Shown here: one piece after another, positions 1 through 64,000 of the stretch | Position numbering within the stretch: the first letter of the stretch is position 1 | Layout of the letters: the number at the start of each line of letters is the position of its first letter | Notes under the pieces: generated by a model | Databases searched by the model: none | What the model saw: only the letters and a program-made list of their open reading frames with translations | What the model was told of the DNA's origin: nothing | Translations under genes and position numbers: made by a program | From: Prevotella sp. | Lineage (GTDB): Bacteria; Bacteroidota; Bacteroidia; Bacteroidales; Bacteroidaceae | Direction of reading: 5' to 3' | NCBI GenBank assembly: GCA_022771265.1 | Contig: JALFCG010000136.1 | Coordinates: 19,147-83,146 of the forward strand | DNA: 64,000 bases

Positions 1-1266
1 GCACCTTACACCACCAATTCCGATTTCCGCAAGCATGTGAACATGGGCGAGATTGCCTACAACGACATCCATCTCTCGCAGATGGCACAGGAGTTGCGCT
101 ACGGTTTCATGGGACAGGTCGATTGGGCCATTCTCGAAGTGTGTGACCTCGAGGAAGGCGAGACGACATGCAAGGCTTACCTCACCTCTGCCGGAGGCAT
201 CAGCCCTACGGCGGCACGTTTGGCAAAGCATGTCATCCTTGAACACAACCAGTTCCATAGCCCTGACGCCAAGTATCTTCATGACGTGTATGAACTGCAA
301 GATCCTCCTTATCGCGAGTGGATACCAATCACAAAGGTAGACGACCGCATAGGAAAGCCATACGTCGAAATCGACGCTTCAAAGATTGTAGGCGTGGTGG
401 AATGTAACATTCCTGACGAGGCACGTGCCTTCAAGGACCTCGACCCGATAACGACTCAGATAGGAAACAACGTTGCTGAGTTCCTCGCTGCCGACATGAA
501 GCGCGGCATCATCCCGCCTTCGTTCCTTCCATTGCAGAGCGGTGTGGGCACCACTGCCAACGCCATACTCGCCGCATTGAGTATGGACAAGAACATTCCC
601 GACTTCAACATCTACACCGAGGTGCTTCAGGATGCAGTGGTTGACATGATGCTCAATGGCCGTGTGAAGGACGCGTCGGCTTGCTCGCTCACTGTCACCA
701 ACCCGAGCCTTTTGAAGGTTTATGACAACATCGACTATTTCAAGAATCATCTCACGCTCCGACAGAGCGAAATCTCCAACTCTCCCGAGGTGATTCGCCG
801 ACTTGGAGTCATCGCCATCAACACCGCCCTTGAGTGCGACATTTACGGCAACGCCAACTCCACGCATATCAGCGGCACAAAGATGATGAACGGTATCGGC
901 GGTTCGGGCGACTTCGAGCGCAACGCCTACATAAGCATCTTCACCTGTCCTTCTGTCGCCAAGGGCGGAGCCATCAGCTCCATCGTGCCTATGGTCAGCC
1001 ACCATGACCATACCGAACACGACGTCAACATCATCGTCACCGAACAGGGTGTTGCCGACCTTCGCGGAAAGAGCCCAATGCAGCGCGCGCAGTGCATCAT
1101 CGAGAATTGCGCCCATCCTGACTATAAGCAGTTGCTATGGGACTACCTGAAGATTGCCAAGGGGGGACAGACTCATCACAACCTTCCTGCAGCTTTCGCC
1201 TTCCACGACACGCTCATGCGCAAGGGCGACATGCACCTTACCGATTTCGCTGAATACGTAAAGTGA
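1..1266 (+). CDS. Acetyl-CoA hydrolase/transferase family protein (5' truncated by window edge)
   Basis: Open frame runs from the window start; sequence (..TSAGGISPTAARLAKHVILEHNQFHSPDAKYLHDVYE.., GGSGDFERNAYISIFTCPSVAKGGAISSIVPMVSHHDHTEHDVNIIVTEQGVADLRG) is typical of the family. Confidence 0.9.
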   Translation, partial: APYTTNSDFRKHVNMGEIAYNDIHLSQMAQELRYGFMGQVDWAILEVCDLEEGETTCKAYLTSAGGISPTAARLAKHVILEHNQFHSPDAKYLHDVYELQDPPYREWIPITKVDDRIGKPYVEIDASKIVGVVECNIPDEARAFKDLDPITTQIGNNVAEFLAADMKRGIIPPSFLPLQSGVGTTANAILAALSMDKNIPDFNIYTEVLQDAVVDMMLNGRVKDASACSLTVTNPSLLKVYDNIDYFKNHLTLRQSEISNSPEVIRRLGVIAINTALECDIYGNANSTHISGTKMMNGIGGSGDFERNAYISIFTCPSVAKGGAISSIVPMVSHHDHTEHDVNIIVTEQGVADLRGKSPMQRAQCIIENCAHPDYKQLLWDYLKIAKGGQTHHNLPAAFAFHDTLMRKGDMHLTDFAEYVK

Positions 1267-2912
1267 CAAGATTTCATCGACTATACACGCCAGGAGGCGA
1301 AGGACATTTGCCTTCGCCTCCTGAGCATTTTAACACCCCGTTCGACTACGAGCCGCACCCGTTGTGCCTGCTCGCTGCCAACTCTCTCATTGACTATGTC
1401 AAAAGCCGGAAAGGGCTCGAAGGCGTGCTCAACGAAGGCAAGATGCTTGGAGTGCTCGTCGTCGAGCATGAAGGCGAGACAGGCTATCTCGCAGCCTTTT
1501 CAGGACAAATAGACGTTGAGGACAGCGATGCCGACTGGTTCGTGCCTGCCGTGTTTGACTATCTGCAGCCCGATGGCTACTTCAAGCAGCACGAAAGGGA
1601 AATCAGTGACATTGGACTGCTGATAGCCGATATTGAAAACAATCCCGAGCGATGCCGGCTGAAGGACGCCATTCACCAGGCACACTACGACTCCGTACGT
1701 GAGGTCGACGACTATAAGCAACAGATGGCAGAGGCAAAACGGCAGCGCGACATCATGCGTGCCGAAGGATGTGAGCAGAGGTCGGAGGAGGAACTCATAA
1801 GGGAAAGCCAGTTCATGAAGGCTGAACTCGTAAGGATAAAGCAGAAATGGCGAAATCTCCTTGCTGCTCTCAACGACGAGGTCTCCACGTATGAAACCGA
1901 GATTGAACGTCTTAAGCTAAAGCGTCAGCAAATGTCGGAAGAACTGCAGACGTGGCTCTTCCGCCATTTCGTTATGCTCAATGCCCGTGGCGAACGGCGC
2001 GACCTTATCGATATATTTAGGTTTACGCCCATGGGAATGCCGCCTTCAGGCTCCGGCGAGTGTTGTGCGCCGAAGCTGCTCCAGTATGCCTATGCCAATG
2101 GCATGCGCCCGATGGCGATGGCTGAGTTCTGGTGGGGCACCTCTCCAAAGAACGTGATACGCCATCACCTGGCGTTCTATCCTTCCTGCCGCGGTAAATG
2201 TCTGCCCATCCTGACGTTCATGCTTGAAGGTGTCGATGTTGACCTTACTGCCAAAAAGAACGACCGGAGCCGCGAACTGCGGATAATCTACGAGGACTCC
2301 GATCTGCTTGTCGTGGTAAAGCCCGCGGGTATGCTTTCCGTGCCAGGAAAGAACGACAAGCGCTCGGTGTTCACATATCTCGTCGAACGGGGCTATACTC
2401 CAAAGATTGTCCATCGCCTTGACATGGACACCTCGGGGCTGCTTGTAGTGCCGCTGACCGTAGATGCCCATCATAGTCTTCAGCGACAGTTCTTCAACCG
2501 CACGGTGAAAAAGCGTTATGTGGCAATTGTAGAGCCTGTCGTGGGCATCACGCTGCGCTGTGGCGACCATGGAGTCATCGACCTGCCGTTGATTCCCGAC
2601 CCTTACGACCGCCCGCGGCAAATGATTGACTATGACTATGGCAAGCGGGCTATTACCGAGTGGAGTGTCGTCACTCCGCAACCCTCTGACCTTGGTTCCG
2701 GCGAGGTACTTCTTTCCTTGGTGCCGCATACCGGACGCACCCATCAGTTGCGCGTACACTGCGCCTCCTTTGAGGGACTTGCGTCTCCCATCAAGGGCGA
2801 CCCTCTCTACGGCCATCGTGCCGAGAGGATGTATCTCCATGCGGAGTACCTGGAGTTTGCCCATCCTGTCACCGGGGCACGAATGCGTTTCAACGAGCCT
2901 CCCAGCTTCTGA
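1263..2912 (+). CDS. RluA-family pseudouridine synthase with long N-terminal coiled-coil extension
   Basis: C-terminal half IIYEDSDLLVVVKPAGMLSVPG..IVHRLDMDTSGLLVV; GTG start overlapping the upstream stop (GTGA). Confidence 0.88.
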   Translation: MTRFHRLYTPGGEGHLPSPPEHFNTPFDYEPHPLCLLAANSLIDYVKSRKGLEGVLNEGKMLGVLVVEHEGETGYLAAFSGQIDVEDSDADWFVPAVFDYLQPDGYFKQHEREISDIGLLIADIENNPERCRLKDAIHQAHYDSVREVDDYKQQMAEAKRQRDIMRAEGCEQRSEEELIRESQFMKAELVRIKQKWRNLLAALNDEVSTYETEIERLKLKRQQMSEELQTWLFRHFVMLNARGERRDLIDIFRFTPMGMPPSGSGECCAPKLLQYAYANGMRPMAMAEFWWGTSPKNVIRHHLAFYPSCRGKCLPILTFMLEGVDVDLTAKKNDRSRELRIIYEDSDLLVVVKPAGMLSVPGKNDKRSVFTYLVERGYTPKIVHRLDMDTSGLLVVPLTVDAHHSLQRQFFNRTVKKRYVAIVEPVVGITLRCGDHGVIDLPLIPDPYDRPRQMIDYDYGKRAITEWSVVTPQPSDLGSGEVLLSLVPHTGRTHQLRVHCASFEGLASPIKGDPLYGHRAERMYLHAEYLEFAHPVTGARMRFNEPPSF

Positions 2913-2934
2913 GCCTCTCTCTTCCTTTGTCGTC

Positions 2935-4167
2935 TCAGCGGATGATGAGAGTGGTGAGACGGTCAGGGGCGAATATTTCTTGCGCCACTTGCTGAATCTG
3001 TTCCGCTGTGAGCGCGTCGATGCGCAGGAAGAGGTTGTGGATGTCTTTCTCCCAACCGTAGTGGAGGAAGCTTTTGCCGAAGTCAAGGGCAAAACTCTCG
3101 CGGTTGTCGCAAGCCACGCCGAGCTGGCCTTTTATTTGCCGTTTGGCAGCATTGAGCTGGGCGGTGGTAAGCGGTTTTGTCATCACGCGCTGGAGTTCCT
3201 TCGCGACAAGGCGGCGGCAGCGGTTCACGTCGTGCGGGTCGCATCCGAAATAGACACACCACATTCCCGTGTCGCAATAGCTGACCATCGTGCTTTCCAC
3301 GGTATATACCAGTCCGTGGCGTTCGCGCAACGAGAGGTTCAGGCGTGCGTTCATGCCTGGACCTCCAAGTATATTGTTCAGAAGGTACAGTGCCATCCGT
3401 CGCTCGTCATGCACGCTGTAGGCACGGTTGCCAATCATGACGTGAGCCTGATGGGTTCCCTTTTCGATGGTTTTCTCCTGTGCCGCGTATGGTGGCAGGG
3501 TGACCGCCACGTGGGAGTCGCCGACGACAGGCTGTGACGGCGGGAAATCCTTTGTCGTGCGTTTGAGAAGGCTTACGAGACGCTTGAAGTCAATGTCGCC
3601 GTAAGCGAAGAACACGGCGTTCTGGGGCTTGTAGTAGCGCGAGGTGAATGCCAGGGCGGTCTCTGTAGTGTATGTGCGCAGCTGGCTCGCCTCGCCGAGA
3701 ATGTTGTGTCCGAGTGGATGGCCGTTGAATATGAGGTTCTCGAAGAGGTCGTAGATCAGTTCCGCCGGTGAGTCGTTATAGCTTTCTATTTCGTCGCAGA
3801 TGACGGCTATCTCCTTGTCGATTTCACTTTGAGGGTAACGGCTGTGGAACACGATGTCCGAGAGGAGGTCGATTGCCTTGGGGGCGTGTTCCTTGAGTAT
3901 GGCGGCATAATACACCGTGTCCTCCTTGTTGGTGAAGGCGTTGAGGTCGCCGCCTACGCTTTCAAGGCAGTTGAGTATGTGCCACGCCCGCCGGTGTTCC
4001 GTTCCTTTGAACGTAGTGTGCTCGCAGAAATGTGCCACACCTTCTTCTCCCTGCAGCTCATTGCGCGTACCGGCGTTGATGCCGAATCCGCAATAAACCA
4101 CAGGTGAGGTGGAAGGCAGGTGGATGATGCGCAGCCCGTTAGGCAGTGTGGCGGTGTTGTATTTCAT
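2935..4167 (-). CDS. M16 family zinc peptidase (insulinase-like)
   Basis: HxxEH motif in GVAHFCEHTTFKGT; M16 C-terminal domain pattern. Confidence 0.92.
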   Translation of the reverse strand: MKYNTATLPNGLRIIHLPSTSPVVYCGFGINAGTRNELQGEEGVAHFCEHTTFKGTEHRRAWHILNCLESVGGDLNAFTNKEDTVYYAAILKEHAPKAIDLLSDIVFHSRYPQSEIDKEIAVICDEIESYNDSPAELIYDLFENLIFNGHPLGHNILGEASQLRTYTTETALAFTSRYYKPQNAVFFAYGDIDFKRLVSLLKRTTKDFPPSQPVVGDSHVAVTLPPYAAQEKTIEKGTHQAHVMIGNRAYSVHDERRMALYLLNNILGGPGMNARLNLSLRERHGLVYTVESTMVSYCDTGMWCVYFGCDPHDVNRCRRLVAKELQRVMTKPLTTAQLNAAKRQIKGQLGVACDNRESFALDFGKSFLHYGWEKDIHNLFLRIDALTAEQIQQVAQEIFAPDRLTTLIIR

Positions 4168-4173
4168 TTTTCA

Positions 4174-5361
4174 TTAATTACCCAGTATAGCCTTGGCTAT
4201 ATCGCGGCCCAGAGCCTCACACTGGCGGTAAGTCTCGTCGTTGAGGCTCTGACAGATATCCACGGGAGTGCCTACAGGCTCGAAGTGGAGTCGGGTGTCG
4301 TTCCATTCCTTGATTTTTGACACGGCCTTGCTTGCCCATGCGTAGCTGCCGAACCATCCGAGGTAGTGGTTCTTTATGTCCTTGTTGGACAGCTCTGCCA
4401 GCAGCACGTCCATTTCGTGGTACAGACCTGCATTGTAGGTCGGCGCGCCAACGACGAGTGCGTTGTAGCGGAACACGTCACGTATGATGTAGGAGTGGTG
4501 GGTCTTGGAGACATTGTACATGACGATGTTCTTCACCCCTGCCTCAGAGGCGGCGCGGGCTATCACTTCGGCTGCACGCTCCGTGTTGCCGTACATGGTT
4601 CCGTAGCAGATGACGAGTCCCGGCTCTGTCTCGTATTTCGACATTGAGTCGTACATCTGCACTACCTTCCCGACATTGTCATGCCACACCGGCCCGTGGG
4701 TGGAGCAGATGTAGTCGAGCTTTACTCCCTGCAGCTTCTTCAGCGCGTTCTGCACCGGTGTGCCGTATTTTCCGACGATGTTGGAATAGTAACGCACCAT
4801 TTCCAGCCAGAACGTGTCGCAGTTAATCTGCGAGTCGATGATGCCGCCGTTCAGTGCTCCGAAGCAGCCGAAGGCGTCGCCGGAGAACAGCACGTTTGAC
4901 GTGGTGTCGAGTGTTACCATCGTTTCCGGCCAGTGGACCATCGGTGTGGCTACAAACTGCAACTTGTGTTGTCCAAGGTCGAGCGTGTCGCCGTTTTTCA
5001 CCTCAAGCGTGTTTGTGTCGATGCCGTAGAACCCTTTCATCATCGCGAACGTCTTCTTGTTGCCCACGATGGTTATTTCCGGGTAGTATTTCCTTATCAG
5101 TTCAATGGCACCGCTGTGGTCAGGCTCCATGTGGTTAATCACGAGGAAGTCTATTTTGCGGTCACCGATTATCTCCTGAATATTTTTGATGTAGGGGATG
5201 AAGAAGTCAACCTCTACGGTGTCGATGAGGCACACCTTCTCGTCGTCGATGACGTAAGAGTTGTATGACACTCCGTTAGGCAGCGGCCACAGACCCTCGA
5301 AGAGGTTCTTGTTGCGGTCGTTGACACCAGCATAATAAATCTTGTTTGTTATTTCCTGCAT
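4174..5361 (-). CDS. Flavodiiron / A-type flavoprotein (metallo-beta-lactamase + flavodoxin)
   Basis: HMEPDHSGAIELI, STHGPVWH, and flavodoxin-like YGTMYGNTERAAEVIA. Confidence 0.92.
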   Translation of the reverse strand: MQEITNKIYYAGVNDRNKNLFEGLWPLPNGVSYNSYVIDDEKVCLIDTVEVDFFIPYIKNIQEIIGDRKIDFLVINHMEPDHSGAIELIRKYYPEITIVGNKKTFAMMKGFYGIDTNTLEVKNGDTLDLGQHKLQFVATPMVHWPETMVTLDTTSNVLFSGDAFGCFGALNGGIIDSQINCDTFWLEMVRYYSNIVGKYGTPVQNALKKLQGVKLDYICSTHGPVWHDNVGKVVQMYDSMSKYETEPGLVICYGTMYGNTERAAEVIARAASEAGVKNIVMYNVSKTHHSYIIRDVFRYNALVVGAPTYNAGLYHEMDVLLAELSNKDIKNHYLGWFGSYAWASKAVSKIKEWNDTRLHFEPVGTPVDICQSLNDETYRQCEALGRDIAKAILGN

Positions 5362-5457
5362 GTTATATTTATTTGTAATTTTTATTTCGCTTTTTGCTCT
5401 ATTTTTGGAAGTTAAGGAGTTTCTTAATACTTTTCAAAATTAGTTTGTAAAATTATT

Positions 5458-6369
5458 TCATACGCCAGCTTGTATGTAATTGTATATACTTTTGCAGCAC
5501 TCGGCGGCAAAGCGCTGGCCGGAGGCGATGAGCTTGTCCCACTCGGCGACACTAAGTCCCTCGGCAATCCTGCGGCGTGTGATGCCATCGTGGAGCATGC
5601 CATAGACGATGCCCGCATTGAAGTTGTCGCCGGCGCCCACTGTGCTCACGGTTTCCATGGGCTCAACTTTATAGCTGCGTGATACGCCGCCCTCAGCCCT
5701 CAGTTCCACGGGACCCGCACCCTGAGTGTAGATGAAGTTGCGGCAGTAGAACGAGACGTCGGAGCGATAGACCTTGTCGGCGTCGTTGTGACCGAAGAGC
5801 GTCATGAAGTCCTCGTTGCTTCCGCGCACGATGTCGGCAAGCTCCAGGTTCTCGAGAAGGTTGGGAGTCACCTTGATCACGTCGTTGACGTGAGACGCAC
5901 GGAAGTTAACGTCGTAGTATATTATTGCGCCGTGGCTTTTCGCATACTGCAAGAAATCAGATACCTGCTGACGGATTACCGGGTTCACGGCATAGAACGA
6001 ACCGAACATCACCACGTCGTCGGCGTTAACCTCGGGATAGGTGAACTCGAGGCGGTCGTGAGGGTGGTCCTTGTAGAACACGTACTCGGCGTCGTTGTTG
6101 TCGTTGAGAAAGGCTAACGACAGCGGTGACTTGGTTTCCTTGTGGCGGCACACGTTGGAGGTGTCAACACCGTTTTCCTTGAGAAAACTGACTATGCGGT
6201 CGCCGATGCGGTCATTGCCGGTCTCGCTGATAAAGGTTGTGCTTATTCCTGACCGCGCGAGCGAGATGAGCCCGTTGAACACCGAGCCTCCCGGCACTGC
6301 ATTCACCGGCATGTCATTCTTGAAAATGATGTCGAGCACAGTCTCTCCGATACCAATTACTTTTCGCAT
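5458..6369 (-). CDS. PfkB-family carbohydrate kinase (fructokinase-like)
   Basis: IGIGETVLDIIFKN.. GGSVFNGLISLARSG, TVGAGDNFNAGIVYGML. Confidence 0.88.
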   Translation of the reverse strand: MRKVIGIGETVLDIIFKNDMPVNAVPGGSVFNGLISLARSGISTTFISETGNDRIGDRIVSFLKENGVDTSNVCRHKETKSPLSLAFLNDNNDAEYVFYKDHPHDRLEFTYPEVNADDVVMFGSFYAVNPVIRQQVSDFLQYAKSHGAIIYYDVNFRASHVNDVIKVTPNLLENLELADIVRGSNEDFMTLFGHNDADKVYRSDVSFYCRNFIYTQGAGPVELRAEGGVSRSYKVEPMETVSTVGAGDNFNAGIVYGMLHDGITRRRIAEGLSVAEWDKLIASGQRFAAECCKSIYNYIQAGV

Positions 6370-6462
6370 TTTACTTCACATTATTATGTTTCAAGGTGCA
6401 AAATTACACATTTTATAAAGAAAGAATAAGCAGTAACCTACGTTTTTTGGGGACACAACTGT

Positions 6463-6996
6463 CTATTTAACGCAATTTAACACCACTTCCTCCAACGTTG
6501 CTGCCACTGCGATGTGTTCTTTCCAGTCGCCCCTTACCATTCCTTTTGCCTTCAGGTCGTCAAGCATTGCCACCAGAGAGTCCCAGCTGCCGTTGATGTT
6601 GTAGAGCACTACACGCTTCGTGTGGTAGCCTATGGTAGCCATCGCCACGACCGAAAAAAGCTCGTCGAGCGTGCCGATGCCTCCGGGCAGGGCTACGAAC
6701 ACGTCGCTCCATTCCATCATCAGCTGCTTCCGGTCGTTGAGGTCAACGCAGGGGATGTGAATGTCAATCCAGTCGCTCACCCTTCCTCTCTCTTCCACTA
6801 TGACAGGCACTATGCCTATCGTTCTTCCGCCCGCCTTCTTGGCGGTCCTTGCCACACATTCCATCAGCCCCATGTTGCATCCACCGCACACGATGTCGTG
6901 CCCGTTCTGTGCCGCCCACAGAGCCAGCTGCTCCGTTTCCTTGAAAAAAATGGCATCGATATTATCGTTAGCCGAACAAAATACACCTATTTTCAT
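6463..6996 (-). CDS. LOG-family (TIGR00730-like) Rossmann-fold protein
   Basis: GGCNMGLMECVARTAKKAGGRTIGIVP, ALPGGIGTLDELF. Confidence 0.9.
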   Translation of the reverse strand: MKIGVFCSANDNIDAIFFKETEQLALWAAQNGHDIVCGGCNMGLMECVARTAKKAGGRTIGIVPVIVEERGRVSDWIDIHIPCVDLNDRKQLMMEWSDVFVALPGGIGTLDELFSVVAMATIGYHTKRVVLYNINGSWDSLVAMLDDLKAKGMVRGDWKEHIAVAATLEEVVLNCVK

Positions 6997-7157
6997 GCGA
7001 CAAAAGTAGTAAAAACTTGTTGTTTAAGCAAGAAAAACGTAACCAAAAGTGAGATTGTAATACAAAAAAAGGTGTATTTTTCGGTCAAAATAGGTGGATT
7101 TGTCATTTCGTACCCAATTTTTCACTATAATTACCCCTCGTTTTCCTCTAAATTATT

Positions 7158-7165
7158 TAACTTTG
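7158..7165 (+). promoter_or_regulatory. Bacteroidetes-type -7 element TAACTTTG (orphan promoter)
   Basis: TAnnTTTG match with no ORF immediately downstream; terminator follows at 7334-7363. Confidence 0.5.
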
Positions 7166-7171
7166 CATCCA

Positions 7172-7363
7172 CAAAAAGGAATAAAAAGGTTACGTTAACA
7201 TACAATTAGCAATTTGGTAAAAGCCCAATCGACGGGCGATTTTAGTTTGTTATTAACAATAGGTTACATTGGTTTAGATTTTTTGGTAAGCAGAAAAGTT
7301 AGTGATTTAAGGTTAGTTATTTTAGGTAGAAAACCCTCGTCGTGACGACGAGGGCTTTTTTTT
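7172..7363 (+). ncRNA. Candidate small RNA (promoter-to-terminator unit), family unknown
   Basis: TAACTTTG at 7158, about 190 nt without a convincing ORF, ends in CCCTCGTCgtgaCGACGAGGG + T8; start coordinate approximate. Confidence 0.4.
7334..7363 (+). terminator. Intrinsic terminator
   Basis: CCCTCGTCGTGACGACGAGGG followed by C and T8. Confidence 0.75.
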
Positions 7364-7421
7364 GTTCCTGCCTAACGCCTCGCAACTCTATGTGTTGTCA
7401 CATGTTCACGTGGGCACTCTG

Positions 7422-7544
7422 TTAGAAATAGACGTTGGCTCCCATGCAGCTCGTAACGCCAAGAGTGGTAGCAATAGCCGTGGCTATCGACACGATGAGC
7501 TGAATTGTCAGCTTCCAGGTGTTCTTTTTCGTTTCTGTACTCAT
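7422..7544 (-). CDS. Small 40-aa protein, smalltalk-like (copy 1): MSTETKKNTWKLTIQLIVSIATAIATTLGVTSCMGANVYF
   Basis: Manually translated; below the ORF-track size cutoff; near-identical second copy at 63309-63431; an in-frame upstream ATG at 7565 is also possible. Confidence 0.75.
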   Translation of the reverse strand: MSTETKKNTWKLTIQLIVSIATAIATTLGVTSCMGANVYF

Positions 7545-7618
7545 AGCTTTCAATTTGATACTCATAGTCGTAAAAAGGTTAATTTGATGAAACAATCAGT
7601 AGTAACAATTCTCACGCT

Positions 7619-7627
7619 GCAAAGTTA
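7619..7627 (-). promoter_or_regulatory. TAACTTTGC -7 box upstream of small ORF copy 1
   Basis: gcaaagtta on + strand. Confidence 0.45.
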
Positions 7628-7711
7628 CTGCTTTTTCCTCGTTTCTGCAATAGTTGTCCGCAATAGTGAGCAAGGCTGTCCGGGATTTTGGATTTTTCGG
7701 CATTGCGCATA

Positions 7712-7980
7712 ATAAAAACACGCGGGGTAACCCGGGTAACCGCGGTAACCGGAGGCTGTGGTTTTGCTGCATCGGGAGGAAAAAATTTTTGCCTCCCGAG
7801 GGTGGGATTTTGTATGGGTTACCCGGTTATCCCGGTTACCGCGGTTACCCCACGTGTTTTTGTTTTTTTAGGGTCGGATATATATAGTAGATTAATAATA
7901 TATATATTATTAATCTACTATTCTCTAAATACAGAAACATAGCGGGTAACCGAGGTAACCGGGGTAACCAGGGTAACCGG
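7712..7980. repeat. Three arrays of about 9-bp-period GGTAACC/GGTTACC units (+,-,+) plus palindromes
   Basis: GGTAAC at 7726, 7735, 7744; GGTTAC/GGTTAT at 7817, 7825, 7834, 7843; GGTAAC at 7945, 7954, 7963, 7972; perfect 36-bp palindrome at 7885-7920. Confidence 0.9.
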
Positions 7981-8212
7981 TTGGTTCTACCGTTTTGCTA
8001 CGGCTTTCTGTCTTTTCCCCGGAAAGTTTACTTTTTGTATGGACGAAGTTTATCTTTTGTGAAAATAAATTACTTTGTCTTTATTATATGGTTGTCTTGA
8101 TTTTTCAATACAATCCGTCTTTCTCCATTGTCATGAGATGCCGATGTCGTCGCCGTCTTACCTCGAAATTTTGACCGCAAGAAGACCATATAGTCCTCTT
8201 AGAGGGGGCTAT

Positions 8213-8255
8213 TTAAGCGTTAGTGCGTGTGTTTCTCATGTGCATTGACGCTTAA
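8213..8255 (+). other. 19-bp stem / 5-nt loop hairpin
   Basis: TTAAGCGTTAGTGCGTGTG / CATGTGCATTGACGCTTAA; fully paired as + strand RNA when G-U wobbles are allowed. Confidence 0.7.
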
Positions 8256-8267
8256 GGTGTTTCATCC

Positions 8268-9398
8268 TTATCGTGAAGCGTGAATAGGCTTTGCTTCGTC
8301 GTTAACGTAGCAGTAGGTAGTGTTCTCAATGAGGAGGGCACGGCTTTTCTTTTTCTTTCGGTTCTTCCTGTTATCGACATTCACGGCTATGACCTTGCCG
8401 GAATGGAAGGCGGTCACTTCGTCGAAGATGGTGTGGCCTACGATGACGTGGTCAACGTCGTAACGGCGGAGTACCATTGAGAGCGTGTCAGGTGATATGG
8501 GACGATAGCGGTCGTCGTTGCGGACCATGCCACGATACCATATCGGTCCCTGCGATGAGAAGAGAAACCACGTGAGCGGACAGTCGGCACGCCGTTGTGA
8601 CTTGTTGAGCCAAAGGCCGTGGCTCATCTGCTCGTTGACAGTGGGTATGGAGAGGTTGAGGTCGAGGAGGTCGCGACTGATGCCGGCATGTACAAAGAGG
8701 TTACGTCCTATGGTCTCCATGGTGTTGCGCGTGGCAATCCAGTGTCCGAGTTCCGACGCCCGCGACATGAGGTCGGGATATTCCATCAGCAGGCGTTCGG
8801 CAAGTAGCTTGTACTTGTCCTTTGTATAGCGGAGGTCGTTCATGAGCACCATTGGCTCATGGTTGCCGAGAAGGAAGTGTAGCGAGCCGCCCGCCTCCTC
8901 GGCTTCCTTCTCCAATTTGTAGAGAAGCCAGAATATCTGCGTGGCGTCTTTCCCGCGGTCCATCACGTCGCCTATGACGACGAGTCTGTTAGTGCCGTAA
9001 GTCCATCGGTAGTTGCCGTCGATGATGCCATTGCCCCTCAAGAGGCTTATGACACAGTCGAGGTCGCCGTGTGGGTCGGACATGACGAACACTTTCCCGC
9101 TCATCTCGTATTGCCATTGTGGACGCTCCACGTGGTGAAGGCTGACGGTGAAACGGTGGCGTCCGTCGTGGGAGACAACCTCGAAGGAGTAGTCGTCGGG
9201 TAGGGTGGCATAGGTAGTGTCGCGGATGTTTCCCTCGACATCAACCTCCACGACCCTTGTGCTGCCGTCGATGGAGTGGATGATGTACGGTCCGTCGGCT
9301 GTGAGCTGCTGTTTGTCTTCATGAAGAGAAGCCTGCACGTTGGCAAGAGCCAACATGCAGACTATCAAAAAAAGAGACCGATGTAAAATAGTTTTCAT
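8268..9398 (-). CDS. Secreted metallophosphoesterase (calcineurin/PPP-like)
   Basis: Signal peptide; MSDPHGDLD, GDVMDRGKD, LLGNHEPM, VHAGIS, VGHT motifs. Confidence 0.9.
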   Translation of the reverse strand: MKTILHRSLFLIVCMLALANVQASLHEDKQQLTADGPYIIHSIDGSTRVVEVDVEGNIRDTTYATLPDDYSFEVVSHDGRHRFTVSLHHVERPQWQYEMSGKVFVMSDPHGDLDCVISLLRGNGIIDGNYRWTYGTNRLVVIGDVMDRGKDATQIFWLLYKLEKEAEEAGGSLHFLLGNHEPMVLMNDLRYTKDKYKLLAERLLMEYPDLMSRASELGHWIATRNTMETIGRNLFVHAGISRDLLDLNLSIPTVNEQMSHGLWLNKSQRRADCPLTWFLFSSQGPIWYRGMVRNDDRYRPISPDTLSMVLRRYDVDHVIVGHTIFDEVTAFHSGKVIAVNVDNRKNRKKKKSRALLIENTTYCYVNDEAKPIHASR

Positions 9399-9401
9399 GT
9401 A

Positions 9402-10880
9402 TTATTCTTCTATGGATGATGCATAAACGGGGTTTTGCTCCATATTGGCATTGGCGTCAATCTCTGCCTTTGGAACTGCGAGCACGCACTTGTAGTAGTC
9501 CCATGAGAACTTCATTTTCTCTGCCTTGGTGATGTAGTGCTTGGTGGAGCTTACCTTTGACTGTCCGGAGACATCGTGACGGTCAACGATGCCGCCGTCG
9601 CGGAGTGCGTCGAAGAAGCGGTGTCCCTCGCCAACGAGCTCTTTCCTGCGTTCGGTCATTACGCGGTCGAGGGTGACCGTAGTGCCTTTGACGGTGTTGC
9701 CGGGATTGGCGCGTGTGACGATAGCGTCAAGATATTTCACAGCGTTGGCGTTGTCGCCGGTCTTCACTGCAGCCTCGGCGGCGTTGAGGTAGGTCTCGGA
9801 GAGACGCAGGAGAGGAATGTTGGCATCCATGATGTCCTCTCCGTCCTGCGGCTGGTACTTGTTGACGAATGCTCGCTTGCTGCTATACACGAGTAGCTTG
9901 AGGCGCACGTCCTTGGAGTCGCTGTTGAGCAGGGCGTGGAAGCTTGTGGTGAGACAGATGTCCTTGTAGCCACTGGGTGAGTGAAGTCTGCCGAGCGACT
10001 CCTTGCCGGGGCTGTCGTCGGTGGTGTTGACGACTTCGAAGAGCACTTCACCCTTGGTGCCGTCGTTGGCATCGTTGCCCCATGCGGTGGCATATTCGGC
10101 ATTTGTCCAGAGCTTGTAGCCTTCGGCTTCGGCTCCCTTGATGGCCTGTGATGCAACGTTGAGGGCTTCGGCGTCGTCGCCATGGTAGAGATAGACTCGG
10201 CTGAGCAGTGTCTGTGCTCCAAAGAGGTTGATGCGTCCTTTGTGGAATGCCTTTCCCTCGTCGTTGTCCATGGCGGCGATGGCTGCCTTGAGGTCGGTGA
10301 TTACCTGCGTGTAACACTCTGCGACGGTGTTGCGCTTAGGTTTTGCTTCCTTGTCGAGGACGGTAGTGACGATGGGCACTCCGAGCGACGCTCCGTTGTC
10401 CTTCTTGTAAGGGTAGCCGTAGAATTTCGTAAGGTCGAAGAGCAGCATCGCCCTGAGGGCAAGAGCCTGTCCCTTGTAGTAGTCACGCAGTTCGGTGTCC
10501 TTGGTTTCCACGTTGTCAATCTTCGAGAGTATGATATTGCACAGTCCGATCATCTCGTAGGGATAAGCCCAGAAGGACGAAGGCGACGTGTCTTTGGTGA
10601 AGTTGAACGTGTAGTAGTTGCCCGTGCGCTTGGTTGAGCTGTAAGCCATCATGTCGTCGCCGCATGCGTCGCCGTAATAGACGAGTCGTCCGGAGTAGGC
10701 GTACGCGTTCTGCATGGTGGTGTAGATGCCGTTGAGCGTTATGTTGACGTCGGATAAGATGTTGATGGACTTATCGGTCTCAACGGCTGTTGACGGTTCC
10801 ATGTCGAGCCAGTTGTCGGAGCAAGAGGCTGCCGACAATGCCATGGTGCCGATGATGATATATGATGATAATATTTTCAT
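9402..10880 (-). CDS. RagB/SusD family nutrient-uptake outer-membrane lipoprotein
   Basis: Lipobox SAASCSDNWLDMEP; SusD-like TPR and C-terminal MTERRKELVGEGHRFFDALRDG. Confidence 0.95.
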   Translation of the reverse strand: MKILSSYIIIGTMALSAASCSDNWLDMEPSTAVETDKSINILSDVNITLNGIYTTMQNAYAYSGRLVYYGDACGDDMMAYSSTKRTGNYYTFNFTKDTSPSSFWAYPYEMIGLCNIILSKIDNVETKDTELRDYYKGQALALRAMLLFDLTKFYGYPYKKDNGASLGVPIVTTVLDKEAKPKRNTVAECYTQVITDLKAAIAAMDNDEGKAFHKGRINLFGAQTLLSRVYLYHGDDAEALNVASQAIKGAEAEGYKLWTNAEYATAWGNDANDGTKGEVLFEVVNTTDDSPGKESLGRLHSPSGYKDICLTTSFHALLNSDSKDVRLKLLVYSSKRAFVNKYQPQDGEDIMDANIPLLRLSETYLNAAEAAVKTGDNANAVKYLDAIVTRANPGNTVKGTTVTLDRVMTERRKELVGEGHRFFDALRDGGIVDRHDVSGQSKVSSTKHYITKAEKMKFSWDYYKCVLAVPKAEIDANANMEQNPVYASSIEE

Positions 10881-10908
10881 GATTTCCTAAATGTTTAAGA
10901 CGTGGGGA

Positions 10909-13900
10909 TTAGAAATTGATGTTGATGCCGAAGGTCATGGTCTTCAGGGGTGGTGTGCCCCAGATGGCGGAACCGGCGCTGACTGCCTCGGGGTCGTACT
11001 GGTCGTAGCGTGCCCATGTCCAGAGGTTGTTGCCGGAAGCGTAGAGACGCACGTAGTCGAGGCCGAGACGTGAAGTCCACTCCTTGGGAAGGGTGAAGCC
11101 GAAGGTGAGGTTCTTCAGGCGGATGAAGTCGCTGCTGTGGAGACGGCGAGTGGTGGCGTAGCTGCTCATCGGGTAGTCGGGTTCCTCGACGAAGAGTTCA
11201 TAGTCGGTGATGTCGCCGGGCTGTTTCCAAGAGTTCTTATAGTAGGCTGGAATGTTTGCCTCAAGGTCGTTGCCTCCGTGCTCGGTCTTCTGTGCCCAGT
11301 TGTCGTAGGAGTAGCCGCCGAACTGGTAGGAGAAGGTGAAGTTGAGGTCGAACCACTTGTATCGCAGTGAGTTGACGAGACCTCCGGTGAAGTTTGGCTC
11401 GGCATGCTTCGTAGGTATGCGGTTAGCCTCGTCGGCATTTTCTGTCACTTCTTTCACGTAGTTGCCGTTGGCGTCCTTGGTGTTGGTATAGAACTGTGGA
11501 CTGCCGTTTTCAGGATTGATGCCTGCGAACTCGATGAGGTAGAATGTCCGGTATGAACTGCCGACCTTGTGAATCTGCGAACCGCTGATGATTTCCGTCT
11601 GTGTGCCGTCGAGGGTTACAATCTTGTTTTTGTTGTGTGAGAGGTTGAACGTAGTGGTCCAGCTGAAGTCCTTGGTCTCGATGTTGCGTGAAGTGATTTC
11701 GAGTTCCACACCCTGGTTCTTGACTTCGCCGATGTTGAGAAGGTAGCTGCCGAAGCCGGTGGTCATGGAGATGGGGTAGTCCATGAGCAGGTCCTTGGTG
11801 CGTCGGGTGTAGTATTCCACGGTCACATTGATTCTGTTCCAGAGGCTGAAGTCAACTCCGATGTTGAGGTTGTGGTTGGTTTCCCAGGACAGTTTGTCGT
11901 TGGCAATCTGCGCGAGAGTGAAGGCTGGGTCGCCAATGTAGCTCTCGGAAACGTCGAGCAGGCCGTAATAGCCGAAATAGTCGGAGGGCAGGGTGCCGTT
12001 GACACCGTAAGATGCGCGGAGTTTAAGGTCGGTGAGCCATCCGCTGAGGGGCTTCATGAAGTCTTCCTCCATCATTCGCCATGCCGCTGACACTGACCAG
12101 AACTTGCCCCAGCGGTTGCCGGAAGCCAGTCGGGAGCTGCCGTCGGTACGGAAACTGCCGCCGAGATAGTAGCGGTTCTTGTAGTCGTAGTTCACGCGGG
12201 TCAGATACGACACCAGGCGGGTGCGGGTGCTTGAGCCTCCGGCGTCGCCAACGGTTGCCCCGTTGCTGAGCGAAGGCTTGTTGTAAGTGGCGAAGTTCAT
12301 GCGGTCGCCGCTGACGTAGTCGCGGTACTGGTCGTCAATCTCGTAGCCTGCAAGCAGGTCGAGATGGTGGTCGTCGGCAATGGTAGTCACATACGACAGT
12401 TGGTTAGCCCATACGAGCTTGCTTCGTTCGTAGATGTTCTTGTACATCTCGCCGTTGACATCGTCGCCGTTGGAGGTGCGCGGGTCGTTCCAGCTCTCGC
12501 CCTTGTTGATGTTGTAGTCGTAGCTCAGTGTTGACTTGAGCTTAAGGTTGGGTATGAACTCATACTCGCCGTAGATGGTGTTGAAGTAGCGGGTTATGTA
12601 TTCTCGGCGGGAGTCGTAGGTCTGTGAGAGCAAAGGGTTGCGGTCGTCGTTGCGTATGAAGTCACGGTTCCACGAGCCGTCCTCGTTATAAACGGGGTCG
12701 GAGGGAACGACGCAGTTCCTTGAGCTATAGAAGGGAGAGGTGTAGCTTGTACCCTCGCTATAGACGTCTTGGTTGACTTTTGAGAACAGCATGTTGGCGC
12801 CCAGGGTAAGGCGGTTGGTGGCTTTGTATTCGGCGTTAACCCTTCCGCTGACGCGCTCGAGCCCCGAATTGGCTGTGATGCCTTCCTGGTTCATGTAGGC
12901 AAGTGAGGTGTAGTACTTGAACCTTTCGGTGCCTCCTGACACTGACGCCTCGTAGTTCTGGTGGCTTCCTTTCTTGAAGAGGATGTCGTCCCAATCGATA
13001 TATCCGCACCATGGGATGGGAGCGTAGTCGTCGATGGTTTCGTCGGCATGTTTCGTTGCCTCTTCTTCTGTTGCACCGTTATGCAGGATCTGTCCGGCCT
13101 TCAGTCCGTTGTAGATATACTCCCTGCGTTCCTCGCCGCTCATGATCGGGCGGTAGTCCATGGCGAAGTCAGAGAAGCCCCAGTCGGACTTGAGCGACAC
13201 TGACGGTTTTCCCACCTTTCCTTTCTTCGTGGTGATGAGGATGACGCCATTGGCGGCACGCGAGCCGTAGAGCGATGCGGCGGCAGCGTCCTTGATGACG
13301 GTGATGTTCTCGATGTCAGAGGTGTTGATGGTGCTCATGATGTCGAGACCGGCATCGGTGTCAAGTGTCGAGACATTGCCCGACATGGTAGGAACACCGT
13401 CAATGACGTAGAGGGGAGAGTTTGAGGCATTGAACGAGCCCATGCCACGGATGTTGATAGATGTGGCGGCGCCAGGCTGGCCTGATGACGAACTGATTTG
13501 TATGCCTGGAGCCGCACCTTGCAGTAGTCCGGAGAAGGAAACAGCGGGAACGTCCTTGAGCTGGCTTGTCTTTACTGTAGAGGCGGAACCGGCGTATGCC
13601 GACTTCTTGTAAGTGCCATAACCGGTAACCACGACTTCTTCAAGTAGTTGTTCGTTAGGTTTAAGCATGATGTTCAGCTCCTTGTTGCCTTCGGAAACCA
13701 CGTCCTGTGAAACGAATCCAATGTAGGAGACGCTAAGAGTCGCCCGGCGCTTGTCGGTAAGGAGGTTGAAGCATCCGTCGATGTCGGTCACTGAACCGCT
13801 TCCTGTCCCTTTCACCATTACGCTGGCTCCGATGATAGGTTCGCCGGCATTGTCCATCACGCGTCCTGTGATTCTTCTCTTAGTGGCAAGTCTTGTTTCG

Positions 13901-14274
13901 GTAGCCTTTTCTTCGGCACCTTTCTCAAAGACCACTATCGACTTGTCGGAAACGACCCTGTAGGCGAGGTCTCTTTTTTCAAACGCCTTGTCGAGGACAT
14001 TATCCACCGTCACTTTTTTCATGTCGATGGTGATGTCTTTTCTCGCGTCGATAATTTCATCCCGATAGGAGAAATGGTAGTTTGACTGACTTTCGATGAC
14101 TGTGAACAGTCGCTTCAATGTGGCGTTTTTCACTTGAACAGTCACCGTCGGTTTGTGTTGGGCATAGACATTACCGCAACAAAACACTGCCATGAGCAGC
14201 AGCACGATGAGATGCTTCTTGTTTTTGTTTCTGTCCATTTGTTGTTGTTTTTTGTGATTAATAAATGGTGTCAA
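10909..14274 (-). CDS. SusC/RagA family TonB-linked outer-membrane protein with N-terminal STN domain
   Basis: Carboxypeptidase-D-like domain GRVMDNAGEPIIGASVMVKGT, EEVVVTGYGT, plug domain, C-terminal NINF. Confidence 0.96.
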   Translation of the reverse strand: MTPFINHKKQQQMDRNKNKKHLIVLLLMAVFCCGNVYAQHKPTVTVQVKNATLKRLFTVIESQSNYHFSYRDEIIDARKDITIDMKKVTVDNVLDKAFEKRDLAYRVVSDKSIVVFEKGAEEKATETRLATKRRITGRVMDNAGEPIIGASVMVKGTGSGSVTDIDGCFNLLTDKRRATLSVSYIGFVSQDVVSEGNKELNIMLKPNEQLLEEVVVTGYGTYKKSAYAGSASTVKTSQLKDVPAVSFSGLLQGAAPGIQISSSSGQPGAATSINIRGMGSFNASNSPLYVIDGVPTMSGNVSTLDTDAGLDIMSTINTSDIENITVIKDAAAASLYGSRAANGVILITTKKGKVGKPSVSLKSDWGFSDFAMDYRPIMSGEERREYIYNGLKAGQILHNGATEEEATKHADETIDDYAPIPWCGYIDWDDILFKKGSHQNYEASVSGGTERFKYYTSLAYMNQEGITANSGLERVSGRVNAEYKATNRLTLGANMLFSKVNQDVYSEGTSYTSPFYSSRNCVVPSDPVYNEDGSWNRDFIRNDDRNPLLSQTYDSRREYITRYFNTIYGEYEFIPNLKLKSTLSYDYNINKGESWNDPRTSNGDDVNGEMYKNIYERSKLVWANQLSYVTTIADDHHLDLLAGYEIDDQYRDYVSGDRMNFATYNKPSLSNGATVGDAGGSSTRTRLVSYLTRVNYDYKNRYYLGGSFRTDGSSRLASGNRWGKFWSVSAAWRMMEEDFMKPLSGWLTDLKLRASYGVNGTLPSDYFGYYGLLDVSESYIGDPAFTLAQIANDKLSWETNHNLNIGVDFSLWNRINVTVEYYTRRTKDLLMDYPISMTTGFGSYLLNIGEVKNQGVELEITSRNIETKDFSWTTTFNLSHNKNKIVTLDGTQTEIISGSQIHKVGSSYRTFYLIEFAGINPENGSPQFYTNTKDANGNYVKEVTENADEANRIPTKHAEPNFTGGLVNSLRYKWFDLNFTFSYQFGGYSYDNWAQKTEHGGNDLEANIPAYYKNSWKQPGDITDYELFVEEPDYPMSSYATTRRLHSSDFIRLKNLTFGFTLPKEWTSRLGLDYVRLYASGNNLWTWARYDQYDPEAVSAGSAIWGTPPLKTMTFGININF

Positions 14275-14339
14275 TAAATCTCTCTACCATTATATACAAC
14301 AATTACAGGACAATATACTATCGGGAACGGATATTTTTT

Positions 14340-15299
14340 TTAGTGAAGAGTGTAAGTGCTGCCCACGCGGATGACATTGATTTCAAACGAAAGTGACAGT
14401 ACCTCAAGGGCTTCCCCTATGTTGGTGGCTGGAATGGTGCCGGAGAAAGTTTTTGTGAGATTTGACTTGTCGGTGACATTGATGTTGCAGCCGAAATTGG
14501 CCTCGATGGTGTTGATAACCTTTGACAGAGGCGCGCTGTTGAACGTCAGATAGCCATGGCTGATGGAAATGGGATGACTGCGAAGGTGCTCAACGGTGAT
14601 GGCGCCCGTGTGATAGTCAACCATCGCGCGGTCGTGAGGCTCCAGCATTACTCTCTCGCCAGTGGAAGGGGAGTGAAGACTGACGCTGCCTTCCTCAAGA
14701 TATAGTTCGGCATGGTCGTCGGTGCGGCGTGCCGAGAGGTTGAACAGTGTACCGAGCACGGTCACGTCGATATGTTTGTTGGAGATTACGAAGGGATGCT
14801 CCTTGTCGCTCTTGACGATGAAACGTGCCTCACCTTCAAAACTAACCTTCCTCTCGTCTTTGTAGAACGACTGTGGGACATATCTCAGGCGGGACTCATA
14901 GAACAATTTCACTTTCGTGCCGTCGGGAAGCATGACAGAGGCTTTCTCGCCCTTGCCGGTAGTGACGACGGTCTCGTCGTCAAGTCCTGACTGGCTTTCC
15001 ATGTAAAAATAGACGGTGGCGAATGTAAGCAGTGGAATGGCAAGTATGGCAGCGTATTTCATGACGGAACGGAAAACGGAGTAGGAGTGACGCCTTCCGG
15101 TTTCGCGCTTCAGCCTTTTCCATACTTGCGACAGCTCATGGCAACCGTTTGTTGTCACGATAGTGTCGCTATCCATCCAGTCCTGCTCGATATGGCTTGC
15201 CAGTTCTTCGTCGCTCATTTCCCCCAGCTGCTGTTTCAGCATACCATACTCTGGAGAGGTAAGTCGGTCGGTACGATATTTCTTTATTAGTTGTCTCAT
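14340..15299 (-). CDS. FecR-family anti-sigma factor (FecR + DUF4974-like)
   Basis: Single TM helix, GEKASVMLPDGTKVKLFYESRLRYVP, LYLEEGSVSLHSPSTGERVMLEPHDRAMVD. Confidence 0.93.
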   Translation of the reverse strand: MRQLIKKYRTDRLTSPEYGMLKQQLGEMSDEELASHIEQDWMDSDTIVTTNGCHELSQVWKRLKRETGRRHSYSVFRSVMKYAAILAIPLLTFATVYFYMESQSGLDDETVVTTGKGEKASVMLPDGTKVKLFYESRLRYVPQSFYKDERKVSFEGEARFIVKSDKEHPFVISNKHIDVTVLGTLFNLSARRTDDHAELYLEEGSVSLHSPSTGERVMLEPHDRAMVDYHTGAITVEHLRSHPISISHGYLTFNSAPLSKVINTIEANFGCNINVTDKSNLTKTFSGTIPATNIGEALEVLSLSFEINVIRVGSTYTLH

Positions 15300-15357
15300 T
15301 TGTTTTATTTTATTATATATACATTATTGAAACGCAAATGTAACATCTTCGTAACAT

Positions 15358-15936
15358 CTATTTAATAAATAATAACATAATAAGAGGTATCGTATCGGAA
15401 AGTAGTTCCCTCAGACGCTTCAAACCAGACGAGAGCTGGTTCCTGACCGTCTGGATGCTAATGCCCATATCCTTTGCAATCTCCATTGGCGACAACTCTT
15501 CGAACTTGGCTTTTTCGACGATGAGTCTCTGTTGTCTGGGCAACTGCTGGATGTTATGCTGAACAAGCCTTAACAGTTCCTCGTACTCCAACAAAGAGAC
15601 GCCTTCCGACCGCCGGTAATCGTTGACTTCCACATATTCCTCAAACACCGGAGAGTTCACCCTTGCCCTGAAGGCATTGATGAGCTGGCGTTTTGAAATC
15701 TGGAACAGAAGAGGGCGAAGGGAGTCAACATCCTGTAGCTTGTCGCGGTTGTTCCACAGACGGATGAACGCGTCATGCACGATTTCTTCCGCCTCTTCCG
15801 CTGACTTTGTGAATTGCATGGAATAGACGTAGAGTTCCTTGGAATATTTCCTGAACACCTCTTCAAAAGCCTTTTGCGAATCATGGCGCAGGAGTTCAAC
15901 AAGTTGACGGTCCGAATGAATGAACATGGATGGCAA
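15358..15936 (-). CDS. ECF RNA polymerase sigma factor (FecI-like)
   Basis: Sigma70 region 2 and region 4 (LSPMEIAKDMGISIQTVRNQLSSGLKRLRE). Confidence 0.93.
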   Translation of the reverse strand: MPSMFIHSDRQLVELLRHDSQKAFEEVFRKYSKELYVYSMQFTKSAEEAEEIVHDAFIRLWNNRDKLQDVDSLRPLLFQISKRQLINAFRARVNSPVFEEYVEVNDYRRSEGVSLLEYEELLRLVQHNIQQLPRQQRLIVEKAKFEELSPMEIAKDMGISIQTVRNQLSSGLKRLRELLSDTIPLIMLLFIK

Positions 15937-15966
15937 GCTAAAGAATGACGGGAGTTGAGACTTTGT

Positions 15967-16791
15967 TCAAAAGCTGTTGAGCCAGGTGCGCAGTTCCTGC
16001 ATCATCTCAAGATGATAGGCAAAGGAGGTGCGGATGCCCCAGCCGTGACCGCCCGAAGGATAGACATGGAGGGAGGCAGGCACGTCGTGACGATAGCACT
16101 CGAAATAGTAGTTGACACCGTTGGCGGGCAACACGGCGTGGTCGTCGTCGCTCAACGTGATGAATGCACGGGGAGTGACACGGGTGACCTGAAGGTCGTT
16201 GCTGTAGTCACGCTCGCTCTTCTTCTTAGCGTCCTTGCCGAGAAGGTTGTCGTGGGAGCCACGGTGGGTGAAACCGGGATCCATGGTGATGACAGGATAG
16301 AAGAGAATCTGGAAATTGGCGGCGGCGTCGCCACGGGAACGGGTGGCAACGGTGGAGGCAAGATGACCTCCTGCCGACGAACCCATGATGCCCACTTGGT
16401 CGGCATCGATGTTCCACTGCCTTGCATTGCGACGAACAAGGCGCATCGCCTCCTCGGCATCCTCAAGAGGCACTTGGGCCACACCGTGGGGCATGCGGTA
16501 TTTCAGCACTACCGTGGCAATGCCCATGTTGTTGAAGAACGGAGCCCAGTCGTGGCCTTCATGGTTCATGGCAAGATGGCTGTAGCCGCCACCGGGACAG
16601 ATGACTATACAACGTCCTGTGGCACGGTCGGCCTTCGGAAGGCTGACGAACACCTTGGCGGTGTCGGTGGGGTCGCCGTTGGAGGTTGGCGCTCCGTCGG
16701 GCCATAGAAGAAGTTCTGTGCCTTTTTGGGCAAAAGCCGTAGATGAGACGGCTAAAAGCAGGGCTGAAACTAACGATTTTACTTTATTCAT
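15967..16791 (-). CDS. Alpha/beta hydrolase (acetyl-esterase-like)
   Basis: CPGGGYSHLAMNHEGHDWA, GSSAGGHLAS; signal peptide. Confidence 0.88.
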   Translation of the reverse strand: MNKVKSLVSALLLAVSSTAFAQKGTELLLWPDGAPTSNGDPTDTAKVFVSLPKADRATGRCIVICPGGGYSHLAMNHEGHDWAPFFNNMGIATVVLKYRMPHGVAQVPLEDAEEAMRLVRRNARQWNIDADQVGIMGSSAGGHLASTVATRSRGDAAANFQILFYPVITMDPGFTHRGSHDNLLGKDAKKKSERDYSNDLQVTRVTPRAFITLSDDDHAVLPANGVNYYFECYRHDVPASLHVYPSGGHGWGIRTSFAYHLEMMQELRTWLNSF

Positions 16792-16871
16792 AGCTTTTTA
16801 TAATAAATTTCTTGCAAAGATAAATATTTTTTTGTAATATTGCACCAAAATTCTAAAAAAACTGTGTAAAT

Positions 16872-18320
16872 ATGAATAAACGATTGATTTTGTGTGCCGC
16901 TTTGGCTGTCGCATTCACTGGCGGTCAGGCTAAGGTGAGACTGCCGCACTTGGTGAGCGACGGAATGGTTATACAACATAGCAGCAGCGTGCGTTTGTGG
17001 GGGTGGGACAAGCCAGGAAAGAAGGTCACGGTGACCACGTCATGGTCGGCAGACAAAACTGTCGCTACTACTGGCAAGGACGGAAAGTGGCTCGTGAGCG
17101 TGCAGTCGCCCAAAGCGTCGTTCACCCCTCTTGAGATTACTTTCGACGACGGAGAGAAGACTACCGTGAAGAACGTGCTCGCTGGTGAGGTGTGGGTTTG
17201 CGCAGGACAAAGCAACATGGAGATGCCGGTGAAGGGATTCGGACAGTGTCCGGTGGTGGACTATAATAAAGAGGTGCTGGGGGCTGTCGATGGAATAAGG
17301 TCGGCAAAGATTCCAAGCAGGATGAGCACTAAACCGATGGACGACGCGCAGACGGAGTGGCGCGTGAGCAGTACGGCAACGGTCGCAGAGTTCAGCGCAA
17401 CAGGCTATTTCTTCGCCAAGACAGTGCGTCAGGCTCTTGACGTGCCAGTAGGCCTCATAGAGGCTAACAAGGGCGGGTCGAGAGTGGAGAGCTGGATTGA
17501 CGAGGACAACCTGAAGAAATACACCAAGGAAGACCTTGACTCGACAACCATGAAGGACCGCTTCCAGTGGGACTTCCACTATCCGCTCCTTTGGGGCAAC
17601 GCCACCTTCCACCCCATACTGAACTACACTGTCAAGGGCATTCTCTACTATCAGGGCTGCTCCAATGTGGGCGACCCCGCGGGGCAATACACCGAGCGAC
17701 TTAAGCTGCTTGTGGAGCAATGGCGCCGCGACTTCAAGGAAGGCGACATCCCGTTCTATTTCGTGCAAATCGCACCATACGTCTATGGTGACGGCATCGA
17801 AGGAACCTCCGGGGCGAAACTGCGTGAGCAGCAGTTCAACGCAACTAAGGTGATTCCCAACAGCGGAATGGCATGCACCAACGACCTCGTGTTCCCATAC
17901 GAAAAAGGACAGATACATCCTACACAGAAACAACAGGTCGGCGAACGCCTGGCTTACCTCGCACTGAACAAGACTTACGGAATGAAAAGCGTCATCTGCG
18001 AGTCGATGACCTTCAAGGACATGATACTTCAGGACGGAAAGGCATACATCTCGTTTGACAACATGTCAAACGGCTATAACCGTTGGGAGGACATCGAAGG
18101 CTTTGAAATTGCAGGCAAGGACAAGGTGTTTCACAAGGCAACGGCAGTGAAATTCTGGGCTCCAGGCAACGACCCGCGTAATGAGCGTATTGCCGTAAGC
18201 TCGCCCGAAGTGGCAGAGCCGGTAGCAGTGCGCTACTGTTTCAAGAACTTCCAGATAGGCAACTTCGGCAACCAGGGCGGCCTGCCGCTCGTACCGTTCC
18301 GTACCGACAATTGGGATTAA
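16872..18320 (+). CDS. Sialate O-acetylesterase (SASA domain)
   Basis: GEVWVCAGQSNMEMPV, LIEANKGGSRVESWI; signal peptide. Confidence 0.9.
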   Translation: MNKRLILCAALAVAFTGGQAKVRLPHLVSDGMVIQHSSSVRLWGWDKPGKKVTVTTSWSADKTVATTGKDGKWLVSVQSPKASFTPLEITFDDGEKTTVKNVLAGEVWVCAGQSNMEMPVKGFGQCPVVDYNKEVLGAVDGIRSAKIPSRMSTKPMDDAQTEWRVSSTATVAEFSATGYFFAKTVRQALDVPVGLIEANKGGSRVESWIDEDNLKKYTKEDLDSTTMKDRFQWDFHYPLLWGNATFHPILNYTVKGILYYQGCSNVGDPAGQYTERLKLLVEQWRRDFKEGDIPFYFVQIAPYVYGDGIEGTSGAKLREQQFNATKVIPNSGMACTNDLVFPYEKGQIHPTQKQQVGERLAYLALNKTYGMKSVICESMTFKDMILQDGKAYISFDNMSNGYNRWEDIEGFEIAGKDKVFHKATAVKFWAPGNDPRNERIAVSSPEVAEPVAVRYCFKNFQIGNFGNQGGLPLVPFRTDNWD

Positions 18321-18340
18321 CAACAACAAGACGACAGAAC

Positions 18341-18868
18341 ATGCATCCATTAGAAAAGTTTGCTTACTGCCCGATGTGCGGCAGTAAGCATTTCGTGATA
18401 AACAACGAGAAAAGTCGAAAGTGCGAGAACTGTGGATTCACATATTACGCCAACCCGAGTTCAGCCACTGCGGCATTTATCATCAACGGCAACAACGAAC
18501 TGCTTGTGACAAAGCGCGGCAAGGAGCCGGCAAAAGGCACACTCGACCTTCCGGGAGGTTTCGTCGATATGGACGAAACGGCGGAAGAAGGGATGGCAAG
18601 GGAAATAAAGGAAGAAACAGGCATCGAAGTGAAGGAGTTCACCTACTTGTTCAGCATACCAAATATCTACCGCTACTCGGGCATCGACATCCACACGCTT
18701 GACATGTTCTTCCTTTGTCATGTACCAGCCGGCACAGAAGCCGTGGCAGCCGACGACGCTTCAGAGTGCTTCTGGATGCCTGTTGACGACATTCACACGG
18801 AACAATTCGGCTTGAGGTCAGTTCGACAGGCTCTTTATCAGGCGGAATTCTTAAAAAAGCAAAAATAA
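18341..18868 (+). CDS. NUDIX hydrolase with N-terminal zinc ribbon
   Basis: CPMCG..CENCG; Nudix box GGFVDMDETAEEGMAREIKEETGI; start moved from 18311 to MHPLEKFAYCP. Confidence 0.92.
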   Translation: MHPLEKFAYCPMCGSKHFVINNEKSRKCENCGFTYYANPSSATAAFIINGNNELLVTKRGKEPAKGTLDLPGGFVDMDETAEEGMAREIKEETGIEVKEFTYLFSIPNIYRYSGIDIHTLDMFFLCHVPAGTEAVAADDASECFWMPVDDIHTEQFGLRSVRQALYQAEFLKKQK

Positions 18869-18940
18869 TACAATATATATAAGGTGGAAGAAAACTTTTT
18901 TCTTACTTTTGCAAGCCGAAATAAAAGACAAAAATAGAAT

Positions 18941-21256
18941 ATGCAGAAAAATCTTGTAATTGTTGAGTCTCCCGCCAAGGCAAAGACAATAGAAAAATTC
19001 CTTGGAGAAGACTTCAAGGTGATGTCAAGCTATGGACACATACGCGACTTGAAGAAAAAAGAACTGAGCATTGACATTAACTCCCTCACGCCAGACTACG
19101 AAATACCCGCAGAAAAGGAAAAGGTGGTCAAAGAGTTGAAGCAAAATGCAAAGAGCGCTGAAAAAGTATGGCTCGCTTCCGATGAGGACCGCGAAGGAGA
19201 AGCCATCTCGTGGCACCTTTGTGAAGTGCTCGGACTCGATGAGAAAAAGACTAACAGAATAGTTTTTCACGAAATAACCAAACCCGCAATACTTGAGGCT
19301 ATAGAAAAACCAAGGCACATCGACATGAACCTCGTCAACGCTCAGCAGGCACGAAGGGTGCTCGACAGGCTCGTGGGATTCAAACTTTCACCCGTGCTGT
19401 GGAGAAAGGTTAAACCGTCGCTCTCAGCAGGACGTGTGCAGAGCGTCGCGGTAAGGCTCATCGTGGAAAGGGAGAAAGAGATAAAGAACTTCAAAAGCGA
19501 GACCTTCTACAGAGTCTATGGGACATTCGCCATCACAAACGACGACGGTTCGCAGTCGGAAGTGAAAGCGGAAGTGCCAACACGATTCAAAACACACGAC
19601 GAGGTCATCAGCTTCCTCGACAAGTGCGAGAAGGCAGAATTTACCATCGAGTCAATAAGCAAGAAACCGCTCCACCGCTCGCCGGCACCGCCATTCACAA
19701 CATCAACACTCCAGCAGGAAGCCGCAAGAAAACTTGGCTTTACCGTGTCGCAGACAATGATGGTGGCACAGCACCTTTATGAAAACGGACGCATCACCTA
19801 CATGCGTACAGACTCCGTGAACCTCTCCACGCTATGTATCAAGGCAAGCAAAGAGGAAATTGTCAGGAACTGGGGCGAACAGTACAGCAAGACAAGACAG
19901 TTCCACACACAGGCGAAAGGCGCGCAGGAAGCCCACGAGGCAATACGTCCTACTGACATGTCAAAACCTGCCATAGAAGGCAGCGTACAGGAAAAAAGGC
20001 TCTACGAACTCATATGGAAGCGCACGGCAGCATGCCAGATGGCGGATGCCGAAATAGAGAAAACAACAGTCAACATAAGCGTCAGCGATTCAGAAGAACA
20101 GTTCGTGGCAAGCGGGGAAGTAGTGAAATTCGACGGATTCATGAAGGTCTATCACGAGTCAACCGACGACGACGAGCAGCATGAGGAGGACGGCATGAGA
20201 CTGCTGCCACCGATGACAGAAGGAGAAAAACTGGCACGACGAGAAATAGCTGCCATCCAACGCTTCACACAGTGCCCGATGAGATACAACGAGGCAAGCC
20301 TCGTACACAAACTCGAGGAACTCGGTATAGGACGCCCTTCCACTTATGCGCCGACCATCAGTACAATACAACAGAGAGAGTATGTACACAAAGGCGACAA
20401 GAAAGGTGAAGAGAGAAGCTACACCATCGACACGCTAAGAGGAAAGCAGATAGTACAAACAACACGCACGGAGATGGCGGGAAGCGACAAGGGGAAACTG
20501 CTGCCTACGGACATAGGTATCGTGGTCAACGAGTTCCTCATGCAATACTTCCCCGGAATCATGGACTATAACTTCACTGCCAAGGTGGAGCAAAAATTCG
20601 ACGAAATTGCCGAAGGTTCGGAAAAGTGGACCGACATGATGAAGGATTTCTACAACGACTTTGAGCCTGAAGTGGAGAAGACAATGAACATCAGGGCTGA
20701 ACACAAAGCCGGAGAACGGGAACTCGGCAAAGACCCGAAAACCGGGAAACCGGTGTTTGTCAAGATTGGACGCTTTGGGCCTATCATACAAATCGGCACC
20801 GCCGACGACGTGGAAAAACCGCAGTTCGCCCAACTGCCCTCATCGCTGAGCATGGAAACTGTCACAATGGAAGAGGCAATGGAACTGTTCAAGCTGCCAA
20901 GGACCGTGGGAGAGTTTGAGGGACAGACAGTGACCATTGGGGCAGGACGTTTCGGACCGTATGTCCTTCACAAGAAAAAGTACGTGTCGCTGCCAAAGGG
21001 AGCCGACCCTATGACCTTTACATTGCAGGAAGCCATAAAGCTAATCGAAGGAAAGAGAACAGAAGAGGTGCAGCGACACCTGAAGAAGTTTGACGAAGAC
21101 CCCAAACTCGAAGTCCTCAACGGCCGCTATGGGCCATACATCGCTTACGACGGCAAAAACTATCGCCTGGCAAAGAACTTGCACGAGAGGGCTGCAGACC
21201 TTTCCTACGAGGAATGTATGGACATCGTGAACAATACCCCGGGGAAAAAGAAATAA
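18941..21256 (+). CDS. topA: DNA topoisomerase I
   Basis: LVIVESPAKAKTIEKFLG.. YMRTDSVNLS; preceded by TTACTTTTGC. Confidence 0.97.
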   Translation: MQKNLVIVESPAKAKTIEKFLGEDFKVMSSYGHIRDLKKKELSIDINSLTPDYEIPAEKEKVVKELKQNAKSAEKVWLASDEDREGEAISWHLCEVLGLDEKKTNRIVFHEITKPAILEAIEKPRHIDMNLVNAQQARRVLDRLVGFKLSPVLWRKVKPSLSAGRVQSVAVRLIVEREKEIKNFKSETFYRVYGTFAITNDDGSQSEVKAEVPTRFKTHDEVISFLDKCEKAEFTIESISKKPLHRSPAPPFTTSTLQQEAARKLGFTVSQTMMVAQHLYENGRITYMRTDSVNLSTLCIKASKEEIVRNWGEQYSKTRQFHTQAKGAQEAHEAIRPTDMSKPAIEGSVQEKRLYELIWKRTAACQMADAEIEKTTVNISVSDSEEQFVASGEVVKFDGFMKVYHESTDDDEQHEEDGMRLLPPMTEGEKLARREIAAIQRFTQCPMRYNEASLVHKLEELGIGRPSTYAPTISTIQQREYVHKGDKKGEERSYTIDTLRGKQIVQTTRTEMAGSDKGKLLPTDIGIVVNEFLMQYFPGIMDYNFTAKVEQKFDEIAEGSEKWTDMMKDFYNDFEPEVEKTMNIRAEHKAGERELGKDPKTGKPVFVKIGRFGPIIQIGTADDVEKPQFAQLPSSLSMETVTMEEAMELFKLPRTVGEFEGQTVTIGAGRFGPYVLHKKKYVSLPKGADPMTFTLQEAIKLIEGKRTEEVQRHLKKFDEDPKLEVLNGRYGPYIAYDGKNYRLAKNLHERAADLSYEECMDIVNNTPGKKK

Positions 21257-21258
21257 GA

Positions 21259-21789
21259 ATGAAAAGAATAATCCTCATCGGATACATGGGCGCCGGCAAG
21301 ACAACTGTCGGCAAGAAGCTGGCACAGGCCCTCAACCTGAAGTTCTATGACCTCGACTGGTACATAGAAACACGAATGCACAAAAAAGTGTCGCAGATCT
21401 TCGCCGAAAAAGGCGAAGAGGGATTCCGCGTCATTGAGCGAAACATGCTGCACGAAGTGGCGGAATTTGAAGACGTGCTCATCAGCTGCGGAGGAGGAAC
21501 CCCATGCTTCTTCGACAATATGGAATACATGAACAGTCAGGCTGAAGTCATCTACCTTAAGGCAAAGCCCGAAGTGCTCTACAAACACTTGATGATGGGC
21601 AAAACCGAACGGCCGCTGATAAAAGGGAAAAACCATGACGAACTGCTGGCTTTCATACATGAACAACTGCAAAAAAGGGAACCGTTTTACACAAAGGCAA
21701 AATACACTCTCGACGTGAGCCTTATGGACAATTATGAGAAAATTAAAATATCAGTAATAAAAGCTAAAGAACTATTGGGAATAGAATGA
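21259..21789 (+). CDS. aroK: Shikimate kinase
   Basis: RIILIGYMGAGKTTVGKKLA, SCGGGTPCF; start adjusted from 21214. Confidence 0.93.
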   Translation: MKRIILIGYMGAGKTTVGKKLAQALNLKFYDLDWYIETRMHKKVSQIFAEKGEEGFRVIERNMLHEVAEFEDVLISCGGGTPCFFDNMEYMNSQAEVIYLKAKPEVLYKHLMMGKTERPLIKGKNHDELLAFIHEQLQKREPFYTKAKYTLDVSLMDNYEKIKISVIKAKELLGIE

Positions 21790-23678
21790 AAAAATGGACT
21801 ATTGAAGACTCAAGGGAGCTATACAACATTAACGGTTGGGGTACTTCCTACTTTGGCATCAACGACAACGGCGATGTCTTCGTCACACCATGTAAGAACG
21901 ACACGCAAATAGACTTGCGCGAAGTGATGGACGAACTGGCGCTGAGAGATGTCACGCCTCCTGTCCTGCTGAGGTTTCCTGACATACTCGACAACCGTAT
22001 CGAGAAAACCAGTAGCTGCTTCAGGAAAGCTGCGGCTGAGTATAACTTCAAAGGTGAAAATTTTATCATCTATCCTATAAAGACCAACCAGATGCAGCCC
22101 GTCGTCGAGGAAATAATAAGCCACGGAAGAAAATTCAACCTCGGACTCGAAGCCGGTTCAAAACCCGAGCTGCACGCAGTGATCGCGGTACAATGCCAAA
22201 GCGACTCACTCATCATCTGTAACGGATATAAGGACCAAAGCTACATCGAACTTGCACTGCTCGCCCAAAAAATGGGGAAAAGGGTGTTCATCGTCGTAGA
22301 GAAACCAAACGAACTTGAACTCATTGCAAGAGAGGCAAAGAAACTCAACGTGAAGCCAAACCTCGGCATAAGAATAAAACTGGCATCATCAGGAAGCGGA
22401 AAATGGGAAGAGAGCGGAGGTGACGCAAGCAAGTTCGGACTTACAAGTAGCGAACTGCTCGAAGCCCTTGACATGCTCGACAAAAAAGGAATGCGGGACT
22501 GCCTGAGGCTTATACACTTCCATATAGGAAGCCAGATAACAAAAATCAGACGCATACAAGCTGCTCTGAGAGAAGCCTCGATGTTCTACATCCAACTGCA
22601 CAAAATGGGATACAATGTCGATTTCGTCGATTGCGGAGGAGGACTGGGAGTTGACTACGACGGAACAAGGTCGCCAAGTAGCGAAAGCTCTGTCAACTAC
22701 TCAATACAGGAGTATGTCAACGACTGTATCTACACATTCGTCGATGCAGCCGACAAAAACGGCTTCCCGCATCCTAACATCATAACGGAAAGCGGAAGGT
22801 CGCTGACGGCACACCACTCTGTGCTCGTCATCGATGTGCTTGAGACAGCGTCACTGCCGGAAATGCCTGAAGAATATGAGCCTGACACGGAAAGCCACCA
22901 GCTTGTCAAAGACCTATACGACATCTGGGACAACCTCAATCCAAGGTCAATGCTCGAGGACTGGCATGACGCGGAACAGATAAGGGAAGAGTGTCTCGAC
23001 CTTTTCACACACGGACTTGTTGACCTCAAGACACGCGCGGAAATCGAAAGCATGTACTGGAGCGTGTGCCACGAAATAAACATCCTTGCAAAGCACCTCA
23101 AACATACACCGGAGGAACTCATGAACCTCGACAAACTGCTTGCCGACAAGTATTTCTGCAACTTCTCGCTCTTCCAGTCACTACCTGACTCGTGGGCTAT
23201 CGACCAGCTGTTCCCCATCGTGCCAATACAGCGTCTCAACGAACGGCCGACACGAAGTGCAACCCTTCAGGACATCACTTGTGACAGTGACGGAAAAATT
23301 GCAAACTTCGTCACTAACCGCAACAACTCTCACATCCTTCCTGTACACTCGATAAAGAAAAACGAGACGTACTATCTCGGCGTGTTCCTCGTCGGAGCTT
23401 ATCAGGAAATACTCGGTGATATGCACAACCTCTTTGGAGACACCACCGCCGTGCACATCAGCGTCAAGGACGGTTCATATCACATCGACCAGATTATCGA
23501 CGGAGAAACAGTGGCTGAGGTACTTGACTATGTACAGTACAATCCGCGCAAACTTGTAAGACAACTCGAAGTGTGGGTGACAAAAAGCGTCAAGGAGGGA
23601 AAGATTACACTTGAGGAAGGAAAGGAATTCCTGTCTAACTACCGCTCGGGACTTTACGGATACACATATTTGGAATAA
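21786..23678 (+). CDS. speA: Biosynthetic arginine decarboxylase
   Basis: GWGTSYFGINDNGDVFVTP, YPIKTNQMQPVVEEI, FVDCGGGLGVDYDG. Confidence 0.96.
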   Translation: MKKWTIEDSRELYNINGWGTSYFGINDNGDVFVTPCKNDTQIDLREVMDELALRDVTPPVLLRFPDILDNRIEKTSSCFRKAAAEYNFKGENFIIYPIKTNQMQPVVEEIISHGRKFNLGLEAGSKPELHAVIAVQCQSDSLIICNGYKDQSYIELALLAQKMGKRVFIVVEKPNELELIAREAKKLNVKPNLGIRIKLASSGSGKWEESGGDASKFGLTSSELLEALDMLDKKGMRDCLRLIHFHIGSQITKIRRIQAALREASMFYIQLHKMGYNVDFVDCGGGLGVDYDGTRSPSSESSVNYSIQEYVNDCIYTFVDAADKNGFPHPNIITESGRSLTAHHSVLVIDVLETASLPEMPEEYEPDTESHQLVKDLYDIWDNLNPRSMLEDWHDAEQIREECLDLFTHGLVDLKTRAEIESMYWSVCHEINILAKHLKHTPEELMNLDKLLADKYFCNFSLFQSLPDSWAIDQLFPIVPIQRLNERPTRSATLQDITCDSDGKIANFVTNRNNSHILPVHSIKKNETYYLGVFLVGAYQEILGDMHNLFGDTTAVHISVKDGSYHIDQIIDGETVAEVLDYVQYNPRKLVRQLEVWVTKSVKEGKITLEEGKEFLSNYRSGLYGYTYLE

Positions 23679-24451
23679 TGGAAAAAATTAACGTGATAAA
23701 GGTCGGGGGCGCTGTCGTGGAGGACGAACATCAGCTCGACAGGCTGCTCAAAGACTTCTCGGCCATCGAGGGGAGAAAAGTACTGGTCCATGGAGGAGGA
23801 CGTCGCGCAACAAAGGTGGCGGCACAACTCGGCATTGAGACACAAATGGTCAACGGGCGACGTGTCACCGACAAGGAAATGCTCGAAGTGGTGACCATGG
23901 TATATGGAGGACTCGTCAACAAGAACGTCGTGGCTCGGCTACAGGCCGAGGGAGTCAACGCACTGGGACTGACTGGAGCTGACATGGATGTCATACACTC
24001 ACACAAGCGACCGGTAAAGGATGGCATCGACTACGGCTTCGTAGGCGACGTGGACAAAGCCGACGGTGACATGCTGCACACACTTATTGAAGCTGGCGTG
24101 GTGCCGGTGATGGCTCCACTGACGCATGACGGACATGGCGACATTCTTAACACCAACGCCGACACCATCGCTTCGGAAACCGCCAAGGCGCTTGCAAAGC
24201 ACTACGACGTGACACTCACCTTCTGCTTTGAGAAGAAAGGTGTGCTGGCAAATCCAGACGACGACGAAAGCGTGATTCCCGTAATCAACAACGAACTCTT
24301 CCATACTTACGTCGCTGACGGAACTATCAGTGGTGGCATGTTGCCAAAAATTGAAAACTCACTCGACGCTATCAAGGCCGGAGTCGAGAAGGTCGTCATT
24401 ACAAAGGCTGACGCACTTGGCACGGAGTCAGGAACCGTTATAGTCAACTAA
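23678..24451 (+). CDS. argB: Acetylglutamate kinase
   Basis: VIKVGGAVVEDEHQLDRLL, LVHGGGRRATKVAAQLG, SGGMLPKIENSLDAI. Confidence 0.94.
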   Translation: MEKINVIKVGGAVVEDEHQLDRLLKDFSAIEGRKVLVHGGGRRATKVAAQLGIETQMVNGRRVTDKEMLEVVTMVYGGLVNKNVVARLQAEGVNALGLTGADMDVIHSHKRPVKDGIDYGFVGDVDKADGDMLHTLIEAGVVPVMAPLTHDGHGDILNTNADTIASETAKALAKHYDVTLTFCFEKKGVLANPDDDESVIPVINNELFHTYVADGTISGGMLPKIENSLDAIKAGVEKVVITKADALGTESGTVIVN

Positions 24452-24499
24452 ATCACTACGGCACTTTTCCAACAAGAAAAATGCTGAACATACATAACA

Positions 24500-24543
24500 G
24501 TTAATGTGCTTGCGACTCTTGCCGCAGGCACTTAACGTTTTTT
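24500..24543 (+). terminator. Intrinsic terminator after argB
   Basis: GTTAATGTGCTTGCG..CGCAGGCACTTAAC + T-tract. Confidence 0.65.
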
Positions 24544-24555
24544 AACCTCACACCC

Positions 24556-24582
24556 TGTAACATTTCCCCAACACTACTCGTC
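24556..24582 (+). promoter_or_regulatory. Candidate ECF promoter (TGTAAC - 17 nt - CGTC)
   Basis: AAC/CGTC spacing typical of ECF promoters, 16 nt upstream of the sigma gene. Confidence 0.45.
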
Positions 24583-24597
24583 ATCAAGTTAGAGAGT

Positions 24598-25116
24598 ATG
24601 AAAAAAATCACTTTCCAAGACGACATCCTGCCGCTGAAGAACCAGCTTTACCGGCTAGCCCTACGCATTACTCTCAATAACGCGGAGGCTGAGGATGTCG
24701 TGCAGGAAACGATGATAAAGGTGTGGAACCGAAGGGAACACTGGGAAGAGATAGACTCTATGGAGGCATTCTGCCTTACCGTCTGCCGAAATCTCGCCCT
24801 TGACAAAAACAAGAGCAACGCCCACCGCAGAGAAGGTCATGGCGACGGCACTCCGGACACCCCAGACCTGTCGTACAACTCAAACCCCGAAGAACGTGTC
24901 ATGGCTCACGACCATGTCAACGTGGTTAGACGGCTTATTGAACAGTTACCTGAGAAACAACGCACGGTAATATGTTTGCGCGACATTGAAGGAAAAAGCT
25001 ACAAGGAAATAGCCAACGTCATGCAAGTGAGCGAAGAACAAGTGAAAGTCAATCTCTTCAGGGCAAGACAAACAATAAAGAAAAAATTCTCAGAAACAGA
25101 TAGTTATGGACTATAA
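24598..25116 (+). CDS. ECF RNA polymerase sigma factor
   Basis: Region 2 and region 4 (LPEKQRTVICLRDIEGKSYKEIANVMQVSEEQVKVNLFRARQTI). Confidence 0.93.
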   Translation: MKKITFQDDILPLKNQLYRLALRITLNNAEAEDVVQETMIKVWNRREHWEEIDSMEAFCLTVCRNLALDKNKSNAHRREGHGDGTPDTPDLSYNSNPEERVMAHDHVNVVRRLIEQLPEKQRTVICLRDIEGKSYKEIANVMQVSEEQVKVNLFRARQTIKKKFSETDSYGL

Positions 25117-25633
25117 ATATATAGAACAATTGCTTGAGCGATACTGGGAGTGCAACACCTCCCAAGAGGAGGAAAACATCCTCAAGGCATTCTTCCAACA
25201 GAAGGATGTGCCCGAAGGACTGCTCAAATACAAAGGACTGTTTGACTTCCAGATGGAAGCAAAAAATAACGAATGTCTCAGTGTGGACTTCGACAAAAGA
25301 ATAATGTCAATTATCGACAATGACAAGAAAACACACGTAAAGGCTGTCAGATTGACTCTCCGGCGAAAGATGATGCCACTGTTCAAGGCAGCGGCAGTAG
25401 TGGCCATAATAGTGTCGCTCGGAGGTGCCGCACAGTTCCAGTTCGGCAAGCAAGCTGAGGGCGACGACATTAACTACGCGAACTATAAAGACACGTTCAG
25501 CGACCCGTCCATGGCATACGACAAGGTAGAGGATGCACTTGAGATGGTGTCAGAAGGATTTAGTCTAGCCCAGAATGACGACTCACTTGCAAATGTCACC
25601 AAAATTGACACTAACGTAAAGAGTGCAGAATGA
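25106..25633 (+). CDS. Putative single-pass anti-sigma-like protein
   Basis: 11-bp overlap with the sigma gene; cytoplasmic N-terminus then TM helix FKAAAVVAIIVSLGGAAQF. Confidence 0.6.
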   Translation: MDYKYIEQLLERYWECNTSQEEENILKAFFQQKDVPEGLLKYKGLFDFQMEAKNNECLSVDFDKRIMSIIDNDKKTHVKAVRLTLRRKMMPLFKAAAVVAIIVSLGGAAQFQFGKQAEGDDINYANYKDTFSDPSMAYDKVEDALEMVSEGFSLAQNDDSLANVTKIDTNVKSAE

Positions 25634-26130
25634 AAAGAATAGTTCTTCTTATCACTCTTCTCGTTACCGCAACGGTCGTTACGGCACAGCAAATAGCCGA
25701 CTTCGCGTCGAAATATATGGATGCATGCAAGGGCGATAGTGCTGTCAAATGCGTCACTATCGGGCCAAAGATGATGGAGCAACTTACACGACATCACGAC
25801 CAAAAACGCAACGAATGGGTCGCACAGGCAATACAAAAGCTGAAGACCGCCCGCATCATCATGTCGTCAACCACTGCTGACGAACATTACGAAAAGGCCG
25901 AACAACTGCTGAGGAAATACCCAAAGCGGTTCTGCCATGACAAGGACTACAGAAACGACCATTCGCACGGCACGTTCTATACCAGAAAACTGAAGGACGG
26001 CAAAACCGTTGAGCTCATAATGCTCCATGCCGACACGGTCAAGAACCTTCTTGTCATCGTAAACCTCACGGGAGACATCGATGAGGAATTCACAGAACTT
26101 CTCTCGAAGAACCTCTCGGCAAAAAAGTAG
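25630..26130 (+). CDS. DUF4252-like secreted protein
   Basis: Signal peptide MKRIVLLITLLVTATVVTAQ; overlaps the upstream gene by 4 bp. Confidence 0.6.
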   Translation: MKRIVLLITLLVTATVVTAQQIADFASKYMDACKGDSAVKCVTIGPKMMEQLTRHHDQKRNEWVAQAIQKLKTARIIMSSTTADEHYEKAEQLLRKYPKRFCHDKDYRNDHSHGTFYTRKLKDGKTVELIMLHADTVKNLLVIVNLTGDIDEEFTELLSKNLSAKK

Positions 26131-26227
26131 AAATTTCTATGCTTTCTCTATAATAAAAATCATGTTTAGTAAAACACTGAAACTGTGAAGTTTCGATTCT
26201 CTCAAATTTTTCATAACATACTATCGC

Positions 26228-26264
26228 AAAAGGGGCAACGTCAATTTCTGATGTGCCCCTTTTC
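26228..26264 (+). terminator. Intrinsic terminator (GGGGC/GCCCC stem)
   Basis: AAAAGGGGC...GCCCCTTTT. Confidence 0.6.
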
Positions 26265-26422
26265 TGTAGGTGTCAACCAAAAGGACATGGAAATAATGAC
26301 TATTTCATAAAAAAACACAAAAAGTAGAAGAAATGACAAAAAAGATTGGGCTGTTACACATATTATTTGTACTTTTGTACGATTTTTGATGTATCAAAAC
26401 ATTTAGTTATATATTTTTTTAG

Positions 26423-28744
26423 ATGAACGTAATTACGAAAACAATTTCGTTGGCTGATGGAAGAACCATCACCATCGAGACCGGAAAAGTGGCAAAACAG
26501 TGCGACGGGTCTTGCGTGCTCCGTATGGGCAACACCGTTCTTTTAGCCACCGTTTGTGCCGCAAAAGATGCAGTTCCGGGTACAGATTTCATGCCTCTGC
26601 AGGTTGACTACAGAGAACAGTATGCAGCAGCAGGTCGATTCCCTGGAGGATTCACCAAAAGAGAAGGCAAGGCAAGTGACAATGAGATTCTCACCTCTCG
26701 CCTTGTGGACCGAGTGCTCAGACCTCTATTCCCCTCCAACTACCATGCTGAGGTGTATGTTAATGTGATGCTCTTGTCAGCCGATGGTGTTGACCAGCCC
26801 GATGCCCTCGCAGGCTTCGCCGCTTCAACAGCACTGGCTTGTTCAGATATTCCCTTTGAGTGCCCAATCAGTGAAGTGCGCGTAGCGCGAATCAATGGAG
26901 AATATGTCATCAATCCTACTTTCGAACAGATGAAGGATGCTGACATGGACATCATGGTAGGTGCTTCGGCTGAAAACATCATGATGGTTGAAGGTGAAAT
27001 GAAGGAAGTGACCGAACAGGACATGATCGGTGCCCTCAAGGCTGCAATGGTTGCCATCAAGCCTATGTGTGAACTGCAGACTGAACTGTCGAAAGAATTA
27101 GGAAAGGACGTGAAACGTGAATATGACCACGAGGTCAACGACGAGGATTTGAGAAAACAAATCAACGACGAACTTTACCAGCCTGTCTATGACATTACAA
27201 AACAGGCTTTGGACAAGCATGCACGACAGGATGCCTTCGACAAGATCATTGAGGACTTCAAGACCAAATACACTGAGGCTCACGCCGAGCTCAGCGAGGA
27301 CGAGCTTGAGGAAAAGGCTGCAGAGGCTGACCGCTACTACCACGACGTGATGCGTGACGCCATGCGACGCTGCATCCTCGATGAGGGAATACGTCTTGAC
27401 GGGCGAAAGACCGACGAAATCCGCCCCATCTGGTGCGAGGTAAGCCCTCTGCCAATGCCACACGGAAGCTCAATCTTCACACGTGGTGAGACACAGTCGC
27501 TCACTACCTGTACCCTTGGTACGAAACTTGACGAGAAGATGGTTGACGACGTACTCGACAAAAGCTATATGCGTTTCCTGCTCCACTATAACTTCCCACC
27601 GTTCTGCACAGGAGAGGCAAAGGCTTCAAGAGGTGTCGGCAGACGAGAAATAGGACATGGACATCTTGCTTGGCGCGCACTGAAGGGACAGATTCCTGCC
27701 GATTATCCTTACACCGTACGACTCGTGAGCCAGATTCTTGAGTCCAACGGCTCTTCTTCAATGGCAACGGTATGTGCCGGAACACTGGCACTGATGGATG
27801 CCGGCGTTCCAATGAATAAGCCTGTCAGCGGTATTGCAATGGGACTTATAAAGAACCCGGGAGAGGAAAAGTATGCTGTGCTTAGCGACATACTCGGAGA
27901 TGAGGACCACCTTGGCGATATGGATTTCAAGACAACGGGTACCATCGACGGTCTTACCGCAACACAGATGGACATAAAGTGTGACGGACTGTCGTTCGAG
28001 ATTCTTGAAAAGGCATTGATGCAGGCAAAGGCCGGACGTGAGCACATCCTGAAATGCCTCACCGACACTATTGCAGAGCCACGCGAGGAACTCAAGCCAC
28101 AGGTTCCACGTATCGTACAGATAGAGATTCCTAAGGAATTCATAGGAGCTGTCATCGGTCCAGGCGGAAAGATTATACAGCAAATGCAGGAAGACACTGG
28201 TGCTACCATCACTATCGACGAGGTTGACGGCGTAGGCAAGGTGCAGGTCAGCGGACCTAACAAGGAAAGCATCGACGGAGCACTGGCAAAGATTCGCTCC
28301 ATCGTGGCAATACCGGAAGTAGGTGAAATCTACGAGGGAACAGTACGTTCCATCATGCCTTATGGCTGCTTCGTGGAGATTCTGCCTGGCAAGGACGGAC
28401 TGTTGCACATCAGCGAAATCGACTGGAAGCGCCTTGAGACTGTCGAAGAGGCTGGCATCAAGGAAGGCGACAAGATAAAGGTGAAACTTTTGGAGATTGA
28501 CCCGAAGACCGGCAAGTACAAACTCTCCCATAGAGTGCTGCTTGAAAAGCCTGCCGACTATCAGGAACGTCCTGAGCGCCGTCCACGCGGCGAGCGTCCT
28601 GAGCGTCGTCCACGCGGTGAGCGTCCTGAACGTCGTCCACGCGGCGAGCGTCCTGAGCGTCGCCCACGTCCTGACTTCAATGAGAATCAGGAAAATCACG
28701 AGCCAAAAGATTTCAACGACTCGCTTGACAAAATGGAGTTCTAA
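26423..28744 (+). CDS. pnp: Polyribonucleotide nucleotidyltransferase with Arg-rich repeat tail
   Basis: RNase PH domains, KH ([26 protein letters not shown]) and S1 domain; tail (ERPERRPRG)n. Confidence 0.97.
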
Positions 28745-28755
28745 GAATGAATTAA

Positions 28756-28862
28756 ATGAAGAATGAAGAGTGAAGAATGAAGAATAAACTGTGCACAATC
28801 TGAGTTTATCCCATTCTTCATTCTTTATTCTTCATTTATATTCTTCACTCTTCATTCTTCAT
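28756..28862. repeat. Inverted heptad-type repeats (GAAGAGTGAAGAATGAA / TTCATTCTTCACTCTTC)
   Basis: Arms around 28756-28790 and 28803-28862 between pnp and ruvB. Confidence 0.8.
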
Positions 28863-28867
28863 TTACA

Positions 28868-29899
28868 ATGGCAAACGACAATTTCGACATACATGAGGAA
28901 CAGCATTTCAGTCCTGTTGAAAAGGATTATGAAAACGCTTTACGTCCTCTAAACTTCGGAGACTTCAGCGGACAGAACAAGGTGGTAGAAAACCTCCAAG
29001 TGTTTGTTGAGGCAGCAAAATACCGTGGCGAACCACTCGACCACACGTTGCTTCACGGTCCTCCTGGACTGGGAAAGACAACACTTAGCAACATCATTGC
29101 CAACGAACTCGGTGTCGGTTTCAAAATCACAAGCGGACCTGTACTTGACAAGCCAGGTGACCTTGCCGGAATACTTACCTCGTTAGAGAAGAACGACGTG
29201 TTGTTCATTGACGAAATACATCGTCTTTCTCCAGTCGTGGAGGAGTATCTCTATTCGGCAATGGAAGATTATCGCATTGATATCATGATTGACAAAGGTC
29301 CTTCAGCACGTTCCATACAGATTGACCTTAACCCGTTCACACTTGTTGGAGCTACAACACGCAGCGGACTTCTTACCGCTCCGCTCCGTGCCCGTTTTGG
29401 TATAAACCTCCACTTGGAATATTATGACCCCGAAACCCTCTCAAGAATCCTGCTGCGTTCGGCAAGCATCCTGAGAGTGCCCATCGACTACGAGGCTGCT
29501 ATGGAGATAGCACGACGTAGCCGAGGAACGCCACGTATAGCCAATGCCTTGCTGCGTCGAGTGCGCGACTTTGCACAGGTGAAGGGAAATGGACGTATCG
29601 ACACCGAAATCACCAAGGTGGCACTGACAGCATTGAATATTGACCGCTATGGCCTTGACGAGACCGACAACAAGATTCTCCTTACAATCATCGACAAGTT
29701 CAAGGGCGGTCCTGTGGGTGTCACAACCATCGCCACGGCCATCGGCGAGGACGCCGGCACCGTTGAGGAGGTTTACGAGCCATATCTCATCATGGAAGGT
29801 TTCATCAAACGCACACCGCGCGGACGAATGGTCACTGAACTTGCATATAAACACTTCGGACGAAATATCTATTCGCAGGAGCTGGAATTGGAGTTTTAA
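28868..29899 (+). CDS. ruvB: Holliday junction DNA helicase RuvB
   Basis: [61 protein letters not shown]. Confidence 0.97.
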
Positions 29900-29902
29900 T
29901 AT

Positions 29903-30337
29903 ATGACAGGAATATTTACAGGCAGTTTTGACCCATATACTGTAGGACATGACGATATCCTGCGTCGCGCCCTTCCGCTTTTCGACCGCATTGTCATTGG
30001 CATTGGGGTGAACGAGCGGAAGAGCTATATGCAGAACGCAGAAGAACGTCTAAAGACTATTAATGCTATCTATGCTGACGAGCCGAAGGTGGAGGTGAAG
30101 ACTTACAGCGACCTCACCATCGACTTCGCCCGCCGTGAGAATGCAAGGTTCATTATTAAGGGAGTGCGGTCAGTGAAAGATTTTGAATACGAACGCGACC
30201 AGGCTGACATCAATCGCCAGCTGTCGGGCATAGAGACCCTTTTGCTTTATGCCGACCCGCGCTATTCCGCTGTGTCGTCGAGTATGGTGCGCGAACTAAT
30301 CCATTTCGGTCAGGACGTAAGCCACTTCCTGCCTTAG
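29903..30337 (+). CDS. coaD: Phosphopantetheine adenylyltransferase
   Basis: GIFTGSFDPYTVGHDDILRRAL, SSSMVRELIHFGQD. Confidence 0.95.
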   Translation: MTGIFTGSFDPYTVGHDDILRRALPLFDRIVIGIGVNERKSYMQNAEERLKTINAIYADEPKVEVKTYSDLTIDFARRENARFIIKGVRSVKDFEYERDQADINRQLSGIETLLLYADPRYSAVSSSMVRELIHFGQDVSHFLP

Positions 30338-31287
30338 TTAACTCCCGTGTTTACTACCGGCTGCGCTGAATCGTCACCGCAGAGCACGACCATAAGGTTG
30401 CTGACCATGGCAGCCTTCTTGTCGTCGTCAAGCGTTACCACACCGTCGGCAGAGAGCTTGTCGAGAGCCATCTTCACCATTGACACTGCGCCTTCCACGA
30501 TTTTCTCTCGTGCCGTGATTATTGCGCTTGCCTGTTGGCGACGTAGCATGACCGCTGCAATCTCCGGTGCGTACGCAAGATAGTTGATGCGCGCTTCCAC
30601 TACCTCTATACCAGCCATAGAGAGTCGCTCGTCGAGTTTTGCCTCAAGCTGCTGGTTAATCTCATTGCCGCCGTCACGCAGGGTGATGGCATTTGAGTTT
30701 TCGGTGTCATCGTCGTAAGCATATTTTCCTGCCACTTCGCGCAGTGCGGCGTCGCTTTGTATCTTCACGAAGTTCTCGAAAGCCTTCATCACTCCTGCCA
30801 CATTGGTTCCGACCACCTGCCCGTTCTTTGCCGGGTCTCCGGCAATGGTTTGCGAGTCAATCTCAAACATTGCCTTATATGTGTCCTTGAGCTTCCATAC
30901 GAGCATAAGACCTATCATCACTGGGTTGCCGGTCTTGTCGTTCACCTTTATTGGCTCCGCGTCAAGGTTTCTTGCCCGAAGCGAGAGTTTCTTTGAAGTA
31001 AGGAAAGGGTTCACCCAAAAGTATCCTGTTTTAGTGAACGTTCCCTTGTATTTCCCGAAGAACAGCAATACGCGTGCCTCGTTAGGCTCAAGCATGAGAA
31101 ATCCTCCCCATACGAAGAAGCTTGCGATGAATACAACAACGGCTATCGTCACCATTGCAAACACCTCTTCCACACCGGCCCAAATGCCGATGCCTATTGA
31201 ACCGAATGTCATCGCCAATGCCACAAAGAGCATAATAAATCCGTTTAATGTCGTGCCATTGAAGGCATATTCTTTCTTTTCTTCCAT
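30334..31287 (-). CDS. SPFH/band 7 domain membrane protein
   Basis: Two N-terminal TM helices, LEPNEARVLLFFGKYKGT, ..ARINYLAYAPEIAAVMLRRQQASAIITAREKIVEGAV. Confidence 0.9.
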   Translation of the reverse strand: MEEKKEYAFNGTTLNGFIMLFVALAMTFGSIGIGIWAGVEEVFAMVTIAVVVFIASFFVWGGFLMLEPNEARVLLFFGKYKGTFTKTGYFWVNPFLTSKKLSLRARNLDAEPIKVNDKTGNPVMIGLMLVWKLKDTYKAMFEIDSQTIAGDPAKNGQVVGTNVAGVMKAFENFVKIQSDAALREVAGKYAYDDDTENSNAITLRDGGNEINQQLEAKLDERLSMAGIEVVEARINYLAYAPEIAAVMLRRQQASAIITAREKIVEGAVSMVKMALDKLSADGVVTLDDDKKAAMVSNLMVVLCGDDSAQPVVNTGVN

Positions 31288-31492
31288 TTTTATATAATTT
31301 TATTATCGTATTTACTGAGCCTCCTTAACTCCTTTCAATAATTCAGACACAAATATACGCAAAAAACTACCAAATATTACTCTTTTTTAGTAATATTAGC
31401 AATATTTCTACGTTTTTATTGAAAAAAATCAGTCCATAAGGGTTAGGTTTTTCCATTCCCGATTGTTATAGAGATAAACAACAAAAAATAGA

Positions 31493-31981
31493 ATGAATGT
31501 AAAGATAGACGCTGGACAGCTTTTCGTTGACCATTCGGCAAAGATGAACATCGTGGCTAGGCTTGTTCTCGGCGACAAGCAGGAAGCCGAGGATGCGGTG
31601 GCTGACGTTTTTGCTGATGTAGCAAACGGAAAAATCAACTGGCATGACGATAACGTGGAGGCAGTGCTCATGACCTGCCTGCGCAACCGTTGCATGAACA
31701 TCCTGCGAAGGAAGTCCATCTACGAGCGTGTCAAGCAGTTCGCGAGGCTTGACGACATAGTGGAAACCCCTTCAATGGAGAAAGAGACTGACAGGGTGAC
31801 GCAGATTGGAGCATTCATCGATTCCCGACTGTCGCCACAGACAGCACGCATCGTAAGGATGCACTACCAACAGCGTCTGAAGTACCGCGAAATCTCACAA
31901 GAGCTGGGCATCAGCGAAACAGCTGTCTATAAGCATCTATCAAAAGCGATTATCAAACTCAGAATGAAATTTAATCCCTAA
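31493..31981 (+). CDS. ECF RNA polymerase sigma factor
   Basis: Region 2/4 signatures: LKYREISQELGISETAVYKHLSKAIIKLR. Confidence 0.9.
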   Translation: MNVKIDAGQLFVDHSAKMNIVARLVLGDKQEAEDAVADVFADVANGKINWHDDNVEAVLMTCLRNRCMNILRRKSIYERVKQFARLDDIVETPSMEKETDRVTQIGAFIDSRLSPQTARIVRMHYQQRLKYREISQELGISETAVYKHLSKAIIKLRMKFNP

Positions 31982-31986
31982 CGACA

Positions 31987-32568
31987 ATGGACAAGACAAA
32001 AAGAATAATTGACATGACTGAACATCCCGAGCGTTACTCGGAGGATGAGCTGCGCCAGCTACTTATGGATGACGAGGAAGGACGGAAAATCTACCGCACT
32101 ATCTGCGAGCTCTGCGCTGCCCTCGATGGCAGTGCTGCAGTCGCTACAAGGCGATTGCCGCTGGTGGGGAAAATTGCCGCCGTCTTTGTTGGCGTGTGCC
32201 TTCTTTCCGGACTCGCCTATGCCGCTGTCACAACAGGAATGCTTGGCAACGCAGGGGAAAAGCCTGCAGAAGAGAAAGCGCCTGCAGCTACAGTCAAAGT
32301 GGAAAAAGGCGTAGTCAACGTGCAAGAGGAAGAGCCCGAAATAACTGAAGTCGTCAAGACCTACGAGGATGTTACGCTCAAGGAAATAGTCGGTGACCTT
32401 GCCTCGTTCTATAATCTTAACGTGAGCTACAAGTCCGATAAGGCAGCAAGCCTCCGCCTATATTTCCGTCTCGACACCCGACGCGGCTTGGAACAGGTGA
32501 TAAGCCAGCTCAACTCATTCGACAATATCAACATAACAATAAATGGAGACACCCTAACGGTGGAATAG
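31987..32568 (+). CDS. Single-pass anti-sigma-like protein with DUF4974-like C-terminus
   Basis: TM helix IAAVFVGVCLLSGLAYAAV; C-terminus VTLKEIVGDLASFYNLNVSYKSDKAASLRLYFRLDTRRGLEQVISQLNSFDNINITINGDTLTV. Confidence 0.75.
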   Translation: MDKTKRIIDMTEHPERYSEDELRQLLMDDEEGRKIYRTICELCAALDGSAAVATRRLPLVGKIAAVFVGVCLLSGLAYAAVTTGMLGNAGEKPAEEKAPAATVKVEKGVVNVQEEEPEITEVVKTYEDVTLKEIVGDLASFYNLNVSYKSDKAASLRLYFRLDTRRGLEQVISQLNSFDNINITINGDTLTVE

Positions 32569-32572
32569 CATC

Positions 32573-35116
32573 ATGAACCATCTTTTCTCTATAGCACTTC
32601 TGCTTTTGGCGTTTCCCTTCACGGGCAATGCCCAGCGTTTGTCACGTAACTATAAGGACCAGTCGATGTCGAAGGTGCTCATCGACCTTGACCGCGCTTC
32701 TTCGCATTATCATATCAGCTTCATCTATAATGAGCTTGAGGACTTCACCGTCACCAAGCAATTCGACGACCGTCCCGTGGTCGATGCCCTTCGCGACGTG
32801 ATAGGCTTCTATCCTATATCCATGCACATTGGCGACAGCCTTATCTCAGTGGAGTGTATCGACAAGAGCCGACGAAGGCTCACGGGACAGCTCATCGATG
32901 AGAACCAGCGTCCGGTGGTGTTTGCCAACATCCAGCTTCTCTCGCTTGCCGACACCACATTCATCACCGGTGGAGTGAGCAATGAGAACGGGCAGTTTGT
33001 CATTCCCTGCAATATGGGTAAAGCCTTGATGCGTGTCACGTGCATCGGCTTCAAACCCGTTGAGCGCACTGTAGCCATCGGCGATGCAGGAACCATAGCG
33101 ATGAAAGGCGACCAGTATGCCATCAACGGCGTTGTAGTGAAGGGTCATCACCGCGTCGATAAGGTTGACCGTTCCATCTTCACCTTTTCTGATGAACAGA
33201 AGAAGAACGCACGACAGACGCAGGAGATACTCACCTCTCTTCCCGGCTTGCGTTTCGACGCGCTCACCGGCAAGCTCAACACCATGACGGGGAAGTCGCT
33301 GAAGATACTCGTCAACGGCGTGGAAGCCACCGACAACGACCTCAAGAGCATACCGGTGGAAAAGATAAAGAATGTGGAATATTACACCATTCCACCAGCA
33401 CGCTATGCCGATGTGGGCACTCTCATCAACATCAAGACGCAACCGCTCGACGCAGGCTATGCTGCCGGTTTCGACGTGATGCAGGCTCTGTGGACAGCCT
33501 TTAACAACACCAATCTCTACGTGCGCTACAACAAAGGCAACCACCAGATTGCCTTCGACTATGGCATGCAGTATCGCAACAACGCCAATTGCGAGAGCGA
33601 AGACACTTATGTCTTTACCGATGGAACCGCCGTTTCTGACTATCTTTACCGTGGCGACTACCATTTTGGCTACTGTACTCAGGACTTCAACCTTAAATAC
33701 ATGTATAACAAGGATAATGACCTGACGTTCCAGGCAAAGTTCTCTCCAAACCTCTTCACGCAGTTCTGGCGCACCGACAATAAGATTGAGGCACACAATA
33801 ACCCGCTTTGGCAGGACGGCGAAGGACGGCTGGAAAGGAAAGTGCGCAGTTTTGGACCTTCACTCGACCTCTATCTCAACAAGAAGCTCAACGGCAATCA
33901 GGAACTAACGGTCGATGTCGTGGGCACATATTTCCACAACTCCCAGAATGACCACAACCGCCAGTGGACTTCTGATGCCAATGAAGTATTAATCGACGAC
34001 GACATGCGCGCCAAGAACGACAAAGTCTCCCTTATAGGCGAACTTGCCTACACCAAGTCGTGGGGCGCTACCAACCTTTCGCTTGGCTATAAGGCGACAC
34101 TCGCAAAGTCTGACTATAAGATTCGCAACATGCTCTCCGACTACAACGAGTATGCCTACACGTCGCGTAACGATAACCACTATCTATATGGTGAAATCGC
34201 CGGAAAACTCAACAAGTTGTCCTACAGGCTCGGCATAGGAGGTACTTACGTGAACACCGACAACGACGAGACCGACTACACCAAGTTCTACTTCACGCCC
34301 AAACTCGTGTTGTCATACCCGATAAAGAACGGTCAGCTACAGTTTGAGGTAAGGTCGAATCCTGTATTGCCAACCATCTCACAGCTCAGCAACAGTGCGA
34401 AAATATACATCCCGGGGCTCATCGAGCGCGGAAACCCCTATTTGGAGTCGGGCAATGACAATTGTGCAATACTATCGCTCAACCTCTCCCATCCATATTT
34501 CGACCTCTACACCCAGCTCCTTGCTGACTACATCACCAACCCCATTTGCACCAGTTTCAAATGGGACAAGGTCGGCGACGAACGCTGTATCGTCATGTCG
34601 CCACTCAATGGCAACTACGAACTGCAGTATGGAGGTATGGTATGGGGTAGGCTGAAACCGTTCAAATCAGAACTATTTACCATTGGAGTATATGTAGGAG
34701 CATGGAACGACACTTACAAGAGCGACATCGTTGGCCGCCAGTCACACTTCCGCTTGCCCATCAACTGGGAAATTGGTTTCCGTAAAGGGCGCTTTGGAGC
34801 GTCGTGGTACTTTACCACGGTGACTAAGAGCATCAATGGTCCGTTTTTGCATAAGAGTGAGAACAATAGCGACCTCTCCGTGTTCTATCAGCACAAGCAG
34901 TTCAGGGCACAGCTCACGAGTGTATTCTTCCTGCGCACACCTCATTATGAATCAGAGACACTGCCTAACGATATCATCCAGTTCCGTCATTGGAATGAGA
35001 TACCCGACCAGCGCTCCATGGTGTGCCTCACCCTTAGCTACAACATCTTCTCAGGAAAGCAGAAGAATGTAGAACAGAAAATCAACAACCGCGACTGGGA
35101 CAAGGGAACACTCTGA
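32573..35116 (+). CDS. TonB-dependent receptor-like outer-membrane beta-barrel protein (STN-like + CarboxypepD-like + barrel)
   Basis: GQLIDENQRPVVFANIQLLSLADTTFITGGVSNENGQF, plug-like region, long beta-barrel; no SusD downstream. Confidence 0.85.
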   Translation: MNHLFSIALLLLAFPFTGNAQRLSRNYKDQSMSKVLIDLDRASSHYHISFIYNELEDFTVTKQFDDRPVVDALRDVIGFYPISMHIGDSLISVECIDKSRRRLTGQLIDENQRPVVFANIQLLSLADTTFITGGVSNENGQFVIPCNMGKALMRVTCIGFKPVERTVAIGDAGTIAMKGDQYAINGVVVKGHHRVDKVDRSIFTFSDEQKKNARQTQEILTSLPGLRFDALTGKLNTMTGKSLKILVNGVEATDNDLKSIPVEKIKNVEYYTIPPARYADVGTLINIKTQPLDAGYAAGFDVMQALWTAFNNTNLYVRYNKGNHQIAFDYGMQYRNNANCESEDTYVFTDGTAVSDYLYRGDYHFGYCTQDFNLKYMYNKDNDLTFQAKFSPNLFTQFWRTDNKIEAHNNPLWQDGEGRLERKVRSFGPSLDLYLNKKLNGNQELTVDVVGTYFHNSQNDHNRQWTSDANEVLIDDDMRAKNDKVSLIGELAYTKSWGATNLSLGYKATLAKSDYKIRNMLSDYNEYAYTSRNDNHYLYGEIAGKLNKLSYRLGIGGTYVNTDNDETDYTKFYFTPKLVLSYPIKNGQLQFEVRSNPVLPTISQLSNSAKIYIPGLIERGNPYLESGNDNCAILSLNLSHPYFDLYTQLLADYITNPICTSFKWDKVGDERCIVMSPLNGNYELQYGGMVWGRLKPFKSELFTIGVYVGAWNDTYKSDIVGRQSHFRLPINWEIGFRKGRFGASWYFTTVTKSINGPFLHKSENNSDLSVFYQHKQFRAQLTSVFFLRTPHYESETLPNDIIQFRHWNEIPDQRSMVCLTLSYNIFSGKQKNVEQKINNRDWDKGTL

Positions 35117-36893
35117 CCGTGACCTTCCCCATCCCCTTATGCCCGGAGGCATCGTCAACCGTCAACACGATTCTCCACAAGCCTCCGGCCCACATCGACT
35201 CCATCATCGGGTCGAACTTTCCCTTCAGTGGCTCTATATACACACCGCTGACTGTCTTGTCAAACTCCATACGGCATGAGCCGATGACGATGCCGTCCTT
35301 GACAATCTTCGGTTCAACGGCAGCGATGAGCATCAGCCGCTGTTTTTCTCCTTGACGTGAAAGGTCATAGTCTTCAACCACTTTCACTTCCCCCTTGCTG
35401 TTGATGCTCACGGTGCGCGTCCATCGTCTCACCCCGGCGCTGTCAGGATAAGCTCCCGCAATGTCCATGGTCAGCCTGCCTTTCTTGTAGATGACGTCGC
35501 GTGCGGCAAAATGCTTTCCTGCCATTTGGTCGCAGCCGTTGATTTGCGGTAGGTTGTGGTATGTCGACTGCATCGTCCAAATGTCGTAGCGCCCCTTGCC
35601 GAAAGTCTGTGAGGTATATTCTCCTACTCCTGGATCAGCAAGAATAGGTTTGCCTTCGTGATAGATGACAAAGCTGCCCACGTCGTTATGGTTGTGGCTC
35701 TCGTCGTTGTGGCCGCCCTTCATCGCCACGTACATTCCGTTTCTGCGTGCCGAAAAGATTTGTAGCCTTTGTAGCCATGTGTCCGCCATGTTCGGTTCTC
35801 GTGGTTCAACCTTACTAAAGTCGTCAAGCATAGAAAGGAAGGTGAGCTCGCGTCCAAGCGTCGGATAGTTGCCGCTTGTGTCGTACATCCTTGCCGCATC
35901 CTCCCAGAATCCCTTTTCTTTCGCAATATATGCCGCAAACTCCTGCATGGTCCTGTCGCCGGTTGTCACGCCGAAGGGATACATCACGTTAGGCTGCTGA
36001 ACAAACCTGTTGCCGTGGGAGTCGGCGAAGTTCAGGCAGTATCCGTCGGCGATGTAAGTGGAATAGCAGTAAGCTCCCATACGGCAAATCTTATCGAAGT
36101 CGGCTGGAGCCTTTGCCACTGTCATGCAGTCGTGGAGCGAGGCGGCAGCGCGGTCCCAATAGGTCGGTCCCTCGTCGCATCCGCCGTCGTCGGGATAAGC
36201 CTTGACAAAGCATTCCATGGCAGCCTCAATCTGCTCCATTGCCTTATGGTAGCGGGCCGAGTCGTGCTCACACTCCTTGACCGCCACTGCCCAGTTGGAG
36301 CAAATCCAGGGATTCCAGTTCATTCCTGCCCGTTTCCACCAGTAGTCTGTCTCCACGGCAGGCTTGAGTATTCTTCTTTCAATCTCCTTGTCTATCCGTT
36401 CGGCAATGATGGGTGAGAAAGCGTCGAGTTGTTCCCTCAGCGCCCTCTTTGTCCATACGACGAGCCCCGCAGTCTCTGCGTTGAAGAGGTCAACGTTTTG
36501 GTCTTCGGGGCGCATCACCTTCGTGCCGTAATGGGCAGGCAGTCCCCACCACGTCTCCTCCAAGGTGCTTGTCAGTCCGTCGATGATGTCGCCCATGAAC
36601 CGCCCTTTGCCTTCAGCCACCTCCGCCATGACGAGAGCTGCCAGCTGCCTGCGCTTGGCAAAGGTCTGCGCCTCAAAGCGTGTGCGGTTGCCGTTGGTCT
36701 TGAATTCGGCAAACGATGTTGCCGCCGGCGACAACCATGGCTTGCCGGCAAATGTTTCCCCGTATTTGATGTAGCTGTTTTTTACCGTGGGATGGTCTCC
36801 GAGGTTTTTCCTCACTTCGTCCATCAGATTGTCAGCGGTGGCTGTCAGTGCAGCAAGAGCCCAAAGTGTGAGAGTAATGAATAGTTTGTTCAT
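35082..36893 (-). CDS. Heparinase II/III-family protein
   Basis: Signal peptide; alpha-toroid region YPDDGGCDEGPTYWDRAAASLHDCM; MKGGHNDESHNHNDVGSFVIYHEGKPILADPGVGEYTSQTF. Confidence 0.88.
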   Translation of the reverse strand: MNKLFITLTLWALAALTATADNLMDEVRKNLGDHPTVKNSYIKYGETFAGKPWLSPAATSFAEFKTNGNRTRFEAQTFAKRRQLAALVMAEVAEGKGRFMGDIIDGLTSTLEETWWGLPAHYGTKVMRPEDQNVDLFNAETAGLVVWTKRALREQLDAFSPIIAERIDKEIERRILKPAVETDYWWKRAGMNWNPWICSNWAVAVKECEHDSARYHKAMEQIEAAMECFVKAYPDDGGCDEGPTYWDRAAASLHDCMTVAKAPADFDKICRMGAYCYSTYIADGYCLNFADSHGNRFVQQPNVMYPFGVTTGDRTMQEFAAYIAKEKGFWEDAARMYDTSGNYPTLGRELTFLSMLDDFSKVEPREPNMADTWLQRLQIFSARRNGMYVAMKGGHNDESHNHNDVGSFVIYHEGKPILADPGVGEYTSQTFGKGRYDIWTMQSTYHNLPQINGCDQMAGKHFAARDVIYKKGRLTMDIAGAYPDSAGVRRWTRTVSINSKGEVKVVEDYDLSRQGEKQRLMLIAAVEPKIVKDGIVIGSCRMEFDKTVSGVYIEPLKGKFDPMMESMWAGGLWRIVLTVDDASGHKGMGKVTVRVFPCPSRGC

Positions 36894-37105
36894 AGTTGTC
36901 TTGTTGTTTCGTTATTGTTGATGAGTAATTGCTTGCAAATGTACTACATTTTTCTCTTCTTTCCAAAAGTCATATATCAAAAAAGACGATTCTTATTATG
37001 CAGTTATGTTTTATTAACACAACGTAGCGCAAGAAATGTTTTCGGCTGCCGTTTATGAGAGTGAAAAACACATTAAGTATTACATTCACTTTTAAGAAAA
37101 AAACC

Positions 37106-37744
37106 ATGAAGAAAAAGATTCAAACGGCGAGAGTGTTCGCAATGTTATTGTTTTTGGGATGTACAATCAGCCTCGCTTCATGCAGCGACGACGATGATGA
37201 CGTGACTGTTCCTACAGAGATTACCACACAGACGATGTACGGTGACTACAAAGGAAGAATGACAACGGTAACAACCGTGACTGCCGAAGGAGAAGAGACG
37301 CCAGCCGGAGTGGAAGTAACCGCAAAGGTGGACAACGACACGGTGACCGTGGAGAAGTTCCCCGTTAAGGACATCGTCATGTCAATCATCAATGACGAGG
37401 AAGCGGCTGGCAGCATCGTTGAGGCATTGGGCGACATCAACTACAAAATAGGCTACAAACCGGCACTCACTTCTGCAAACGACAGCATACTGATGGTTCT
37501 TGACCCAGAACCGCTAATGCTCAACCTTACCATACCGGCACAGTCTGAAAGCGACGTTGACCAGACCCTTGTCATTGAGGTGAAGGTCGATGCTGGAGAA
37601 AATGCGGCATACAGCGTTGCCGACAAGAAACTGAAGTTCAGCATAACGGCAAGAAAAGTGCTCATTGGCGAAGGAGAGGAAAAGGTTGAACTGCCTGGTT
37701 TCACCCCCGCCATGTTCAGCTTCGACTTGAAGAAGACAAAATGA
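37106..37744 (+). CDS. Lipoprotein, DUF4840-like
   Basis: Signal peptide with lipobox SLASCSDDDDD; start adjusted from 37055; family assignment tentative. Confidence 0.6.
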   Translation: MKKKIQTARVFAMLLFLGCTISLASCSDDDDDVTVPTEITTQTMYGDYKGRMTTVTTVTAEGEETPAGVEVTAKVDNDTVTVEKFPVKDIVMSIINDEEAAGSIVEALGDINYKIGYKPALTSANDSILMVLDPEPLMLNLTIPAQSESDVDQTLVIEVKVDAGENAAYSVADKKLKFSITARKVLIGEGEEKVELPGFTPAMFSFDLKKTK

Positions 37745-37790
37745 CGCTAATACCATAATAAAACACACACATACTTAGTAAAAATCAACG

Positions 37791-37826
37791 AAGGCATGCT
37801 GAAGAGATTCAGCGTGCCTTTATTTT
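37791..37826 (+). terminator. Intrinsic terminator
   Basis: AAGGCATGCTGAagagatTCAGCGTGCCTT + TATTTTT. Confidence 0.75.
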
Positions 37827-37916
37827 TCCCGAAAATGTTTGGCGGTTTGTAACAAAAAGGTTAACTTTGCAAGTCGATAAAGAATTATACATAAAGAACG
37901 ATTAAATAATTGATAT

Positions 37917-39497
37917 ATGGAAATAGTCATCGGTATAATTGGCCTTGCAGTAGGCCTAGTGATAGGCATACTTGCCGCAAAAGCCCAGAAGAGCGCCCTT
38001 GAGGTTAAGGCTGACAGCCTTTCTGGCGAGATTGCCAGACTGAAAGAAGAACTTGCCGAGCAAAAGTCGGCATTGGACACCATTGCCGCTGAAAAACAGG
38101 CTCTCGCCACTAAGTGTGAGGTCTTGGCGACCCAAAAGGATAATGTAGAGGAAAAAGTAAGGGAAGAGGTGGAAAAGCACGCAAAAGACAGGAAAGAACA
38201 AGATGAGGCATTCGCAAAACAGTTGGTCACGCTCAAGGACGATTACGACCAAAAATGCAAAGACCTTAAGGAACACCACGACAAGGAAATCGCGATGATT
38301 AACGACTCTCATCAGAAACTCTGCCAGGCTAAGGACGCGGAACATCAGACTGCCATGGAGGCGCAGGAAAAACGTCACAACGAAGCCGTAGAGAGTATGA
38401 AGCAGGCCTTTACCGAAACCATCGACCACCTGAAGGCAAACCTTAAGGCTACCACTGAGGAAATGCTGAAGTCGCGTCAGGCGGAGTTTACCGACATCAA
38501 CCGCCAGAACATGCAGTCCATCGTCAACCCTCTCAACGAGACAATAGAGAAGATGAAACAGGCAATGGACGGATATTCGAAGGAGCAGAACGAGTTCAGC
38601 GGCTCGATGAAGACAAGCATACAGACCATCATACAACAGACGGAGACGGCACGCCAGAGCGCCATTGAGCTCACCACAGCCCTCAAGCACGACACAAAGA
38701 TGCAGGGCGACTACGGAGAGGCTATACTTGACGAGATACTCTCGAAGCAAGGCTTCACCGAAGGTGTCCACTACGAACTGCAATACGTGATGAAGGACGA
38801 GGCGGGCAGGGAACTCAAGGGCGACGACGGCAAGGGGCTGCGTCCCGACGTGCTGTTCCATCTCGACACCGTGCGCGATGTGATTATCGACTCTAAGGTC
38901 AATCTCACCGACTTCATCAACTTCGCCAACGCCGAGACTGCCGACGAACGCAAGGCCTGTCTCGAGCGGCACGTCAAGAGCATCGAGTCGCAGGTAAGGC
39001 TGCTCTCGCAAAAAAACTATTTCAAGTACCACAAGAAGACAAGTTCGCGCATGGACTATGTCATAATGTTCGTACCCATCTCGGCCGCGTGGTGGGAAGC
39101 TCTTCGCTACAAGCCGAGCTTGTGGCGGGAGGCTATGGACAGCAATGTCTATATCGCCGACGAGCAGACTCTCTTTGCCGCACTCCGCATCATCAAGCTC
39201 ACATGGACACAGATTGCCCAGGTCAAGAGCCAGAAGGAAATATTCGACCTCGTCAACCAGATGATTGACCGGGTGGGGCAGTTCATGAAGTCCTACAAGA
39301 CAATTGGCGACGCCATCGGCAAAGCCCAAGAGGCTTACGACAAGGGTTACGAGAAACTGACCCCTGGCGGACAAAGCATACTGACGACCACTACCAACCT
39401 GCTCAAGCTCGGCGGTCGTGACAGCAAGACCAACCCCGTTGCCAAATTCATCGACATCGATGATATACCCGCACTTCCAGAACCAGCTGCTGAATGA
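37917..39497 (+). CDS. rmuC: DNA recombination protein RmuC
   Basis: N-terminal TM, long coiled coil, then QGDYGEAILDEILSKQGFTEGVHY..RPDVLFHLDTVRDVIIDSKVNLTDF. Confidence 0.93.
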   Translation: MEIVIGIIGLAVGLVIGILAAKAQKSALEVKADSLSGEIARLKEELAEQKSALDTIAAEKQALATKCEVLATQKDNVEEKVREEVEKHAKDRKEQDEAFAKQLVTLKDDYDQKCKDLKEHHDKEIAMINDSHQKLCQAKDAEHQTAMEAQEKRHNEAVESMKQAFTETIDHLKANLKATTEEMLKSRQAEFTDINRQNMQSIVNPLNETIEKMKQAMDGYSKEQNEFSGSMKTSIQTIIQQTETARQSAIELTTALKHDTKMQGDYGEAILDEILSKQGFTEGVHYELQYVMKDEAGRELKGDDGKGLRPDVLFHLDTVRDVIIDSKVNLTDFINFANAETADERKACLERHVKSIESQVRLLSQKNYFKYHKKTSSRMDYVIMFVPISAAWWEALRYKPSLWREAMDSNVYIADEQTLFAALRIIKLTWTQIAQVKSQKEIFDLVNQMIDRVGQFMKSYKTIGDAIGKAQEAYDKGYEKLTPGGQSILTTTTNLLKLGGRDSKTNPVAKFIDIDDIPALPEPAAE

Positions 39498-39629
39498 CCG
39501 TTAATTACAAGTAGAGCCAACGGGAATTATTAATAACTCAACGGCATTAGCTATGCCTCAGCCCGGTGATAAGTTATGACGGGCGATGGTCGTAGGTTAA
39601 GCCTCTGAGGGGAAGTGGATGGGGGAGCA

Positions 39630-39864
39630 AAGCGTAACTCGTAACAGTGTAACTGTAATTTTCATTCGATTTCCACACCTCCCCCTTCTTCTTCCACAGC
39701 TTAGCTTATTCTCTATTAGTATAATACTTATTGTTTATATATATTATAATATATATATAAACAATAAAATTCAACACCCTATATTTTCACCGTTCACTAC
39801 TCCTCAGAGGCAACAAGTGAGATGTAACTGAAAATTACGAGTTACACTGTTACGCGTTACGCTT
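39630..39864. repeat. Inverted repeat of GTAAC-rich arms around an AT-rich palindrome
   Basis: Arms 39630-39664 and 39829-39864 (35/36 nt, one substitution and one indel); stem-loop 39728-39744 / 39751-39767. Confidence 0.9.
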
Positions 39865-39900
39865 CCGTGAAGGCGACATATTGTCTTAATAGAAGAAGGC

Positions 39901-40590
39901 CTACAATCTCCCTTCCTCGTGGTAGGAATAGTAGCGGCCGTCGGTGATGATGAGGTGGTCGAGGAAGAAGATGCGCATGAGCTTGCAGGCTTCCTTGACG
40001 CGGATGGTCAGACGGTCGTCGTCGCCGCTGGGACGGGCGTTGTTGCTGGGATGGTTGTGGCAGAGGGCGAGGACGGTGGCGTTGGAGAGTAAGGCTTGTT
40101 TTATTATCACGCGCACGTCAACGGCAGTCTCACTGATGCCGCCATGGGAGATGCGCATTTTCTTTATGAGCTTGAAGTTCTGATTCATGAGCAGTATCCA
40201 TGCTTCCTCCACGTCAAGGTCTTGCATCAGAGGGTGCATGTGGTCGTAGATGGCGGCTGCCGAACTGAGGTCGGGCCTTTCTTCGGCTTTCTCCATTTGC
40301 CGACGCTTGCCGAGCTCGCATGCCGCAAGAATGGTTATTGCCTTTGCAGGGCCGATGCCTTTGTAGGAGCACAGGTCGGGGATGGTTTTCTTGCCAAGGG
40401 TGTTGAGATTGTTGTTGCAGTCGTTGAGCAGGCGTTTCATCAGGTCAACGGCACTCTCCTCTTGCGACCCTGAGCCAATGAGAATTGCCAGCAGCTCAGC
40501 GTTGCTGAGGGCTTCGGCCCCGAGCCTTTCGAGCTTTTCTCGCGGCATGTCTGCCTCGTCCCATTGCTTTATGGTCAGCTTCTCAGTCAT
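39901..40590 (-). CDS. radC: RadC-family JAB-domain protein
   Basis: LCHNHPSNNARPSGDDDRLT; ISHGGISETAVDVRVI. Confidence 0.95.
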   Translation of the reverse strand: MTEKLTIKQWDEADMPREKLERLGAEALSNAELLAILIGSGSQEESAVDLMKRLLNDCNNNLNTLGKKTIPDLCSYKGIGPAKAITILAACELGKRRQMEKAEERPDLSSAAAIYDHMHPLMQDLDVEEAWILLMNQNFKLIKKMRISHGGISETAVDVRVIIKQALLSNATVLALCHNHPSNNARPSGDDDRLTIRVKEACKLMRIFFLDHLIITDGRYYSYHEEGRL

Positions 40591-41629
40591 AGAAGGATTT
40601 CTCGAAGGCCTGGAACAGGTCTTTCTTCAGCACGCATCGTTTCCACCATGCCACGATGAAGCCGAAGCCGTAGCCCATGAGCTGCACAAAGGCGGCACCG
40701 ATGGAGATGAAGCCGATGGGGAGACTGCGGTTTTTGATGGCGGAGTCGGTGAAGATGACGAGTGAGTAGATGATGATGGGGGCTATCGAGGCAAGCACAA
40801 AGAAGTACCAGCGGTAGAAGTCGTCGGGATTGCCGTAAACCATCATCACGCGTCCGAGGCAAGCCAGAAGGAACAGGAAAATCACTCCTACGGTGAAGAC
40901 CATAGGCAGGAGATGGACAGCCTTGAGCGATTCGGGATAGAGCTTGTAGAGGTTGATGCGTGCTATTCCGCTGTTATAGACCTGGCGGAAGAACTTGCGC
41001 ATGTCGGTACGCCGCTTGTGCCACACCCATGCCTCAGGGAACAGACGGCAGCGGCATCCTGCCTTGAAAATACGTATGGAGAAGTCGATGTCCTCGCCGA
41101 AGCGCATCTTGGAGAAGCCTCCAAGACGGAGATAGACATCGCGCCTTATGCCCATGTTAAACGACCTTGGATAGAACTTGTCGAGCTTTTTCTTACCTCC
41201 GCGGATGCCTCCTGTGGTGAAGAAACTGGTCATGGAATAGCTTATCGCCTTCTGCGTCTCGGTGAATGAGTCATGGGCGCAGTCAGGTCCGCCAAAGGCA
41301 TCGGCGGGTTCGCTTAGCAGCTCGTCGTCAACGGCCTTAAGATAGCCTTCCGGCAACACTACGTCGGAATCGAGCACTATAAGATATTCTCCCTTGGAGC
41401 GTTCCGCCCCATAGTTGCGACTCTGCCCGGGCCCTGAGTTTTTCTTGGCGAAATATTTCAAGTCGATTGTTCCGGAGTATTTGTCGCAAACGTCCTTGCA
41501 GGGTTTCTCCGACCCGTCTTCGACAATAATGACCTCGAAGTCCTTCACCGTCTGCCGGCAAAGACTCTCGAGCAGCTCGTCAACCTCGTCGGGACGATTG
41601 AATACAGGGACAATGACTGAGTATTTCAT
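40583..41629 (-). CDS. Glycosyltransferase family 2 with C-terminal TM helices
   Basis: MKYSVIVPVFNRPDEVDELLESLCRQT, LIVLDSDVVLPEGY; start adjusted from 41662. Confidence 0.92.
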   Translation of the reverse strand: MKYSVIVPVFNRPDEVDELLESLCRQTVKDFEVIIVEDGSEKPCKDVCDKYSGTIDLKYFAKKNSGPGQSRNYGAERSKGEYLIVLDSDVVLPEGYLKAVDDELLSEPADAFGGPDCAHDSFTETQKAISYSMTSFFTTGGIRGGKKKLDKFYPRSFNMGIRRDVYLRLGGFSKMRFGEDIDFSIRIFKAGCRCRLFPEAWVWHKRRTDMRKFFRQVYNSGIARINLYKLYPESLKAVHLLPMVFTVGVIFLFLLACLGRVMMVYGNPDDFYRWYFFVLASIAPIIIYSLVIFTDSAIKNRSLPIGFISIGAAFVQLMGYGFGFIVAWWKRCVLKKDLFQAFEKSFYD

Positions 41630-41677
41630 AGTGTTGTAAATGAAGAGTGAAGAACTCTTCACCCTTCATTTTCTATA

Positions 41678-42244
41678 TTATTCTTTTACTCTCTGCAGGT
41701 AGCTGCCGTCGCGTGTGTCAACCTGAATGAGGTCGCCTTCGTTGATGAAGAGTGGCACGCGGATTTCAACACCGGTCTCGAGTGTGGCTGGCTTTGTGGC
41801 GTTAGTAGCGGTGTCGCCCTTTACTCCAGGCTCGCTGTGGGTGACGCGGAGATAGGTTTTGACAGGCATTTCCGCGTAGAGGATTGTGCCATCGGTAGTG
41901 TCGGTAACCACTTCTACGATGTCGCTTTCCTTCATGTACTCATGTCCAATGACCAAGTCGTTAGCGATAGGAATCTGCTCAAAAGTCTCCTGGTTCATGA
42001 AAATGCGTCCTGTTGGGTCCTCGTAAAGGTACTGGTATGGGCGACGCTCGATGACAACGTCCTCGAGTTTGAATCCGACCTGGAAGGTGCGGTCGAGCAC
42101 GCGGCCGTCGGTCACGTTCTTCAGCTTGGTGTTCATTACGGTGTTGCCTTTGCCTGGCTTTCTGTGCTGGAAATCGATACAAACCCAGATGCCGCCATCC
42201 ATGCGGATTGCGGTTCCTTTCTTAATGTCTTGTGAATTAATCAT
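41678..42244 (-). CDS. efp: Elongation factor P
   Basis: IKKGTAIRMDGGIWVCIDFQHRKPGKGNTVMNTKLKNVTDGRVLDRTF. Confidence 0.97.
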   Translation of the reverse strand: MINSQDIKKGTAIRMDGGIWVCIDFQHRKPGKGNTVMNTKLKNVTDGRVLDRTFQVGFKLEDVVIERRPYQYLYEDPTGRIFMNQETFEQIPIANDLVIGHEYMKESDIVEVVTDTTDGTILYAEMPVKTYLRVTHSEPGVKGDTATNATKPATLETGVEIRVPLFINEGDLIQVDTRDGSYLQRVKE

Positions 42245-42312
42245 ATACTTTATATAACAGTTTTATTTTGAAATTTCAGCGCAAAATAACGCATTTCTTG
42301 CGTTTTCGGGTG

Positions 42313-42320
42313 CAAAGTTA
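42313..42320 (-). promoter_or_regulatory. -7 box TAACTTTG for efp
   Basis: CAAAGTTA on + strand. Confidence 0.5.
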
Positions 42321-42371
42321 CTGATTTTCTCGAAAAAAACATAAAAGTTTTAGCTAAAATTCATTTATTTC

Positions 42372-42402
42372 TTGGTTATTTCGAAAATTATGAGTACTTT
42401 TG
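42372..42402 (+). promoter_or_regulatory. Bacteroidetes promoter TTG-N20-TACTTTTG for rpmH
   Basis: TTG at 42372-42374, TACTTTTG at 42395-42402. Confidence 0.65.
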
Positions 42403-42448
42403 CACCCCAAAAGGATGGAAATAACAAAAAATTAAATAGTTTATAGCA

Positions 42449-42604
42449 ATGAAAAGAACATTTCAGCCACACAACAGAAGAAGAGTGAACAAGCACGGCT
42501 TCCGTGAGAGAATGGCTACAAAGGATGGACGTCGAGTATTGGCTTCTCGTCGTGCCAAGGGCCGCAAGAAGTTGACCGTTTCTGACGAGCACCACGGAAA
42601 GTAA
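42449..42604 (+). CDS. rpmH: 50S ribosomal protein L34 (51 aa)
   Basis: [51 protein letters not shown]; missing from the ORF track because it is short. Confidence 0.97.
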
Positions 42605-42646
42605 TCTTCCGTATTCCGTCAGAATACTGACGTCGAATCGAAAAAA

Positions 42647-42683
42647 AAGGCGAGGAGTGATCCCCGCCTTCTTTTGTTTTATT
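42647..42683 (+). terminator. Terminator after rpmH
   Basis: AAGGCGAGGAgtgaTCCCCGCCTT + CTTTTGTTTT. Confidence 0.75.
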
Positions 42684-42802
42684 GACTTACACCTTATTAT
42701 ATATAAATGAGATGGAAGTTTAACATTTTTTTCTTCGTCACGACGCAAGGTTTCGACATAAACACCGTTTAATTGGTGTAAACAATAAAAAACGGAGAAA
42801 AC

Positions 42803-43522
42803 ATGAGGAGAATAAAACATTTTATCTTTGCCATGATGGCACTGGCGACAGCTGCCTTCACGCTTCAGTCTTGTCTTGATGACGATGACGACAACTACAT
42901 TAGTATTGACCCTGCCACCAGTGTAGGCGTAGTTACGCTGAAACCTGACACAGGTGATGGTTTCGGGTGGTACATCCAGCTAAGCGACTCAGATATTGTC
43001 ACATGCTCGAACATCAAGGATTTCCCTTACGATAACAAAAAAGAATACAGGGCATACATCTATTTCAAGTTCGACTCAGAACCGTCGATGACCGCTGATG
43101 TGAAAACTATCACCATCGCTCGCATCGACACCATCCTGACCAAGCAACTTGTGCCTGACCTCGCCGATCAGGAAGCCAACGACAAAGCCTACGGCAACGA
43201 CCCTGTGGAAATAGTGAAGAGCCAACTGGAAACAACGGCTGAAGACGGGTACATGACGTTGCGATTCCGCACCAACTGGCTTCCTGGAAGCACTCACAGG
43301 GTGAACCTCATGCGTGTGGATGACGAAGACGGGATGGCGACATTTGAGTTCCGTCACGATGCAGGAGGACATACGGCGGGGAACACCGCCGACGGCATAG
43401 TCGCCTTCTACCTTGACCTGGAGAAAGACATCGACCGGACTCCAAGGACTATAAAAATCAAGTGGAAATCGTTTACGGGAGCTAAATCACAGACATTCAA
43501 ATATATACCGAGAAATGACTAA
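42803..43522 (+). CDS. NigD-like lipoprotein
   Basis: Lipobox LQSCLDDDDDNY; VGVVTLKPDTGDGFGWYIQLSDSD resembles NigD family. Confidence 0.75.
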   Translation: MRRIKHFIFAMMALATAAFTLQSCLDDDDDNYISIDPATSVGVVTLKPDTGDGFGWYIQLSDSDIVTCSNIKDFPYDNKKEYRAYIYFKFDSEPSMTADVKTITIARIDTILTKQLVPDLADQEANDKAYGNDPVEIVKSQLETTAEDGYMTLRFRTNWLPGSTHRVNLMRVDDEDGMATFEFRHDAGGHTAGNTADGIVAFYLDLEKDIDRTPRTIKIKWKSFTGAKSQTFKYIPRND

Positions 43523-44089
43523 ATGAACATATTTGGGCACAATAGTGAAAAATCCATGGCAGAAGGCATTCGCAAGGGTGACAACCAGGCGATGCGTGAC
43601 TTCTATGCCCAATTCGGAGGATTGCTCACTGCTGCCTGCTCAAGATATGTAGTTAACGATGACGACGTGAAGGACGTGATGCAGGACGCTATGGTCAGCA
43701 TCATCCAGAACATCGACAGCTTTACATACCATGGAAAAGGCTCGTTAAGGGCTTGGGCCACGAGAATCGTCGTGAACCAGGCCCTAAACTTCTTAAAATC
43801 CCGCAAACGCCTGCAAGATACTTTTGCTGACAAGGACATAGGAAACATCTCTTGTGCCGACGACGAACCGGACGTCGGGATGGTGCCGGAGGAAGTTATC
43901 CACGACATGATAAGCCGCCTGCCCGAAGGCTATAGGGTCGTGTTCAACCTCTACGCCATAGAGGGTAAGAGCCACAAGGAAATAGCGGAGGCACTTGGAA
44001 TCAAGGCAGACTCGTCAGCCTCGCAGTATCACAGGGCGAGAAACATGCTTGCAAGGGAAATAAGAAAATATAAACAGGAACAAACATAA
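43523..44089 (+). CDS. ECF RNA polymerase sigma factor (Das-like)
   Basis: Region 2 VNDDDVKDVMQDAMVSIIQNIDSF, region 4 LPEGYRVVFNLYAIEGKSHKEIAEALGIKADSSASQYHRARNML; abuts the NigD-like gene. Confidence 0.92.
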   Translation: MNIFGHNSEKSMAEGIRKGDNQAMRDFYAQFGGLLTAACSRYVVNDDDVKDVMQDAMVSIIQNIDSFTYHGKGSLRAWATRIVVNQALNFLKSRKRLQDTFADKDIGNISCADDEPDVGMVPEEVIHDMISRLPEGYRVVFNLYAIEGKSHKEIAEALGIKADSSASQYHRARNMLAREIRKYKQEQT

Positions 44090-44092
44090 CAA

Positions 44093-45325
44093 ATGATCAT
44101 GACAGACAAATGGACTAAACAACTGCAAAGAAAGATGGCTGGTTTCGAAAAACCTGCCCCCGAGCTGTCGTGGTCGGATATCGACAACGCACTCAAAGCA
44201 CGAAAGGGTTCAGGAAAGGCTTCCATCGTGCCGCTTTGGGCTAAGCGTGCAGCGGCTGTAGCTGCTGCGGTAGCCGTGATTGGCGGTGTCACAATGATGG
44301 TGAACAAGGAAACGGAAGTACCGACTGTCACAGCCACTGTGGCAAAGCAGGTGGAGACGCTGGCTGATAACACCGTGACTGCTTCAGCGACGGAACCTGT
44401 GGCTGCAGGCTGCCATAACCGTGGAAATACCGGACGGATATCGGAAAGCGGCACACGGCAGGAAGAGACGGCGCTTGATATGCAAGAGATGACCGATATG
44501 GAAGCGCAGGTTGAGACAGCACCGGAGACACAGGAGGAAAAACCGGAGCCAACGGAACGTCAAAATCCTAAAGCAAAGGCTACAACACGGTCGGCATATA
44601 ACTATTATGACACTGACAGAAAGCGTGCAGGCTCCTCGTTGCACAGAGCGTCGTCGAACTTTGCCATTGACGTTCATGCCCAGGGGCTTCTCGGCAACGA
44701 CAATACAAGCAACGGCAATATGTACGCGTCGAGTATAACCATGAGCAGTGCGCCGACTTACAGTGCGGGAGAGATGCAGATGACAGGAAAATACTACCCG
44801 TTGCTGAACCTTCAGTCGGCTCCGACAATCGATTACGACCACGACCTCCCGATAAAGGTGGGGATGAGCGTCAGGTATAATATCAATGACCGTTGGAGTC
44901 TCACGTCGGGAGTGAACTACAGTTATCTTCATTCCACGTTTACCATTGATGGTGACAATGGGAGCCGCGGCGACCAGAAACTTCACTATATAGGCGTGCC
45001 ACTTACGGCTAACTACAATGTTTGGCAAAACAAACAGATGAAGGTCTATGTGGTTGCCGGCGGTGCGGCAGAAAAGCTGCTAAAGGGAAACCGCAGCAAA
45101 AGCGTGACCGGGGCTGACGGTGAAACAAAAGTGAGCGAGAAGCGGCTGCAATGGTCGGTTCAGGCAGCTGCAGGCGTGGAGTATAACATCACTCCTTCCG
45201 CCGGCTTGTATCTGGAACCAGGTGTGAGTCATCACTTCGACAACCATTCGGATGTGGTGAACATCTATAAGGACAAGCCCTGGAACTTTAGCCTTAACGT
45301 TGGCTTTAGAATAAATCTGAGATAA
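44093..45325 (+). CDS. Putative dual-membrane-spanning anti-sigma factor (N-terminal cytoplasmic region + TM + linker + outer-membrane beta-barrel)
   Basis: N-terminal about 48 aa then TM AAAVAAAVAVIGGVTMMV; acidic/low-complexity linker; C-terminal porin-like repeats ending VGFRINLR. Confidence 0.75.
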   Translation: MIMTDKWTKQLQRKMAGFEKPAPELSWSDIDNALKARKGSGKASIVPLWAKRAAAVAAAVAVIGGVTMMVNKETEVPTVTATVAKQVETLADNTVTASATEPVAAGCHNRGNTGRISESGTRQEETALDMQEMTDMEAQVETAPETQEEKPEPTERQNPKAKATTRSAYNYYDTDRKRAGSSLHRASSNFAIDVHAQGLLGNDNTSNGNMYASSITMSSAPTYSAGEMQMTGKYYPLLNLQSAPTIDYDHDLPIKVGMSVRYNINDRWSLTSGVNYSYLHSTFTIDGDNGSRGDQKLHYIGVPLTANYNVWQNKQMKVYVVAGGAAEKLLKGNRSKSVTGADGETKVSEKRLQWSVQAAAGVEYNITPSAGLYLEPGVSHHFDNHSDVVNIYKDKPWNFSLNVGFRINLR

Positions 45326-45340
45326 AACGATGTGACACAA

Positions 45341-45375
45341 AAAAAGCTAAGGAGCATGAGCTTCTTAGCTTTTTT
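45341..45375. terminator. Bidirectional terminator
   Basis: AAAAAGCTAAGgAGCatgaGCTtCTTAGCTTTTT. Confidence 0.75.
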
Positions 45376-45376
45376 G

Positions 45377-45450
45377 CGCTTCAGGATGGGCTTGAACCAA
45401 CGACCCCATGATTAACAGTCATGTGCTCTAACCAACTGAGCTACTGAAGC
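45377..45450 (-). tRNA. tRNA-Asn(GTT)
   Basis: Cloverleaf GCTTCAG...CTGAAGC, anticodon loop CTGTTAA, T-arm GGTTCAAGCC. Confidence 0.95.
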
Positions 45451-45491
45451 AGTGGTGTTAAAAAAAAGAGACTGCCGCTTGCAGCCTGTTG

Positions 45492-45565
45492 CGCTTCAGG
45501 ATGGGCTTGAACCAACGACCCCATGATTAACAGTCATGTGCTCTAACCAACTGAGCTACTGAAGC
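45492..45565 (-). tRNA. tRNA-Asn(GTT), second identical copy
   Basis: Same sequence as 45377-45450; TACCTTTG promoter box at 45596-45603 (minus). Confidence 0.95.
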
Positions 45566-45746
45566 AATAGTGCTCTTCATTTCTGAATTGCGGTGCAAAG
45601 GTACGACTAAAAATTGAAACTACCAAACGTTTTTTGAAAAAAATGAGTCAAAAGCACCATTTTTTCGTTTTTTTATGTCAAAAGATAATGCTTTTAGCAT
45701 ATAAAGCAGTAATTTTGCACGAAAATAAATAAACAAGAACAAAAGG

Positions 45747-47411
45747 ATGAAGAAAACGATGGCAATGTTGCTGATGTCCATTACCGTGACTGTCAGTGCT
45801 TACGCTCAACAACAGAAGAACCACAACTTTGAGGTGGCAAAGAACCTTGATATTTTCAATAACATATATAAAGGTCTTGACTTGATGTACGTTGACACCC
45901 TCAATCCGCAGGATGTCATAGGAAACGGCATAAGGGCAATGCTGAGAAGCCTTGACCCATATACAGAATACTATCCCGAGGAAAAAACTAAGGACCTCAA
46001 GCTGATGCTCACAGGAAAATATGCAGGCATAGGCTCAATAATCCGCTGGCACCAGAAGCTCAAGACAAGCGTCATCGACGAGCCTTATGAGGGAATGCCA
46101 GCCGCATTGGTCGGACTGAAGAAAGGCGACATCATACTTAGCATCGACAATCTCGACATGAGGGGCAAGGACAACAAGTATGTCAGCGACCACCTGAAAG
46201 GAACGGCAGGAACGTCGTTCGTGCTGAAGGTGAAACGACCTTCAACGGGAAAAAACCTGAAATTCAACATAACAAGGCAGAACATCAAGGAGGCTGACAT
46301 CCCATACTACGGCATGCTGGACGACGGCATCGCGTACATCAACTTCCGATCCTATACCGACGGATGTGCCCGCAATGTGCGTAAGGCCTTCCTCGAACTA
46401 AAGGCGAAAGGGGCGAACAAGCTTGTCTTTGACCTTAGGGAAAACGGGGGAGGCTCGGTACAGGAAGCTGTTGACATCATCAATCTATGGGTGCCGAAGC
46501 AGACTTTGATTATAAAGCAAAAAGGAAAACTGGCACAAGCCAACCATGACTATGTGACACGGCTGGAGCCTGTGGATACAATAATGCCGATAGTGGTGCT
46601 GGTGAGCGGAATGACGGCAAGCTCGAGCGAGATAACATGCGGGGCACTGCAGGACCTCGACCGTGCAATAGTATTAGGTACGCGCACGTATGGTAAAGGA
46701 CTGGTGCAGGCACCCATCGACATGCCGTATAACGGTAGCCTGAAGCTGACTACGGGAAAATATTACATCCCGAGCGGAAGATGCATACAGGCAGTCAACT
46801 ACAAGCATAGCGGAGGCGGTTATCTTGAGAGTATTCCCGACAGTCTCACGAGGGTGTTCCACACAAGGAACGGCAGGGAAGTGCGCGACGGGGGAGGTAT
46901 CAAGCCTGACGTGGAAGTGAAACCAGACACGTTGCCCAATATCGCTGTTTACATTGACCGCCTTGACTCCAACGAGGTGATGTTTGACTATGTCGCTGAG
47001 TATGTGGCAGCCCATAAGGGCATTGCACCCGCAAGGGAGTACCGTGTCAGCGACCAGGAGTTTGATGAATTCAAACAACGTCTGGTGGCGAGCGGCTTCA
47101 ACTATGACCCGGAGAGCGGCAAGGCTCTTGGAGAACTGGAGAAGCTGGCGCGCTTCGAGGGATATTATGACGACGCGAAGGCTGAGTTTGAGGCTTTGCG
47201 GAAAAAGCTGAAGCACGACGTTGTGCGCGACATCGAGAAGGAAAAAGCAACATTGAAGGAAATGCTCGAGCGCGACATCGTCACCGCCTATTATTACCAG
47301 GCGGGAGGCATTGAGAATTCAATACCTTACGACAAACAACTCAAGGAGGCTGTAAGGTTGCTAAACAATATGGAAGAGTATGAGAAATTGTTAAATATCT
47401 CTAACAAGTAA
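45747..47411 (+). CDS. S41-family C-terminal processing peptidase with PDZ domain
   Basis: GIGSIIRWHQKLKTSVIDEPYEGMPAALVGLKKGDIILSID; VLVSGMTASSSEITCGALQDLDRAIVLGTRTYGKGLVQ. Confidence 0.94.
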   Translation: MKKTMAMLLMSITVTVSAYAQQQKNHNFEVAKNLDIFNNIYKGLDLMYVDTLNPQDVIGNGIRAMLRSLDPYTEYYPEEKTKDLKLMLTGKYAGIGSIIRWHQKLKTSVIDEPYEGMPAALVGLKKGDIILSIDNLDMRGKDNKYVSDHLKGTAGTSFVLKVKRPSTGKNLKFNITRQNIKEADIPYYGMLDDGIAYINFRSYTDGCARNVRKAFLELKAKGANKLVFDLRENGGGSVQEAVDIINLWVPKQTLIIKQKGKLAQANHDYVTRLEPVDTIMPIVVLVSGMTASSSEITCGALQDLDRAIVLGTRTYGKGLVQAPIDMPYNGSLKLTTGKYYIPSGRCIQAVNYKHSGGGYLESIPDSLTRVFHTRNGREVRDGGGIKPDVEVKPDTLPNIAVYIDRLDSNEVMFDYVAEYVAAHKGIAPAREYRVSDQEFDEFKQRLVASGFNYDPESGKALGELEKLARFEGYYDDAKAEFEALRKKLKHDVVRDIEKEKATLKEMLERDIVTAYYYQAGGIENSIPYDKQLKEAVRLLNNMEEYEKLLNISNK

Positions 47412-47453
47412 GTTAATTCATGGATTACGAACCGAATAATGGATTATTTTTCG

Positions 47454-47461
47454 TACCTTTG
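47454..47461 (+). promoter_or_regulatory. -7 box TACCTTTG upstream of rimP
   Basis: TAnnTTTG match. Confidence 0.55.
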
Positions 47462-47475
47462 CACCTGTTCAGTGG

Positions 47476-47517
47476 AATGAGGAGCTTCTCCGAAGGCTCC
47501 TCATTCTTGTTTTTTTA
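47476..47517 (+). terminator. Leader terminator/attenuator-like hairpin upstream of rimP-nusA-infB
   Basis: AATGAGGAGCTTCtccGAAGGCTCCTCATT followed by CTTGTTTTTTT. Confidence 0.65.
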
Positions 47518-47567
47518 CCTGATGGCAGTCTTATGACCGCCACAGGCATAAGTTTAATATAAAAGAT

Positions 47568-48035
47568 ATGATAGAGAAGAATGTAGTTAAGACATTTGTG
47601 GAAGAGTGGTTGGAAAGTAACGACTATTTTCTTGTTGACGTAAACATTACGTCCGACGACCGCATTGTGGTGGAAATCGACCATTCTGATGGCGTGTGGA
47701 TTGAAGACTGCGCAGCGCTTAGCCGTTTCCTACAGGAAAAGCTTGGTGATGACCTGGGCAACTATGAGCTTGAAGTGGGCTCTGCCGGAATAGGCCAGCC
47801 TTTCAAGGTGCCACAGCAATACCAGAACCACATAGGCAAGGAGGTGGAAGTGCTCACTGCCGACGGCAAGAAGGTGCAGGGAGTGTTGAAGACCGTTGAA
47901 GGCGAGGCGTTCACCGTCACCGTCACTGAGAAGCAGAAGGTGGAAGGCAAGAAACGTCCCGTGATGGTTGAGGTCGATAAGGAATTTGACATGAATAATA
48001 TAAAATATACAAAATACTTATTAAGTTTCAAGTAA
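47568..48035 (+). CDS. rimP: Ribosome maturation factor RimP
   Basis: Position before nusA; DDRIVVEIDHSDGVWIEDCAALSRFLQEKL. Confidence 0.92.
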   Translation: MIEKNVVKTFVEEWLESNDYFLVDVNITSDDRIVVEIDHSDGVWIEDCAALSRFLQEKLGDDLGNYELEVGSAGIGQPFKVPQQYQNHIGKEVEVLTADGKKVQGVLKTVEGEAFTVTVTEKQKVEGKKRPVMVEVDKEFDMNNIKYTKYLLSFK

Positions 48036-48041
48036 TTAGCT

Positions 48042-49304
48042 ATGGCAGCAAGGAAAGAAGAGACGGGTCCGAGCATGATCGAGACCTTTCAGGAATTCAA
48101 GGAAACCAAGAACATCGACCGTACGACACTCGTAAGCGTTCTTGAAGAGAGTTTCCGTAACGTTATCGCAAAAATTTACGGTAGCGACGCAAACTTCGAT
48201 GTTATTGTCAATCCCGACAAAGGCGACTTTGAAATCCACCGCAACCGTATCGTGGTTGCCGACGGTGATGTGAAGGACGAGAACAAGGAAATCTCACTTG
48301 CCGACGCGCAGAAGATAGAGCCGGACTACGAGATTGGAGAGGAAGTGAGCGAAGAGGTGAACTTCAGCAAGTTCGGACGCCGTGCCATCCTGAACCTGCG
48401 CCAAACACTGGCGTCAAAGATTCTCGAACTGGAGCACGACTCACTCTACAACAAGTACAAGGACAAGGTAGGCCAGGTGGTCAGCGCAGAAGTCTATCAG
48501 ATGTGGAAGCGCGAGGTGCTGCTCATTGACGACGAGGGCAACGAGCTCCATCTGCCAAAAAGCGAGCAGATAGGACGCGACAACTACCATAAGGGAGAGA
48601 CGATAAAGGCAGTAGTGCTACGCGTGGATAACGAGAACAACAACCCGCGCATCATCCTCAGCCGCACGTCGCCAATGTTCCTCGAAAGACTCCTTGAGGC
48701 AGAGGTGCCGGAAGTTAATGACGGACTCATATCCATTCGCGGCGTCGCACGCATGCCTGGAGACAGGGCAAAGGTGGCTGTTGAAAGCTACGACGACCGC
48801 ATAGACCCCGTAGGAGCCTGCGTCGGCGTGAAGGGTAGCCGCGTGGCTGGTATCGTTCGTGAGTTGTGTAACGAGAACATCGACGTCATCAACTATTCAA
48901 GCAACATACAGCTCTATATTCAGCGAGCACTGGCCCCGGCAACGATAACCAACATCAAGGTTGACCAGGAAAACCGTAAGGCAGAGGTGTATCTTCAGCC
49001 CGATCAGGTGTCACTCGCCATCGGACGCAGCGGTATGAACATCAAACTCGCAAGTATGCTGACAGAATATACTATCGACGTGTTCCGTGTGGTTAATGAA
49101 GACGAGGCGGACGAGGACATCTACCTTGACGAGTTCTCTGACGAGATTGACCAGTGGGTCATCGACGCCATCAAAGGCATCGGCCTTGACACGGCAAAGG
49201 CAGTGCTTAACGCGCCTCGCGACATGCTGATCGAGAAAGCCGACCTTGAGGAAGAGACCGTTGACCAGGTGCTCCATGTACTAAAGGCTGAGTTCGAACA
49301 GTAA
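48042..49304 (+). CDS. nusA: Transcription termination/antitermination factor NusA
   Basis: S1/KH region; GACVGVKGSRVAGIVRELCNENIDVINYS. Confidence 0.96.
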   Translation: MAARKEETGPSMIETFQEFKETKNIDRTTLVSVLEESFRNVIAKIYGSDANFDVIVNPDKGDFEIHRNRIVVADGDVKDENKEISLADAQKIEPDYEIGEEVSEEVNFSKFGRRAILNLRQTLASKILELEHDSLYNKYKDKVGQVVSAEVYQMWKREVLLIDDEGNELHLPKSEQIGRDNYHKGETIKAVVLRVDNENNNPRIILSRTSPMFLERLLEAEVPEVNDGLISIRGVARMPGDRAKVAVESYDDRIDPVGACVGVKGSRVAGIVRELCNENIDVINYSSNIQLYIQRALAPATITNIKVDQENRKAEVYLQPDQVSLAIGRSGMNIKLASMLTEYTIDVFRVVNEDEADEDIYLDEFSDEIDQWVIDAIKGIGLDTAKAVLNAPRDMLIEKADLEEETVDQVLHVLKAEFEQ

Positions 49305-49368
49305 AAAGTAGGGCGGAAGTAGCGAGAGTTTATCATTTCAATATTATAATTTTTTAATTCCAAAAGAA

Positions 49369-52221
49369 GTGGGCATCAGATTAAATAAAGTATTGACAGA
49401 ATTGAATATAGGACTTCAAACGGCAGTTGATTTCCTGAAAAACAAGAAAAGTTTGGGCGAGATTAAGGACGACACCAATCTCTCGACCAAGATTTCCGAT
49501 GAACAGTATAATGCCCTTGTCAAGCAGTTCAAGGGCGATAAGGACATTAAGAATGAGGCAGAAAAACTTGCAAAGAAAGGAAAGGAGAGAAAAAGCGAGA
49601 AAAAAACTGCCGTCAACGCTGACGAACCGCTCAGCAAGGTGCAGAAATACACTCCTCTCGGCAAGATTGACCTTGACAATATTGGCAAGCCTGCTAAGCC
49701 CTCACCTGATGCTCCTGAGATAAAACCCGCCGAAAAGGCTGCTGCCGAGAGCCTCGGGGGAAACAACACGGTCGATACCGTAAAGGCAGATAACACCGAG
49801 GCAAGCAAGCCTCAGGCGCAACCCGCTGCCAACGGCAATGTAAATAATGAAAAGAAGAATGACAACGTGGACAACAATTCCAATCAAAACCGTCAGAATA
49901 ACAAAGGCCAAAAGCAAGTAGAAAACAACAGGCCAAAGAAAGCTCAAGCAGAGCTTAATGACGACGAAAACAAGATTTTCACCCTCAAAAGTGAAAAGAA
50001 ACTGGCTCCAAAGGTGAATGTCTTGGGAAAAATTGACCTTGACGCTCTTAACCAGAGTACAAGACCCAAGAAAAAGTCAAAGGAGGAAAGAAAAAGGGAA
50101 CGTGAGGAAAAGGCCATGCACAATGGCGAGAAGAAAAAACGCGTGCGCATAAACAACGAACGTGTGGACATAGAAGCTGCGGCAACACAACAAAACGGAG
50201 GAGGAAAGAAAAAGAAAAACAAGGGCGGCAACGGAAACAACCAACAGCAAGCCAACAGCCAACAGCAAGGAGGAGGGAAGAACCGCAACAAGAACCGCCA
50301 GACGAAACCTCTTGAGGTCAACGAGGAAGACGTGGCACGTCAGGTAAAGGAAACTCTCGCACGTCTTACCAACAAGAACCAAAACAAGAAGGGCGCAAAG
50401 TACCGCCGTGAAAAGCGTGAGGCAGTGCAAGAGCGACTGAACGAGGAGATGATGGAGCAGGCTGCAGAGAGCAAGACGCTGAAGCTGACCGAGTTTGTCA
50501 CCGTTAGCGAACTCGCCACGATGATGAATGTGCCGGTCAACAAGGTCATAGGTACTTGTATGAGCGTAGGAATCATGGTGTCCATCAACCAGCGTCTCGA
50601 TGCTGAAACCATCAATATCGTAGCCGATGAATTCGGATTCAAAACCGAATATGTCAGCGCTGAGGTCAGCGAGGCCGTAAGCGAGGAGGAGGACGACGAG
50701 AACGATCTTGTTCCACGTGCACCGATAGTAACGGTGATGGGACACGTTGACCACGGAAAGACATCGCTCCTCGACCATATCCGCAATTCCAATGTCATTG
50801 CCGGAGAGGCTGGCGGCATCACACAGCACATCGGTGCTTACAACGTCACCCTTGGCGACGGCAGGCAGATAACATTCCTCGACACTCCTGGTCATGAGGC
50901 GTTCACTGCCATGCGTGCCCGTGGTGCCCAGGTGACCGACATCGCCATAATCATCATCGCTGCCGACGACAGCGTCATGCCTACAACACGCGAGGCAATA
51001 GCCCACGCACAGGCTGCCAACGTGCCGATGGTGTTTGCCATCAACAAGATTGACAAGCCAGGGGCAAATCCCGACAAGATTCGCGAGGACCTTGCCAACA
51101 TGAATCTTCTTGTTGAAGAATGGGGCGGAAAATACCAATGCCAGGAAATATCAGCTAAGAAGGGCATCGGTGTGCAGGACTTGCTTGAGAAAGTGCTGCT
51201 CGAAGCTGAAATGCTGGACCTCAAGGCTAATCCTAACAGGAAGGCTACCGGTTCAGTTATAGAGTCGTCGCTCGACAAAGGACGAGGCTATGTCTCTACC
51301 GTTCTTGTGTCGAACGGTACTCTGAAGGTGGGTGACATCGTCATCGCAGGTACCAGCTACGGACGAATAAAGGCAATGTTCAACGAGCGTAATCAGAGAA
51401 TAGAGAAAGCTTGCCCTTCAGAACCGGCAACCATCTTGGGACTTAACGGCGCTCCACAGGCCGGTGACTCTTTCCACATCATGGAGACTGAGCAGGAAGC
51501 CAAGGACATTGCAAACAAGCGTATGCAACTGCAGCGCGAGCAAAGCCTGCGTACAGCCACAACCTTGTCGCTTGAGGAAATTGCCCATCGCGTGGCTCTC
51601 GGTGAGTTCCACGAACTCAACCTTGTTGTCAAGGCAGACACGCAGGGCTCTGTCGAAGCTCTTTCCGACTCTTTCATCAAGATGTCAACAGAGAAGGTGC
51701 AGGTGAACGTAATACTAAAGGCGGTAGGACAGATTTCCGAAAACGATGTTATGCTTGCCTCTACGGCAAAGGGTATGATTGTAGGCTTCCAGGTGCGTCC
51801 TTCTATTGACGCAAAACGTCTTGCGGAACGCGAGGGAGTTGAAATCAATACCTACTCCGTCATCTACGATGCCATCGACGACATTCACCAAGCCATGGAG
51901 GGAATGCTTGAGAAAGTCAAGAAGGAAGTGGCTACAGGACAGGTTGAAGTGCGTGAGGTATATAAGATTTCCAAGGTTGGAACAGTTGCCGGAGCATTCG
52001 TTACCGAAGGTAAGGTACACCGCACCGACAAGGCTCGTCTCATACGTGATGGTATAGTCGTTCATACAGGCGACATCAACGCCTTGAAGCGTTATAAGGA
52101 TGACGTGAAGGAGGTGGGCGCTAACTTTGAGTGCGGTATCTCGCTTGTCAACTTCAACGACATACAGCAAGGCGACATCATCGAGACCTTCACGGAAATC
52201 GAGGTTCAACAGAAGTTATAA
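49369..52221 (+). CDS. infB: Translation initiation factor IF-2 (GTG start)
   Basis: [23 protein letters not shown]; long low-complexity N-terminus. Confidence 0.97.
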
Positions 52222-52249
52222 TACAATAGTTAACTCGTTAACTAAAGAT

Positions 52250-53695
52250 ATGACAGAAAAAAACGCGTTTGTACGTCAGGTGGCAGAGCAGAAGTACGAA
52301 TACGGCTTTACCACCGACGTGCATACTGAAATAATAGAAAAAGGTCTCAACGAAGACGTCATCCGCTTGATATCCTCGAAGAAAGGGGAACCAGAGTGGA
52401 TGCTCGACTTCCGTCTGAGGGCTTTTCGACATTGGTCAAAGATGGAGCAGCCGACATGGGGACATGTGACTGTTCCTCCTGTTGACTATCAGGCAATCTC
52501 TTATTATGCCGACCCGCTCGCCAAAAAAAAGAAGGAAAACGCGAAGGAAATCGACCCTGAGCTAATGAAGACTTTCGACAAGCTCGGAATACCGCTTGAA
52601 GAACGTCTCGCCCTGAGCGGAGTGGCAGTTGATGCCATTATGGACTCAGTTTCGGTAAAGACCACCTTTAAGGAGAAATTGGCGGAAAAAGGCATATTGT
52701 TTTGCTCAATAGGCGACGCGATAAAAGACCACCCCGAACTCGTAAGGCAATATCTCGGCACTGTAGTGCCTTACAGCGACAATTTCTTCGCTGCATTGAA
52801 CAGTGCCGTCTTCAGTGACGGTTCGTTTGTTTATATCCCCAAGGGCGTAAGATGTCCAATGGAACTGAGCAGTTACTTCCGTATAAACGCGAGAAATACC
52901 GGACAGTTTGAGCGTACACTAATCATTGCCGATGACGATTCCTACGTCTCATATCTTGAGGGATGTACGGCTCCTATGCGCGATGAAAACCAACTTCATG
53001 CCGCCATAGTGGAAATAGTGGTGATGGACAATGCCGAAGTGAAATACTCGACAGTGCAGAACTGGTATCCCGGTGACGAAAACGGGAAAGGCGGGGTGCT
53101 GAACCTCGTGACAAAACGAGGCGACCTTCGCGGCGTAAACAGCAAACTGTCGTGGACACAGGTTGAGACAGGCTCTGCCATCACTTGGAAATATCCTTCG
53201 TGTGTACTTCGTGGCGACAACTCACAGGCAGAGTTCTACAGTGTGGCAGTCACTAACAACTATCAGGAGGCTGACACCGGAACAAAGATGATACACATGG
53301 GCAAGAACACCAAGAGTACGATAATATCCAAAGGAATATCGGCTGGTCACAGCCAGAACTCGTACCGGGGCTTGGTGCGTGCGACGGCAAATGCTGACAA
53401 TGCCAGAAATTATTCTTCCTGTGACTCACTCCTGTTGGGAAGTGATTGCGGTGCCCATACTTTCCCGTATATGGATATTCATAACGACACAGCCGTCGTG
53501 GAGCATGAAGCAACGACAAGCAAAATCAGTGAAGACCAGCTCTTCTATTGTAATCAAAGGGGAATACCTACAGAACAAGCTGTAGGCCTGATTGTCAACG
53601 GATATGCCAAGGAAGTACTTAACAAACTGCCGATGGAGTTTGCCGTGGAAGCACAAAAGCTTTTGAGCGTGTCTCTTGAGGGAACAGTAGGGTGA
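52250..53695 (+). CDS. sufB: Fe-S cluster assembly protein SufB
   Basis: SufB signatures; start adjusted from 52127 to [10 protein letters not shown]. Confidence 0.95.
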
Positions 53696-53739
53696 GAACT
53701 GAGAAGTTAGAGAATAGTTGTGAATTGAATAGTTGAATT

Positions 53740-54498
53740 ATGTTAGAAGTCAGAGATTTGTGTGCCAGAATTGGCGATAAGGAAATATTGAGAGGCATCA
53801 ACCTCACCATAAAAGACGGTGAGACGCACGCAATAATGGGACCTAACGGTTCGGGAAAGTCAACATTGAGCGCAGTGTTGGTCGGTAATCCATTGTATGA
53901 GGTGACAGAAGGAACGGTAGAGTTCAACGGCAAGGACTTGCTCGCAATGAAGCCGGAGGACAGGGCTCATGAGGGACTCTTTCTCTCATTCCAGTATCCT
54001 GTTGAGATTCCAGGTGTGTCAATGACCAACTTCATGCGTGCGGCAATAAACGAAAAACGCAAGTATGAAGGCAAGGAACCAATGCCTGCCGGTGAGTTCC
54101 TAAAGCTGATGCGCGAGAAACGTGCTATCGTCGAACTCGACTCGAAGTTGGCAAACCGCTCGGTCAATGAGGGATTCAGCGGAGGTGAGAAAAAACGCAA
54201 TGAGATTTTCCAGATGGCTATGCTCGAACCGAAACTTGCCATACTGGACGAGACTGACTCTGGTCTTGACGTTGACGCAATGCGCATTGTGGCAGAAGGA
54301 GTTAACAAGCTGCATACACCAGAGACAAGTACCATCGTCATTACTCACTACGACCGTTTGCTTGAGATGATAAAACCCGACGTGGTTCATGTCCTGTACA
54401 AAGGACGGATCGTTAAGACCGCAGGTCCCGAACTCGCAAAAGAGATTCAGGAACGTGGCTATGACTGGATAAAATCAGAAGTGAAGAGTGAAGAATGA
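53740..54498 (+). CDS. sufC: Fe-S cluster assembly ATPase SufC
   Basis: GPNGSGKSTLSAVLVG, FSGGEKKRNEIFQM. Confidence 0.96.
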   Translation: MLEVRDLCARIGDKEILRGINLTIKDGETHAIMGPNGSGKSTLSAVLVGNPLYEVTEGTVEFNGKDLLAMKPEDRAHEGLFLSFQYPVEIPGVSMTNFMRAAINEKRKYEGKEPMPAGEFLKLMREKRAIVELDSKLANRSVNEGFSGGEKKRNEIFQMAMLEPKLAILDETDSGLDVDAMRIVAEGVNKLHTPETSTIVITHYDRLLEMIKPDVVHVLYKGRIVKTAGPELAKEIQERGYDWIKSEVKSEE

Positions 54499-55832
54499 AT
54501 AATCAGTATATAGAATTGTATGACAAGTGCCGCCAGATGATTCGTGAGCACAGCGCCGACGTGATGAACGCCGTGCGCGACAAGGCTTATGACGACTTCA
54601 AGAGGTTGGGCATTCCAACGAAGAAGCTTGAAAGGTATAAATATACCGATATGACAAAGCTCTTCGAACCAGACTATGGAGTCAACCTTAATCGCCTCGA
54701 CATTCCTGTTAATCCGTACAATGCTTTCCGTTGTGATGTCCCGAACTTGTCAACGTCCCTTTATTTCGTTGTCAACGATGCGTTTTACAGCAAGAACGAG
54801 CCAAAGGCACCGTTACCTGAGGGAGTTGTCATAGGGTCGTTGAAAGCTGAGGCTGAAAGAAATCCACACCTCGTCGGAAAATACTATTCAACGTTGGCAA
54901 AAACCGATAATGATGGCATAACGGCACTGAACACCATGCTGGCACAGGACGGTTTGCTCGTTTATGTCCCAAAGAATACGGTCGTTGACCGCGCCGTTCA
55001 GGTGATAAACATCCTCCGTTCTGATGTTGACCTTATGGTGAACCGACGTGTCCTGATCGTTGTGGAGGAAGGTGCGGAGATTAAGTTACTCTTCTGCGAC
55101 CATGCTGCCGACGACAGGAACTTCCTTGCAACTCAGGTAATCGAGGCCTTTGTCGGGCGTAACGCCTCGCTTGACCTTTATTGCCTTGAGGAGACCCATG
55201 AGAAAAACGTACGCGTCAGCAACCTGTATATCGATCAGGAGGCTGACAGCCGTGTGAACCATAATATCATTACGCTTCACAATGGGGTGACACGTAATCG
55301 TACCGACCTCACTTTCAGTGGCGAAGGGGCGGAATGTGTGCTCAACGGTTGTGTCATTGCCGACAAAAACCAGATTGTTGACAACAACACTCTTATAGAC
55401 CATAAGGTGGGACACTGCAACAGCCGTGAACTCTACAAGTATGTGCTTGATGGCAATGCGACAGGAGCCTTTGCCGGTCGTGTGCTTGTGAGGCACGGTG
55501 CCCAAAAAACCATTTCTGAGGAACGCAACCAAAATATCTGCGCCACACGCGAGGCAAGGATGTTCACCCAGCCGATGCTTGAGATTTACGCCGACGACGT
55601 GAAGTGTAGCCACGGTTCCACTGTCGGTCAGCTTAACGATGCAGCTCTTTTCTACATGCGACAGCGTGGCATCTCTCAGAAGGAGGCAAAGCTACTGCTT
55701 GAGTTTGCCTTCATCAACGAGGTGATTGACACGATGAAACTTGAACCGCTGCGTGACCGCCTGCACCATCTTGTGGAGAAACGGTTCCGGGGAGAACTGA
55801 GCAAGTGTGAGGGTTGCAAATTGTGTAAGTAA
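54495..55832 (+). CDS. sufD: Fe-S cluster assembly protein SufD
   Basis: SufB/D fold with YADDVKCSHGSTVGQLNDAALFYMRQRGI. Confidence 0.94.
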   Translation: MNNQYIELYDKCRQMIREHSADVMNAVRDKAYDDFKRLGIPTKKLERYKYTDMTKLFEPDYGVNLNRLDIPVNPYNAFRCDVPNLSTSLYFVVNDAFYSKNEPKAPLPEGVVIGSLKAEAERNPHLVGKYYSTLAKTDNDGITALNTMLAQDGLLVYVPKNTVVDRAVQVINILRSDVDLMVNRRVLIVVEEGAEIKLLFCDHAADDRNFLATQVIEAFVGRNASLDLYCLEETHEKNVRVSNLYIDQEADSRVNHNIITLHNGVTRNRTDLTFSGEGAECVLNGCVIADKNQIVDNNTLIDHKVGHCNSRELYKYVLDGNATGAFAGRVLVRHGAQKTISEERNQNICATREARMFTQPMLEIYADDVKCSHGSTVGQLNDAALFYMRQRGISQKEAKLLLEFAFINEVIDTMKLEPLRDRLHHLVEKRFRGELSKCEGCKLCK

Positions 55833-55833
55833 T

Positions 55834-57048
55834 ATGTTTGATATACAAAAAATCAGGGAGGACTTCCCTATATTGTCGAGAAAGGTCTATGACAAGCCGC
55901 TTGTCTATCTTGACAATGCCGCCACGACACAAAAGCCGTTGTGCGTTCTCGATGCCATGCGCGACGAATACCTCAATGTCAATGCCAATGTTCACCGCGG
56001 CGTCCACTATCTGTCTCAACAGGCTACCGACCTTCATGAGGCGGCACGTGAGAAGGTAAGGGAATTTATCAATGCTGACAGCACGAGTGAGATTGTCTTT
56101 ACCCGTGGCACTACTGAAGGACTTAACCTTGTTGCGTCTTCTTTTGCAGAAGAAATGATGAATGAGGGTGACGAGGTCATAGTATCGGTGATGGAACACC
56201 ATTCCAACATCGTGCCTTGGCAACTGCAGGCTGCCAAACGTGGCATTGCCATCAGGGTTATACCTATGGACGACAACGGAAAACTCGACCTTGACGCTTA
56301 CAGGTCTTTGTTCAGCGAACGTACACGTATCGTGAGTGTCGCACAGGTGAGCAACGTGCTTGGAACGGTAAATCCCGTGAAGGAGATGGCAAGCATAGCT
56401 CATGACCACGGCGTGCCGATAATGGTTGACGGTGCCCAGTCAACGCCTCATTTCCGTGTTGACATGCAAGACCTTGACTGTGATTTCTTCGTATTCAGCG
56501 GTCATAAGATGTATGGGCCGACAGGCATTGGGGTGCTTTATGGAAAGGAAGAGTGGCTTGACAGGTTGCCACCTTATCAAGGAGGGGGCGAGATGATAGA
56601 AAGCGTGTCGTTTGAAAAAACTACCTTCGAACGCCTGCCATTCAAGTTTGAGGCAGGCACACCCGACTATGTCGCAACACACGGCCTTGCGACAGCCATC
56701 GACTATCTTGGACGAATCGGCATGGACAACATTGCACGGCATGAGCATGAGTTGACTGACTATTGCATGAAACGCCTTGCGGAGATTGATGGAATGCGCC
56801 TTTTGGGTACTGTACCCGGAAAGGATGCTGTGGTATCGTTCCTCGTTGGTGACATCCACCACCTCGACATGGGAACGCTGCTCGACCGTCTTGGAATAGC
56901 AGTACGCACAGGCCATCACTGCGCCCAACCCTTGATGATACGCCTTGGGGTTCAGGGAACGGTGCGCGCCTCCTTTGCCCTCTACAATACGAAGGAAGAG
57001 GTTGACATGCTTGCCAATGGCATAGAACGAGTGTCGAAAATGTTTTAA
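55834..57048 (+). CDS. sufS: Cysteine desulfurase SufS
   Basis: YLDNAATTQKP, FFVFSGHKMYGPTGIGVLYG, RTGHHCAQPLM; start adjusted from 55807. Confidence 0.95.
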   Translation: MFDIQKIREDFPILSRKVYDKPLVYLDNAATTQKPLCVLDAMRDEYLNVNANVHRGVHYLSQQATDLHEAAREKVREFINADSTSEIVFTRGTTEGLNLVASSFAEEMMNEGDEVIVSVMEHHSNIVPWQLQAAKRGIAIRVIPMDDNGKLDLDAYRSLFSERTRIVSVAQVSNVLGTVNPVKEMASIAHDHGVPIMVDGAQSTPHFRVDMQDLDCDFFVFSGHKMYGPTGIGVLYGKEEWLDRLPPYQGGGEMIESVSFEKTTFERLPFKFEAGTPDYVATHGLATAIDYLGRIGMDNIARHEHELTDYCMKRLAEIDGMRLLGTVPGKDAVVSFLVGDIHHLDMGTLLDRLGIAVRTGHHCAQPLMIRLGVQGTVRASFALYNTKEEVDMLANGIERVSKMF

Positions 57049-57060
57049 CACAGTTTGGCT

Positions 57061-57669
57061 ATGCTGAAGAACAACTATCACGAGGGAATGATTGAGGCTG
57101 GATGCGACGAGGCGGGAAGAGGTTGCCTCGCAGGCAGCGTATATGCAGCTGCCGTAATTCTTCCTCCCGACTATCACAACGAGTTACTCAACGACTCAAA
57201 GCAACTCACCGAGAAGCGTCGTTACGCTTTGCGTGAGGTCATTCAGCGAGATGCCGTGGCATGGGCGGTAGGCATTGTCACTCCTGAAGAGATTGACAAG
57301 ATAAACATTCTCAACGCCTCCATCCTCGCCATGCACCGTGCCCTCGACCAGTTGCAAGTGCGTCCAGAGGCAATAATTGTCGATGGAAACAAGTTCAAGC
57401 CATACGGCGATTTGCCTCACGCGACCATAGTGAAAGGCGATGGAAAATACCTGTCCATTGCAGCAGCCAGCATTCTTGCAAAGACTTATCGTGACGATTA
57501 TATGGCAAATATTGCGAAGGAATACCCGCAGTATGACTGGAGTGGCAACAAAGGATATCCGACGAAGAAGCACCGTCAGGCAATAAAACTCTATGGAGCT
57601 ACACCATATCATCGCCGTAGTTTTAATCTCCTTGGTGACAGCCAACTTGAATTGCCTCTTGAGTTTTGA
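57061..57669 (+). CDS. rnhB: Ribonuclease HII
   Basis: AGCDEAGRGCLAGSVYAAAVIL; start adjusted from 57055. Confidence 0.95.
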   Translation: MLKNNYHEGMIEAGCDEAGRGCLAGSVYAAAVILPPDYHNELLNDSKQLTEKRRYALREVIQRDAVAWAVGIVTPEEIDKINILNASILAMHRALDQLQVRPEAIIVDGNKFKPYGDLPHATIVKGDGKYLSIAAASILAKTYRDDYMANIAKEYPQYDWSGNKGYPTKKHRQAIKLYGATPYHRRSFNLLGDSQLELPLEF

Positions 57670-57717
57670 TTCTATACCACAAATCATTATCCCACTATAA
57701 ATAATCCTGTCTTAAAT

Positions 57718-58929
57718 ATGAAATCATTACGTGAATTATTCAGAATCGGCAAAGGTCCCTCGAGCAGCCATACCATGGGTCCTCAGCATGCCGCGAAAAT
57801 CTTTGCAGGAAAAAACAAAGGCGCAAAGTCCTTCCAAGTGACACTCTATGGGTCGTTGGCGGCAACTGGAAAAGGTCACCAGACTGATGTCGCCATCATT
57901 GAAGTACTCCAACCGTTGGCTCCAGTGGAAATCATCTGGCGTCCTTCTGAGTTCCTGCCTTTCCATCCTAATGGAATGCGCTTTGAGGCAAAGGATGCCG
58001 ATGGGACTGTAATCGACGATTGGACTGTATATAGTGTCGGCGGTGGGGCACTTTCAGAAGGAAAGGCTGACAGCGTGTATGAGAGCAGGGACGTTTACGA
58101 GATGAATACCATGACGGAGATAATGAAATGGTGTTACGACAACGGACGCAGCTATTGGGAATATGTTGACCTGTCGGAAGATGAAGGCATTTGGGACTAT
58201 CTCATGGAGGTATGGAATGCCATGAAAGCGGCTGTCGAAAGGGGAATCAATACCGAAGGCAGGCTACCTGGACCACTAAACATAACGCGTAAGGCATCGA
58301 CCTATTATGTTAAGGCTTCTGGTTATCAGCGCAATCTCCAGACGCGTGGGCTCGTTTATTCATATGCTTTGGCTGTGAGTGAGGAAAACGCATCGGGAGG
58401 GGTTATAGTAACAGCCCCTACATGTGGCTCGTGTGGTGTATTGCCGGCAGTGCTCTACCATCTCCACAAAGGCCATAATTTCAGCGACGAGCGAATACTG
58501 CATGCCATTGCCACAGCCGGAATAGTAGGTAATGTGGCAAAGACAAATGCTTCTATCTCCGGTGCCGACGTCGGATGCCAGGGAGAGGTCGGTGTGGCTT
58601 GTGCCATGGCGTCAGCAGCAGCTTGCCAACTGTTTGGCGGCAGTCCGTCGCAAATAGAATATGCGGCAGAAATGGGATTGGAGCATCACTTGGGCATGAC
58701 CTGCGACCCGGTATGCGGACTTGTGCAAATACCATGTATTGAACGTAATGCCTTTGCTGCTGCCCGAGCCCTTGACAGCAACATCTACGCTTCCTTCTCC
58801 GATGGCATCCACCGTGTGTCATATGACAAGGTTATCAACGTTATGAAGCAGACGGGTCACGACCTTCCTTCACTCTATAAGGAGACAAGTGAGGGCGGTC
58901 TTGCCACCACTGTTGATATTAGAAATTGA
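57718..58929 (+). CDS. L-serine ammonia-lyase
   Basis: IGKGPSSSHTMGPQHAA, APTCGSCGVLPAVLYHL, GCQGEVGVACAMAS. Confidence 0.93.
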   Translation: MKSLRELFRIGKGPSSSHTMGPQHAAKIFAGKNKGAKSFQVTLYGSLAATGKGHQTDVAIIEVLQPLAPVEIIWRPSEFLPFHPNGMRFEAKDADGTVIDDWTVYSVGGGALSEGKADSVYESRDVYEMNTMTEIMKWCYDNGRSYWEYVDLSEDEGIWDYLMEVWNAMKAAVERGINTEGRLPGPLNITRKASTYYVKASGYQRNLQTRGLVYSYALAVSEENASGGVIVTAPTCGSCGVLPAVLYHLHKGHNFSDERILHAIATAGIVGNVAKTNASISGADVGCQGEVGVACAMASAAACQLFGGSPSQIEYAAEMGLEHHLGMTCDPVCGLVQIPCIERNAFAAARALDSNIYASFSDGIHRVSYDKVINVMKQTGHDLPSLYKETSEGGLATTVDIRN

Positions 58930-58957
58930 ATGATTGGCGAAATGAATTTTTAGGCTG

Positions 58958-59881
58958 CTATCTTAACAGCTTTCCGACTCCGAAGACTCTCGACAGCCTT
59001 GTTTTGTCAAGAGTCTTCGCTATTAACAGACTCCCGCAAAAACCTAATGCTATCGTCACTGCGGCATGTATAATCCCGCTGCCGTCAAATGCAAACAACG
59101 GAAGGTAGTATTTTGACAACATCGTAAAGACAGGATGGAATATGTATATTGGCAAAGTGTTGCGTCCACAGTAGTTCATCGCCACTTTCACCTTCCCCGG
59201 AACTGTTCCATGACACCACGAGAGGAATGAAATGGCAAAGAAGGGTAGGACAAGGCAAATCCAACGATGCCACAGCTCTGGCTGAACAATGAGTATGACA
59301 AAGGGCAACAATGAAAAGACCGTAGGCGGGAAGGCTTTCCGAAAATCGACACCGCTTTGCCGCAGTGCCGCACCAATGAAATAGAGAGTGGCGTCAGCTG
59401 GAGTCAGTAATGGAAGGCATAGCGCCAATGCATAAAGCACAAATGCAAAGAGGGCAAGCCGTGACACGGTGGAAAGCTTTCCGAGAGTGTGGAATATGGC
59501 ATAATACACCGTACCACACACAATCATGTCATAAAGGAACCAGTAAGGCCCGATGGAAGATATAAATATCCGGTCGGCGATTGTGGAAAGGCTGAATGAG
59601 TCCAGTCCGTCCCTTACAGGCAGGAACAATGACATAATGGAAAATGAGGTCACCATAATCACGTAAGGCAGGGCAATCCTTTTCAGATACTTCGCAAACT
59701 CCTTGACGTCCTTTTCAATGTTGACCAAATATCCGGTAATGATAAGGAAGGCAGGCATGAAGAAAGTGAACATGCTTTGCTTGAATCCGGGATGCAGGTT
59801 GCCGAAGTTGACGACGTGTACCAAAATGACAATAGCCATCAGTACACATCTTGCGAAATCAATCTCTTCATATTTCTTCAT
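58958..59881 (-). CDS. Acyltransferase 3-family membrane protein
   Basis: DFARCVLMAIVILVHVVNF; about 10 TM helices, NTLPIYIFHPVF. Confidence 0.85.
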   Translation of the reverse strand: MKKYEEIDFARCVLMAIVILVHVVNFGNLHPGFKQSMFTFFMPAFLIITGYLVNIEKDVKEFAKYLKRIALPYVIMVTSFSIMSLFLPVRDGLDSFSLSTIADRIFISSIGPYWFLYDMIVCGTVYYAIFHTLGKLSTVSRLALFAFVLYALALCLPLLTPADATLYFIGAALRQSGVDFRKAFPPTVFSLLPFVILIVQPELWHRWICLVLPFFAISFLSWCHGTVPGKVKVAMNYCGRNTLPIYIFHPVFTMLSKYYLPLFAFDGSGIIHAAVTIALGFCGSLLIAKTLDKTRLSRVFGVGKLLR

Positions 59882-59897
59882 CGCAGATAACCGTGTG

Positions 59898-60671
59898 TCA
59901 AATGAGTTCCTTTGTCAGTATGCTTTCCAGTTTCTCAGCCGAGAGTCTCAACTGGAAATTTCCTCGGATGGCAACCGAAATGGCACCGGTCTCCTCCGAG
60001 ACGACAATTACCACTGAGTCGCCATCTTGCGACATGCCCATTGCGGCACGATGGCGAAGTCCCAGCTCTTTTGGTATCTCCATGTCGTGGGACACGGGGA
60101 GTATGCATCCTGCAGCCTTTATGCGCTTGTGGGAGATGACCATGGCTCCGTCATGGAGCGGGGAGTTTTTGAAGAAGATGTTTTCTATCAGGCGCTGGTT
60201 GATGTTGGCGTCGATAAGGTCTCCGGTCTTCACGATGTCGTCAAGAGGCGTCACACGCTCAATGACAATCAATGCCCCGATCTTTTTCTTCGACATGTTC
60301 ATGCACGCCAGCACGATGGGAACGATTGATTCCTTGTCATGCTCTCCCTTCTTGTCCTTTCCCGACGAGAGAATCTTCATTAACCTCCTCATTCGCTGGT
60401 GAGCCCCAAGGTTATACAGGAATTTTCGTATGTCCTCCTGAAACAGCACGATAAGACCTATCACGCCGACACTGACAAGTTTGTCCATGATGCTTCCCAG
60501 AAGCCTCATCTCAAGGATTTGGGACACGAACAACCACAATACGACAAACATCAGTATGCCGATAAACACGTTCAGCGAACTCGATTCTTTCATCAGCCGG
60601 TAGATGTAGTATAGCATCAATGCGACCAGAAAGATATCAATAATGTCTTTTATGCCAAATTCAAAAAACAT
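59898..60671 (-). CDS. cdaA: Diadenylate cyclase (c-di-AMP synthase)
   Basis: TM helices then SPLHDGAMVIS and LGLRHRAAMGMS (DGA/RHR motifs). Confidence 0.94.
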   Translation of the reverse strand: MFFEFGIKDIIDIFLVALMLYYIYRLMKESSSLNVFIGILMFVVLWLFVSQILEMRLLGSIMDKLVSVGVIGLIVLFQEDIRKFLYNLGAHQRMRRLMKILSSGKDKKGEHDKESIVPIVLACMNMSKKKIGALIVIERVTPLDDIVKTGDLIDANINQRLIENIFFKNSPLHDGAMVISHKRIKAAGCILPVSHDMEIPKELGLRHRAAMGMSQDGDSVVIVVSEETGAISVAIRGNFQLRLSAEKLESILTKELI

Positions 60672-60672
60672 G

Positions 60673-61506
60673 CTATTTTATATTCGTTACAATTTTCACT
60701 ACCTCTACAGCTTCCTTAACGTCGTGAACGCGAAGGATATTAGCTCCTTTCTGAAGAGCAACCGTATGGACGACTGACGTGCCGTTGAGAGAACCTGTCG
60801 GGTCGGTGCCAAGGAGCTTGAATATCATTGACTTGCGCGACACACCGACCAACAGTGGAAGGTCAAGGGCTTGAAGTCTTTCCATGTTGGAAAGCAACGT
60901 GTAGTTCTCGTCCAGTGTCTTTCCGAACCCGAAGCCGGGGTCGAGAATAATGTCCTTGACCCCAAGGTCGCGCAGTTGCTGCACCTCTTTGGCAAACGAC
61001 ATGAGCATGGTCTCTATCGTAGGTTTTACCGACATTAGAATGTATGGCACTCCCAAATGTGCCACCATGCGGAAAATCGCAGGATAGTCTGAGTCATCTT
61101 TCTCCAATGGCGTGTTGACGATGCCGGTTATTCCTCCTTCGGAAACGTCGTTGATAATAGCCACGCCATATTCCTCCACAGCCATGCGTGCCACGTCAGG
61201 TCGGAACGTGTCAACCGACAACACGGCTTCCGGCTGTTCACGTCTTACGATTTCCAGTCCGTTCCGCAGCCTTTCCATCTCCTCCTGTTCGCTAACCTCA
61301 GGAGCGCCTGGACGTGTTGAGAAACCTCCGATGTCAATCATAGTTCCTCCTTCGGCAATTATTTGGTTGGTGCGGTCGGCAATCTCGCGTTCTGTTTGCT
61401 TCCGGCTTCCTGCGTAAAAAGAGTCAGGAGTGACGTTGAGTATTCCCATCACTTGTGGTGTTGACAGGTCCATTAGTCGTCCGTTGACATTTATTGTTCC
61501 TTGCAT
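60673..61506 (-). CDS. folP: Dihydropteroate synthase
   Basis: VMGILNVTPDSFYAGSRK, MIDIGGFSTRPGAPEV. Confidence 0.96.
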   Translation of the reverse strand: MQGTINVNGRLMDLSTPQVMGILNVTPDSFYAGSRKQTEREIADRTNQIIAEGGTMIDIGGFSTRPGAPEVSEQEEMERLRNGLEIVRREQPEAVLSVDTFRPDVARMAVEEYGVAIINDVSEGGITGIVNTPLEKDDSDYPAIFRMVAHLGVPYILMSVKPTIETMLMSFAKEVQQLRDLGVKDIILDPGFGFGKTLDENYTLLSNMERLQALDLPLLVGVSRKSMIFKLLGTDPTGSLNGTSVVHTVALQKGANILRVHDVKEAVEVVKIVTNIK

Positions 61507-61666
61507 TGTTGTTCAAGCGATTTATTCTTATTTCTTGCAAATGTAACACTTCTTGTGCAAAGAACCAAATAAATATGGGTAATTTTGCAAAAATTATCTT
61601 CTTTCTCTTCGTCAAATGGTAATTTTGATGTACTTTTGCACAACTTTTATCAGAATACTTGTAAAA

Positions 61667-62965
61667 ATGGAAATAAAACAGCTGTACGAAATTTACAAGG
61701 CTCATCCTGTCATCACGACTGACAGCAGGGACTGCCCCAAAGACTCTGTCTTTATTGCTTTGAAAGGTGAAACGTTCAATGGAAACAAGTTTGCAGCCTC
61801 GGCTCTACAGAAGGGGTGCGCTTATGCCATCGTTGACGAAAAGGAATATGCCGACAGTGGCGACCCAAGGTACATACTTGTTGACGATTGCCTGACGACG
61901 TTCCAGCTTCTTGCACGTGAACATCGCCGACAGTTTGCCATACCTGTCATCGGCATTACTGGCACCAACGGCAAGACAACTACAAAGGAACTTGTGGCAG
62001 CCGTCCTTTCCACACGCTACAACGTCCTCTTTACACAAGGCAATTTCAACAACGATGTCGGCGTGCCTAAGACTCTTTTCCGCTTGCGGCCGGAACATGA
62101 GATTGCCGTCGTTGAGATGGGAGCCAGCCATCCAGGCGACATCCGTACGCTTGTCGAAACCGTTGAGCCTGAGTATGGACTGATAACCAATGTAGGCATG
62201 GCTCACCTTCAGGGCTTCGGCTCGTTTGAAGGTGTGGTCAGGACAAAGGGAGAGCTTTACGACTACTTGCGCAACGTACCTCGGGCGAAGGTGTTCATCG
62301 ATGCCGGCAATGAGCATCTTATGAACATTGCCGGCAGTCTTGACCTTGTAAAATACGGTATTGGCGACGACCAAAGCCTTGCCGTGAGAGGCGAAGTGCT
62401 TTCCTGCGCTCCTTTCCTCCACTTCCGTTGGACCGACGGCAGCACGTGGCATGAAGTGAAGTCACATCTCATAGGCAGTTACAATCTGTACAACATGCTG
62501 GCAGCTGCAAGCATCGGACTGTATTTCGGAATAACCCCAGAACAAGTTGATGATGCGCTTTCCAACTACATGCCGACAAACAATCGTTCGCAACTGACGG
62601 AGACAGCCTCCAACCATCTCATTGTCGATGCCTATAACGCTAATCCTACCAGCATGGCTGCTGCCCTTAACAATTTCCGTGACATGGAGGTGTCGCCCAA
62701 GATGGCAATTCTTGGCGACATGAGAGAACTGGGCGAGTCGAGTCATGAGGAACATCAGAAAGTGGTGAATCTCATTGCACGGTCGGGTATAGACAAGGTG
62801 TGGCTTGTAGGTGAGGAATTCTGCAATACCGATTGTCCTTTCCGCAGATTCTCCGATGTTGAAGAAGTGAAGGCGGCGATAAGTGAAGAAAAGCCCAACG
62901 GATACTACATACTTATCAAGGGGAGTAACGGCATAAAACTGTTTCAGCTGCCCGAAATACTATAA
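61667..62965 (+). CDS. murF: UDP-N-acetylmuramoyl-tripeptide--D-alanyl-D-alanine ligase
   Basis: ITGTNGKTTTKELVAAVLS; TACTTTTG box at 61631-61638; start adjusted from 61616. Confidence 0.95.
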   Translation: MEIKQLYEIYKAHPVITTDSRDCPKDSVFIALKGETFNGNKFAASALQKGCAYAIVDEKEYADSGDPRYILVDDCLTTFQLLAREHRRQFAIPVIGITGTNGKTTTKELVAAVLSTRYNVLFTQGNFNNDVGVPKTLFRLRPEHEIAVVEMGASHPGDIRTLVETVEPEYGLITNVGMAHLQGFGSFEGVVRTKGELYDYLRNVPRAKVFIDAGNEHLMNIAGSLDLVKYGIGDDQSLAVRGEVLSCAPFLHFRWTDGSTWHEVKSHLIGSYNLYNMLAAASIGLYFGITPEQVDDALSNYMPTNNRSQLTETASNHLIVDAYNANPTSMAAALNNFRDMEVSPKMAILGDMRELGESSHEEHQKVVNLIARSGIDKVWLVGEEFCNTDCPFRRFSDVEEVKAAISEEKPNGYYILIKGSNGIKLFQLPEIL

Positions 62966-63057
62966 AAATAACATTATTTGCAGATTTTTCTTAAAAAAGC
63001 TGCACGTATTTCAGAAAAAAGCATTACCTTTGCAGCCGCAATCAAAAAAAAATAGTG

Positions 63058-63130
63058 CGGGATGTAGCGCAGTTGGTAGCGCACTACGTTCGGGACGTAG
63101 GGGTCGGGCGTTCGAGTCGCCTCATCCCGA
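63058..63130 (+). tRNA. tRNA-Pro(CGG)
   Basis: CGGGATG...CATCCCG acceptor stem, anticodon loop TTCGGGA, T-arm GTTCGAGTC; TACCTTTG box at 63025-63032. Confidence 0.94.
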
Positions 63131-63140
63131 CTATAAGAAA

Positions 63141-63168
63141 ACCTCCTAAGCAACAGGAGGTTTTTTTT
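63141..63168 (+). terminator. Terminator after tRNA-Pro
   Basis: ACCTCCTaagcaacAGGAGGT + T8. Confidence 0.8.
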
Positions 63169-63308
63169 ATGTCTTAGAATCCCATTTTTGGTAAAACTTC
63201 CCCACCCTCATTGTCGTAAAGGGTCGGGAAGTATTTTTCTTAATGGCATAATAGCTGGCATTAATGGCATGTTATTGACATGCTTGGCTCTGTTCTCGTT
63301 TGCAAAAG

Positions 63309-63431
63309 TTATAGATACACGTTAGCTCCCATGCAGCTTGTAACGCCAAGAGTGGTAGCAATAGCCGTAGCTATCGACACGATGAGCTGAATTATCAGCT
63401 TCCAAGTGTTCTTTTTAGTTTCTGTACTCAT
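63309..63431 (-). CDS. Small 40-aa protein, smalltalk-like (copy 2): MSTETKKNTWKLIIQLIVSIATAIATTLGVTSCMGANVYL
   Basis: Manually translated; 38/40 aa identical to copy 1. Confidence 0.75.
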   Translation of the reverse strand: MSTETKKNTWKLIIQLIVSIATAIATTLGVTSCMGANVYL

Positions 63432-63560
63432 AAGCAATAATTTAATGAATAATTTTTTTATGAATAATTATTAATTAACTGAACTTTCCCCCATGCAGTT
63501 GAGTAACTTGTTCCCCCTCTAAGATAGAGGGGGTGTCACGAAGTGACGGGGGCGTATGAC

Positions 63561-63748
63561 CTTCCAGCAGAAGCTTCCAGCACGAGCTTCCAGCACGAGC
63601 CTTCAGCACGAGCCTTCAGCACGAGCTTCCTGCAAAAGCATTTTTGTTCACCCTCTAAGATAGAGGGGGTGTCACGAAGTGACGGGGGCGTATGACCTTC
63701 CAGCAGAAGCTTTCAGCAGAAGCTTCCAGCACGAGCTTCCTGCAAAAG
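63561..63748. repeat. Two arrays of 13-bp tandem repeats (CTTCCAGCACGAG-type), 6 and 4 units
   Basis: 63561-63638 and 63697-63748; each preceded by the same about 46-bp hairpin-rich block. Confidence 0.9.
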
Positions 63749-64000
63749 CATTTGTCAAGCGAGATAGTGCTGACGTTTTCATACTCCCTCCCCCCTTTGG
63801 GGGACTCCCCCTATCTTAGGGGGAGAGCCAAATTACTGTCATGCAGTGGAGGTGCTCTGATAATACCATATTGTCATGCCATTAATGCCAGCTATTATGC
63901 CATTAAGAAAAAAAGTTCCCGACCCTTTACGACAATGGGGTCGGGAAGTTTGGTTTTTTGCTCCCCTCTCTCTTGGAGAGGGGGCGGGGGTGAGGCTGGG

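Follow-up and report, generated by a model that had tools for sequence, protein, structure and literature searches.

Switches of the Dma/Das and EcfO/Reo type have already been described in Bacteroides, and the locus analysed here is a Prevotella form of this known type. Dma/Reo proteins are described as restricted to Bacteroidota, as joining the cytoplasm and the outer membrane in one chain, and as connected with vesicles, resistance to toxins and fitness in the gut. Dma1/Das1 of Bacteroides thetaiotaomicron acts through NigD1 (Pardue et al., as summarised in PMC13088901), and vesicle control is established only for Dma1 and Dma2 of that species. The EcfO-Reo system has nigD genes as targets and is induced by envelope-attacking toxins, according to PMC9308784 and PMC13114119, and for Phocaeicola vulgatus the phenotype published in the former is protection against toxins. 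The accessible text of these accounts gives no promoter and little regulon beyond the nigD genes.

Our locus consists of three plus-strand open reading frames in a window of 64,000 nucleotides (the whole stretch of DNA analysed), at 42803-43522 (239 aa), 43523-44089 (188 aa) and 44093-45325 (410 aa). The gaps between them are 0 and 3 nt, and both the coordinates and the tight packing are exactly as a preliminary description of this DNA had given them. The locus resembles Dma1/Das1/NigD1 in its anti-sigma segment, transmembrane (TM) helix, disordered tether, C-terminal barrel, ECF partner and NigD1-subfamily lipoprotein as predicted output, but belongs to another bacterial family, the Prevotellaceae, and has extra predicted outputs, a DUF4840 lipoprotein and an alpha-2-macroglobulin (A2M). 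EcfO/Reo of P. vulgatus and B. fragilis is alike in its anti-sigma factor spanning both membranes and its neighbouring nigD tag, and our locus would resemble it also in its autoinduction and in its control of nigD, of which it has several targets; the P. vulgatus regulon comprises three nigD genes and a longer O-antigen, whereas one nigD target and DUF4840 are predicted here. Dma2/Das2 (BT_1558/BT_1559) shares the protein layout, the sigma/anti-sigma pairing and the three-gene operon, but its third gene, BT_1557, is without known function, and the system is reported only in B. thetaiotaomicron and close relatives. Downstream of the operon an inverted repeat read directly from the sequence (AAAAAAGCTAAG...CTTAGCTTTTTT, 45340-45375) is probably its terminator and also that of an opposing tRNA-Asn; it is absent from the output of a terminator scan that restricts the loop to 8 nt. 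Just past it, on the minus strand, lie two tandem tRNA-Asn(GTT) genes with repeated flanks (45376-45450 and 45491-45565). A sigma-70 promoter scan across the operon returned nothing above chance.

The first gene (42803-43522) had been called NigD-like, and this is borne out by a score of 147.9 bits (cut-off 60) against the NCBIfam model NF051862, 'NigD1/NigD2 family lipoprotein', and by Pfam matches to NigD_N and NigD_C. Its lipobox, LQSC, has as cysteine residue 24, which is invariant among 29 homologues, and is followed by LDDDDD, an acidic stretch of the kind that we take to be typical of surface-exported Bacteroidota lipoproteins. The features that define the NigD1/NigD2 family were all found in this protein, namely the above-cut-off NF051862 match, the lipobox and both NigD domains. 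Relatives with solved structures include 3k0y and 3qwn. The genome holds a second NigD-like gene (locus L014, 1093-1821, minus strand, contig 149 of G000), which lies outside any Dma locus and at which no site for the promoter element described below was found.

The second gene (43523-44089), taken from the outset for an ECF sigma factor, proved to match Sigma70_r2 and Sigma70_r4_2 (regions 2 and 4), with invariant region-4 residues in the homologue alignment, and among the NCBIfam matches listed the sigma70-ECF superfamily is the only one above cut-off. Together with its linkage to dma, these matches mark it as a Das/EcfO-like factor; from that linkage we also infer membership of the ECF21 group. 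Divergence of the sigma factor correlates strongly with divergence of the anti-sigma segment (r = 0.84), the correlation with the tether being only 0.54.

Using the sigma factor alone as query, we surveyed 44 Bacteroidales loci in named genomes, spanning Prevotella, Segatella, Hallella, Alloprevotella, Heminiphilus, Muribaculaceae, Mediterranea, Bacteroides and others. The dma gene lies directly downstream of ecf in all 44 loci, a conserved linkage that excludes a chance arrangement, and nigD lies upstream on the same strand in 32. A profile of the Dma protein found matches in 101 of 392 genomes of the order, and in 56 of 204 genera; nigD is placed downstream instead in three loci of that search (L186, L190 and L191). 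The nigD-ecf-dma order is also seen in Muribaculaceae and Mediterranea loci, and in P. vulgatus PMC13114119 and PMC9308784 give consecutive locus tags to nigD (M0N98_03762), ecfO (M0N98_03761) and the anti-sigma gene reo (M0N98_03760). The proposal that the three-gene operon is a distinct Prevotellaceae-type version therefore fails, since an arrangement so widespread is nothing unusual in this order. Other genomes of the genus encode Dma3-like fusions of 564-573 aa (L121-L123), in which an ECF sigma domain is joined directly to TM helix, tether and barrel, and in which no separate anti-sigma segment was seen. Dma3 has the TM helix, tether and barrel in common with our protein, whereas sigma and Dma are separate proteins here.

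That the third gene (44093-45325) encodes a Dma-type anti-sigma factor, as had been suggested, is supported by domain searches, structure prediction, the homologue alignment and conserved linkage. The product is probably one chain running from the cytoplasm to the outer membrane and restraining the adjacent sigma. The extent of the reading frame stands as first described, but not its start: the column aligned with M3 is an invariant Met in all homologues, and because most of them begin there the gene is likely to start at 44099. An AlphaFold2 model built with 41 homologues shows helices at residues 4-16, 27-38 and 48-70, disorder at 73-182, and eight barrel strands (190-197, 254-263, 268-285, 291-312, 316-338, 353-365, 370-381 and 397-407) with pLDDT mostly above 90. 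The two short helices at 4-16 and 27-38, with conserved W7 and P23, make up the cytoplasmic anti-sigma segment (44099-44212), which would bind the sigma factor. The single TM helix that follows (residues 48-70; 44234-44302) is predicted to be oriented N-in from the model, hydrophobicity and charge, each Dma protein having one hydrophobic peak and an N-side net charge of median +4 in the 41 homologues. Residues 71-189 (44303-44659) constitute a disordered periplasmic tether, with pLDDT below 50 over most of 73-182, and residues 190-410 (44660-45322) an eight-strand OmpA/NspA-like outer-membrane barrel. Pfam OMP_b-brl_2 matches residues 245-373, and H250, P253, Q295, E375 and P376 are invariant barrel residues in the homologue alignment. 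The best solved Foldseek match of the model is the OmpA barrel (E 4.6e-5), with OmpA, OmpW and Ail closest; no PDB chain homologous to Dma by sequence was found. Modelling of the third gene alone, a check that the preliminary description had proposed, returned both the barrel and the single TM helix, and the linker of about 120 aa was also recovered. The claim of an eight-strand outer-membrane barrel at the C-terminus held, but the final strand (...NVGFRINLR) is not markedly aromatic-rich as had been stated.

Among homologues, mean pairwise identity is about 10% in the tether, whereas the anti-sigma segment keeps 30-31% and the barrel 42%. The distance from the end of the TM helix to H250 is nevertheless 189 +/- 10.7 residues (CV 5.7%) in the 41 homologues, and 197 +/- 14 in 27 held-out proteins. 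These values, from a comparison of Dma homologues alone with no other linkers as reference, are suggestive of a tether constrained in length and not in sequence. A constraint of this kind would be consistent with a pure spanning role, and would speak against the tether containing a folded sensor or a site of sequence-specific cleavage. A fully extended chain measures 0.36 nm per residue, and the periplasm-crossing stretch of about 120 residues could reach at most about 43 nm in that state. Many membrane anti-sigma factors are released by regulated proteolysis, and the switch might likewise be activated by cleavage in the TM region or tether, as in RseA, rather than by a mechanical or conformational signal passed along an uncut chain. 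The TM helix and the disordered segment do offer cleavage sites, but a tether of 10% pairwise identity holds no conserved sequence for a site-specific protease, while its length is kept; we regard the proteolytic route as quite conceivable, without adopting it. It is also imaginable, though to our minds unlikely, that the Dma chain gauges envelope spacing or tension, with selection acting on how long its tether is and not on its sequence, and that the product of the first operon gene (NigD or a DUF4840 lipoprotein) is a dedicated barrel partner through which the feedback loop is closed at the surface of the cell.

Comparison of the DNA upstream of the first genes yielded one common element, RTGCAAGRTTT-N13-ATTTA, with identical spacing in 18 of 20 strict matches. 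After iteration the element was present upstream of 36 of 56 related operons and missing upstream of about a third; nearly all sites scored 19-38 bits, in a position-weight scoring in which 1% of shuffled sequences rise above 10.6 bits. In the window the predicted ECF-type promoter ACGCAAGGTTTCGACATAAACACCGTTTAATTG (42743-42775, plus strand; -35-like part 42744-42753, -10-like part 42767-42771) scores 27.0 bits, the best in the 64 kb, and its 5' end lies 60 nt from the nigD start codon. Eleven of 27 held-out loci scored above 14 bits, against 0.2% of shuffles, and in several more distant Bacteroidales held-out loci there is a variant, TGCAGTATTTTT-N-CATTTA, whose spacing is unchanged or shorter by one base. 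The comparison with EcfO/Reo brings out a further difference here, in that some more distant Bacteroidales genomes have TGCAGTATTTTT in place of TGCAAGRTTT. Four loci of Prevotella/Alloprevotella type (L025, L006, L052 and L048) have no TGCAAG, and by eye an ordinary Bacteroidota-like promoter, TA-N2-TTTG, stands upstream of them. The element resembles an autoregulated ECF promoter, which predicts self-amplification of the operon; shared upstream of the operon, it also predicts the behaviour typical of EcfO/Reo, a sigma factor that would drive itself and nigD genes. The sigma encoded by the second gene would be the one to read it, as suggested by motif correlation, which leaves the reading sigma unproved.

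The regulon was sought by a pattern search of the genome, in which sites with two or more deviations can be missed. The exact pattern occurs at two sites only in the 2.98 Mb genome, at the Dma operon and ahead of a gene for a DUF4840 lipoprotein of 204 aa, 64 nt from its start; with one mismatch allowed, 15 sites were found against 6 for a reversed control. The other one-mismatch sites of this genome (L065-L077) were rejected as targets, most having a low score or no gene at the right distance. In a set of 20 genomes with Dma, exact matches are clearly more numerous than those to the reversed control, and the sites with high scores stand about 60 nt ahead of genes for NigD, DUF4840 and other proteins with a signal peptide. 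A site precedes each of the 11 DUF4840 orthologues that were examined in genomes carrying Dma; in a second DUF4840 set several genes have it and others lack it, the latter including the DUF4840 gene of the one genome (G003) without a dma match. The family is thus predicted from its promoters, and appears, to be under the control of the switch in trans. It could be objected that a different sigma factor reads TGCAAG-ATTTA, or that this element is a promoter of general use in Bacteroidales, the link to DUF4840 being incidental, and the support for pairing element and sigma is indeed a correlation between sequences. We nonetheless find this very improbable, given the mere two exact sites that a genome of about 3 Mb contains, the joint travel of site and linked genes across many genera, and the siteless DUF4840 gene of G003.

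Independently of the motif, DUF4840 was found beside ecf-dma in nine other loci, as first operon gene in nigD's place in five (L050, L169, L173, L157 and L012/L162) and divergent from ecf-dma in L040, L056, L007 and L002; only in L040 is nigD also present. A relationship between DUF4840 and NigD was ruled out, as profile comparison aligns the signal peptide only, and none of the papers listed by our literature search names DUF4840. This replacement bears on the view that the lipoprotein confers immunity to a bacteriocin, like the NigD at the nigrescin locus, with sigma and anti-sigma factor as its private regulator in bacterial warfare. NigD was proposed as the nigrescin immunity protein, and nigD genes of P. 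vulgatus are induced by toxin exposure (both as reported in PMC9308784), but the open reading frame list holds no toxin gene within the operon and DUF4840 can replace NigD there; we give this view little credence. A further output of the switch is tentatively seen in a secreted bacterial alpha-2-macroglobulin of about 1820-1850 aa with A2M, MG2 and bMG10 domains. Its gene in this genome has a weaker site (13.6) at 60 nt, and those of relatives have sites at 60-62 nt in three cases (19.3, 13.1 and 7.3) and none in two others. In genome G080 a lipoprotein with a serpin-like start (L081; a Pfam match of 90 residues, weak and below cut-off) has a strong site (33.6 bits, 58 nt), and is a possible protease-inhibitor output.

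We consider it highly probable that the operon is a Dma/Reo-type envelope stress switch, with the barrel, tether and TM layout, sigma release, autoregulation and surface outputs that this entails. The lack of the promoter element at about a third of the related operons and at the second NigD gene of the genome counts against this reading. The domains, structure model, conserved linkage, promoter and predicted regulon members were computed; sigma binding, trigger, sigma release and promoter reading by the sigma would, as we infer them, proceed as follows. Dma would be anchored in both membranes, its barrel in the outer membrane, its tether of about 120 residues across the periplasm and its TM helix in the inner membrane, and its two short cytoplasmic helices would hold the ECF sigma encoded just upstream. 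The barrel, the conserved outer part, would report the state of the outer membrane, and disturbance of either would lead to release of the sigma by tension, conformational change or proteolysis. Free sigma would then transcribe from RTGCAAGRTTT-N13-ATTTA promoters, both at its own operon, a positive feedback giving more NigD and also resetting the inhibitor, and in trans, yielding the DUF4840 surface lipoprotein and, more tentatively, the secreted alpha-2-macroglobulin. These cell-surface outputs would protect or remodel the envelope.

Alternatively, the switch may chiefly set outer-membrane vesicle output via NigD, as Dma1 does in B. thetaiotaomicron, stress protection being secondary. The NigD found here shares its NCBIfam subfamily with NigD1 (BT4005), a protein required for the extra vesicles of the B. 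thetaiotaomicron dma1 mutant (PMC13088901). However, since Dma2 raises vesicles without NigD1 according to the same source, NigD is not the general route to vesicles, and the predicted trans targets (the DUF4840 lipoprotein and A2M), as well as the toxin protection gained by P. vulgatus Reo mutants (PMC9308784), also speak against vesicles as the main outcome, which we hold to be possible but doubtful. The predicted DUF4840 and A2M outputs would favour a role in envelope defence, and the predicted regulon as a whole may point to such defence at least as much as to vesicle formation.

In conclusion, the envelope stress switch proposed here adds a predicted promoter, a link to DUF4840 lipoproteins and a suggested tether-length constraint to what was known of its type. 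With tether length constant despite diverged sequence, the crossing of the periplasm by an outer-membrane signal becomes testable via the length of the tether. The fixed-spacing promoter and the DUF4840 link would allow direct and cheap tests of the outputs of the switch across Prevotella and its relatives.
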